Shown one piece after another: positions 1 to 47,159 of a stretch of 47,159 nt of DNA; positions within the stretch are counted from its first letter, which is position 1; every line of letters begins with the position of its first letter. The notes under the pieces were generated by a model. It saw only the letters and a list, made by a program, of their open reading frames with translations, had not been told where the DNA came from and made no database searches. Made by a program: the position numbers and the translations under genes. This DNA is from Halobacteriovoraceae bacterium (GTDB lineage: Bacteria; Bdellovibrionota; Bacteriovoracia; Bacteriovoracales; Bacteriovoracaceae): positions 57,500 through 104,658 of the forward strand of contig PAKC01000061.1 of the NCBI GenBank assembly GCA_002706205.1. Direction: 5' to 3'.

Positions 1-105
1 GTGTTTGGGGATTATCTTTATCAAAATTATGTTTATCAATAATATGATAAGTTTGATATTTTTGCGTACATCCCACAAAAAGTAAAAAAAGAAGAGAGAA
101 TACTT

Positions 106-489
106 TCATTTGATTTTCCTATAAAGTTGAATAAAAAGTGTAAGCCATCCCACTAAAAATAAAAGTCCGCCTAAGGGAACTATCATGGCAAAGATTTTTA
201 TTTGAGTAAGAGCATAAAAATAGCAATTAAAACTAAATAAAAGAATTCCAACTCCAAATGCATATAAAACAGGTTTGATTTTAAGCGAGTCAAAACTTTT
301 AGCTAATAAGCCTAGAATTATCAAAGCAAAAGCGTGATAGAATTGATAGGTGACACCTGTGGAGTAGGTCTTGAGGTATTTTTCAGTCACAATATTTTGG
401 AGGCCATGGGCGCCAAAAGCACCTATACCTACAGCTAAAAATAATAAAAATGATCCTAAGAGCAGTGAGTGTCGAATTTCTGTTTTCAT
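106..489 (-). CDS. DUF423 family small membrane protein
   Basis: 127 aa, N-terminal LLLGSFLLFLAVGIGAFGAHGL typical of DUF423 proteins; several hydrophobic segments. Confidence 0.8.
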   Translation of the reverse strand: MKTEIRHSLLLGSFLLFLAVGIGAFGAHGLQNIVTEKYLKTYSTGVTYQFYHAFALIILGLLAKSFDSLKIKPVLYAFGVGILLFSFNCYFYALTQIKIFAMIVPLGGLLFLVGWLTLFIQLYRKIK

Positions 490-490
490 T

Positions 491-1573
491 TTAACTCCAA
501 GTTAAAAATTTTGCTTTACTTTGGTTTTTCAGCGCTGAATTTATCGTTAAGTTTTTACCAGTTTTTTTGCCTTTTGAGTAGGCATCTGCTTGAAAACTCC
601 CATGACCACTCGTACTTGAGAGTCTGCGATAAACAAGGTTGAGTTTTTGGTCTAGATCATCTTTAAGTCGAATTAATGCCTTCTTTTCTGAAACAGAAAA
701 GTCTTTTTGTGTCGTTTGCATTTTTTCTTCAAAGCCTTTGGCCACTCCATAGAAAAAAGAATTCTTAGCCGCAAGGCCTTTGAGCTGACTTTGTTGGTTC
801 CAAAGTCTTTCTAACTCTTGATCTAAAAAATCTGCAATATAAAAAGCAAGTTCAATATTTTCTTTACTTCCACAAACTTCTAAAAAAACTTTTTTATGGC
901 CGTAGACTAAAACGGGACGAACTAAAAAATGTTTTAGAATATCGTAAATGGCATTTATTTTGGCATTTTTTCTTTTGGCACTTAAAACCCGATCCGTATA
1001 AATATATGTTTCATGAATGTTTTTATCTAGATTTTCTAGATTGTATTTCAGTAATAATTGATTGGCTTTAAGCGTGGCCAATTGAGCTTCATGAATATTA
1101 TCACTTTGGGCCAGACTTAAGAGGGCCTTAATCTTTGTGAGAATTTTTTCATTGGCCAGATGCCCTTCATAATGATTGGCCAATTCGATATCAAGACTGG
1201 CCTTCGAAACACAAGCTTCCCAATTGTAACGCTTACAAACTTCTTGAAAATAAGGCCCATGTGGCCTTTGATCATCGGCCTGTTCGATAAAACATAAATA
1301 ATGGGCAAATTCATGTCTAAGAATATCTTTTAGCACTTTGTCTTTTGCCTTAAGCATGAGTTGATAATTTAAGCCAATCTGATAAGAATGGGGATCAAAA
1401 AAACCAAGGGAACTTTTAGAGATAAAGCAGACAACATGAAGTGGATAACTGTGAGCTTGGTATTCAAAACGGGATCTTCGCACTTTAAGTCCAACTTCTT
1501 GGGTTATGATTTCTTTGAGAAATTTTTCCAACTTAAGAACAAAACTATGAGTGGTTTGAGAGAAAATTTTCAT
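491..1573 (-). CDS. SprT-like zinc metalloprotein with DUF2786-like domain
   Basis: HEFAH zinc-binding motif (RHEFAHYLCF) followed by DUF2786-like 'KILTKIKALLSLAQSDNIHEAQLATLKANQLLLKYNL'. Confidence 0.75.
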   Translation of the reverse strand: MKIFSQTTHSFVLKLEKFLKEIITQEVGLKVRRSRFEYQAHSYPLHVVCFISKSSLGFFDPHSYQIGLNYQLMLKAKDKVLKDILRHEFAHYLCFIEQADDQRPHGPYFQEVCKRYNWEACVSKASLDIELANHYEGHLANEKILTKIKALLSLAQSDNIHEAQLATLKANQLLLKYNLENLDKNIHETYIYTDRVLSAKRKNAKINAIYDILKHFLVRPVLVYGHKKVFLEVCGSKENIELAFYIADFLDQELERLWNQQSQLKGLAAKNSFFYGVAKGFEEKMQTTQKDFSVSEKKALIRLKDDLDQKLNLVYRRLSSTSGHGSFQADAYSKGKKTGKNLTINSALKNQSKAKFLTWS

Positions 1574-1708
1574 GCCAAGAACTTAGCAGTTTCGAGGGGA
1601 TTTAGCTAAGAAAATAGTGATAAAAAAGGTATGTAATACTTACACTAAGCGTTGAAAATAACAAGAAATAAGGCTATATTCCGCGCGAATTTTAGTTAGA
1701 GGTTAAAA

Positions 1709-2107
1709 ATGAAGGCTTTATTAATAATTTTACTCGTTTTGGCTGCGGGTGAAGTGTCGGCTTTGCCTAAAAAAATATTTTCTCAAGTTTGTGGTCATCA
1801 TTATGCTGAAGGACTGCGTAAAACCAGGCTTAACGGACAAATCTATATTGAATGTTTAAATAAGAAATCGCTTCCAAAGTCTTATCCAACAGAGATCGAT
1901 TTTAATTGTCATTATGAAACTCATATTGAGGGACGCTGGCGTAATTTTAGAAATACTGAGTATAAAACATGCTTGAGTAAAAAAAGTTTAGGAAAAACTT
2001 ACGAAACCTATTATTTAAATGAATGTCAAAGAGGGTATGATACGAATGGACAAGTTTTTCATCCTCGCTACGATGATCCTTATATCAAATGTAAAATAAG
2101 AGAATAA
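1709..2107 (+). CDS. Secreted Cys-containing hypothetical protein
   Basis: Signal peptide-like N-terminus (MKALLIILLVLAAGEVSALP) and six regularly spaced Cys. Confidence 0.5.
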   Translation: MKALLIILLVLAAGEVSALPKKIFSQVCGHHYAEGLRKTRLNGQIYIECLNKKSLPKSYPTEIDFNCHYETHIEGRWRNFRNTEYKTCLSKKSLGKTYETYYLNECQRGYDTNGQVFHPRYDDPYIKCKIRE

Positions 2108-2136
2108 AAAAAAAGGGCCTAATGGCCCTTTTTTTT
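2107..2136. terminator. Bidirectional intrinsic terminator between convergent genes
   Basis: AAAAGGGCC-TAAT-GGCCCTTTT stem flanked by A-run and T-run, between convergent ORFs ending at 2107 and 2135. Confidence 0.85.
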
Positions 2137-2902
2137 ATTTCGAAGTAAGTTTTGATTTAAAAAATTCTCGATTCATACGAGCAATATTAGAAAGGTTAAT
2201 TTCTTTAGGGCAACTGGCTTCACATTCAGCGTGATTTGTACAGTTTCCAAAACCTTCTTCGTCCATGGTTTTAACCATTTCAGCTGCTCTTTCTTTGGCT
2301 TCGACTTGTCCTTGAGGAAGTAAAGCTAGTTGAGAGATTTTAGCTGAAGCAAAAAGCATCGCACTGGCATTAGGGCAGCTTGCAACACAAGCTCCACATC
2401 CAATACAAGCTGCTGCATCCATGGCCAAGTCAGCATTTTCTTTCTTAATAGGAAGAGTGTTTGCATCTTGAGCATTTCCAACATTAACCGAAACAAAACC
2501 ACCGGAAGAGATAATTTTGTCAAATGAAGATCTATCGGTCATAAGATCTTTAATGACTGGAAAAGCTTGAGCGCGCCATGGTTCAATAACAATGGTTTCA
2601 TTGTCATTAAAAGATCGCATATGCAGCTGACAAGTCGTTGTGGCCCTCATAGGTCCATGGGCCTGTCCATTAATCATTAATGAACACATTCCACAAATTC
2701 CTTCTCTACAGTCGTGGTCAAAGGCCACTGGATCTTTTCCATCTCTGACGAGTTTATTATTAAGGACATCTAACATCTCTAAAAACGACATGTCTTGAGA
2801 GACATCATTTAAGGTATAATCCTCAAACCTTCCATCGTCTTTACGATTTTTTTGTCTCCAAATTTTTAAATGTACAGTTATATTTTGACCATTATCACTC
2901 AT
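2135..2902 (-). CDS. sdhB: Succinate dehydrogenase/fumarate reductase iron-sulfur subunit
   Basis: [15 protein letters not shown] (2Fe-2S) and [13 protein letters not shown] / CEASCPKEI Fe-S motifs; downstream of SdhA. Confidence 0.93.
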
Positions 2903-2912
2903 GGTTTACTCC

Positions 2913-4832
2913 TTACTTATAAGATCTTTGGGTTAAAGGAACATTTTCAAACGTCAGCTCTTCTTTGTGACGATTTGGAGTTTGGTCAAGACCTGTGAAC
3001 TCCCAGACCGCTGAGTGCGCATAGTTTTCATCATCACGTTTGGCTTCGTTTTCCTCAGTTTGAGACTCTTCTCTAAAATGGCCACCACATGACTCTGGAC
3101 GCTCAAGAGCATCTCTGGCCATGAGTTCACCAAGTTCTAAAAAGTCTGCCACTCGACCAGCTTTTTCAAGTTCAGTATTGACTCCTTCATTAGTGCCCGT
3201 CACTTTGAGATCTTGCCAAAATTCCTTTCTCAACTTTTGAATTTCTGAAATGGCCGTTTTAAGTCCGGCTTCATTTCTGGCCATTCCCACATATTCCCAC
3301 ATGATTTTTCCTAGGGCCTTATGAAAGTCATCACTTGTTCTGGTTCCATTAATTTCTAAGAATTTATTGAGTTTAGCCTTCGCTTCATCTTCACATTTTT
3401 GAAACTCAGGATGAGTCGTATCGACTTTTGTAATATCATTAGTTCCAAAATAATGGCCAAGGGTATAAGGAATAACAAAATAGCCATCGGCCAGACCTTG
3501 CATTAAAGCCGAAGCCCCAAGTCGGTTAGCTCCGTGATCAGAAAAATTAGCTTCCCCTAAGACGTGTAGACCTGGAATGGTACTTTCAAGATTGTAATCA
3601 ACCCACAAACCACCCATCGTATAATGAACAGCAGGATAGATTTTCATAGGCTGCTCATAAGGAGATTCATCGGTAATTCTTTGGTACATATCAAACAGGT
3701 TACCGTATTTAGCGGCGATGACTTCTTTACCATCTCTTTTAATAGCGGCACTAAAATCTAGATAAACTGCAATTCCGGTATGGCCAACACCTTTACCTTC
3801 ATCAACTTGGTTTTTAGCGTTTCTTGAAGCCACATCTCTTGGAACTAAGTTTCCAAAAGAAGGGTAGATTCTTTCTAAATAATAATCTCTTTCATCTTCA
3901 GGAATATCATTAGGATGTCTTTTATCATCTTTGTCTTTAGGAACCCAAACTCTTCCATCATTTCGTAGGGACTCAGACATTAGCGTCAACTTAGACTGAT
4001 GGTCACCTGAAACTGGAATACAAGTCGGGTGGATTTGAGTAAAACAAGGGTTCGCAAATCCGGCCCCTTTTTTATAGGCTTTCCAAGCGGCTCCAACGTT
4101 TGAAGCCATTGCATTAGTAGAGAGGTAAAAAACATTTCCATAACCACCTGAGGCGAGGATAACAGAGTCGGCGACATGTCTTTCAATATCTCCTGTAACG
4201 ATATCTCGCACAATAACTCCACGTGCTCTTCCATCAATAACGACGATATCTAAAATTTCGCGACGAGTGTAGAGCTGGATATTATTTTTTCCAACTTGTC
4301 TCATCATGGATTGATAAGCTCCAAGCAGTAATTGTTGTCCTGTTTGTCCTTTTGCATAAAAAGTTCTTGAGACTTGGGCTCCTCCAAAAGATCTATTGGC
4401 CAAATATCCACCATAGTCTCTGGCAAAAGGAACACCTTGAGCTGTGGCCTGGTCAATAATATTATTGGCCACTTGAGCTAAACGATAAACATTGGCTTCA
4501 CGAGCACGGTAGTCTCCACCTTTTACTGTATCGTAAAAAAGTCTCCATATAGAGTCCCCATCGTTGGGATAATTTTTGGCGGCGTTAATTCCCCCTTGGG
4601 CAGCAATAGAATGGGCCCTGCGGGGTGAGTCTTGAATGCAAAATGATTTTACATTATATCCTAATTCCGCCAGTGAAGAAGCAGCTGAGGCTCCGGCCAA
4701 ACCTGTTCCCACGACAATAACGGAATATTTTCTCTTATTGGCAGGATTGACAAGTTTACATTTAAATTTATGGTTGTCCCATTTTTCTTGAATGGGTCCT
4801 TCTGGTATTTTTGAATCGAGTTTAAAGGCCAT
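2913..4832 (-). CDS. sdhA: Succinate dehydrogenase/fumarate reductase flavoprotein subunit
   Basis: [23 protein letters not shown] site, [15 protein letters not shown] flavinylation-type motif, [26 protein letters not shown]. Confidence 0.95.
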
Positions 4833-4841
4833 AATAATCTC

Positions 4842-5507
4842 CTAATTTTGAAAGTGGCAAAAAATTGCTAATGCTGAGAACCCAAAGGCAACCACAACAC
4901 CATAAGCTAATGAAGCAGCTTGAATAATTGGTGTGTACTTTGAGTGGTTAATCCCCCAAGACTGAAACATTGATTGAAAACCATGACTTGTGTGTAGCCC
5001 CAGAGCTAGCATAGCAAAAACATACCACACCACATAAAGAGGATTAGCAAAGTATTCAACTACGGTACGGTAAAGGTCACGCATCTGAACACCATCTACT
5101 GTGGTTGGATAATTTGATCCAAATTTAAAATTGAGTAGGTGGATAATAATAAAAACTAATAAAATAAGTCCTGTGTACGGCATGGTTGCCGAAGCAATTG
5201 TTTCACCTCGTCCAGTACGATTTTTGACATAATAGCCATGAGGTCTAGCGGCCATATTTTGCAATTTTAAGATAACTGCAAGGCAGATATGCAATAAGAA
5301 CATACCTAATAGACCGGCTTCCGCCACATAAATCAATGGATTGCTGGTTAATTTGTAAGCATAAAAATTAAAGGCATCCGGGCCTAAAAAGATTAATAAG
5401 TTCCCTAAAAGGTGGCTGAGGGTAAAACCTACCAGACCAAAACCTGTTAGGGCCATAATTTGCTTCTTCCCAATAGAAGACGTGAAATAATTATGGGATC
5501 CAATCAT
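4842..5507 (-). CDS. sdhC: Succinate dehydrogenase cytochrome b subunit (b558 type)
   Basis: 221 aa multi-TM protein immediately upstream of sdhA; conserved His in TM segments. Confidence 0.88.
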   Translation of the reverse strand: MIGSHNYFTSSIGKKQIMALTGFGLVGFTLSHLLGNLLIFLGPDAFNFYAYKLTSNPLIYVAEAGLLGMFLLHICLAVILKLQNMAARPHGYYVKNRTGRGETIASATMPYTGLILLVFIIIHLLNFKFGSNYPTTVDGVQMRDLYRTVVEYFANPLYVVWYVFAMLALGLHTSHGFQSMFQSWGINHSKYTPIIQAASLAYGVVVAFGFSALAIFCHFQN

Positions 5508-5647
5508 TAAATAACTCCCTGTTAATAACTCCCTGTATTAATTTAAAATGAATTAAACACTTGATATTCTAGCAAAATAAATCTGTTTGTCATTGATAAA
5601 AGCCTCTAGTAAGTTGATTATATTCTATACGTTTTTAAGGTGAATAA

Positions 5648-5893
5648 GTGATGTTACAAAATAATTTTCCCCAAGAACACTTTATTGAATTAGTTGGTCT
5701 TTCACCTTTTTTAGTGGGAAGAATAACTTTGTTTCAACAAGAAAATTTATTTAATGTAGAGGTTGATATTATTCAGTCCGAGTCAGGCAAGATCTATAAC
5801 CACGTTAAGAGTCTCTATAATCAGGATGATGCACGAGATGCTCTTGATATGTCAGTCCAATATTTAAAAGATTATTTAGATGCAAAAAAATAA
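5648..5893 (+). CDS. Hypothetical protein
   Basis: 81 aa intact ORF; no recognised domain. Confidence 0.4.
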   Translation: MMLQNNFPQEHFIELVGLSPFLVGRITLFQQENLFNVEVDIIQSESGKIYNHVKSLYNQDDARDALDMSVQYLKDYLDAKK

Positions 5894-5952
5894 TTTTTAA
5901 GCAGTTTGAAAAGTTTATGTTAAAATAATTCTAATTATTTAGGTTGTAAATT

Positions 5953-7308
5953 ATGAGCCAAGCAATTCTTATTTCTGATAATGAGGTCATTAATTCTTTG
6001 TACGAAGTTAATCTGAGAGCGTATGTGGCCACCAATGTCACTATTAAGCCCAGTGTTAATTCGGCGATAGAATTATTAAATCAAAGTCCTAATGTCGATG
6101 CTGTTATTTGTTTTGCTCAAACCAAAGGGCTAAAAGAGTTGGAAGATTTTTTTAATTCGAGTGAGTTAGAAACTCCATTGATTATTTTAGGCTCAGATCA
6201 GACTTCACCATTGGCCAATTGTTTAGTCGTGAAGAATAAATACGATATTAGAAGTCTTTTACAAGCGATGGCAAAAATTTTGGAAGTTACGGCCAAAGAA
6301 ATGGCCAGTATGCGAGTGCCAAAATACTTTCCGATTCCTCTGAATTTATTTTCACAAATAGAGCTTGCTCATTGTGATGTCTTTTTTCGTAAGAAAAAAG
6401 AAAATTTTGAATACGATTATTTTAAAATCATTGAAAAAGATGCTCCTCTTCAGGAGCAATTACAAAAATATAAAGAGCAGGGAGTTGAACATCTATACGT
6501 GGATGCTGATGAGCGGCTTAGGTTTATCAATAAAGCTTCTAAAGCGGTGATAGGAGAGTTGGATCGAGAAGATTTAAGAACTGATGAGCGGATGGAGATT
6601 ACCCAGCAAGGTATGGGGATTGTCGCCCAAGAGATTTTTGAAAGCCAAGAAATTTCAGATGAGCTTGCAGAAGTTTCTAAAGCTTGTATTGCTTCCATTG
6701 AAAAGATTTGCAAAGATGTCCCTAAGCTTAAAAGTCTACTTTCTTTATTATTAGAGAACCAGGCCGATTATTGTTATCGTCATTCGGTTTTAACCACGTA
6801 TATCGCTAATCAAATTATTGGAAAAATTTCTTGGGGAAGTTTAGAGCAGCAAAACAAAGTGGCCTTCTCATTATTTTTTCACGATATTTATTTAGTTCCT
6901 ATATATAAAAAATATAAAAATGCAGTTTCAGAAGAAGACCTTTTATTTATGGATGAAGTGAGTGAAGAGGATAAACAAACAGTTGTAGATCATGCAAAGC
7001 TTGCTGGCCAATTAGTTAAAACATTTCCTCGTTGTCCCATTGGGGCAGATATGATCATTACCCAACATCATGGAATGACCAGTGGACAAGGTTTTGCCGT
7101 TAATTTTAAAGATGATATTTCACCTTTATCTAAAATTATGATTATAGCTGAAGATGTGGCCACTAGTCTTTTAGTTCAACTGGGAAGCAAAGACGGCCAG
7201 AAAAAATTAAGTCTTAATAAAGAACAAATGATGACACGTTTACAAGAAAGATACCGCAGTCATACTTATCGCAAAATAATTGAAGCCTTTGGAGAAACTA
7301 AACTTTAA
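5953..7308 (+). CDS. Response regulator-like protein with HD-GYP-like output domain
   Basis: N-terminal REC-like fold; C-terminal YRHSVLTTYIA...FFHDI...QHHGMTSGQGFA resembling HD-GYP. Confidence 0.7.
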   Translation: MSQAILISDNEVINSLYEVNLRAYVATNVTIKPSVNSAIELLNQSPNVDAVICFAQTKGLKELEDFFNSSELETPLIILGSDQTSPLANCLVVKNKYDIRSLLQAMAKILEVTAKEMASMRVPKYFPIPLNLFSQIELAHCDVFFRKKKENFEYDYFKIIEKDAPLQEQLQKYKEQGVEHLYVDADERLRFINKASKAVIGELDREDLRTDERMEITQQGMGIVAQEIFESQEISDELAEVSKACIASIEKICKDVPKLKSLLSLLLENQADYCYRHSVLTTYIANQIIGKISWGSLEQQNKVAFSLFFHDIYLVPIYKKYKNAVSEEDLLFMDEVSEEDKQTVVDHAKLAGQLVKTFPRCPIGADMIITQHHGMTSGQGFAVNFKDDISPLSKIMIIAEDVATSLLVQLGSKDGQKKLSLNKEQMMTRLQERYRSHTYRKIIEAFGETKL

Positions 7309-8674
7309 GAATATTTTTGGTGATATTTAAAACTTCCTTAAACACGCCATGATTATAATCCCGACTCATGGTTTTTAGCACTTTAGAAAGATAATTATTA
7401 TCTATTGTCTGCCCATCAATACTAGCAGCAATATATTGGGCCGTATTAAACACGGCACATATCTGAGTGAGACGAGAGCTTGAAGGTTTATTGGGAAAGC
7501 CTTTGCGGTTGGGCAATTCGTGATGATTTTCGATAATATAGTCAATATCGGCATAAGTGCTAAATTGTTTGGCATACTCTGAAGCGCTCATAGGATGATT
7601 AAGATAGAGCTTAACTTCTTCTTCACTGTATTTTTTAAGCTCAGGAGAAGTGCCTGAGTTTATTTTAGTCATTTCTTCTTCAGGGAGAGTGATATCTTGC
7701 AGTAAAGAGCAGATAGTTAATTTCATTTTTGTGGTTTCACTTTCCCATCTGAGTTTTTTTGCAATGGCCGCACATATATAAGCTGTTAACAAACTTTTAC
7801 TGGCAATACCTTGATAAAAATAAGGATAGGTCGCTAAAATATGTTGGAGTGACTCTTTGGCCTTATAGGTTTGATTAACTGAGGTGGCAATACTATTGGC
7901 CAAAGTTAAAACACTAGGAGTCACACCTAGGGCGACTATATATTGATGTAAAATTGTCACGGCCCTTAAATGGAGTAAATAAATATCTTTATGCTTAGGG
8001 GACATGCTTTTAAGTCCCTTGATACATTTAAGGCTTTCACTTTCAAGATATTTTAATTGATCATCTTTTCTGATATGCAGGTACTTTACGTTTTTTTTAG
8101 CGTAAGTAGAAAGAGTCGAGTGGGCGTAGTTTTTATTGGCACTAATAATTTTAATATAAGTACTGCTGGTAATGGCCAAATAAATATCGTAGGGGAATTG
8201 ATTATAAAGATAAAAAGCTTTAATTTTCATGGGAAGATAGTCTTCAGGATTGACCTCTTCTATAGATTGTTCAAACTCTTCATCCTTGGCCCAACGTAAG
8301 CAATTATCAATTTTTTCTCTAAATTCAGGAATAAAGTCAGCTCGATCCAAAGGCTTTAAAATAGTCTCGTTGAATTCATTTGATTGATATAGCTCTTGAG
8401 TAATCCGATTGCTAATGACAGATTCATGCCCAATAAAAACGATAGGTCTACTGCCGGCAAAGTCAATTAAATCCATCCCAAGCTGATTGGGATCACTTTC
8501 ACGCATATTACAATCGATAATTAAAAAACCAAAGGGTCCATCTACAGTTGCCGCATTTAAGGCGTCTTCGGTATTGATGGCACAAACCAGCTGAATTTGG
8601 GAATAATTGGCCTTAAGCACATTTCGCATAAGCTCCCAATCTGATTTATTGTCTGAAATTAAAAGTGTTTTCAT
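7298..8674 (-). CDS. Response regulator with degenerate HD-GYP-like domain
   Basis: N-terminal REC (LLISDNKSDWELM...FLIIDCNMRES); C-terminal LLQDI...ENHHELPNRKGFP. Confidence 0.72.
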   Translation of the reverse strand: MKTLLISDNKSDWELMRNVLKANYSQIQLVCAINTEDALNAATVDGPFGFLIIDCNMRESDPNQLGMDLIDFAGSRPIVFIGHESVISNRITQELYQSNEFNETILKPLDRADFIPEFREKIDNCLRWAKDEEFEQSIEEVNPEDYLPMKIKAFYLYNQFPYDIYLAITSSTYIKIISANKNYAHSTLSTYAKKNVKYLHIRKDDQLKYLESESLKCIKGLKSMSPKHKDIYLLHLRAVTILHQYIVALGVTPSVLTLANSIATSVNQTYKAKESLQHILATYPYFYQGIASKSLLTAYICAAIAKKLRWESETTKMKLTICSLLQDITLPEEEMTKINSGTSPELKKYSEEEVKLYLNHPMSASEYAKQFSTYADIDYIIENHHELPNRKGFPNKPSSSRLTQICAVFNTAQYIAASIDGQTIDNNYLSKVLKTMSRDYNHGVFKEVLNITKNILKV

Positions 8675-8756
8675 AATACTATTTTACCAAAGTTTTTTGT
8701 TTCTTTGGCTTTTCGGTTATAATAAAAAAATCATAATAAAATCTATAGGTTAGATC

Positions 8757-9209
8757 ATGAATAAGACTTTTGAACAGTACAAGGCCAATCTTTTAAGCTC
8801 TATTCCCGTTGTTAAGGGGATGGAGGTGGATATAGTAGAGGTATCTGACTATAAAACTATAGTTTCTGCCCCCTTGGGAACTCATGTCAATTATGAGGGA
8901 ACTGCTTTTGGGGGAAGTCTTAATACTTTATGCATTATTGCCTCCTATTTATTAGTCCATCATCATATGAAAATTAAGGGCATTGCTTTTGATTCTTTAG
9001 TGATTCAAAACTCTCAGATTGAGTATTTACACCCGGTAGAGTCTGATTTTAGGGCCACAGCTCAAATTGATCCCAAGGCTTGCGTCAGTTTTTTAAAAAT
9101 ACTAAGACGAAAAGGAGTGGGCAGAATTGGTGTTTCTAGTTTTATAAGTTCGTCTACATCAGATAAAGAATTAGTGAAGTTTCAAGGACGCTTTGTCGCC
9201 AGTTTGTAG
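8757..9209 (+). CDS. Putative thioesterase (YiiD C-terminal domain / hotdog-like)
   Basis: GTHVNYEGTAFGGSLNTLCIIASYLLVH resembles the YiiD_C thioesterase signature. Confidence 0.6.
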   Translation: MNKTFEQYKANLLSSIPVVKGMEVDIVEVSDYKTIVSAPLGTHVNYEGTAFGGSLNTLCIIASYLLVHHHMKIKGIAFDSLVIQNSQIEYLHPVESDFRATAQIDPKACVSFLKILRRKGVGRIGVSSFISSSTSDKELVKFQGRFVASL

Positions 9210-9245
9210 TCTTGCTATTTATTAAAGTGCTCCCATCTTATTAAA

Positions 9246-9977
9246 ATGGAAATTGAAAAAAGATTTATAGAAAATTATTTGACCCATCGAAAATACAGTT
9301 ATGGGAAATTATTTTCGTTTTTGTTTATTGGTCTATGTGTGGTTTTTAGCCAGTTTTATTGGGATCAGTCTTTAAGTTTATCTCAGTATCTGAGTGCCAA
9401 TCCTAAATTAGTCTTTGAAGAAAATGAGTTGTGGCGCTTATTTTCGACCAGTTTTGTTCATGGGGGGATTGAGCACTTACTTTCAAATTCTTTAATGCTT
9501 TTTATTTTAACTTATTTTGTAACCTCTTTTTATGGCGCCAGTGTTTCTTTTGGTCTTGGCATTTTAGCTGGGGCGATTATCAATGCTTTTGTGATCATGC
9601 AATACGAGAACAATACCACTTTGGTGGGAGCATCTGGCATTGTGTTTTTTTTATGGGGTTTTTGGCTTATTTTATATTTGTTTATTGAAACTCAGTATAG
9701 CTGGCCAAGTCGTCTGTTAAGAGTTTTGGGCGTATTTATTATTCTTTTAGTTCCAACTTCTTATGTGCCTAATACAAGTTATTTGGCCCATTATTTTGGC
9801 TTTATTTTAGGTTTAGCTTTTGGTTCTTCTTATTTTCTCTTACATAAACAGCGTATTCGCTCTTATGAGAAGTGGGAATATCGAGTGGTTTCTGGGCCTG
9901 AGCCGAATTTAGAACAATTAGCTGAGCGGCCTGAAGCTATAGAGGAAGAATCTTTTTGGCGAGATCCTCAAGAATAG
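9246..9977 (+). CDS. Rhomboid family intramembrane serine protease
   Basis: ELWRLFSTSFVHGGIEHLLSNSLML, VGASGIVFFLWG (GxSG) and SYLAHYFGFILGLAFG catalytic segments. Confidence 0.88.
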   Translation: MEIEKRFIENYLTHRKYSYGKLFSFLFIGLCVVFSQFYWDQSLSLSQYLSANPKLVFEENELWRLFSTSFVHGGIEHLLSNSLMLFILTYFVTSFYGASVSFGLGILAGAIINAFVIMQYENNTTLVGASGIVFFLWGFWLILYLFIETQYSWPSRLLRVLGVFIILLVPTSYVPNTSYLAHYFGFILGLAFGSSYFLLHKQRIRSYEKWEYRVVSGPEPNLEQLAERPEAIEEESFWRDPQE

Positions 9978-10002
9978 AAACTAAAAAGTCGATAAGTGTC
10001 AT

Positions 10003-10536
10003 ATGAATAGCTATACCAAAATGACTATACTTGTTTGTGTGATGATCGCCTTTGTGACCGGGGCTTTTTATTATCTTGAAATGGAACAACATGATTCGAC
10101 CAGGTATTTAAATGAACCTTTAGAGTTTGGTGAGGTGACATGGCCTAAGGGAAGCATTTATATTGTAGGTGATGATGGAGATATTGTTATTGAATTGGTT
10201 TCTGAGTTTGAAGCTTTAGATGGAAAGTGGAGTGAAGGAACTAAGTTTTATTTTTCAGCAGATGAGGTCGAAAAAATCATTGCGCCAGCTCCTTTTGAAT
10301 TTGCTCAATTAAAATTTAATGTTGAAGCTGAGATTAAAAAAGAAATATTCGATCCGCACGTCTTGCATTTACTTCGCCTAAAAAAAGGAGAGCTGATTAT
10401 TGATGGGTTGGATTTACATAAAGATTGTGTGATTCAGTTTAAAAATTTAGTTCCCTATGGGGCAAGCTGTCCAGAGTTTGAAATGGTCAATTTTAAGCGC
10501 TCGGTAGTGTTACCTGAAGTTAAGTCTAAGCCTTAA
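10003..10536 (+). CDS. Hypothetical membrane-anchored protein
   Basis: 177 aa with single N-terminal TM segment; no recognised domain. Confidence 0.4.
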   Translation: MNSYTKMTILVCVMIAFVTGAFYYLEMEQHDSTRYLNEPLEFGEVTWPKGSIYIVGDDGDIVIELVSEFEALDGKWSEGTKFYFSADEVEKIIAPAPFEFAQLKFNVEAEIKKEIFDPHVLHLLRLKKGELIIDGLDLHKDCVIQFKNLVPYGASCPEFEMVNFKRSVVLPEVKSKP

Positions 10537-10690
10537 ACTTAAATATTTCTTAATATTTGCTAACAAAAAATCCTATTATTTCAGAGAGTTATAAGAAAAA
10601 AGAATTAAGAATTTTTTAATACTTTTTTGAATGCGGGTTTGGTCTGATACTAAGAGAAAGAAAAAATATCTTAAAAGAAGGACGTTGGCG

Positions 10691-11263
10691 ATGAAAGGTA
10701 TTATTTTTAATCTGCTAGAGCAGTTTGTATCTGAAAATTTTGATGACCAAACATGGGATGATATTTTAGATCAAACGACATTAATTTCAGCTGATATTCA
10801 TATTTCCCCTAAAACTTATCCGGATGAAGATCTTGTGAGTCTAGTGGTGACAGCGAATCGAATCTTGGATATTCCAGTTCCTGAACTTTTAAAAATGTTT
10901 GGACGTTTTAGTTTTCCTAGACTTTTAAAAAAATATTCTGTGTATCAAAGTGAAGTTAAAAATGCTCTTGATTTTATTTTGGATGTGGACAGTGTTATTC
11001 ACGTTGAAGTGAAAAAGCTTTTTCATGATGCTTATCTGCCTAAATTAAACATAAAAAAAATAGGCAAGAATCAACTTGAGATTGAATATCTTTCTAAAAG
11101 AAAACTTTGTGCTTTTATGGAAGGTTTGATTCTTGGGTGTACTGATCATTTTCAAGAGACTGTGATGTTTACCCATGAAGTTTGTCAACATTTTGGTGAT
11201 GAGCATTGTGTGGTGGTGGTCCAATTTGATAAGGCCGAATTTTGTACTCCAGGAGTGGCATAA
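10691..11263 (+). CDS. H-NOX (heme NO-binding) sensor protein
   Basis: Starts MKGIIFNLLEQFVSENF; heme-ligand-type His in DSVIHVEVKKLFHDAYLP; YLSKR matches YxSxR. ATG at 10691 preferred over the ORF-track start at 10631. Confidence 0.88.
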   Translation: MKGIIFNLLEQFVSENFDDQTWDDILDQTTLISADIHISPKTYPDEDLVSLVVTANRILDIPVPELLKMFGRFSFPRLLKKYSVYQSEVKNALDFILDVDSVIHVEVKKLFHDAYLPKLNIKKIGKNQLEIEYLSKRKLCAFMEGLILGCTDHFQETVMFTHEVCQHFGDEHCVVVVQFDKAEFCTPGVA

Positions 11264-12414
11264 TGAGTGAGACGATTCTAAAACTCCAAACAAAATTAGA
11301 GCGGGCCAATCAAAAAATTGAATTATTAGAAGAGTTGATTGAAGACCAAATGCGCACTATTTATAGTGAACAAGAGATTAATAAAAAATTTGCGTATTTT
11401 GCCACTTATAGTCCTTATCCGGTTGTAAGAATTGATGGAGAAGGAATTATTACTCTTTCTAATATGGCGGCAAATGAATATTTTAAGCAGGAAAAGCTAC
11501 GTGGGGTTGCTTGGAATGAACTTGTCGATATGAATTTAGCAAAAATTGATATGACTAAGGGTTATTTGCAACACGAGTATCATGTGCATGGTAAAGATTT
11601 ATTGCTTTGTTATAAGAATATCCCTGAGCTTGAAGTGATTAATATTTACGGTTTTGATATTACTGACAGCAAGCAAATTGAACGTGAATTAGAAGAAGAA
11701 CGGGCCCGCCATATTCATTCTATGCAAATGGCCACTTTAGGGGAGATGGCAGGAGGAATGGCCCATGAGTTAAATACTCCTTTAGGTCTTATGTCTTTAT
11801 CGATCAAACAAATTGAGACATGTTATAAAAAAGGTAAAACAGATATGTTTCACGATATTATTGCGGATATGTATGGAACGATTGATCGCATGTCTAAGCT
11901 TATTAATGGTTTTAAAACTTTTAGTCGCAATACCAATGAAAATGATTTTACTTTTGTGAATCTGAAAAAATTGATTGAGGAGTGTATTGAAATTTGTAAG
12001 ATGAGTCTTAAGGATGATGGAGTGGAATTATTTTATCCGGAAGATATTCGAGATATTTCTATTGAGTGTAATCCCACTGAAATTTCTCAGGTGCTGATTA
12101 ATTTAGTTCAAAATGCTCGTGATGCCATTAGTGGGAGTGAAAGTCCTTGGATCAAAATTGAAATGACCTATGGAGATGAACTTGTCATTAAGGTTATTGA
12201 CTCTGGCGCAGGTGTTCCTCCTGAGATAGAGGAAAAACTTTTTGTTCCATTTTATACAACAAAAGAAATTGGTAAAGGCACAGGTCTAGGCCTGAGCATT
12301 ATCAAAGGCATTGTGGAAAGACACAATGGAGAAATAGGACTTGATAAAAATTGTCCCAATACATGCTTTCGATTTCGCATTCCTGTCCTCCAAAACATAG
12401 GAGCATTTTTATGA
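11263..12414 (+). CDS. PAS-containing histidine kinase, H-NOX associated
   Basis: H-box GEMAGGMAHELNTPLGLMSLSIKQ; N-box NLVQNARDAISG; DSGAGVPPEIEEKLFVPFYTTK; GTGLGLSI. Start overlaps H-NOX stop (TAATG). Confidence 0.92.
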   Translation: MSETILKLQTKLERANQKIELLEELIEDQMRTIYSEQEINKKFAYFATYSPYPVVRIDGEGIITLSNMAANEYFKQEKLRGVAWNELVDMNLAKIDMTKGYLQHEYHVHGKDLLLCYKNIPELEVINIYGFDITDSKQIERELEEERARHIHSMQMATLGEMAGGMAHELNTPLGLMSLSIKQIETCYKKGKTDMFHDIIADMYGTIDRMSKLINGFKTFSRNTNENDFTFVNLKKLIEECIEICKMSLKDDGVELFYPEDIRDISIECNPTEISQVLINLVQNARDAISGSESPWIKIEMTYGDELVIKVIDSGAGVPPEIEEKLFVPFYTTKEIGKGTGLGLSIIKGIVERHNGEIGLDKNCPNTCFRFRIPVLQNIGAFL

Positions 12415-13670
12415 TTGCAAAAATTATGGTGGTTGATGATGACCAAAAATTTAGAGAGTCTATTGTGAGATCGTTAGTGATGAATGATTACGAGGTACTT
12501 GAGGCTTCTAATGGAAAAGAGGCTTTGGGAGTTTTAACCATGGAGCATGTGGATCTGATTTTATCAGATGTAAAAATGCCCACTCTTAATGGGATAGAGT
12601 TTTTACATCGAATTAAAAGAGAAAAGGCCGAAATTCCTTTTATTATGATGACGGGCTTTTCGGAGGTGATTGAGATCAAAGAGGCTTATGAAATTGGAGC
12701 TGATGGATTTTTGGCCAAGCCTTATCGTGAGGATGACCTCCTTTTTCAAATTAATAAAATTGAACATGCGGAGGATGAGCAAGGTCAGGCCAAGCAGGGT
12801 TTTATTGGGGTTTATATTGAAGAGTTTGTTGCTGGGGCGAATATTAAATATCCCATTTATATTGAGGTGGATGAGGGCAATTATGTGAAGATTGCCAATG
12901 AGGGGGAGAATTTATCGGCCAAACAGATTCAAGAATTTAAAGAGAAGGGAACGGATTATTTTTATTTAGCTGATAATGATTTTCTAAAGTATATCGAGTT
13001 TAACTATACGATTAAAAATAGCATTTTAAGAAGTAGTCGAATTGAGAATGTTAAAAAGGTGAAATTTCTTAAAATTCTGACTAATCATATTACCAAGTAT
13101 ATGTTGCTTAAGGAAGTGAATGAGGAAGTGCTGGCGTATTTAGTTGAGCTTCGCAGTGAGGTGGTCAAGCAGATTCAGGCGGATAATGAGTCTTTACAGT
13201 CTTTGTGTGAGATAACTTCTCATTCAGAGAAGATGGTGGATGTGTATTCGATCTCGGCCTTTATTGGAACCTACCTTATGAGCAAGCTTGATTGGGCGAC
13301 GGAGACTGTGTTATCGGATATTTTTGCTGCTTGTTTATTGCAAGATGTGGCGGCGGGTTTGGATGAGAGTAAATTGTCTCGTGAGCATCCTTATTTGTCG
13401 GCGGAGATTGTAAAGCAGACGGATTTATTTGATGATAAGTTTTGCGAAGCCGTGGCCCATCATCATGAAAAACTAGACGGAAGTGGTTTTCCTTCAGGCC
13501 TTTGTGGGGGCAAGATTAATGTGTTGGGAAATATGGTGCTTTTGGCGACTTCGATGGCAGAAAAAATTGTGTATCGCAAGATGACATTTTCGGACGCGGT
13601 AATTGTGGTGTTGAATATGGAGAGTACGTTTTATCGGCAAGAGTATATTGATTTGCTCAAAAGGGTCTAG
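12411..13670 (+). CDS. Response regulator with degenerate HD-GYP-like output domain
   Basis: REC domain (MVVDDDQKFRES...LILSDVKMPTLNG...MMTGF...KPY) plus HHHEKLDGSGFPSGL; ATGA overlap with kinase stop. Confidence 0.88.
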   Translation: MIAKIMVVDDDQKFRESIVRSLVMNDYEVLEASNGKEALGVLTMEHVDLILSDVKMPTLNGIEFLHRIKREKAEIPFIMMTGFSEVIEIKEAYEIGADGFLAKPYREDDLLFQINKIEHAEDEQGQAKQGFIGVYIEEFVAGANIKYPIYIEVDEGNYVKIANEGENLSAKQIQEFKEKGTDYFYLADNDFLKYIEFNYTIKNSILRSSRIENVKKVKFLKILTNHITKYMLLKEVNEEVLAYLVELRSEVVKQIQADNESLQSLCEITSHSEKMVDVYSISAFIGTYLMSKLDWATETVLSDIFAACLLQDVAAGLDESKLSREHPYLSAEIVKQTDLFDDKFCEAVAHHHEKLDGSGFPSGLCGGKINVLGNMVLLATSMAEKIVYRKMTFSDAVIVVLNMESTFYRQEYIDLLKRV

Positions 13671-13696
13671 CACTTTTCTTTAGTCGCTTTTTCTGC

Positions 13697-13702
13697 TATA
13701 AT
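13697..13702 (+). promoter_or_regulatory. Candidate -10 box of the ssrA promoter
   Basis: TATAAT 16 nt before the tmRNA 5' end. Confidence 0.5.
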
Positions 13703-13717
13703 CAAGACTCGCAATCC

Positions 13718-14086
13718 GGGGGTGCACTGGTTTCGACAGGGTTATTGAAGGATTGGGTGCGTGTCTAGGTTGATCGGCAGGCCTAGTTAAAAGCCGATTA
13801 AATTATATTCGACAACAATGTAGAATACGCTTACGCTGCCTAATCACAAGATTATAGCACGTAATGAGGGGCCTACACCGATAACAAAAAGTAGGTAAAG
13901 ACCTTTGAGGGAAGGTCGGAAAACTAAACCCTACGTGGGTGCCAGGCCTCCACGCTAAATCCCCACTGGGTTTTGTGTATTTGACAAAATACTCACAGCC
14001 GTCACTTGCTCTAATGTGACTACACACGTAGGACCCTCTTTTGGATATGACTTTGGACGCGAGTTCGATTCTCGCCACCTCCACCA
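13718..14086 (+). ncRNA. ssrA: tmRNA
   Basis: 5' GGGGGTGCACTGGTTTCGACAGGG and 3' GCGAGTTCGATTCTCGCCACCTCCACCA pair as the tRNA-like acceptor; internal tag ORF ...DNNVEYAYAA-stop ending at 13843. Confidence 0.97.
14051..14086 (+). other. Probable attachment site (left junction) of the integrative element, within the ssrA 3' end
   Basis: Tyrosine integrase gene <1 kb downstream of ssrA; the 3' tRNA-like end is a classical integration target. Core boundaries not resolvable because the other junction is outside the window. Confidence 0.7.
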
Positions 14087-14385
14087 CTCGACCCAATGAG
14101 TGGTGGGCTTCCCCGGAAAATGAGTAGACAAGTAATTTAAATAATTTATAAACCCAATCCCAATAGGCGTTTAGCTCAATCCCTTCCTTTATCACACAAA
14201 ATCACTTCACATCACATGAGTTGTGCTACAGAAGTGCTTCACTGGTGCTACATTCAAAAATCTACCCACATTTTTGGACTACGCTGTGTAGTTTAGACCT
14301 CAATTTCATAGCTTAAGTTTATGAAATGATTGTACTACTTAGTGTATCCGTCAAAGGGCTCCTAACCATTTTTAAAGGAGCTTTT

Positions 14386-14739
14386 ATGAAAGTAAAAAGA
14401 AAGAAGAAAAGAAGAAGTGATCACAAGGTCATGACAAAAGAAGCATCTCTTTTGAAGTTTTTAAGAGAGTCTAGAAATCTTTCCATGCGAAACGCAGGGG
14501 CAATAATTGGAGTCTCTAGTAGTTTTGTAAATCATGCAGAGAATGGAAGATTAGATCTAAACACAGCAATTATTCTTAAGTTTCTTAAGGCCTATGGATA
14601 TAGCCTTTCGGACTTTGAAAGTATGAAGAAAGGCAATATTGAACTTCCTGAACATACTTTATCGGAATGCATAGAGATCTTAAAAAGACTTGAGCCAAGT
14701 AAATTAAAAACAGTCAAAACAATATTAGAGAGCTTCTAG
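14386..14739 (+). CDS. XRE-family HTH transcriptional regulator
   Basis: HTH LLKFLRESRNLSMRNAGAIIGVSSSFVNHAENGRLDLN; ATG at 14386 preceded by AAAGGAG. Confidence 0.8.
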   Translation: MKVKRKKKRRSDHKVMTKEASLLKFLRESRNLSMRNAGAIIGVSSSFVNHAENGRLDLNTAIILKFLKAYGYSLSDFESMKKGNIELPEHTLSECIEILKRLEPSKLKTVKTILESF

Positions 14740-14747
14740 GGGGAGTC

Positions 14748-15788
14748 ATGGGAATTAAGTACAATCGTAAAAAACGCAGTTGGGAAGTCAGTTATTCAAA
14801 AAGGCACCCACTTACTAAAAGGCCTTATTCACTTAGAAGAATAGGCATAAAGTCAAAACCTGAAGCAGAGAAGGTTTATAGGGAGCTTATTGTTCAGTTA
14901 AATGAAAAACTAGCAACCGTTCACCATCCAATGTGGAAGGACACTGTTTTAGAGTTCCTAGAAGATTATAGAAACAGAGGAGTAAAAGAAGCAACGGTCT
15001 TAAACTATCAGCATTCATTAGGGGCACATACCTTTAAAAGGTGGGAGATGACTCCAATTTATATGATTAAGACCCATGATATTCGTACTCTTATTTTAAA
15101 TGATCTCGAATCAAAGTCTGAATGGACAAGAAAAAGCTTTCATAAATATCTAAATGCAGTTTTTAATTTTGCTCTTGAGAAAGGCATTATTAATAAAAAT
15201 CCTATGCCTAAATTAAATTTTAAGGTTAACCAAAAAATCAAAAAGGTACTTACAGAAGGTGAAATTAAGTTATTTTTAAAAGCAGCCAGAGAAGATCAAA
15301 ATCTATGGTTTCCTATATGGGCAACAGCTTGCTTTACAGGAATGAGAAATGGAGAGTTGTATGCTCTTAAATGGGAGGATGTCAGTCTATCAAAAAGGAC
15401 TATGGTGATAAGAAGGTCATGGAATAGATATGACGGTTTTAAAGATACAAAATCTGGAGATGATAGAGTCATTGAAATTGCTCATGCTTTAGCAGATCTT
15501 ATTGAAAAACTTCCAAAATGTAATGAATTCGTACTTCCAAGACTTGAGGATTGGGAAAAGGGACTACAGTCAAAGAGACTTAGAGAATATTTAAAAACAC
15601 TAGGTCTTCCTGAAATTCGTTTTCATGATCTTCGTGCATCTTGGGCGACAGTCATGCTTTCCAAAGGTGTTGAACCAATAAAAGTTATGGCCATGGGTGG
15701 ATGGAAAGATCTTAAGACAATGCAAATTTACGTTAGGAAGTCGGGGATTCATATTCAGGGGATTACTGATTCATTGGACTTTTTGTAA
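14748..15788 (+). CDS. int: Tyrosine recombinase/integrase
   Basis: Catalytic motifs TGMRNGELYALKW, FHDLRASWATVML, GGWKDLKTMQIYVRKSG; adjacent to ssrA 3' end. Confidence 0.95.
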   Translation: MGIKYNRKKRSWEVSYSKRHPLTKRPYSLRRIGIKSKPEAEKVYRELIVQLNEKLATVHHPMWKDTVLEFLEDYRNRGVKEATVLNYQHSLGAHTFKRWEMTPIYMIKTHDIRTLILNDLESKSEWTRKSFHKYLNAVFNFALEKGIINKNPMPKLNFKVNQKIKKVLTEGEIKLFLKAAREDQNLWFPIWATACFTGMRNGELYALKWEDVSLSKRTMVIRRSWNRYDGFKDTKSGDDRVIEIAHALADLIEKLPKCNEFVLPRLEDWEKGLQSKRLREYLKTLGLPEIRFHDLRASWATVMLSKGVEPIKVMAMGGWKDLKTMQIYVRKSGIHIQGITDSLDFL

Positions 15789-15799
15789 GGAGAATATCT

Positions 15800-15958
15800 A
15801 TGAGATTAATTAATTTTGCTAGAGCAGTATTTTTAAATACGATTCAATATTTTATAAATGATTTGTTTAGGATGGGATGGATGATTATAAGGCCCATCCT
15901 ATTTCTATATTTGGCGTGGCTTGTTTTGAATATATCTAATTTATTGATATTACGTTAG
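15800..15958 (+). CDS. Small hydrophobic protein (52 aa)
   Basis: ATG-initiated ORF MRLINFARAVFLNTIQYFINDLFRMGWMIIRPILFLYLAWLVLNISNLLILR with AAGGAG upstream; not in the supplied ORF track. Confidence 0.4.
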   Translation: MRLINFARAVFLNTIQYFINDLFRMGWMIIRPILFLYLAWLVLNISNLLILR

Positions 15959-16033
15959 TTCAAAACACTTAAACTCAAGTATTTATTACTTTTACCGATA
16001 TGTGATTGATAATTAAATTACAGAAGGTCTCCA

Positions 16034-17140
16034 ATGTATAAAGTAGATATTAAAGGTAAATCTATCAGTTCTATTAAAGAAACATCTTTAGATGATTTAA
16101 AGCTGGGAGAGCGTGGAGATTTACAACAATGGATATTAAAAAATCCTGATTTTCTATCTAAGCATTTTGATACTGACTTTAAAATTATCTCTGAAGAGCT
16201 TGATGAATTTGAGGTCAAAGATAGATTAGATCTATTAGCAATTGATGAAAATGGTACTTTAGTTGTGATTGAGCTTAAAAGAAAAGACTCTGGCTCTAGA
16301 ATTGATATACAGGGCCTAAAGTATGCTTCTTATTGTTCGACATTAAAGCCATCTCAGATTGTCGAAATTTATAAAAAGTACGTTAAAAAACACAATATAG
16401 ACGTTGATCCAGTTGAAGATATTTTATCTTTTATTGGTGGTGGTGAAAGTAATGATGAAGACTTAGCAAAATTAAACTCTGAACAAGTTAAAATCGTGCT
16501 AGCTTCTCAAAATTTTGATCAGAGAGTTAAAAGCATTGTAGCTTACTTATCACAAAATGAAATTGATATTAACTGTGTTGAGTTCAAAGTCTTCCTAGAT
16601 ACTTCAAGTGATACTCTTTATATTGATTCAAACAAAATAATACCAGTTGATGACGTTGATGATTTCTATATCAAAGGTGTTGATATGGAAGCTAAAAAGA
16701 AAAAATCATCAAAACTTGTTCCTCAGCCAGAAGAAGTTCTAAAGTATTTTGAGCATTTGAAGCGTTATATGAATGAAGAGTATAATCTTTATGCAAGAGG
16801 AATGGATCACGTTAAATATCGTACTTTTAAAGCTGGGAAATCAGGCCTTGAATTTAGCTTTGAGATTATGAAAAAGACTAAAAAGTATAAGATAAATTTG
16901 ATCTCTAAAAAATCAGAGCTAAACCTTGCTAAAACCTTTGAGAAAATTAAAAACTCATTAGACCTTAACCCCAACCTAGAGTACGAAGTTATAAATGCTG
17001 AAGAAGGAAAGTCCGACTGGGAAAGGGTTCTGGTATTCGTCACTCCAAATAATTATTTAAACGATCCAGAAGAGATGGGGGACATTTTAAAGCAATTTAT
17101 AGATTCGATGTCACCTCTTTGCGAGAAGATTGTGGCTTAA
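16034..17140 (+). CDS. DUF91/NucS-like PD-(D/E)XK nuclease-domain protein
   Basis: RGDLQQWILKNPDFL...DRLDLLAIDENGTLVVIELKRKDSGSRIDIQGLKYASYCSTL. Confidence 0.75.
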   Translation: MYKVDIKGKSISSIKETSLDDLKLGERGDLQQWILKNPDFLSKHFDTDFKIISEELDEFEVKDRLDLLAIDENGTLVVIELKRKDSGSRIDIQGLKYASYCSTLKPSQIVEIYKKYVKKHNIDVDPVEDILSFIGGGESNDEDLAKLNSEQVKIVLASQNFDQRVKSIVAYLSQNEIDINCVEFKVFLDTSSDTLYIDSNKIIPVDDVDDFYIKGVDMEAKKKKSSKLVPQPEEVLKYFEHLKRYMNEEYNLYARGMDHVKYRTFKAGKSGLEFSFEIMKKTKKYKINLISKKSELNLAKTFEKIKNSLDLNPNLEYEVINAEEGKSDWERVLVFVTPNNYLNDPEEMGDILKQFIDSMSPLCEKIVA

Positions 17141-17216
17141 CCTTAAAACTTAATTCAATCTCTCCTTTAGTATTATTTTTATGATGTCCACTTAAGCATC
17201 CATTTCGCTCACTTTC

Positions 17217-17325
17217 ATTTCAAGAACAATCGCGGTCTCCCATAGGGAACCCTCCGAGATTCTTCTTGAAATGCGTTCGTCTGCATTTCTCCTTGTGTTC
17301 ATCAAATAAAAATAACTACAAGGAG
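17217..17325 (+). promoter_or_regulatory. Structured 5' leader with three overlapping stems, the last sequestering the RBS
   Basis: Stem 1 17217-17226/17263-17272 (ATTTCAAGAA/TTCTTGAAAT); stem 2 17268-17274/17283-17289 (GAAATGC/GCATTTC); stem 3 17289-17296/17318-17325 (CTCCTTGT/ACAAGGAG). Confidence 0.65.
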
Positions 17326-17331
17326 ATTAAA

Positions 17332-17763
17332 ATGAAATTAGATGAAATTAACAACAAACTTACTAAACTTGCCTTTGAGAGAACAATTCCATTTTGCTAC
17401 GGATGCTATATTGATTGCCCTGAAGGACGATGTAAAGAATGTGGCACGGACGATCTTATGCGCCACCTTCCTGGAGTAGGAGTTGAATATGGTACTGATT
17501 GGGTTATTGAAAGCATTGTTAGTGTAGAAGTTGAACCTATTGATACTGAAGAAATTTTTGAGCAAATGATCGATGAAAGTTACGGAGAAGAAATCCAAAT
17601 TGGTTTTATCAAGTCAAATGTATCATGCGCGATAAAGGCTCTCGATCCTATTGCATGGGATATTGCTAAAACGGAATATATCGATGGACTCATACAGGAT
17701 GAGCAAATCGTAGAAATTGATGGGGAAAATTACTGGATTCATGATTTGGAGGGCCTAAGTTAG
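17332..17763 (+). CDS. Conserved small Cys-containing protein of mobile elements (antirestriction-like context)
   Basis: MKLDEINNKLTKLAFERTIPFCYGCYIDCPEGRCKECGTDDLMRHLPGVGVEYGTDWVIESIV; ATG 17332 with AAGGAG upstream. Family recollection only. Confidence 0.5.
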   Translation: MKLDEINNKLTKLAFERTIPFCYGCYIDCPEGRCKECGTDDLMRHLPGVGVEYGTDWVIESIVSVEVEPIDTEEIFEQMIDESYGEEIQIGFIKSNVSCAIKALDPIAWDIAKTEYIDGLIQDEQIVEIDGENYWIHDLEGLS

Positions 17764-17819
17764 GCCCAAATCCAAATAAATTGCATGTGTAAGTCACTGA
17801 GATGAGGCTAAAAACAAAA

Positions 17820-17896
17820 GTAACAAGTTAGTTGTTACACAATTATCTTTACATCAACCCAGTTGTTACGTATTATTGTATCAAGCTAGTTGTTAC
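17820..17896. repeat. Direct AGTTGTTAC repeats with one dyad, upstream of the R-M operon
   Basis: AGTTGTTAC at 17830, 17861 and 17888; GTAACAA (17820-17826)/TTGTTAC (17832-17838) inverted pair. Confidence 0.7.
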
Positions 17897-17948
17897 GCCA
17901 ATATCAGTTAGCAAACAAAATACTAACCTTACACACTAGGAGTTTACC

Positions 17949-18530
17949 ATGAATTTAAGTGATGTATCAAATGTCTTTAAAGGACATTCATTTAGGGGGA
18001 AGATTCCCGAAGATGAAAACGGCAATGTTTCGGTCGTAAATGCCAGCAATATTGATGAGTTAAATGGTATCGATTACGACGGTTTAAAAAGAACAAATCT
18101 TGAAAATTCTAAGAGAACTGAAGAGATTGAAGTTAGAGAATTGGACATTTTATGTGTCAGTACTGGGCCAAGACTTTATTCTTGCGTAGCTAAAGGAGTG
18201 AATGGAAGAGTGGTTCCAACTACTCACTTAACTTTAATAAGGGCAGACCATGAAAGAGTCCTTCCAGAGTATCTTTCTTGGTTCATTAACAATTCTCAAA
18301 AGTATTACTTACTTAATGCTCAAGGATCATCTGTTAAGAATATAAGTACGGGAACCTTAAAAAGTCTTCCTGTAGATCTTCCTCCGATAGAGGAGCAAAA
18401 GAGGATTGTAGATTTGAATGAACTTCTTAAGGAAGAAGAAAAACTAATGACAAAATTACTTGAAAATAGAAAGGCCTTAATAGGTGAAATTCAAAGATGC
18501 CTTTCTAGTGGAAAATTAACTATTAAATAA
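17949..18530 (+). CDS. Half-length type I R-M specificity (HsdS-like) protein, single TRD
   Basis: 193 aa; YLLNAQGSSVKNISTGTLKSLPVDLPPIEEQKRIVDL is the HsdS TRD/conserved-helix signature. Confidence 0.8.
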   Translation: MNLSDVSNVFKGHSFRGKIPEDENGNVSVVNASNIDELNGIDYDGLKRTNLENSKRTEEIEVRELDILCVSTGPRLYSCVAKGVNGRVVPTTHLTLIRADHERVLPEYLSWFINNSQKYYLLNAQGSSVKNISTGTLKSLPVDLPPIEEQKRIVDLNELLKEEEKLMTKLLENRKALIGEIQRCLSSGKLTIK

Positions 18531-18543
18531 TATGGAGAAAAAT

Positions 18544-20049
18544 ATGACTGCTAAAGTAACACAAAAAGAAATCAACGATAAACTATGGACATGTTGTGAT
18601 GTCTTTAGAGGCAACATTTCAGCAAACGTTTACAAGGACTATATTCTAGTTATGTTATTCGTAAAATACTTATCAGATATTTACGAATCTAAAGAAGAAA
18701 AACTCATTGAAAAATACAAAGGTGATATGGCCAAGGTCGATAAAATTATGGCCAGAGAAAGATTTTCAATTCCAAAGGGAACCCACTTTAAAGATCTTTA
18801 TGCGAAACGAGAAGAAAGCAATATAGGTGAAATCATTCAAACAGCTTTGAAAAAGATTGAAGAATCAAATATCGAAAAACTTGAAGGTATTTTCAGAAAT
18901 GTAGACTTTGATGATGCAAGACTTCTTGGTGATACAACTCAAAGGCAAAGGATCATTCAGGATCTACTTGTAATTTTTAACAGTGATATTCTCAATCTAC
19001 GACCAGAGCATGTTGGTAATTTAGACGTTATTGGAAATGCTTATGAATATCTAATCGGTAAGTTTGCTGCTGGTGCGGGGGCAAGTTCTGGTGAATATTA
19101 CACACCTCCAGAAGTGTCGACATTAATGGCAAAGATTTTACAACCAAAAGTTGGTGATAGGATTTGTGATCCTACATGTGGTTCAGGCTCACTACTATTA
19201 AAATGTGCAAAAGAGATTAAAGACAATTTGAAAAGTGATGATTTTTCTCTATATGGTCAAGAAAATGTCGGAGAAACTTACGCTCTTTGTAGAATGAATA
19301 TGTATCTTCATGAGGTTGATAATGCTGAAATTAAGTGGGGTGATACTATTCGTACTCCGAAGCTATTGGAAAATGATAAACTCATGAAATTCAATATTGT
19401 AACAGCTAATCCTCCTTTCTCTCTAGACAAGTGGGGGGCAGATAATGCTGCTAATGATAAATTCGGAAGGTTCCACAGAGGGATTCCTCCCAAGTCAAAA
19501 GGAGATTATGCTTTTGTTACACACATGATTGAGACCTTAGATGATAAAGATGGAAGGATGACAGTTGTTGTGCCTCATGGTGTATTATTCCGAGGAAGCT
19601 CTGAAGGGAAAATAAGGAAAAAATTTGTTGAAGATAATTTGTTGGATACCGTTATTGGTCTTCCTGCAAACTTATTTTTTGGAACAGGTATACCAGCAGT
19701 TATATTGGTCTTTAAAAAGAATAAAAAAAATAAGGATATCTTGTTTATAGATGCTTCTAAGGGATTTGAAGATAACAAAAATCAAAACAAACTCCGAGAA
19801 TCAGATATTGATAAGATATTAAGCGCATATTCTACAAGGGAAAATCAAGACAAATATTCCTATTTAGCAACTTTCGAAGAAGTTAAAGATAATGAATTTA
19901 ATCTAAATATACCTCGTTATGTAGACACATTTGAAGAAGAAGAAGAGGTTGATTTAAGTGCTGTACAAGAAGAAATTTCAAAGCTTGAGCAGAGATTATT
20001 TGAAATTCAAAAGAAGATGAAATCATCTCTGACAGAATTAGGATTATAA
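18544..20049 (+). CDS. hsdM: Type I restriction-modification methyltransferase subunit
   Basis: SGEYYTPPEVSTLMAKIL, DPTCGSGSLLLKC, NPPFSLDKWG. Confidence 0.95.
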   Translation: MTAKVTQKEINDKLWTCCDVFRGNISANVYKDYILVMLFVKYLSDIYESKEEKLIEKYKGDMAKVDKIMARERFSIPKGTHFKDLYAKREESNIGEIIQTALKKIEESNIEKLEGIFRNVDFDDARLLGDTTQRQRIIQDLLVIFNSDILNLRPEHVGNLDVIGNAYEYLIGKFAAGAGASSGEYYTPPEVSTLMAKILQPKVGDRICDPTCGSGSLLLKCAKEIKDNLKSDDFSLYGQENVGETYALCRMNMYLHEVDNAEIKWGDTIRTPKLLENDKLMKFNIVTANPPFSLDKWGADNAANDKFGRFHRGIPPKSKGDYAFVTHMIETLDDKDGRMTVVVPHGVLFRGSSEGKIRKKFVEDNLLDTVIGLPANLFFGTGIPAVILVFKKNKKNKDILFIDASKGFEDNKNQNKLRESDIDKILSAYSTRENQDKYSYLATFEEVKDNEFNLNIPRYVDTFEEEEEVDLSAVQEEISKLEQRLFEIQKKMKSSLTELGL

Positions 20050-20059
20050 GGAGAGCACT

Positions 20060-21295
20060 ATGTATTTTTCAAAACCAGAAGATTGGGTTGAAAAGAAAAT
20101 TGGAGCTCTCGTATTAGAACGAAAAACAGGCCTAAATATTAAGCCAAGCCAATTTTCTAAAAATAAAAATGACTATACTGTTATACACAAGGGGGATATT
20201 CAGGCTAATGGTAAAATTCTTTTAACAGAAAGAGATAGTAGACATGTGGATGAACAAACATTTAAGGATTCACCTGGAAGTGTTGTTGATAATTCCTACC
20301 TTGTCGTAACATTGAGAGACTTGGTTCCTACTGCTCCAACATTAGGTTTAATTTCTTCATTACCCATTGGTAAAGGATTGTTGGCACAAGGAACTTATGG
20401 ATTCCTTGTCGATGATAATGTCGTTGATAAATCTTTTCTTATTCATTTCTCTAATAGTTATGAATATAGAAAGACTATGAAAAGGCTATGTGTTGGAAGT
20501 ACACAGGTTCACTTGAGAAGCACAGAGTTTTTTGATTTAAAGATCCCATTTCCTTGTCTAAAAGAACAAAAGGCAATATCTAATTTTCTTTCTATGTGGG
20601 ATGATCAAATAGATGTCTTGGGGAATTTGTTACTTCAGAAAAGAAAAAGGAAAAAGGTAATAGCCCAGAATATATTTGATGAAAAAATTAAATTAAAAAG
20701 TTATTCCGGAAAGTGGAAAGAAAAGAAGTTAGGTGACGTTGGAGAATGTATAAGAGGACTAACTTACTCACCTGACAATATATCCTCAGACGGACTTTTG
20801 GTTCTAAGATCATCCAATATAAGAAATTCTAGATTGAGTTTTATAGATAATGTTTACGTAGACATGGAGTTGGATGAGAAATATTACACTCAACAGAATG
20901 ATATTTTGCTTTGTGTAAGAAATGGGTCAAGAAGGTTAATTGGGAAAAGTGCTTTAGTTACAAAGGCTATATCAAACACAACTCATGGTGCATTTATGTC
21001 AATATTTAGATCAAAGCATGGAAGGTTTATATATCAACTCTTTCAATCAAATGAATTTTTCAAACAAGTTAATCGTAACCTTGGAGCCACAATTAATTCT
21101 ATTAATAATTCAGACTTAATTAAGTTTAAATTCAAGTTTCCTACGGAAGGTGAGATGAAAGACATTGTAGAGCTTTTAGAAGGATTAGATCGTGAAATTG
21201 ATGTAATTGAAAGGTTAAAAAGTAAAGTTGAATTTCAAAAAGCTGGAATAATGCAAGAGTTAATAACAGGGAAAAAAAGACTAAAGATTTCTTAA
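20060..21295 (+). CDS. hsdS: Type I restriction-modification specificity subunit (two TRDs)
   Basis: 411 aa with two TRD/helix modules (LRSTEFFDLKIPFPCLKEQKAISNFL and INSINNSDLIKFKFKFP). Confidence 0.9.
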   Translation: MYFSKPEDWVEKKIGALVLERKTGLNIKPSQFSKNKNDYTVIHKGDIQANGKILLTERDSRHVDEQTFKDSPGSVVDNSYLVVTLRDLVPTAPTLGLISSLPIGKGLLAQGTYGFLVDDNVVDKSFLIHFSNSYEYRKTMKRLCVGSTQVHLRSTEFFDLKIPFPCLKEQKAISNFLSMWDDQIDVLGNLLLQKRKRKKVIAQNIFDEKIKLKSYSGKWKEKKLGDVGECIRGLTYSPDNISSDGLLVLRSSNIRNSRLSFIDNVYVDMELDEKYYTQQNDILLCVRNGSRRLIGKSALVTKAISNTTHGAFMSIFRSKHGRFIYQLFQSNEFFKQVNRNLGATINSINNSDLIKFKFKFPTEGEMKDIVELLEGLDREIDVIERLKSKVEFQKAGIMQELITGKKRLKIS

Positions 21296-21297
21296 CC

Positions 21298-21322
21298 AAA
21301 GGGAGCTAAAGCTCCCTTTTTT
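21298..21322 (+). terminator. Intrinsic terminator between hsdS and hsdR
   Basis: AAAGGGAGC-TAAA-GCTCCCTTTTTT. Confidence 0.85.
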
Positions 21323-21389
21323 ACCTTTAAGATCCATAACTCTTATTGCATAATATTATGTGTTAAATGATTAAAGTAAGAAGGATCTT

Positions 21390-24300
21390 ATGCATAGTTC
21401 TCCGGACACTAAGGAAAAGTTTTCGTCCCAAATACCAGCAGCTAAATTGTTTCAACAAATTGGTTACAAGTATCTCACTCCAGGAGAAGCGAATGACCAG
21501 AGGCGTAATACAACAAAAAATGTTCTCCTTTACGATATCTTATCAACATCGCTAAAAAATCTTCCCTGTAACCAAATTGAACATAATGGAGAACTTGTCA
21601 CTCCACCAGATGACTTAATTAGAAATGCAATTAAGCATATTGATCATCCTTCCACAGAAAATTTAATTAATGATAATAAAGAGCTTTATAACAAGCTCGT
21701 ACTTGGTGAAACTTTTAAAGGTACAATCGATGGCCAAGAGGTTTCTAAACACATTCGTTATCTCGACTTTTCTGAGGAAGGCAGAGAAAAGAATGAACTT
21801 CACTTTACTGAAGAGTACTCAGTCTTAAGAACAGGTATTGATAAAGACTATCGTCCTGATATTGTTTGTTTCATTAATGGAATTCCTCTAATTATTATTG
21901 AGAATAAAAGAAGAGGAAAAGGGCAAATCTTCAAAGGAATTGAAGACCATATTAAAAAACAGCAAGATGATGGGATTAAAAGATTATATGTTTACTCACA
22001 AATTTTGCTTTCTATGTGTGGTAACAGAGCAAGATATGGTGCTCTTGGTGCTACAGTAAAATTCTGGAAAGGATGGAATGAAGATCCAGATAATGAAAAA
22101 ATAGAACTTCCTAAGCTTGAAGGTATTATTCAGACTGAGCCACCAAAAGAGTTTAAAGAAAGTCTTTTCTCTTGGCGAAATGATGGTGACCTTGATGAGA
22201 TGGAAAAACAGTGGAGTAATATAATTGCTGCTACAGAGCAAGATAAGCTTATTTACTTCATGCTAAGAAGGGATCGAATTCTAAGAGAATTGAGTTCATA
22301 TATAGTTTATGAGGGCGATACTAAAATTCTTGCAAGACATTATCAGTTCTTTGGGGTTGAAAAAGCCTTGGAAAAGATAAGTAGGCTTGATGAAAATGGT
22401 GTCCGTGAAGGTGGGCTTTTTTGGCATACGACTGGTTCAGGTAAATCTTTAACAATGGTTATGCTTGCCAAGAGTATTTTTGAGTCCGGACGATTCAAAG
22501 ATCCAAGAGTCGTTTTAGTAACAGATAGAGTTCATTTGGATTCAAATGTTTATGATGCCTTTCATGATTGTGGATTCAATATTAAAAAAGTAAAGCGTGG
22601 CCAAGCTGAAAAGACATCCAAAATAATTTTAGATCGTAATTATAAGGTGCTTTCAACTGTTATTGATCGATTGGAGAACCCTCTTAAATCATTTAAAGCA
22701 ATTGATGATTCAGATGAAACATTTATATTTGTTGATGAGGCACATAGAACTCATTCTGAGGTAAGTCATAAACGAGCGATCATGAGGGCTGTGTTTCCAA
22801 AAGCTTCGGTTATAGGATTTACTGGAACACCTGTCGTTAAAAAAAATAATAACTCTGTAGAGCTTTATGGTGGTTGGATTCATAAACATACTATGGATAA
22901 AGCTCTTGAAGAGGGAGATGTATCAAGAATAATCTATTCGAATAGACACTGTCCTCTAGATGGAGATGACAAGAGTTTAGAACGATGGTTTGAGAGACGT
23001 ACAGAACAAATGAGTACAGATGCTCAAACAAAAATCAGAAAAATTTTTAAGAGTCAGGATGAAGTATTAAAGGCTTCGACCCGAAGGGCAGAGATTGCTT
23101 ATGATATTTCAGTCCATTTCAAAGCAAACTATCGTGTTGATGAAGATAAAGTAGGTCTAAAAGGGATATTTGCGACCTCATCCAAATATGAAGCATTAAA
23201 ATACACTCAGCTCTTAGAGGATAATGGCATATCAGCTAATCTTGTGATTTCAGACAGCTCCGAAAACGAGGGAGAGGTTACTCTAAGAAAAAATGAAAAA
23301 GAAGAAATTCAGAAATATTGGAAAGAAATCGTTGAAAATAAATATGGCGGGGAAGATAAGTATAACGACCATATTTTAAATGCTTTTAAGCACAAAAGAG
23401 AACCTGAGATCATTGTCGTTGTTGATAAATTACTCACTGGATTTAACAATCCCCGTGCAGCAGTTCTTTATACAGATAAAAGATTGAAAGATGATAAAGT
23501 ATTACAGGCCATTGCTAGAGTAAATAGAGTCTTTCCTGGAAAAGAATATGGTGAGGTTGTCGATTATAGAAATATTATCGGAAGCGTAACTTCAGCCATT
23601 GAATTTTATAGAAAACTAGAAGATGAGGGATACGATCCTGAAGAAATAAAAGGTGCTATTTTTGATGTCGAATCGGAAATTGAAGATCTAGACCAGTTAT
23701 TAGAAAATGTTTGGGCTTGCTTTCCTGAAGACAGTGCCACATTTAAAAGAGGTGATCAAACATTAATGGTTGCTCACTTACTATCCAAAGAGCCATATGA
23801 AGCCTTTATGATTGCCTTAAAGAAGTTTCACTACAAATATAAACTTGCAAGAGGCTTCTATAAGTGGGTTAAAGAAACTTCTCCAGAAAAACAAGAAAAA
23901 ATAAAATCTGATTTTAAATACTTTATTGCAATTAGGGCCGAGGCAGAAGATGAACTTGGTGGTAATGATGGCGTTACATATGCTGATCTAGTAGATGATA
24001 TTAGAAAATTTGTTGAGGATAAGATTAGTGCTGATCCACCAGTAGTCAAATTAGATAAAGTAGAAATTTTCTCTAAAGAGTACGAGGATAGAAATAAGAA
24101 AAAGAAGTCAAAACGTTCTCAAGCAGATTCAATTCGTGTAAGACTAAAAAACTATTTTGAAGAAAATTGGGATGATGACCCAATTCTTGGAGAAAAGATT
24201 AGTGATATTATTAACCAAACCTATGAAGACTTTCATAATCAACTCATCGATGACATTGAATACTTCAATAGAATGGAAGACTATTTAAAAAGAACTAAGG

Positions 24301-24605
24301 AAGGTACAACATTTACCTATCCTGAAGGGATTGGTGGAGAGCCTGAATTAGTCGCTTATTACAATATATTCAAAGAAGAGGGTATCAAGTTAAGTGATGC
24401 TGAGTATTTGAAATTAGTTGTTAAGATTCAAACAATCATTTCAAATTTGAAAAAAGTCGATTGGGTTAGAAAAAACGATACAAATGATATGGAAAAAGCA
24501 CTATTAGAGGAGGTCATTTGGGATCTAGATCTTGAATTAGGAGATAGAGAAGACCATGTGATTGGAGAAATTATTAATAGAGCAAAAAGGTATCAAGGTC
24601 GTTAA
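21390..24605 (+). CDS. hsdR: Type I restriction endonuclease motor subunit
   Basis: IENKRRGKGQ nuclease region, GLFWHTTGSGKSLTMVMLAK Walker A, FVDEAHRTHS, GFTGTP, IARVNRVFPGKEYGEVVDY. Confidence 0.95.
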   Translation: MHSSPDTKEKFSSQIPAAKLFQQIGYKYLTPGEANDQRRNTTKNVLLYDILSTSLKNLPCNQIEHNGELVTPPDDLIRNAIKHIDHPSTENLINDNKELYNKLVLGETFKGTIDGQEVSKHIRYLDFSEEGREKNELHFTEEYSVLRTGIDKDYRPDIVCFINGIPLIIIENKRRGKGQIFKGIEDHIKKQQDDGIKRLYVYSQILLSMCGNRARYGALGATVKFWKGWNEDPDNEKIELPKLEGIIQTEPPKEFKESLFSWRNDGDLDEMEKQWSNIIAATEQDKLIYFMLRRDRILRELSSYIVYEGDTKILARHYQFFGVEKALEKISRLDENGVREGGLFWHTTGSGKSLTMVMLAKSIFESGRFKDPRVVLVTDRVHLDSNVYDAFHDCGFNIKKVKRGQAEKTSKIILDRNYKVLSTVIDRLENPLKSFKAIDDSDETFIFVDEAHRTHSEVSHKRAIMRAVFPKASVIGFTGTPVVKKNNNSVELYGGWIHKHTMDKALEEGDVSRIIYSNRHCPLDGDDKSLERWFERRTEQMSTDAQTKIRKIFKSQDEVLKASTRRAEIAYDISVHFKANYRVDEDKVGLKGIFATSSKYEALKYTQLLEDNGISANLVISDSSENEGEVTLRKNEKEEIQKYWKEIVENKYGGEDKYNDHILNAFKHKREPEIIVVVDKLLTGFNNPRAAVLYTDKRLKDDKVLQAIARVNRVFPGKEYGEVVDYRNIIGSVTSAIEFYRKLEDEGYDPEEIKGAIFDVESEIEDLDQLLENVWACFPEDSATFKRGDQTLMVAHLLSKEPYEAFMIALKKFHYKYKLARGFYKWVKETSPEKQEKIKSDFKYFIAIRAEAEDELGGNDGVTYADLVDDIRKFVEDKISADPPVVKLDKVEIFSKEYEDRNKKKKSKRSQADSIRVRLKNYFEENWDDDPILGEKISDIINQTYEDFHNQLIDDIEYFNRMEDYLKRTKEGTTFTYPEGIGGEPELVAYYNIFKEEGIKLSDAEYLKLVVKIQTIISNLKKVDWVRKNDTNDMEKALLEEVIWDLDLELGDREDHVIGEIINRAKRYQGR

Positions 24606-25312
24606 TGAAAAAAGTTATTCTAGGAAATTTATCATTCAACGTTGAGTTAACTTCTAATGATCGAAGAAAGTTTTCAGTAGAAGTAACTGGGCGTCGTTCT
24701 ATTTTAGTTTCAGCTCCTCCTGAAGCAAGATGGATTGATGTAAGAGAAAGAATTCTCAAAAAAGAAAAATGGATTTTAAGACGAGAGAGTGCTTTACAGG
24801 ACTTACCTTTGTTAATTCCTCAGCGAAAAGTTGAAACAGGGGAAGGATTTTACCTTTTGGGACATCAGTATCGTATTCGAGTTAAATCTGGTGTGAATGA
24901 TGTGTTGTTGAGAGGAAATGAAATTTTGATCACATGTGACTCAGAGTCTATGGCCAAGGATGTTTTAGCTGATTGGTTGATTGATTATACAAATGATTAT
25001 CTTGAAGATGTATTTATAAATTGCTTGCAAAAGTTTCAATTAAAATTAGATTGTTCTGTTACTCCAAGATTAATGATCAAAAAGATGAAGCGCAGATGGG
25101 GATCTTGCTCCCCTAATAATCTCATCACCTTGAATACTGAACTTATTGCTGCCCACCCTAAATGCATTGAATATGTTATTTATCACGAACTATGTCACAC
25201 TATTCATTTGGATCATTCTAAAGACTTTTACAATGCACTTGAACGAATGATCCCTAATTATGAAGAGCAGAAGTATAAGTTAGATACAACTACCCAACTG
25301 ACAGAACTGTGA
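24605..25312 (+). CDS. YgjP-like (DUF45/M48-type) metallopeptidase
   Basis: KKMKRRWGSCSPNNLITLNTELIAAHPKCIEYVIYHELCHTIHLDHSKDFY; overlaps hsdR stop. Confidence 0.9.
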   Translation: MKKVILGNLSFNVELTSNDRRKFSVEVTGRRSILVSAPPEARWIDVRERILKKEKWILRRESALQDLPLLIPQRKVETGEGFYLLGHQYRIRVKSGVNDVLLRGNEILITCDSESMAKDVLADWLIDYTNDYLEDVFINCLQKFQLKLDCSVTPRLMIKKMKRRWGSCSPNNLITLNTELIAAHPKCIEYVIYHELCHTIHLDHSKDFYNALERMIPNYEEQKYKLDTTTQLTEL

Positions 25313-26209
25313 TTATTTCTTTTTTCCAAAAGTTGGGGGCTCCCAAGGGAAATTATCAACGCCACCGTAGCTATAGTTCTTTTCTTCAATATCATATGGG
25401 TTATTTGAATTATCCTCATAATCAGCTTGATTAACAGTTTCGTCATCCCATAAAAGAGTTAAAACTTGGTCGTGCGAGTTTAGAGGCATAGACCATTCAT
25501 AAAGTTCCGAATCTTTTGTAACATTAACTCCTGATATCCATGTATCAGCGCTAAGTAATTCGAAGTCATTATTTATTTCGAGTCCCTTCATTGCTTTTGA
25601 GGCATAACTGAAATCTGATAGAACTCGAGACTCATTCATTTGAAGACTGTATCGGAATGTTTTAGATGGCTTATAGAATTGAATCATATTATTCTTTGAT
25701 ACTACTAAGCAGCATGCTGCTTTACTTTTTTCTATATATTTAAATATTGTAGATAATAAAGAGACTTCAAACTTACTTGATACTTCTTTGATTATGTCCC
25801 AAGATGGCTCATGATAATTAAAAAGGTCTTTTATTAGAAAGTTAGGAAGTAATATCTCTGAAGCAAACTTGTCTGCACGTGCTTCAATATCAGTTGTTTG
25901 GTTACTATTATCTCCAATCATATTTTTAGTACATCTAAAGGCTTTAAGTTCACCAAAACTTACATCATTATTGAAGTGCCCTAATTCATGAGATACAGAA
26001 AATTTTCTTCTTGGAAGGTAAGTTTGTTTCGAGTCTAGGCCAATTTTAGCATTTTGTCCGTTGAATAATAAAACACCTTCTAGGCCATCAAAAGGGGCTT
26101 CAAAGATTTCTATACCTAAACTTTCGCAAATTTCAAATGGATCAATAGGGTATGTGTTTATACCAAGATCCTCTAAGAAATATTTTGCAGATAACTCTAT
26201 ATCATTCAT
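25313..26209 (-). CDS. ImmA/IrrE-family metallopeptidase (CapP-like CBASS regulator)
   Basis: RRKFSVSHELGHF zinc motif; paired with XRE gene and divergent from CBASS genes. Confidence 0.85.
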   Translation of the reverse strand: MNDIELSAKYFLEDLGINTYPIDPFEICESLGIEIFEAPFDGLEGVLLFNGQNAKIGLDSKQTYLPRRKFSVSHELGHFNNDVSFGELKAFRCTKNMIGDNSNQTTDIEARADKFASEILLPNFLIKDLFNYHEPSWDIIKEVSSKFEVSLLSTIFKYIEKSKAACCLVVSKNNMIQFYKPSKTFRYSLQMNESRVLSDFSYASKAMKGLEINNDFELLSADTWISGVNVTKDSELYEWSMPLNSHDQVLTLLWDDETVNQADYEDNSNNPYDIEEKNYSYGGVDNFPWEPPTFGKKK

Positions 26210-26546
26210 TAACTTTAGACCGATGCTTGAAAAATTCCATTTGTTCTTTTAGTATTTCTCTATCTTGCTCACTAAGTTCTTTAAATCCTCTATAAAACTC
26301 CTCCCATTCACTATTAACTTTGTATTCGTTTTCTTCGTCAGATTTGCCAACAAGAAAATCAATGGATACTTCAAGTACGCTAGCCAACTTTTGAAGGATC
26401 GGTAAGTTTGGTTTTCTGGTACCTTTTTCGAATTGATTTGCTGCAGCAGGTGTAATCCCTGCATTTCTGGCCATTTCGGCTTGTGACCAATTTTTTCGTT
26501 CTCTTAGTTCTTTTAACCTAATACTGAATATATCGTTTTCAGTCAT
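26202..26546 (-). CDS. XRE-family HTH repressor (CapH-like CBASS regulator)
   Basis: RLKELRERKNWSQAEMARNAGITPAAANQFEKGTRKPNLPILQKLA; overlaps ImmA/IrrE-type gene. Confidence 0.85.
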   Translation of the reverse strand: MTENDIFSIRLKELRERKNWSQAEMARNAGITPAAANQFEKGTRKPNLPILQKLASVLEVSIDFLVGKSDEENEYKVNSEWEEFYRGFKELSEQDREILKEQMEFFKHRSKVNE

Positions 26547-26612
26547 ATTGAACTCCTTTAATGTCTTTTCAGTATGTTATCAGAATAATTCATCTTGGTC
26601 TATAACAAAATG

Positions 26613-26627
26613 ATAATGAATCATTAT
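26613..26627. promoter_or_regulatory. Candidate operator in the capH-capV divergent promoter region
   Basis: Perfect dyad ATAATGA-A-TCATTAT. Confidence 0.5.
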
Positions 26628-26693
26628 TTTATAGTTGATTTTTATATATCGTTATCATATAGTTAATGATGTAAGATATTTTGTTAATACATA

Positions 26694-27626
26694 ATGGAGT
26701 GTTCAGTGAGTAGTGATTTTAGAATATTGACGATCGATGGAGGGGGAATAAGAGGTGTTGTACCAGCCCATATATTAGACTGCCTCTCTACAAGGCTTAA
26801 AGTTAACATTAAAAATAACTTTCAAATGTTTGCCGGAACAAGTACTGGTTCAATCATTGCTGCTGGCCTTGTGTGCGATGTGGACACAACAAAAATACTT
26901 AATTTATATAAAGAAAAAGGGCCGCTAATTTTTAAAAGCAAACCTTCTATACTTCCTGAAAAATTAAAATTTGGTTTTAAAAGTCTCTATGACAATAGCG
27001 GTCTTATGGAAGTCCTAAAAGAAGTATTTCAAGACTTAAAACTAGGGGATATTTCAACACCTTTACTATTACCTTCAACAGATATCGGAAATGGTAATGT
27101 TCATGTTTTTAAATCTTCATACTCTAATGACTTTACTCGAGATAAAGATGTATATGTAAGAGATGCAGTACTCGCTTCGTGTAGTGCTCCCATCTATTTT
27201 GATCCAGCTAATCTTAGTGAATATGCTCTTGCTGATGGGGGACTGTGGGCAAACAATCCATCTCTTTGTGCATTTATTGATGCCCAAAGACGTCTTAGTA
27301 TTCCTATGGATAATATAAAAGTCTTTTCTGTTGGAACTGGCCATGAAAATACTTTTTATGGCACAAATACTAAAAAGAACTGGGGTTTTATAAATGGATG
27401 GAAGGGAAAAGATTTTATAAGCTTTATTCTGTCACTGCAATCTCAATCCACACATAATTATCTTCAATTAATGATGAAGCCTGAAAACTTACTGCGAATT
27501 AACTTTGAATCAGATTTATCTCTGCCTCTTGATAATTATAGTGCGATTAAGGATTTAATTTCCAAGGCTGACAAAGAATTTACACACAACACTGAAAATA
27601 TAAAGAAATTTCTAGAGATTAAATAA
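26694..27626 (+). CDS. capV: Patatin-like phospholipase, CBASS effector (CapV-like)
   Basis: DGGGIRGVVPAHIL, GTSTG (GxSxG), ADGGLWANNPS; followed by CD-NTase. Confidence 0.9.
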   Translation: MECSVSSDFRILTIDGGGIRGVVPAHILDCLSTRLKVNIKNNFQMFAGTSTGSIIAAGLVCDVDTTKILNLYKEKGPLIFKSKPSILPEKLKFGFKSLYDNSGLMEVLKEVFQDLKLGDISTPLLLPSTDIGNGNVHVFKSSYSNDFTRDKDVYVRDAVLASCSAPIYFDPANLSEYALADGGLWANNPSLCAFIDAQRRLSIPMDNIKVFSVGTGHENTFYGTNTKKNWGFINGWKGKDFISFILSLQSQSTHNYLQLMMKPENLLRINFESDLSLPLDNYSAIKDLISKADKEFTHNTENIKKFLEIK

Positions 27627-27636
27627 GGAGATACCA

Positions 27637-28842
27637 GTGAACTCAGATGAAAAAAAGAAACAAATTATTAAAAAATTAATTGATAGATTAGAGCTACCTG
27701 ATGGAGCGTATGATCTAGCAGTAAAACGTTATCAAGATTTGGGGGAGTGGTTTGACAGAGACGAATCGACTCTAAAGGAATATAAACCACATATTTTTCC
27801 TCAGGGATCTTTTAGGTTAGGGACAGCAATAAAACCTAACTCTGGTGATGAATACGATTTAGATATCGCTTGTAAATTAACGGCAGGGATAGATAAAAGT
27901 ACACATACCCAGAAAGATCTTAAGACCAAAGTAGGTACCGAATTAGAAGCTTATATAAAAGCTAGAAATATCAAAGAAAAACTTGAAGAAAAACATCGTT
28001 GCTGGAGAGCAAACTATCAAGACTCTTTAAACTTTCATATGGATATTGTTCCATGTATTCCAGAATCAACGAATAGAAGAAAAAAAATCTATGATTCATT
28101 AATAAAACATGGTGCAGATGATTCAATTGCAGTTAGTCGTTCAGAGTTAACAGTTTCTATAACTGATGACAGAGACGATAATTACGAACAAATTTCGGAT
28201 GATTGGAAAATAAGCAATCCAGAAGGATATGCACAATGGTTTGAATCAACAATGAATAGAGCGATGAAGTTTGATTTATTAGAAAAATCAGCTCAAGTTG
28301 ATGAGGTTCCCTTATTTAAAAGAAAAACACCTCTTCAAAGAGTCATCCAATTATTAAAAAAACATAGAGACTTAATGTTCGAGGAAGATAAAGACTCTAA
28401 ACCAATATCAATAATCCTAACGACTTTAGCTGCTAAGGCGTATAAGGGGGAACAGGATTTTCATACTGCATTATCAAACATTCTAGATGAAATGGGAAAA
28501 CTTGTTAACAATACTTCGCCAAGAGTTCCAAATCCTGTCGATCCAAATGAAGACTTTGCAGATCGTTGGGCAATGGAAAAATATAGTCATCTTAACCTTG
28601 AAAATAATTTTTGGAACTGGTTGCAACAGGCAAAAAGAGATCTACAGCTTATGTTAGATTCTAATGATTCTCAATTTATATCAAAGCATGCACAGCAAAG
28701 ATTTGGTATAAGGCTAGATGAGAATGATCTTGCTAAGTCTTTAGGTTTTAATTCTGCGCCAGCAGTTCATGTGAAACCAAAACATCATCATGTTGAAGAT
28801 GAGAGTAAGCCTTGGAGTTTTGTTGTTAAAGATGAAAAGTAA
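27637..28842 (+). CDS. CBASS CD-NTase (cGAS/DncV-like nucleotidyltransferase)
   Basis: FPQGSFRLGTAIKPNSGDEYDLDIACKL (GS...DxD) and FHMDIVPCIPE third carboxylate. Confidence 0.92.
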   Translation: MNSDEKKKQIIKKLIDRLELPDGAYDLAVKRYQDLGEWFDRDESTLKEYKPHIFPQGSFRLGTAIKPNSGDEYDLDIACKLTAGIDKSTHTQKDLKTKVGTELEAYIKARNIKEKLEEKHRCWRANYQDSLNFHMDIVPCIPESTNRRKKIYDSLIKHGADDSIAVSRSELTVSITDDRDDNYEQISDDWKISNPEGYAQWFESTMNRAMKFDLLEKSAQVDEVPLFKRKTPLQRVIQLLKKHRDLMFEEDKDSKPISIILTTLAAKAYKGEQDFHTALSNILDEMGKLVNNTSPRVPNPVDPNEDFADRWAMEKYSHLNLENNFWNWLQQAKRDLQLMLDSNDSQFISKHAQQRFGIRLDENDLAKSLGFNSAPAVHVKPKHHHVEDESKPWSFVVKDEK

Positions 28843-29485
28843 TGCAGAATGGACTGCCTTTTTAGATGATTATCCTGAAATGGCATTAAAGCCATCGCGA
28901 GATGATTCAATAATCTTCAAAGGCTCATTTAAATTCTCTGCTCAAAGCAAAGGTGGCCCACATATTACAGATTCTTATGATCTAAAAATTGAGTTTCCCT
29001 TTTCTTTCCCGAAGGAGCTACCAAAAGTATGGGAATTAAACAACAAAATTCCTGAAGGCGATAGTTTTCATGTCAATCCAGATAAGACTCTTTGTTTAGG
29101 TTCACCAATTCGTCTATTGCATAAAGTTAATAAATCTCCAACAATGACTGGCTTTGCTGAAAATTGTTTAGTTCCATTTCTTTATGCAGTATCTCGAAAA
29201 CTTAAAGACGGTGGCGATTTTTATATGGGTGAGCTTGAACATGGAGAACCGGGAATAATAGATGATTATAAAGATATATTTTCATTAAATGACAAAGATC
29301 AGGTCAGAAGATTGCTTAACTTACTACGTTTAAAAAAAAGGATAGCTAATAAAAGAGAATGTCCCTGCAATTGTGGTAAAAGACTTGGAAAATGTAAGTT
29401 AAGGTTTAAAGTGAACAATACAAGGAAAATGGCATCAAGGTCATGGTTTCAAAAGCATAGTAGTCAGCCAGGTTCAGCTATCTAA
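28832..29485 (+). CDS. CBASS E2-like (Ubc-fold) conjugating protein with Cys-rich C-terminal tail
   Basis: FHVNPDKTLCLGSP E2-type catalytic Cys context; ECPCNCGKRLGKCK tail; ATG 28832 overlaps CD-NTase stop. Confidence 0.8.
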   Translation: MKSNAEWTAFLDDYPEMALKPSRDDSIIFKGSFKFSAQSKGGPHITDSYDLKIEFPFSFPKELPKVWELNNKIPEGDSFHVNPDKTLCLGSPIRLLHKVNKSPTMTGFAENCLVPFLYAVSRKLKDGGDFYMGELEHGEPGIIDDYKDIFSLNDKDQVRRLLNLLRLKKRIANKRECPCNCGKRLGKCKLRFKVNNTRKMASRSWFQKHSSQPGSAI

Positions 29486-29489
29486 AGAA

Positions 29490-32003
29490 TTAGATTGGAA
29501 ATTCTTTACCCTGAATTTTTGAAATCCAAAAAGGCTGCTTTGTTGATTCTTTTCTGGCTCCAGTTGCCAAAATAATATTATTAAAGCCCTGATCAAAGAT
29601 CTGTTTACTTGCATCTTCACCTTTTATCCCGTCACCTAGATTTGAATCGATATAAACAGGTATTTCCTTATTAAAGCTGAAGGATGTTTTCATCATTTCA
29701 TCAACACTGAAAAATGTTGTAAGTTTTATATTTTTATTTCTAGCAGACCTTTTCCAGTTTAAATGAGTGAATTTATCATCATCAATTAAGATAATTTCTT
29801 TTGGTTTGTCTTTTTGAATATACTTTAATTGGATATTTAGAACTGATTCTTTCGGAATCATTTTTACACTAAGCCGAACACATCTTGCTTGAATATCTCT
29901 ATCCATAAAGTGACTAGTTACTAATGTCGAACAATTTTGTAACTGGAATTCACTTATGAGATCTAATCCTGTCTCAGTAGAGTTTATTAGCTCGAGGTCG
30001 ATCAAGTAAAAATAGTCATTGATATTATTAGTTTCAGCCCATTGGTAAAACTCTTTTGAAGATCTTAAGTGTGTGATTTGAAAATCTCTAGAGCTTAGTT
30101 TCTCTTCCCATAAGTTATGAATTGATTCATCATCATCTAACACGACAATCTGCTTTGAACTAGATTGGATTTCACTTGTATACCAAGTAGGGGGTTCAAC
30201 TTCATTCAATGAGATTTTGAGAGTTGTTCCTTGATCTACGCAACTATCAATTACAATATTTCCATTTTCTGACTCAATATATTCTTTTGCTTGGTTAAGT
30301 CCTATTCCAGAACTATTTTTATTAAAGCTTTTACCATACTCAAAAATTTCCGAAATATATTTGGATTCAATGCCTTTCCCATTATCAGAGACTACAATTT
30401 CTACTTTATTATTGTTGTTTTCGACATGAAGAACGATGTAAATAGGAGATCCAGACCTTTGTGCTTCGATGGAATTATTTATGATATTAGAAATAGCCCT
30501 ATTGAAGTCAGATTTTCGAATTTCTACGAAATAATCTCTCGTAGAGTTTGTTTCTAGGGAAATATGAACATCAGGACGATTCTTATATTCGTTTCTTTTT
30601 TCGGAAACAATTCTTTTTAATAGAGGATAAATAGCGATAAGCTCTTTTTTGTCGTTTTCTTCTAGGATACTTTCCTCTTCATTAATTTTAAGAGTATTTA
30701 TAATATCTTGAATTCTATTTAAAGATTGTTTTCCCATAAGCCTTAGATCTTCAGAAATATATTTTTTTGCCTCTAGCATAAAGAATTCTAGGGATGTTAG
30801 AGGAGAGTCGATATCATGTTGAAGTTTTCTAATAATTCTTATGTTTCCGTTAGTAATCATTTGGTGCATACTTGCATTTGATATGATTCTTGCTTCTTCA
30901 AAAAGCGTTCTAACCATTACAGCTCCAAGAATAAATATCTCGACTAGCAAACTTATTTTAACAAGATAGTTGGCTTGAATCTCATTTATATTCATAACAC
31001 CAAGGTCTTTAAGCGTGAAGGCCAATGACGAGAATAGAAATAATGAAAAGCTTAATAGATATGCACTAGAGTGTTTTAATCGCTTAGTAATGGCGTATAG
31101 GCAAATCGAAATACTTGAGACTGATAGCAATAGTGTTAAGTAACTTGTTAATTTTATAATAGTCTGGTTATAAAACAATATTGATGAAATAAAATGTAAT
31201 ACTGCAACTCCCATGACTAAGCCATAAGACTTAATAGCTTTATTTTCTGGTAATTGATCTTTGAAAGTTCTGTAAATTAGACCAACTGTCCCAAAGGTAA
31301 GTATTCCACAGGCCAAAACTACAGCTCTATTTAATAAGTAGTTTGGAAGAAAATTAAATGTTGAGAACAAATAGCCAGAAAAAGCTAATTGAATAGTAAA
31401 TAGCGCAGCAATATGCATCGAATAGTAAATGATGACTATTTTCTTTCTAATATAATAAAAAGCAATGGTTAGTAGAATTGTAAATAAAACGACTCCAAAC
31501 CAAATACCATCAAAAAACCAACGATCTTTGATAAAAGATTGAAATTTATCATTCGTCTCAAAAATCATATATGGGAACTGAATTGAATTTTGAGTGTTAG
31601 TAAGAGCAACAATAGTATTGTTTCCTTGGCCAAGATTATTAAAATAAACGTATTCATTTCCTTGGTTATTAATTTTCGAATAAGACTTAGATTCAATTAG
31701 CGTATTATCTTGGTATTTATAAAAATCAATCTTATGCATCATAGGGAATGAAAAATAAAATATCTTATTATCAATTTCTTTATCTAAGACAAAAATAACC
31801 TTATTTGTCCCTTGGAAACCAAGATTTACTTTTTTAGCTTCTTCTGAGCATTTCACAACTGCTTCGATATTACTTTTATTCTGATCGTATTCGTTAACGA
31901 TTGCTGGATTATTACAATATTTTACATTTGCATATCCAGAAATGCTAAATAAGATAGAAATAATGAATATTAGCTTATTGTGCACTATATCCTCCATCAA
32001 CAA
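29490..32003 (-). CDS. 7TM (7TMR-DISM-like) hybrid histidine kinase with two C-terminal REC domains
   Basis: Signal peptide, extracytoplasmic domain and multi-TM block; H-box RKLQHDIDSPLTSLEFF; N-box NIINNSIEAQ; DNGKGIE; GIGLNQAKEY; two REC domains with LIDLEL and VYIDSNLGDG. Confidence 0.85.
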   Translation of the reverse strand: MLMEDIVHNKLIFIISILFSISGYANVKYCNNPAIVNEYDQNKSNIEAVVKCSEEAKKVNLGFQGTNKVIFVLDKEIDNKIFYFSFPMMHKIDFYKYQDNTLIESKSYSKINNQGNEYVYFNNLGQGNNTIVALTNTQNSIQFPYMIFETNDKFQSFIKDRWFFDGIWFGVVLFTILLTIAFYYIRKKIVIIYYSMHIAALFTIQLAFSGYLFSTFNFLPNYLLNRAVVLACGILTFGTVGLIYRTFKDQLPENKAIKSYGLVMGVAVLHFISSILFYNQTIIKLTSYLTLLLSVSSISICLYAITKRLKHSSAYLLSFSLFLFSSLAFTLKDLGVMNINEIQANYLVKISLLVEIFILGAVMVRTLFEEARIISNASMHQMITNGNIRIIRKLQHDIDSPLTSLEFFMLEAKKYISEDLRLMGKQSLNRIQDIINTLKINEEESILEENDKKELIAIYPLLKRIVSEKRNEYKNRPDVHISLETNSTRDYFVEIRKSDFNRAISNIINNSIEAQRSGSPIYIVLHVENNNNKVEIVVSDNGKGIESKYISEIFEYGKSFNKNSSGIGLNQAKEYIESENGNIVIDSCVDQGTTLKISLNEVEPPTWYTSEIQSSSKQIVVLDDDESIHNLWEEKLSSRDFQITHLRSSKEFYQWAETNNINDYFYLIDLELINSTETGLDLISEFQLQNCSTLVTSHFMDRDIQARCVRLSVKMIPKESVLNIQLKYIQKDKPKEIILIDDDKFTHLNWKRSARNKNIKLTTFFSVDEMMKTSFSFNKEIPVYIDSNLGDGIKGEDASKQIFDQGFNNIILATGARKESTKQPFWISKIQGKEFPI

Positions 32004-32694
32004 ATAACTCGCTTCCAGTCATAAATGAAGTATTGTTTTCAAGAATAAATTTGATGTAAGTTGCTATTTCATCCGCTGTAGCGATTCTCTTAACAGGATG
32101 AATTTGCTCTAAAGCGGAAGCACTACCCATTCTTTTCTTAAGATCAGATATAAGGTTGGTATCTACGCCCCCCGGAGAGATACAATTAATTTGTATGTTT
32201 TTTTGTGCATATTCGATTGCTAATGATTTGGTTAAGGCAACAATTCCTGCTTTAGAAGCAGAGTAATATGAACTACCGGCCATCCCACAGCTTGCTAAAA
32301 CAGAAGCTATATTCACAATTTTTCCAGTACCTAGCAATGTCATATCTTCTAGTTCATGTTTCATCATAATAAATGTACCTCTTAGATTTACACTTATTAT
32401 ACGGTCGAATTCCTCAACCGTTGACATCGCTAGGGGTTTGTTTGGCCCAGGCATTCCAGCAGCATTAACAGCATCACTAATCTTAATATTGTTTTTATGC
32501 AACTCTGCGAAAAGCTTTTCAATTTCATTGGAATTAGAAATATCACATTTAATTGCTGTTACTTTCTTATCATCCACTTCAATTGGATTAATGTCAGTAA
32601 GGATTATATTTTCAAACAAGTCCTTGTTTAAAGCTTCGAAAGTTGCTTTACCAATTCCACTCGCTGCACCTGTGATTAAAATATTTCTTTTCAT
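31975..32694 (-). CDS. Short-chain dehydrogenase/reductase (FabG-like)
   Basis: ITGAASGIGKATF (TGxxxGIG), NAAG, YYSASKAG (YxxxK), ISPGGVDT. Confidence 0.92.
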   Translation of the reverse strand: MKRNILITGAASGIGKATFEALNKDLFENIILTDINPIEVDDKKVTAIKCDISNSNEIEKLFAELHKNNIKISDAVNAAGMPGPNKPLAMSTVEEFDRIISVNLRGTFIMMKHELEDMTLLGTGKIVNIASVLASCGMAGSSYYSASKAGIVALTKSLAIEYAQKNIQINCISPGGVDTNLISDLKKRMGSASALEQIHPVKRIATADEIATYIKFILENNTSFMTGSELFVDGGYSAQ

Positions 32695-32879
32695 TATAAA
32701 TCCTTGTTTTTTAAGTCTTCAATTATAGTTATTATTTCATTCTCTTTGTTTAATGCTAGATCGAGCATCTCTTTTGTCTCTTCATTGTCAATGAGAGCAT
32801 CTTCTTTAATATACTTCAAAAGGTTTACGACATTATGAATATAACCATTTAAAGTATGGATTTCTTGATTCAAATTCAA
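32694..32879 (-). CDS. 61-aa helical protein resembling an isolated DHp/phosphotransfer hairpin
   Basis: Overlaps neighbours at both ends; LNGYIHNVVNLLKYIKEDA...MLDLALNKENEIITIIEDLK resembles a DHp helical hairpin. Confidence 0.5.
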   Translation of the reverse strand: MNLNQEIHTLNGYIHNVVNLLKYIKEDALIDNEETKEMLDLALNKENEIITIIEDLKNKDL

Positions 32880-34231
32880 TGTAAACTCCTTGTGTTGAAT
32901 GATTTATTTTTGTTCTTTTTCATAAAATCAGAAAGAGATGGATAAGAAGCTTTCATTGCTTCGGATGCATACTTCATAACCCCACCATGTCTTTTAATCA
33001 TCGCTTGGATAAGCTCTTTCTTAAATCTGACTATAAACTCTGTTAAGCCTATTTCTTCGACCATATCTAAAAAATAATCATTAATAATTGTATCTTGTGG
33101 ACGAATATTATTTTTGATGTGTATTGGTAGAGTATCAGGAGTGATTAATCTGTGGCCATTTACAACCCAGTTCTCAACCAAATCTTGAATTTCTCTCGTA
33201 TTTTGAGGCCAGAAGTAATTTTCTAATAATTTAGATGTTGATTCTTTTATTACGATTCTAAATGGTTGCTTTGATATAAAGTATTCAAATAGAAGATTAA
33301 TATCTTCAGACCTCTTTCTTAAGGGGAGTAGTTCAATATTGAATGTACTAATTCTTGCATACAAATCTTGTCTGAAAGAACTTTGAGCAACTAAGCTATG
33401 AATATTCTCACAAGTTGCACTTATAACTCGAAAATTAGATTTTACTTTTTTGTCACTACCGACAGGAAAAAACTCTTTTTCTTCTATTGCTTTTAAAAGT
33501 GTTTTCTGTGACTTACTTGAAAGAGAATGAATTTCATCTAAAAATATTATTCCCTCGTTTGCAAGTTCAAGTAATCCTTTCTTATCTTCAATAGCACCGC
33601 TAAAAGAACCTTTTTTATGCCCTAGTAGTTCACTTGCAAATAAGTCATCATTATATTGAGAACAATTTATTTCAACAAAATTTTTAAATCCAAGTACCTG
33701 CTTTATAATATGGGCTACAACTCTTTTTCCAGTACCTGTTTCACCACTAATAAATATAGGTTTTTCAGAAAATGATAAATTCTTTATTTTATAAAGCTCT
33801 TCAGTTTGTTTGTTTGACTTAGTAATGAAGTTACTATTTATAATATCTTCGAACTCCGAATCTCTTTTGAAATTCAAATACCGATGCATCACAGAGTCCA
33901 GCTTCTTTTGATTGAAGGGTTTATTTAAAAAATCTTTTGCACCATTAACAAACGATTCCTCTAAAATATCAGTCCTTAGTTCCCCTGAGAGAACAACTGA
34001 GTAAATACCCATCATCTTGGCAAGAGTTAGAAGCTTAAGGCCATCTAATTCTCCATAGAGGTTTAAATCAAAGAATGCTATTTCGAATTTATGATTTTTA
34101 ATTAAAGAGTGTGCTTCTTTAGCGTCATTAGCTACCAGCACATTACCATATTGCTTCAACAATCTCTTGTTTGTTTGCGCAGTAAGAGCATCATCTTCAA
34201 CTAATAATATATTTAAGTTTTGATCTACCAT
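32876..34231 (-). CDS. Sigma54-dependent response regulator (REC-AAA+-Fis, NtrC family)
   Basis: REC with AFFDLNL; GETGTGKRVVA Walker A; KKGSFSGAIEDKKG (GAFTGA variant); GIIFLDEIHSL; C-terminal Fis-like HTH ELIQAMIKRHGGVMKYASEAMKASYPSLSDFMKK. Confidence 0.93.
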   Translation of the reverse strand: MVDQNLNILLVEDDALTAQTNKRLLKQYGNVLVANDAKEAHSLIKNHKFEIAFFDLNLYGELDGLKLLTLAKMMGIYSVVLSGELRTDILEESFVNGAKDFLNKPFNQKKLDSVMHRYLNFKRDSEFEDIINSNFITKSNKQTEELYKIKNLSFSEKPIFISGETGTGKRVVAHIIKQVLGFKNFVEINCSQYNDDLFASELLGHKKGSFSGAIEDKKGLLELANEGIIFLDEIHSLSSKSQKTLLKAIEEKEFFPVGSDKKVKSNFRVISATCENIHSLVAQSSFRQDLYARISTFNIELLPLRKRSEDINLLFEYFISKQPFRIVIKESTSKLLENYFWPQNTREIQDLVENWVVNGHRLITPDTLPIHIKNNIRPQDTIINDYFLDMVEEIGLTEFIVRFKKELIQAMIKRHGGVMKYASEAMKASYPSLSDFMKKNKNKSFNTRSLH

Positions 34232-34292
34232 GGAGTGTTATAAATCAAATTTTATTTAGAAATTCAAAGAAAATATTATTGATTTAGTAACT

Positions 34293-34313
34293 AAATTATC
34301 CATTGGATAATTT
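34293..34313. promoter_or_regulatory. Perfect dyad, candidate activator binding site
   Basis: AAATTATCCA-T-TGGATAATTT; contains TTATC-CATTG-GATAA. Confidence 0.6.
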
Positions 34314-34402
34314 GATTGTGCCTAATTATCTGAAATCCTGAGTAGACTTTGCTCTTGCGGCGTGTTAAGAACCCTAGATAATTAACTTTAAAAGGATATA
34401 TT

Positions 34403-35230
34403 TTGAAGCGTTACAGAGTGATATCTTCAGACTTTGATACAAGGGCACACTTTCTTTCAATGGAAATTAAGGAATCGTGGGAAACGAAAAATAAAGAACT
34501 TCATAAGGCCAATAGAGAGAGAATTTTAACTCAATTAAGAGATGAGTTTGGAACTCTTCATTTTGATCAAAAAGTTAAAAATTTTATAGATTTTGGACCT
34601 TACTCCATGTCTGTAATCGCTTATCATAATAAATTTTTCCATCACATTAGAACCTCTTATGTCATGGGGGCTTATTACACAGCTCTAACTGGTGTTAGTA
34701 GTCTGGGAGAGCGAATCTTAAATCATCTAATCTTAAATCTTAGGACATATCATACAAGTAGCCCTGAATATAAGAGAGTTTATAAGAAATCGTCTTTTGA
34801 CAATTGGGATCTTGCTATTGAAGTATTAACCAATTGGAATGTACTTTTACCTGAAGTAACAAGTTTATTCAAAAGACTTAAAGTCGTTAGAAATAAGGCA
34901 ATTCATTTTAATCCAGAGACAGATCATAATGATAAGGATTTAGCTTTTGAGGCTATAAAATTATTAAAGGAAATTATAGAATTACAGTTTTGTGGTTTTG
35001 GCAATCGTCCTTGGTTTATAACAAATATACCCGGAGAAATTTATTTAAAGAAGGAATGGGAAGAAAAGCCCTTTATTAAAGAAGTTTATCTGAAAAATTG
35101 TTTGCTAGTGGGACCAAAACATGAAGTAAAAAGTGTTATTCCATTTCAAATTGAAGACTATGAATATCTAGAGAAGGATATCTCAGATGAAGAATTTGCA
35201 GCATTAAGGATAGAAAAACATGGGAAATAA
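34403..35230 (+). CDS. HEPN-like protein (first of pair)
   Basis: Rx4H motif in KRLKVVRNKAIHFNPE within a helical protein; ORF-track start used. Confidence 0.5.
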   Translation: MKRYRVISSDFDTRAHFLSMEIKESWETKNKELHKANRERILTQLRDEFGTLHFDQKVKNFIDFGPYSMSVIAYHNKFFHHIRTSYVMGAYYTALTGVSSLGERILNHLILNLRTYHTSSPEYKRVYKKSSFDNWDLAIEVLTNWNVLLPEVTSLFKRLKVVRNKAIHFNPETDHNDKDLAFEAIKLLKEIIELQFCGFGNRPWFITNIPGEIYLKKEWEEKPFIKEVYLKNCLLVGPKHEVKSVIPFQIEDYEYLEKDISDEEFAALRIEKHGK

Positions 35231-35927
35231 TGAAAAATTCTGTCAACAGTTAACTATATTCCAAAATACTGTAACAGCTTGTCTAGATGTAATGATTGTT
35301 GAATATATTCTAAAAAATGAAAATGTTGTTGATATTGTAGAAAAACAATTTAAATTCTCTAATCCACATTTTTCATCAATCATTTTAAGGCAAAAACTAA
35401 TTTTTATTCAATATCTTTTTACCATTTTTGATCCTTCTGGATTTCATCTAGAAAAATTTTTAAATGAGAATATGCAACAGTTTAAAAAAGCCAATGTTAT
35501 TGACTATACTCAAACTGTTTTAAAGATGTTTCATGGAATAAACAAAGATGTAACAATTGTTAGAAATAATATTTCATCACATAGTAGTTACAATGAGAAA
35601 GGTCATAAAAAAGGATATGAGTCTCTTGCGAAAATTGATAATTCTGAACTCGATATTATTTTGTGTTTTTTAAGGCTAATTTCAGTTAACTTTAGAAATG
35701 CATACAATGTGACACAGACATATATAAAACAAGAAGTTAATAGAGAAGCTTTAATCCTAGAAGAAATAAGAAGAAAAATAGAATACAGTTTTACTATGAA
35801 AAAAGTAAAAGTCTTATATGAAGATATACTCGTAGACATAATTAGGATATTAGTGAGTAAGTATTATTCAAAAGGCATTCAGCCTTATTATGATATTAAA
35901 ACTGGACTTGCTTATTTTATGAATTAA
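35220..35927 (+). CDS. HEPN-like protein (second of pair)
   Basis: Rx5H motif in VTIVRNNISSHSS; overlaps preceding ORF by 11 nt. Confidence 0.5.
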   Translation: MGNNEKFCQQLTIFQNTVTACLDVMIVEYILKNENVVDIVEKQFKFSNPHFSSIILRQKLIFIQYLFTIFDPSGFHLEKFLNENMQQFKKANVIDYTQTVLKMFHGINKDVTIVRNNISSHSSYNEKGHKKGYESLAKIDNSELDIILCFLRLISVNFRNAYNVTQTYIKQEVNREALILEEIRRKIEYSFTMKKVKVLYEDILVDIIRILVSKYYSKGIQPYYDIKTGLAYFMN

Positions 35928-35948
35928 CTACAAAATGAATCAATTGAA

Positions 35949-35985
35949 TTATCCAATAGATAATCGATAATTATCCAATCAATAA
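35949..35985. promoter_or_regulatory. Two candidate activator binding sites upstream of the T4SS operon
   Basis: TTATC-CAATA-GATAA at 35949-35963 and degenerate TTATC-CAATC-AATAA at 35971-35985. Confidence 0.5.
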
Positions 35986-36046
35986 TCATCAATTTTTTTA
36001 AATCACTTAAATAATTAAATTTACTACATTTTAGAAAATCTAAAAC

Positions 36047-36062
36047 TTGGCACTCACCTTGC
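36047..36062 (+). promoter_or_regulatory. Sigma54-type (-24/-12) promoter
   Basis: TTGGCACTCACCTTGC: GG at 36049-36050 and GC at 36061-36062, exact N10 spacing, 35 nt before the first ATG. Confidence 0.8.
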
Positions 36063-36096
36063 TCTAGTAGGAACCATACCAACAACGGAGGTTTCT

Positions 36097-36279
36097 ATGA
36101 AAAGGTATTTTAATAAATTTCATTCATGCCCAAGATGTGGCGAAAGAGGTTATGAAAAACTAAGAACATATTCTCATTGTGTGAACTGTTTGTTTGTTCA
36201 TGATCATTCTTTTTGGGCAACTAGGTCTATAAAGCCAGAAATCAGGCAATCATTATTATCTCAACTACAACCATTCTAA
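36097..36279 (+). CDS. Small zinc-ribbon protein
   Basis: 60 aa; CPRCGERGYEKLRTYSHCVNCLF (CxxC...CxxC). Confidence 0.6.
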   Translation: MKRYFNKFHSCPRCGERGYEKLRTYSHCVNCLFVHDHSFWATRSIKPEIRQSLLSQLQPF

Positions 36280-36291
36280 TAGGAGGAATAA

Positions 36292-38190
36292 GTGAATTAT
36301 TTTTTATTAATTTTGTTATTATTATCTACTGCGTGTTCTTTTAAAAGTTCAAAAGATGAGAAGGAAAGCACAAGATCAGTAGAAGAGTTAAAACCATCAG
36401 ACTTGAAAAAAATGGATTCTGACGGAGACTTAATCTCTGATTATGAAGAAAAGGAAAGAGGCCTAGATCCGCTTGTGGCAAACTTTCCAAAGTTAAGCAT
36501 TAATTTTCTTCAAGATTATTCAATAAAGGTTCTTTTTGAAGACGAGTCCGAATTCTTAATTGATACAAAAGTCGCAAGAGATAACCCTGATTTTAAATAT
36601 CGAATAGGGGAGCTTTTTCTAAGGGAAAATTCTCATGATAATGCAGCTAAGTATGGCCGTTTTTCGGGTGTATCAACAGGTGAAATCAAACAACAGGATT
36701 ATACTTGGGTGAAATATCCTGACATTGATAAGGACTATTACTTTAGTAAGACAAGAGAATATAAGTATTGGTCAAAGAATAAAGTAAAAGAGTCTTCAAT
36801 CAATTTAGAGAATACCCTTAAATTAATGGAGTCACCTTTATTTGATACGATTGAAGAAGTAGAACTCAATTTCTATTATTATAGCTACTCCAAAGAAGCT
36901 TATGTTCAGCTACACACAGAAAAACTCGATAGAACTTTCCAATCTGGGATAAGAGAGGATTTTCAAATTACAATCTCAAATCCTCCATTAGAGCTTATTG
37001 AAGATACATATTTTCGTCATGGGGAATTTATTATCTCTGAGGTTAAGGACTTTTATATTCCAAGCCTAAAACTAAAATATTCAGATTTAATGAATTCAAT
37101 TAAGGCAAAGACAATTCCAATTTATAAAACAACACCTTTTGAAAATGACCTTAACTATGTAGCAATTAATAAAAATGGTGAGAAATTTATTTCTGTCATG
37201 GCGAAGCTTTTCTCAGACAAGTTCAGTGTACAAGAAGACAAGCTTGTTCAAGTTGAGCAGTTTTCAAATAATTTGCCAGATTATGATTATCTTCATGAAG
37301 TATCATCAGAAGACAAAGCCGGTAAATGGTTTGTAATGACAAATAAAGTCAAGGATCAGTATCTTAAGCATAATTTTACTAATAGTGACTCGATAACCCT
37401 CTCTTACCTTACTGGGAATGAATTATCTAAAAGAGTAAATGAAAGGATTTATGCTTTTTCTGAAAACATTCAAAGTAAAGATAATGGAAAGCTATATGCT
37501 ATTGGAAATGTAACTAATAATAGCGATATTGAATTATCAATTTTCTTAAACGAATTAGAAGGTATACAGCTTGATGTAAAGAATGGGAATTTCTACTACC
37601 GTCCACCAAATTGTAGAAACTGTACTGGAACAAACTGGTCAGTAGCAGCAGAGTTTCAGGTTAACTCATTTTCAGGCTTTAATCATCAATGGTTTGTTAA
37701 AGATATAGCAGAAGCAAAATCATCGTTTGAAATTTTAATCAATAATAAAGTTTTAAGTCTAGGTGAATTGGTTGCAGAGAACCATGCAACTTTTGAACTT
37801 AAGGGGGATGAATCTTTCAATTATGTCCATATAACCATCAACAATCTTAATGAATTAGAAGTTATAGAAACAGGAAAAGAGAATGTTGCATTTGTTCGTA
37901 TCAAGCCACTTAAAGTTGGTCAGACAGGTGAGGGAGTGCAGATAAACACAATGGGCGGACATAATATTGATAAGGTTTTTCATGCTGGACTTGTTTGCTT
38001 ACAAGAAGCGGCAAAAAGAAAAGTACCACTTGCTGTGACTAGTTGGAAGTTTGATGAATGGCAAAAGAAGGTTCCATGGGGACAAGCTGATCCTAGGACA
38101 GGCTACAAACCCAATAAAGGTAATCTCAAAAAGTTTTGGACAGGAACTATAGTCGATCTAATTTCAACTGTAACAATTAACTATAACTAG
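36292..38190 (+). CDS. Large T4SS-associated lipoprotein with Ca-binding-type repeat
   Basis: Lipobox LLLLSTAC; DSDGDLISDYEEKERGLDP resembles EF-hand/thrombospondin type 3 motif; first large gene of the T4SS operon. Confidence 0.55.
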   Translation: MNYFLLILLLLSTACSFKSSKDEKESTRSVEELKPSDLKKMDSDGDLISDYEEKERGLDPLVANFPKLSINFLQDYSIKVLFEDESEFLIDTKVARDNPDFKYRIGELFLRENSHDNAAKYGRFSGVSTGEIKQQDYTWVKYPDIDKDYYFSKTREYKYWSKNKVKESSINLENTLKLMESPLFDTIEEVELNFYYYSYSKEAYVQLHTEKLDRTFQSGIREDFQITISNPPLELIEDTYFRHGEFIISEVKDFYIPSLKLKYSDLMNSIKAKTIPIYKTTPFENDLNYVAINKNGEKFISVMAKLFSDKFSVQEDKLVQVEQFSNNLPDYDYLHEVSSEDKAGKWFVMTNKVKDQYLKHNFTNSDSITLSYLTGNELSKRVNERIYAFSENIQSKDNGKLYAIGNVTNNSDIELSIFLNELEGIQLDVKNGNFYYRPPNCRNCTGTNWSVAAEFQVNSFSGFNHQWFVKDIAEAKSSFEILINNKVLSLGELVAENHATFELKGDESFNYVHITINNLNELEVIETGKENVAFVRIKPLKVGQTGEGVQINTMGGHNIDKVFHAGLVCLQEAAKRKVPLAVTSWKFDEWQKKVPWGQADPRTGYKPNKGNLKKFWTGTIVDLISTVTINYN

Positions 38191-38198
38191 GAGGACTT

Positions 38199-38456
38199 AT
38201 GCCAATACTAATAAGTTTGTACTTATTTTTATCTAACAATGCATTTGCTCGAAGCTTAAAAGCAACAGCAGACAAACTTGCTCAAGAAACAACAAGAATT
38301 GGCCATGGGGTTGCTCTTTTTGGTTTAGTTGTTGCTGGCATCTATTTTATGATTGGAAAGCAAGATGCAGCTACTAAAATGACACAGGCCTTGATGGGTG
38401 TTGGGATTCTTATGCTAAGCCCGAGTATTATCACTTTTGTTAAAGGACTAGTGTAA
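38199..38456 (+). CDS. VirB2/TraA-like pilin
   Basis: 85 aa, signal peptide plus two hydrophobic helices, directly upstream of VirB3/VirB4-like genes. Confidence 0.7.
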   Translation: MPILISLYLFLSNNAFARSLKATADKLAQETTRIGHGVALFGLVVAGIYFMIGKQDAATKMTQALMGVGILMLSPSIITFVKGLV

Positions 38457-38707
38457 TGAAAAGGTATCCAAAATTTCTTAAAACACTTCCTGAGTTCTAT
38501 GGATTAAGTTTTTATGAAATAGGTGCGTTAATCGTCGGTCTATATTTAGCGATGATTTTAAAGCTCTCTCCACTATATACCTTGCTGACTTCAGCAATAT
38601 GTATTGGAGTGCTCAAAGTTATAAAAAGAAATTTTGACTTAAAGGCTTACTTTTTACCAACAAGAAAGGATTTAGATTTATCCGAATTTAAAAGGAGAAC
38701 TAAATGA
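38456..38707 (+). CDS. VirB3/TraL-like T4SS protein
   Basis: 83 aa, two TM segments, between VirB2-like and VirB4-like genes. Confidence 0.65.
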   Translation: MKRYPKFLKTLPEFYGLSFYEIGALIVGLYLAMILKLSPLYTLLTSAICIGVLKVIKRNFDLKAYFLPTRKDLDLSEFKRRTK

Positions 38708-40578
38708 TTCCCTTATTTGAAGTAAACGGACATGAACTAGTTTCCTTAAATGGTAAGAAGAGTTCTTTTTATCAGATCATTCCCTCAGATATTGAGGGGA
38801 TGACTGATTTTTCGCAAAAAGAGATTTTTAGTGAGCTTGAAAGAAACCTAGTTGATTATGAAGATATGGCCAAGATTTATTGGATTAATAATAAGCTTTA
38901 TATAAATGCTTTCTCTGATATCGAGTTGGCAAATGCAGAAATAAAGCCTTGTAATGAACCATTAACGACTTTTATCAATAATTACTCTGATCAGGTGAGT
39001 TTTTATGAGAATTACTTAACTGTTGGGAATGAATTTATCAGACTTTTATCAATAAAAGATTATCCAGCATCACTAAATCTACTAGAAACACAAATCTGGC
39101 CTGACTTTGTTTTAAATCTTAAAAAGATTGAAAAGACCCATGCTAAAACGAAGATAAACTTCAAAAGAAAGCTTCATTATTCAAATCTATTTAAGGGGAT
39201 GAGAGATGTTGATTCGGAGAATGCCTATAATGAAGCTGAAGATCTTCTTGATAGTATAGCGAGAGGTGATAGTGCTTTGTTTGAAGTTGAAACATTTTTG
39301 ATTATAAGGTCAAATTCGAAAGAATACTTAGATCAAAAGACAGAAGAGGTATTCCAAAATTTCAAAAGCATTGATGGTTACTTATTTCAAGAAGAAAGAG
39401 GTTTACCATATTTCTTTCAGTCACTTATACCTGGAGTCCCTGCAAGTTTTAAAAGATCTGATTTATGTCCATCAGGTTATCTGTCTTATCTATTACCATT
39501 TCATAGAGACTTTATTCATCTTGATGGACTAAAGCTAAGTTCAAGACAAGGTAATGATCTGTATATTAATTTATTCTCTAAAAGTGCAATTAATTACAAT
39601 GTTTTGATTACAGGAACATCTGGACAGGGAAAATCTATGATGGCCAATAAGATTCTAGAGCATGAACTGTCTAACGGCGTAAAGGGAATGATCTTAGACC
39701 TTGGAAACTCTTTTTATAAAACATCTAAGTTTTATAAAGGAGAAGTCCTTTCAGACAAGTTTAATCCAATGCAATTTAGAAATCCAAGATATCTAAAAGA
39801 ATTCATTTTATCTGTAATAGAGGAAAAGATTGGAAAAAAAGAAGAGGGGAAACTTTTTGAATCAATAAAATCAATTTTGGAGGGAGAGATTACCAAATTC
39901 TCAGATCTCCTGCTTGCATTAGAGAAGGATTTTGAAGGTATAAGCTACTATTTTAGCGAATTAGAAACCTTCTTCACGGAGGAAGAGTGTGAGCTTAATA
40001 ATTTAACCTATTGTGATTTCTCTAATTATCCAGAGGCAATGAAAGCACCTTTAATTATTTATCTCATTGAGTTCTTCAAACATTTAGAAGGAAAGAAGAT
40101 ATTTGTTTTTGATGAGTGTTGGCACTTACTAAACAAAAACGCAGATTATATTGCTGAGTGCTTTCGAACTTTTAGAAAGCATCAAGCAAGTGCAATCGCT
40201 ATTTCTCAAAATCTTGATGATTTTTCAATAACTCAACTAGGAAGAGTCATTATTCAAAATACTTATTGGAAATTCATGTTTAGACAAAGTCTTTCTGTTT
40301 CTGAATTCATGGATCAGCATACGATTGAGCTTTTAAATACAATCAAGTCAAAAAAAGGGGATTACAGTGAATTTTTACTACTGTCAGAAGATCATAAGAA
40401 GCCTATTCGTTATTATCCTTCTTACTTGGAATACCAATTATTTACTTCGGATAGGGAAGATAACAACAAGCTATTTAATTATATAAACACAAATAATGAG
40501 TTTTTGTCTTTTCAAGAATGCTTAATCAATTTTACAAAATTAAAACATCCATTCTGGGAGTATACAGATGAAAGATAA
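38704..40578 (+). CDS. virB4: VirB4/TraC-like T4SS ATPase
   Basis: NVLITGTSGQGKSMMANKIL Walker A; KKIFVFDECWHLLNK Walker B; QNLDDF. Confidence 0.92.
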   Translation: MIPLFEVNGHELVSLNGKKSSFYQIIPSDIEGMTDFSQKEIFSELERNLVDYEDMAKIYWINNKLYINAFSDIELANAEIKPCNEPLTTFINNYSDQVSFYENYLTVGNEFIRLLSIKDYPASLNLLETQIWPDFVLNLKKIEKTHAKTKINFKRKLHYSNLFKGMRDVDSENAYNEAEDLLDSIARGDSALFEVETFLIIRSNSKEYLDQKTEEVFQNFKSIDGYLFQEERGLPYFFQSLIPGVPASFKRSDLCPSGYLSYLLPFHRDFIHLDGLKLSSRQGNDLYINLFSKSAINYNVLITGTSGQGKSMMANKILEHELSNGVKGMILDLGNSFYKTSKFYKGEVLSDKFNPMQFRNPRYLKEFILSVIEEKIGKKEEGKLFESIKSILEGEITKFSDLLLALEKDFEGISYYFSELETFFTEEECELNNLTYCDFSNYPEAMKAPLIIYLIEFFKHLEGKKIFVFDECWHLLNKNADYIAECFRTFRKHQASAIAISQNLDDFSITQLGRVIIQNTYWKFMFRQSLSVSEFMDQHTIELLNTIKSKKGDYSEFLLLSEDHKKPIRYYPSYLEYQLFTSDREDNNKLFNYINTNNEFLSFQECLINFTKLKHPFWEYTDER

Positions 40579-41230
40579 AATAACCGCAAGTATTTTGGCA
40601 ATGTCTCTTTCCATGCCTGCATATTCATCAATGTTTGGTGAAGAGACTGCGGTACTAATCGAAATTGCATCTACTACAGCTAGTCAACTTAACGAACTAG
40701 AGCAACTTGTAACAAACGCAGAGAAATACACTAAAAAGATGCAAGAATATAACGAGCTTATGATGGATCATTACTGGCGAGCAGAAAGGATTCTTTTTGT
40801 AGCAGAATCTATTGCTGCCAAGAAAGAAGCAAAAGATCTAGGAGATCTAAACTGGGCGATTAGAGAACTTAAATATTCAATGGCCGAACTCAAAAGTCTT
40901 ATGATCGAATACAAAGAGATTAAGAATGACGAAGATCGAACCAAGTATCTTGTTAAGAAACAAAAAGAAATAAATAAGAAAAAAGGAAAACTAGCTGAGC
41001 ATCAAATTAAATCAGCAAAAAATGCTACGACAACGGGAAGGGCAACACAAGTTACAGCTCAAAATACAGCACTTATATATGAGCAGAATGTAGAGATGCA
41101 CAACACACAACTAGAAATTTTAGAAAAAATTTCAACTAGCAATAGACTTCAAGCGGAGCAGTTAGAAGAAAAACGACTTGAGCAGATTGAGAAAGAGAAA
41201 TTTTATGGAATGGATAAGGCCAGAAAATGA
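40568..41230 (+). CDS. VirB5/TrbJ-like secreted T4SS protein
   Basis: Signal peptide, long helical content, position between VirB4 and VirB6. Confidence 0.55.
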   Translation: MKDKITASILAMSLSMPAYSSMFGEETAVLIEIASTTASQLNELEQLVTNAEKYTKKMQEYNELMMDHYWRAERILFVAESIAAKKEAKDLGDLNWAIRELKYSMAELKSLMIEYKEIKNDEDRTKYLVKKQKEINKKKGKLAEHQIKSAKNATTTGRATQVTAQNTALIYEQNVEMHNTQLEILEKISTSNRLQAEQLEEKRLEQIEKEKFYGMDKARK

Positions 41231-42504
41231 TTAATGTACTTCAAGATATGCTTTTAATTGAAGATCCAAGCGTATTTAGACTCTATCAAGAGCTAATAAA
41301 AATTGCGAACTACTTTGTTGCACCTGTTTTTACAATTGCTCTATTGTTTGAATATTTCGGGGATATGAATTTTTCAGCAGTCGTAAAGAAGCTATTTCTC
41401 GTTATTGTTTTTATGGGGGCATTTTATACTTTTCATACTGAGGGGACAAAAGTTGCGCTATCTAGTGCAAATCAAACTCTTAGAAGAGTTAGTCCAACTA
41501 ATCTATTTGTTAAAAGATGGACTCAAGCAAAGGTTAAAACAAAGAAACAAAAAGGATGGGATTCGTTAAAAAGTATTTTAATTCCAAATCTTAATGATCT
41601 TATTGGAACGGCATTTTTTCTACTAGCAAAGTTATTCATCTGGCTATTAAAACTAATATACTCAAGTGTTTACCACTTAACATATATCTTTGCTGGAGTA
41701 ACGGCCATTCTATATTTTCTTGGGTGGACGAAAGATGCTTTAAAGGGAACTGTACAGGCCAGTTTATGGTGCATGGTAATGCCGTTTGTGATTGTTGCGA
41801 TTCTCTCCTTGGTTGGAAACAGCATTGAAGCGACAGCACTCAATGGAGATCTTGTTATCGCGAAGATAGATACAATTATATGGCTATTTGGTGTCACTCT
41901 ACTTCTTTTAATCAGTCCTCTTATCACTTATGGAATGATCAGAGGGGATGGGATTCACTCATTTGGATCAAAAATGGGGGCAATGGTTGTTAGTTCAGGA
42001 ATTAAGGCCATGACCTTTTATCCAATGATGGCAAAAATGATGAGCATTGCTAAAAATAGGACTTTATCTCCATTTAAGTCTTTAAATCCTAATCAGCAAA
42101 AGAATTTTAATGGAAGTAAGGCGAGTTCAAAAAATAACTATAACAAGAATGCCAAATTTCAAAATAAGAAGTCTGGTGAGAAAAGCTCTGTTACTAATGT
42201 TGCAAATAGGAACTCAACTGGGCGTGTAAATGAAAAGAGCAATACTTCTCAAGTAACAAACGCAGGCAAAGCACCAGTTGTTAGGTCTAAAACTCAACCT
42301 CAATCACAAACTAAAGAAGTAAAGAGTTCTAGTAATAGAGAACGAAATAATAAATCGTTGAATACAAAAGAACTGCTTAGGTTAAAAACTCAAAATCCTA
42401 AGGAGTTTAAGAAGCAGGCCCCGAAAAAGCAGCTAGAAAGAAAACAAGAGAAGCTTGAGCGATGGAACACGAGAGCACAAAAATGGAATAAGGAGAAAAA
42501 ATAA
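41227..42504 (+). CDS. VirB6/TrbL-like polytopic T4SS protein
   Basis: Multiple TM segments in N-terminal 280 aa followed by a basic, low-complexity C-terminal tail. Confidence 0.65.
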   Translation: MINVLQDMLLIEDPSVFRLYQELIKIANYFVAPVFTIALLFEYFGDMNFSAVVKKLFLVIVFMGAFYTFHTEGTKVALSSANQTLRRVSPTNLFVKRWTQAKVKTKKQKGWDSLKSILIPNLNDLIGTAFFLLAKLFIWLLKLIYSSVYHLTYIFAGVTAILYFLGWTKDALKGTVQASLWCMVMPFVIVAILSLVGNSIEATALNGDLVIAKIDTIIWLFGVTLLLLISPLITYGMIRGDGIHSFGSKMGAMVVSSGIKAMTFYPMMAKMMSIAKNRTLSPFKSLNPNQQKNFNGSKASSKNNYNKNAKFQNKKSGEKSSVTNVANRNSTGRVNEKSNTSQVTNAGKAPVVRSKTQPQSQTKEVKSSSNRERNNKSLNTKELLRLKTQNPKEFKKQAPKKQLERKQEKLERWNTRAQKWNKEKK

Positions 42505-42953
42505 TGAATTTTGATGATTTTGAAATGTCATATAGAAAAGAGAATCGAAAGCTTAAGTTAGCTTTAGCTATAACCTTGGTGATTACATCAATAACGACTT
42601 TAAGTGTTCTGCTTCAAAAAAAGTATTACCTTTATAAGGGAAAAGATATTTTTGAAGAAAGACCTCTAGCTACAGAAGTTTGTCGTTTAGGTTTTCAAAG
42701 TCTAGCAGAAGGGGAGCCAAATCCCTATGTCGTAACAGATGAAATAATTAATTTAGTAAGTAAAAATCCATTCTCACTAGTCATAGATAAAATTTTGAAG
42801 CTTGAATCACTAGAAAAGGGGGCTTGCAAAATTATTTTAAGATCTAATGGTAAATTACTGGCATTTAAGGTGGGACTAGCTGAAAGTTCACTTTATCCAT
42901 TTAATTATAAATTAATTCAGTTAGACGAATTAGCAGTAAAGGAGAATATATAA
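42504..42953 (+). CDS. TraE/VirB8-like T4SS protein
   Basis: 149 aa, short cytoplasmic N-terminus, single TM, periplasmic domain; position before TraK/TraB-like genes. Confidence 0.45.
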   Translation: MNFDDFEMSYRKENRKLKLALAITLVITSITTLSVLLQKKYYLYKGKDIFEERPLATEVCRLGFQSLAEGEPNPYVVTDEIINLVSKNPFSLVIDKILKLESLEKGACKIILRSNGKLLAFKVGLAESSLYPFNYKLIQLDELAVKENI

Positions 42954-43423
42954 TGACTTTTTATATATTAATGAATCAGATAACGACAATATTCTTAAGT
43001 TTAAATTTATTGACAACTCTTAGCTTTGATTCTGAAGTTATTAGTTATCTCTATGGTGGAAGTAAAGAAGAAATGTTCTTTCAGGTCACAAATAATAATC
43101 GAACATTGGCCTTAAAACCAATGATGGATGGGAACTATTCAAACTTATTGGTGATAACTAAAGAACGAAAATATTATTTTGATTTAAAGCAAACAAATCA
43201 AAACTCACATCAGTTTATTGAAATTAAAGATGGTGTTGCAAGTCATGCACTTACAAAAAAGATCAAAACAAAAGATTATGAAATATTAGAAGGACAAAGC
43301 TCAATACTCTTTGTGAACAATTCTAATAGTGAAGTCACAGTGAACTCAATAAAGGTAAAGAGTCGGGACTATTTTTCAAAGGGTGTACCAATTATTCTGA
43401 ATGGGAAGCGTATTCTTAACTAA
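42953..43423 (+). CDS. TraK/VirB9-like exported T4SS protein
   Basis: 156 aa, signal peptide, beta-rich, positional. Confidence 0.4.
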   Translation: MTFYILMNQITTIFLSLNLLTTLSFDSEVISYLYGGSKEEMFFQVTNNNRTLALKPMMDGNYSNLLVITKERKYYFDLKQTNQNSHQFIEIKDGVASHALTKKIKTKDYEILEGQSSILFVNNSNSEVTVNSIKVKSRDYFSKGVPIILNGKRILN

Positions 43424-43445
43424 GTAAGACCAAAAAGAGGAAAAA

Positions 43446-44204
43446 ATGAAGAATCTAACGATTATATTGATCGTCTTGGGAGGCTTTGCTCAAAAAAGCG
43501 ATTTGTGGGCCAAGGAAGCAAGAATTACAAGACTCAGTATTAAGAATAATGTTCAAAAGACAATAAAACAAAGGAGGCCTAAAGGTGATTTACTTAAAAA
43601 CCTTATTCAAAACAACAAAAAACTTAACGAGTTACTTAAAGCGAGGACAGCAGCTCCTGTTATTTGGGAGGGACAAAAAAGAATCCTCACAGGAAAAACA
43701 TACCGTGGTACTCTTCTAAATACGATTGTATCAACCAATCAAGGGACACCTGTTCTTGTAAGGGCACATTTAAACCAAGGACTTCCATATAATAGTAAGT
43801 TCTCTTGTCTGGCCACAACTCAGAACAAGAGAGTTTATTGCGTATGTAATAAATTAGTCACAGCTTCAAAAGAAATTCCTATCCAAGCACAACTTCTTAA
43901 CATTGATGGTTCAAGTGGCCTAGAAGGACTTTATGAAGATGGAAAAGAGGATTTAATCGCAGGTGCTGTCATAAGTGATTTCTCACAAGGAATGCTTTCT
44001 GCTGCTCAAAATAGGATCGCAACACCTTTTGGAGCGATTCAAGATACGTCAGTAAAAAATCAGCTCTTACAAGGTGCAATTAATTCTGCAAATACGACTT
44101 CAGAAATTTTACTAGAAGAAATGAAGTCTGCTGTTCCTGTTGTAACGATTGTAGCGGGTACAGAAGTATTAATCTATTTTATGGAGGCAATAAATGAAAA
44201 TTAG
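43446..44204 (+). CDS. TraB/VirB10-like T4SS protein
   Basis: C-terminal VirB10-like beta domain (GKTYRGTLLNTIVSTNQGTPVLVRAHL...) and position. Confidence 0.6.
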   Translation: MKNLTIILIVLGGFAQKSDLWAKEARITRLSIKNNVQKTIKQRRPKGDLLKNLIQNNKKLNELLKARTAAPVIWEGQKRILTGKTYRGTLLNTIVSTNQGTPVLVRAHLNQGLPYNSKFSCLATTQNKRVYCVCNKLVTASKEIPIQAQLLNIDGSSGLEGLYEDGKEDLIAGAVISDFSQGMLSAAQNRIATPFGAIQDTSVKNQLLQGAINSANTTSEILLEEMKSAVPVVTIVAGTEVLIYFMEAINEN

Positions 44205-44700
44205 AATCCTAATTGTTTTAATACTTTGCTCATCATGTTCAACACTTAAAAAGTCTGTCACAAGTGGTGCTTTAATTGGTGGATTAGTTGGCGGAACAGG
44301 GGGAGCTGTGTTTTCACCTGATAGAGAATCCACAGACAAGAATGCTTATCTTGGCGGAGTTATTGGAGCAATCGCAGGGGCAGGACTCGCTTATTTGATG
44401 CATGACAAACCACAAAAGAAGGTAAAGGAGTCAATGTTATTAGATCAACCAATTCAAAATCATAAGGAGGTGCCATTATTTGATTTTTCACCAGAGCTAA
44501 AACACATTAAACCAGAAGTAAATTTTAAGCCAATTAAAAAGTATGAAGTTCCATTAGAGAAACTACCAAAAGAACTTGAGGGTAAAGTTAAAAAACAGTT
44601 CATTCTTGAGTATCAATCAGAGGCTCAAACAATTGAAGTCGGTAACAGAACAATTCAAATTAGTCCTTTTAAAGCGTGGGAGCATGTATATGAGCAATAA
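44194..44700 (+). CDS. Glycine-zipper lipoprotein, TraV/VirB7-like position
   Basis: Lipobox LCSSC; GALIGGLVGGTGGAVFSP...GGVIGAIAGAGLAYLM. Confidence 0.55.
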   Translation: MKIRILIVLILCSSCSTLKKSVTSGALIGGLVGGTGGAVFSPDRESTDKNAYLGGVIGAIAGAGLAYLMHDKPQKKVKESMLLDQPIQNHKEVPLFDFSPELKHIKPEVNFKPIKKYEVPLEKLPKELEGKVKKQFILEYQSEAQTIEVGNRTIQISPFKAWEHVYEQ

Positions 44701-46084
44701 AAAACAATCCCCTCAGTTAGATTTATTTACACCAGTCTACGAGGTATTTCATGAATTATGTCTACTTCTTCTTGAAGTAGGAAAGGAGGTTTTTAAATGG
44801 AGTTATAAAAAAGCTTTTAATAAATTACCAGAGTTGGAAAAGATAGACAGAAAAGCATTGTCTGTGAAGAAAACAACAGAAGTAGAAGATGCCTTAGGAA
44901 TTGATACTAAGTCGAGAAAAGAATTTTTACTTAATGAAATTGATTTTAGACGTCATAGTTTTATTGTTGGTGCATCAGGTTTTGGAAAAACAAACCTCAT
45001 GAGTATTTTACAGGAACATACTCTTAGGAAAAATAAGCCAATTATCTTCTTTGATCCCAAAGGGGATATGGAAGCCCTTAATACATTTAAAGGAATCTGT
45101 GAGAAGTATGAAAGGCCTTGTTATATCTTTTCAGAGCACTATGATGATTCAATATCACTTAACCCTGTTTTAGAAGGAACAGTTAATCAGGTTGTAGATA
45201 GAATAATGAGATCTTTTGAATGGAGTGAACCTTATTATAGAGATGCTTCAAGAAGAAGTTTAACTCAAGTCTTAAAATTATTAGAGATGGAAGGGCAGGC
45301 ATTTACTCTTCAAGCCATTTTCGATGAACTTGTGAAAATGGAATCAAAGGAAAACATAGGCCTTATTGCAAAGATAGAAGCCATCTTAGAATCAGACTTT
45401 GGAAAGATCCTCAATTCAGAACGTGAAGGATTAACTCTTTCTAAGATTAGAGATGAAAGAGCTTGTCTATATATAGGACTTTCTACACAGGGATATGGGG
45501 AAACAGCCATGTCGGTTGGAAAGTTATTTTTAGGAGAGCTTCTTTATAACTCTTATAAGACCTTAAGTGCAAAAGATGATCCTGAAGGAGGCCTTAAAAA
45601 TCCAATAAGCGTTTACTTTGATGAGTTTGGTTCATTAGTTACACCTGAGTTTATTGAATTGCAGAATAAATGTAGAGGTGCTGGAATTGAACTTACACTC
45701 GCTGTACAAACTGCATCTGATATTGATCGAATTGATCCTGATCTAACAAAACAAGTAATTGAGAATGCTGGAAATTTATTTGTCTTAAAACAGAGATTAG
45801 ATAACTCCGCTTCTTTATTTGCAGATGCTATCGGCACAATAACATCGAAGAAGGAAACCTTCATGATGGAAGATGGGCAACAGCAAAGCAAGGGAAGTAT
45901 TAGAGAAGTAAACGAGCTTCTTGTTCACCCAGATATCATCAAGAATTTAAGAATCGGTCAATGTGTTCTTTTACGACAAGGGCCAACAAGAATTAATTTA
46001 ATCAACGTGAGAAATAGAAAGATGGATGATTTTAAAAAATTGAATCGTCTTAAGTCTAAAAACTCACAAGCCTTAAACATTTAG
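44690..46084 (+). CDS. virD4: VirD4/TraD-like type IV coupling protein
   Basis: HSFIVGASGFGKTNLMSIL Walker A; VYFDEFGSLVTPEFIELQNKCRGAGIELTLAVQT; ATG at 44690 preferred over the ORF-track start. Confidence 0.92.
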   Translation: MSNKKQSPQLDLFTPVYEVFHELCLLLLEVGKEVFKWSYKKAFNKLPELEKIDRKALSVKKTTEVEDALGIDTKSRKEFLLNEIDFRRHSFIVGASGFGKTNLMSILQEHTLRKNKPIIFFDPKGDMEALNTFKGICEKYERPCYIFSEHYDDSISLNPVLEGTVNQVVDRIMRSFEWSEPYYRDASRRSLTQVLKLLEMEGQAFTLQAIFDELVKMESKENIGLIAKIEAILESDFGKILNSEREGLTLSKIRDERACLYIGLSTQGYGETAMSVGKLFLGELLYNSYKTLSAKDDPEGGLKNPISVYFDEFGSLVTPEFIELQNKCRGAGIELTLAVQTASDIDRIDPDLTKQVIENAGNLFVLKQRLDNSASLFADAIGTITSKKETFMMEDGQQQSKGSIREVNELLVHPDIIKNLRIGQCVLLRQGPTRINLINVRNRKMDDFKKLNRLKSKNSQALNI

Positions 46085-46095
46085 TAGGAGGGAGA

Positions 46096-46881
46096 GTGAA
46101 AGATTTAAAACATTTAAATAGTGTTTATATGAATTATTTAACACCGCTTTTGAAGTGGAGAGTTATGGATCTTGAAAGCTTAAGGAGTGAATGTGATGCA
46201 AACCCAAATTACTCTCACTTTGCGAGGGTCATCAGAAAGATGGAAAAAGCAAATGTATTGGAAGGATATAAACATCGATTTAATGGGAAGAAATATATCT
46301 TTTTTAGCCCATTCGGAGAAAGCCAAGTCGCAAAGGAAAAAAATGCGACTGCCATTTCTAAGGACTCTTTGATTCATGACATAAAAGTATCTGAAATTGC
46401 CAGAAACTTCATTAAATATGGCTGGATTGATCAGATCACTTTAGAACATGAACTACAAAACAAAAGAGACTTTAGAGCAGTTTATAAAGTTATTCCCGAT
46501 GCCTTATTAGAGACTCAAAGAGATGGGAAGAAGGTGCAAATTGCTTTTGAGCTTGAATTAACTCAGAAGCATAAACAAAGAATTAAAGAAAAGGCAAAGC
46601 AGTACATTATCAATAGTAGATATGACTATATTATTTACTTTTTCTCTAAAGAGCCTGTCATGAAAACATATATTGAAGTTATTAGTGAAGTTGTTGGTGA
46701 GAAGAATATAGGTAAGTTTCTGTTTGTTACAGATAAGGCCATGACTGCCAAAGTTACTGATCTTGAAAAATTGGAGGGTATTTGTCATGGGCAAAAGGTT
46801 TTGATTTCAAAGTTTTTGATGGGTGAAAATGGGGTGAAAGAGCACAACAGTGATAAAAAATCTTGCTCGCCAATTCGTTGA
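46096..46881 (+). CDS. Replic_Relax-like (replication-relaxation) protein
   Basis: N-terminal winged-helix-like region; VIPDALLETQRDGKKVQIAFELELTQKHKQRIKEKAKQY typical of this family. Confidence 0.65.
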   Translation: MKDLKHLNSVYMNYLTPLLKWRVMDLESLRSECDANPNYSHFARVIRKMEKANVLEGYKHRFNGKKYIFFSPFGESQVAKEKNATAISKDSLIHDIKVSEIARNFIKYGWIDQITLEHELQNKRDFRAVYKVIPDALLETQRDGKKVQIAFELELTQKHKQRIKEKAKQYIINSRYDYIIYFFSKEPVMKTYIEVISEVVGEKNIGKFLFVTDKAMTAKVTDLEKLEGICHGQKVLISKFLMGENGVKEHNSDKKSCSPIR

Positions 46882-46993
46882 AATTATTAATAAATCCCGC
46901 GCTCCGAAATTGACTCCCTCCCTCTCACGTTGATCGATGGATGGAGTCAGTATCTACGCGCGAGTAATAATTATCAGTCGTAAGGCGAGCAAG
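46862..46993. repeat. Four-tier nested inverted repeat, candidate oriT or structured regulatory element
   Basis: CTTGCTCGCC/GGCGAGCAAG (46862-46871/46984-46993); AATTATTA/TAATAATT (46882-46889/46965-46972); CGCGC/GCGCG (46898-46902/46958-46962); TGACTCC/GGAGTCA (46911-46917/46943-46949). Confidence 0.75.
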
Positions 46994-47010
46994 TTAAATA
47001 AGGAGTGAGT

Positions 47011-47159
47011 ATGGAAAATATAGATAAGGAAGAAGTAAAAAAAAGAGGAAGAAAACCAAAAAATCAAACAAAGGAAGTTCAAATCAATAAAGAGCAAACA
47101 AAGTTTTTTGTAGATTTGAGTAATGAACAAGAGAGTCTAAGTTTGATTTTTGATTTTCT
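47011..47159 (+). CDS. Partial ORF, basic AT-hook-like N-terminus, possible relaxosome accessory/DNA-binding protein
   Basis: MENIDKEEVKKRGRKPKNQTKEVQINKEQTKFFVDLSNEQESLSLIFDF..., preceded by AAGGAG; runs off the window. Confidence 0.5.
   Translation, partial: MENIDKEEVKKRGRKPKNQTKEVQINKEQTKFFVDLSNEQESLSLIFDF

Follow-up and report, generated by a model that had tools for sequence, protein, structure and literature searches.

A nested DNA hairpin beside a probable MOBC-type relaxase gene: a probable oriT for a family of integrative and conjugative elements in Bdellovibrionota

The window analysed here is a stretch of 47,159 nucleotides from a Halobacteriovoraceae bacterium (contig PAKC01000061.1), the right-hand part of which carries VirB/VirD4-type transfer genes, a Replic_Relax-like gene, a nested hairpin and the start of a basic ORF, here called ATh (Table 1). 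Beyond the window end (locus L002) ATh is followed on the same strand by genes coding for an SSB, an HTH_17 excisionase-like protein and a tyrosine integrase, and the VirB/VirD4 genes through the integrase make up a conserved segment on the right-hand side of an integrative and conjugative element. It had been suggested that a relaxase might be found past position 47159; the sequence there holds the genes just named, and the probable relaxase is instead the Replic_Relax-like gene ahead of the hairpin.

Table 1. Features of the transfer region and arms of the nested hairpin (window positions)
Feature	Position	Strand	Remarks
VirB2/TrbC-like pilin	38199..38456	+	
VirB4/TraC-like ATPase	38704..40578	+	
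VirB9/CagX-like	42953..43423	+	
VirB10/TrbI-like	43446..44204	+	
VirD4/TraD-type coupling protein	44576..46084	+	
Probable MOBC-type (Replic_Relax-like) relaxase gene	46096..46881	+	261 aa; N-terminal winged helix, PD-(D/E)xK-type core
Nested DNA hairpin, candidate oriT	46862..46993	.	fold, covariation, model score 126.8 bits on +
Outer arm left CTTGCTCGCC	46862-46871		10 bp, partner 46984-46993
Second arm left AATTATTA	46882-46889		8 bp, partner 46965-46972; less conserved among relatives
Third arm left CGCGC	46898-46902		5 bp, partner 46958-46962 (helix 2 in covariation test)
Inner stem left TGACTCC	46911-46917		7 bp, partner 46943-46949
Inner stem left arm and pyrimidine tract, TGAC-N3-C-Y8-AC motif	46911..46928	+	
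Hairpin centre	46918-46942		25 nt
Inner stem right GGAGTCA	46943-46949	+	7 bp, partner 46911-46917
Third arm right GCGCG	46958-46962		5 bp, partner 46898-46902
Second arm right TAATAATT	46965-46972		8 bp, partner 46882-46889
Outer arm right GGCGAGCAAG	46984-46993		10 bp, partner 46862-46871
ATh ORF start	47011..47159	+	122 aa, runs past window; basic AT-hook-like N-terminus

The hairpin is 132 bases long, starts 20 nt before the end of the Replic_Relax-like gene and ends 17 nt before the ATG of ATh. Its four perfect nested arm pairs (10, 8, 5 and 7 bp), its 25-nt centre and both flanking distances are exactly as the sequence-only reading had described them, and the fold of the segment surpassed those of 200 out of 200 dinucleotide shuffles, whether it was computed as RNA (z -5.35) or as single-stranded DNA of the + strand (z -5.24) or the - strand (z -6.48). 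The TGAC-N3-C-Y8-AC motif has one match in the window against 0.06 expected. An Rfam covariance-model search of the window returned tmRNA only and no family for the hairpin. An intrinsic terminator was ruled out, as no T-run follows the stem, and so was an integron attC site, the end boxes being absent.

ATh, a candidate relaxosome accessory for which a fold search gave no match, has homologues in 66 of the 129 genomes of the family. Its named relatives belong to Bacteriovoracaceae, Halobacteriovorax and other Bdellovibrionota MAGs, and a scan of 84,980 species genomes found essentially those only, besides records titled only "Proteobacteria" or "Oligoflexia". In about 83 of 88 loci the hairpin is found at the presumed start of ATh, a codon assigned by script, or a short way upstream of it. 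A second, distant ATh-like ORF (L002:6471-6836, E 4.6e-11), with no hairpin found upstream, is present beyond the window. Elsewhere in the window are a type I restriction HsdR-like gene (21390-24605), a patatin-like phospholipase beside a CD-NTase (SMODS) gene, which resembles a CBASS defence operon (26694-28842), and, at 13718-15788, an intact tmRNA gene (13718-14086) followed by a second tyrosine integrase (14748-15788) that probably marks an integration event separate from the element studied. The tmRNA gene was rejected as the attachment site of the element, because a comparison of the region after int with the window turned up no convincing direct repeat.

The sequence-only reading had recognised no canonical relaxase in the window, a view that has to be revised, as the Replic_Relax-like gene itself is a probable relaxase of the MOBC family. 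Its core residues (H94, P134-D135, E152-x-E154 and K158) make up the PD-(D/E)xK signature, and all six were invariant among 54 homologues. The window protein falls below the curated cut-offs, which are database thresholds and not biochemical features, of both Pfam Replic_Relax (16.4 of 25.3 bits, E 0.01) and NCBIfam (17.3 of 200, E 0.0023), and its assignment therefore rests on its family, in which 31 of the 54 homologues matched NCBIfam MobC (best 1.2e-14) and 15 matched Pfam Replic_Relax (best 3.8e-8). In a profile comparison against the MobC of a CloDF13-like plasmid (E 2.5e-10) the PD and E-x-E-x3-K motifs were aligned. The AlphaFold2 model of the window protein (pLDDT 91) combines a winged helix at the N-terminus with a core like that of restriction endonucleases, and gives moderate matches (best E 2e-3) to FokI, YaeQ, BstEII, PaqCI and MarR-type folds; a tblastn search of the relaxase against plasmids gave no match. 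The literature characterises MOBC relaxases as winged-helix enzymes of the PD-(D/E)xK type (PMC5714925, PMC12857230) and gives PF13814 as the MobC relaxase domain (PMC5357655).

Using covariance model R1, 94 distinct relatives of the hairpin were gathered, almost all of them from Bacteriovoracaceae and other Bdellovibrionota. The arms covary in alignments of both 27 and 94 sequences, evidence that is stronger than that of the fold. In the 27 aligned hairpins 94.4% of cells were paired as opposed to 81.5% in shuffled alignments and 34-45% in slid controls, double-change cells numbered 112 against 36 (0/500), and both sides had changed in 8 of the 10 pairs of the outer helix. Among the 94 distinct hairpins Watson-Crick cells reached 91.5%, compared with 55.6% when shuffled, a covariation to be read with caution since this alignment was fitted to model R1. 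Imperfect palindromes can also be repaired from a template, which may contribute to the covariation. Some inner columns mixed C-G, T-A and A-T with no mismatch among the 94 sequences. Mismatches of either kind were equally rare (G.T 1.9%, A.C 2.3%). Since RNA helices normally tolerate G.U over A.C, the element most likely acts as DNA, in the form of a hairpin or cruciform, and not as RNA. Pairing is retained although the sequences of the arms are free to vary, and the part most conserved in sequence is the apical TGAC-N3-C-Y8-AC, with GTCA opposite; in 108 hairpins A3 was invariant and T1 (104/108), G2 (102/108), C4 (101/108), A17 (97/108) and C18 (103/108) nearly so.

Complete elements share the order TraD-MOBC-hairpin-(ATh-SSB)-xis-int, and at most loci with enough flanking sequence TraD and MOBC lie directly upstream of the hairpin. 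Next to MOBC, the hairpin was also found paired with a serine instead of a tyrosine recombinase (L126, L127), also in members of further families within the phylum (L134, L135, L138, L140, L141, L144). Four loci (L054, L094, L096, L101) have kept ATh with no relaxase or type IV secretion genes within 3.5-5.9 kb upstream, and islands of 4-6 kb bounded by att repeats consist of the hairpin, xis, integrase and cargo only, with neither relaxase nor T4SS. Among these, L119 (4.4 kb) has 54-bp flanking repeats at tRNA-Gly and L122 (6.2 kb) has 51-nt repeats (98%) at tRNA-Met and two hairpins; L118, L124 and L018 are further repeat-bounded islands with the hairpin-xis-integrase-cargo arrangement. The constant partner of the hairpin is thus neither one integrase type nor a local relaxase, as predicted for a cis-acting oriT that is used in trans, and relaxase-less IMEs carrying an oriT have a published precedent (PMC5357655). 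Hairpins of an island and an element in the same genome shared the core exactly in three genomes (G121, G001, G018), a matching that was not significant in a permutation test (p 0.15, n 9).

Some further features of these loci were noted. The cargo of L118 (reverse-complement coordinates 7113-9574) includes genes that by eye are arsR-, arsC-, ACR3- and arsH-like, and two family hairpins stand side by side within one island at L116:3940-4892 and L122:9857-10273. At L048:1090-1375 the left part of the hairpin was apparently lost to a mobile-element insertion, beside an istA-type transposase-like frame.

A comparable structure was found in CloDF13 (L154), in which a 134-nt nested hairpin (9650-9783, DNA fold z -9.35) has the inner stem TGACCACCC...GGGTGGTC, and a MOBC-typed Klebsiella aerogenes plasmid has the same hairpin. 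Like the window family, CloDF13-type plasmids (NC_002119; NZ_CP142849) have a relaxase with the signature PD..E-x-E-x3-K, a coupling-protein gene adjoining mobC and a nested hairpin with an inner stem TGAC...GTC, the GGTGGTC core of which is identical in some relatives; 18 of 126 hairpins of our set start with TGACCAC and have GTGGTCA on the other arm, as in CloDF13. They differ in that they are mobilisable plasmids of Enterobacteriaceae, that their hairpin lies upstream of mobB whereas that of the window family is downstream of the relaxase gene, and that its apical region and outer arms are unrelated. Model R1 found no match in CloDF13, and so the likeness, judged by fold and core motif, is one of architecture and a short core, and may in part reflect convergence. 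In a Citrobacter MOBC plasmid (L156:3994-4025) only CloDF13-type outer arms were seen, GGGTGGTC being absent from the stretch fetched.

Other known systems resemble the locus in part. TraX of the enterococcal plasmid pAD1, also MOBC, was described as a restriction-endonuclease-like relaxase with an N-terminal winged helix (PMC12857230), and inverted repeats were reported in its oriT2 (PMC5587640); the binding site of TraX consists of five direct repeats at 70-120 bp from nic, and no such repeats are seen here, and the comparison is one of descriptions. Frpo/ssi single-strand promoters are likewise large ssDNA hairpins upstream of ssb, while the window-family hairpin lies beside a relaxase gene and has no conserved outward promoter boxes. 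Integron attC and IS200-type hairpins are imperfect ssDNA hairpins too, but their families are marked by GTTRRRY/RYYYAAC boxes that pair at the ends and by linkage to an integron integrase or Y1 transposase, and the window family has neither.

It was established that the hairpin is conserved and covaries by Watson-Crick changes, that it is linked to MOBC across the phylum, that it occurs in att-bounded islands devoid of a relaxase and that it is independent of integrase type. Taking this covariation, the relaxase linkage, the relaxase-less islands and the likeness to the hairpin of the CloDF13 mob region together, we consider it very probable that 46862-46993 is the oriT of an integrative and conjugative element family and that the adjacent MOBC protein is its relaxase.

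The sequence-only reading had offered an origin of transfer or a structured RNA, and of the two it is the former that is strongly supported. A leader or small RNA that controls expression of the ATh-ssb operon would agree with the strong RNA fold, on the coding strand and ahead of a start codon, but it is extremely unlikely given the missing Rfam match, a covariation that lacks G.U intermediates, and a position in which the hairpin overlaps the end of the relaxase gene and precedes unrelated genes. It was also considered that the hairpin might belong to the recombination module, as an attP accessory or as a binding site for Xis or integrase, as it lies just upstream of xis-int in tyrosine-integrase elements. 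The occurrence of the same hairpin with serine recombinases, the placement of the att repeats on the opposite side of int and the freedom of the arms to vary, unlike protein half-sites, make this very improbable.

There is similarly only a very small chance that the hairpin is a dso at which the MOBC protein starts rolling-circle replication of the excised element, instead of or besides transfer. MOBC proteins were discussed as possible rolling-circle initiators (PMC5714925) and the window protein matches PHROG 9381, "replication initiation by nicking" (E 6.8e-5), but the hairpin is kept in islands without any relaxase, and such a role would overlap oriT function anyway. A single-stranded promoter or primer site of the Frpo/ssi kind, from which RNA polymerase would transcribe ATh-ssb-xis-int in the recipient off the incoming strand while the oriT lies elsewhere, accounts for the DNA type of pairing and for the invariable position of the hairpin immediately ahead of the ATh-SSB-xis-int or xis-int operon, as expected of a regulatory element, and Frpo does sit upstream of ssb in enterobacterial plasmids (PMC11541004). 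This too is unlikely, as no outward -35/-10 pair is conserved in the stem and TGAC points to the loop (the profile being read by eye), the hairpin also stands between MOBC and serine recombinase genes, and the CloDF13-like core and the phylum-wide adjacency to MOBC would be left unexplained.

If the hairpin is the origin of transfer, MOBC would bind it, as a cruciform or on a single strand, and nick within the inner stem; TraD would then hand the strand to the VirB channel, and the hairpin may aid recognition and re-closure. The CloDF13-like core falls inside the inner stem of the hairpin. In CloDF13 itself nic, which we take to be GGGTG/GTCGGG, would fall in the right arm of the inner stem; a literature search for this sequence found no confirmation. 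Nic sites inside an inverted repeat were reported for related MOBC elements in the pMET1 paper (PMC2262945). By analogy, the window nick is predicted at GGATGGA/GTCAGT, between 46945 and 46946, probably on the + strand, or at the mirror site 46914/46915 on the - strand. With the + strand nicked and its 3' side leading, ATh, SSB, xis and int would enter first and the relaxase last, which is the usual order (PMC11541004). The + strand is the coding strand of ATh-SSB-xis-int, and direct transcription from the incoming strand would thus fail in that orientation; a promoter role would agree with transfer of the opposite strand, but the transfer genes would then enter first. The small elements that lack a relaxase probably carry the same hairpin to hitch-hike, in that a resident MOBC element would act in trans to mobilise the hairpin-xis-int islands. 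More speculatively, MOBC might recognise the shape of the hairpin together with a small motif at its apex, and not the sequence of the arms, while the hairpin, re-formed on the incoming strand, might start ssb-xis-int expression. One element would then combine the roles of oriT, termination signal and zygotic promoter, and islands without a relaxase would parasitise it across Bdellovibrionota; we hold this extended reading to be possible but doubtful.

A literature search found no conjugation origin described for predatory bacteria. The term "new type", used when the hairpin was first noticed, is too strong, as the probable window-family oriT is a new, widespread and sequence-divergent addition within the MOBC oriT kind. 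The hairpin provides a searchable oriT signature for the mobile elements of predatory bacteria and exposes a set of hitch-hiking islands, one of them with arsenic-resistance genes. It further links a non-HUH family of relaxases with a DNA hairpin that covaries and is also seen in CloDF13, and the poorly understood nicking mechanism of MOBC thereby becomes testable.
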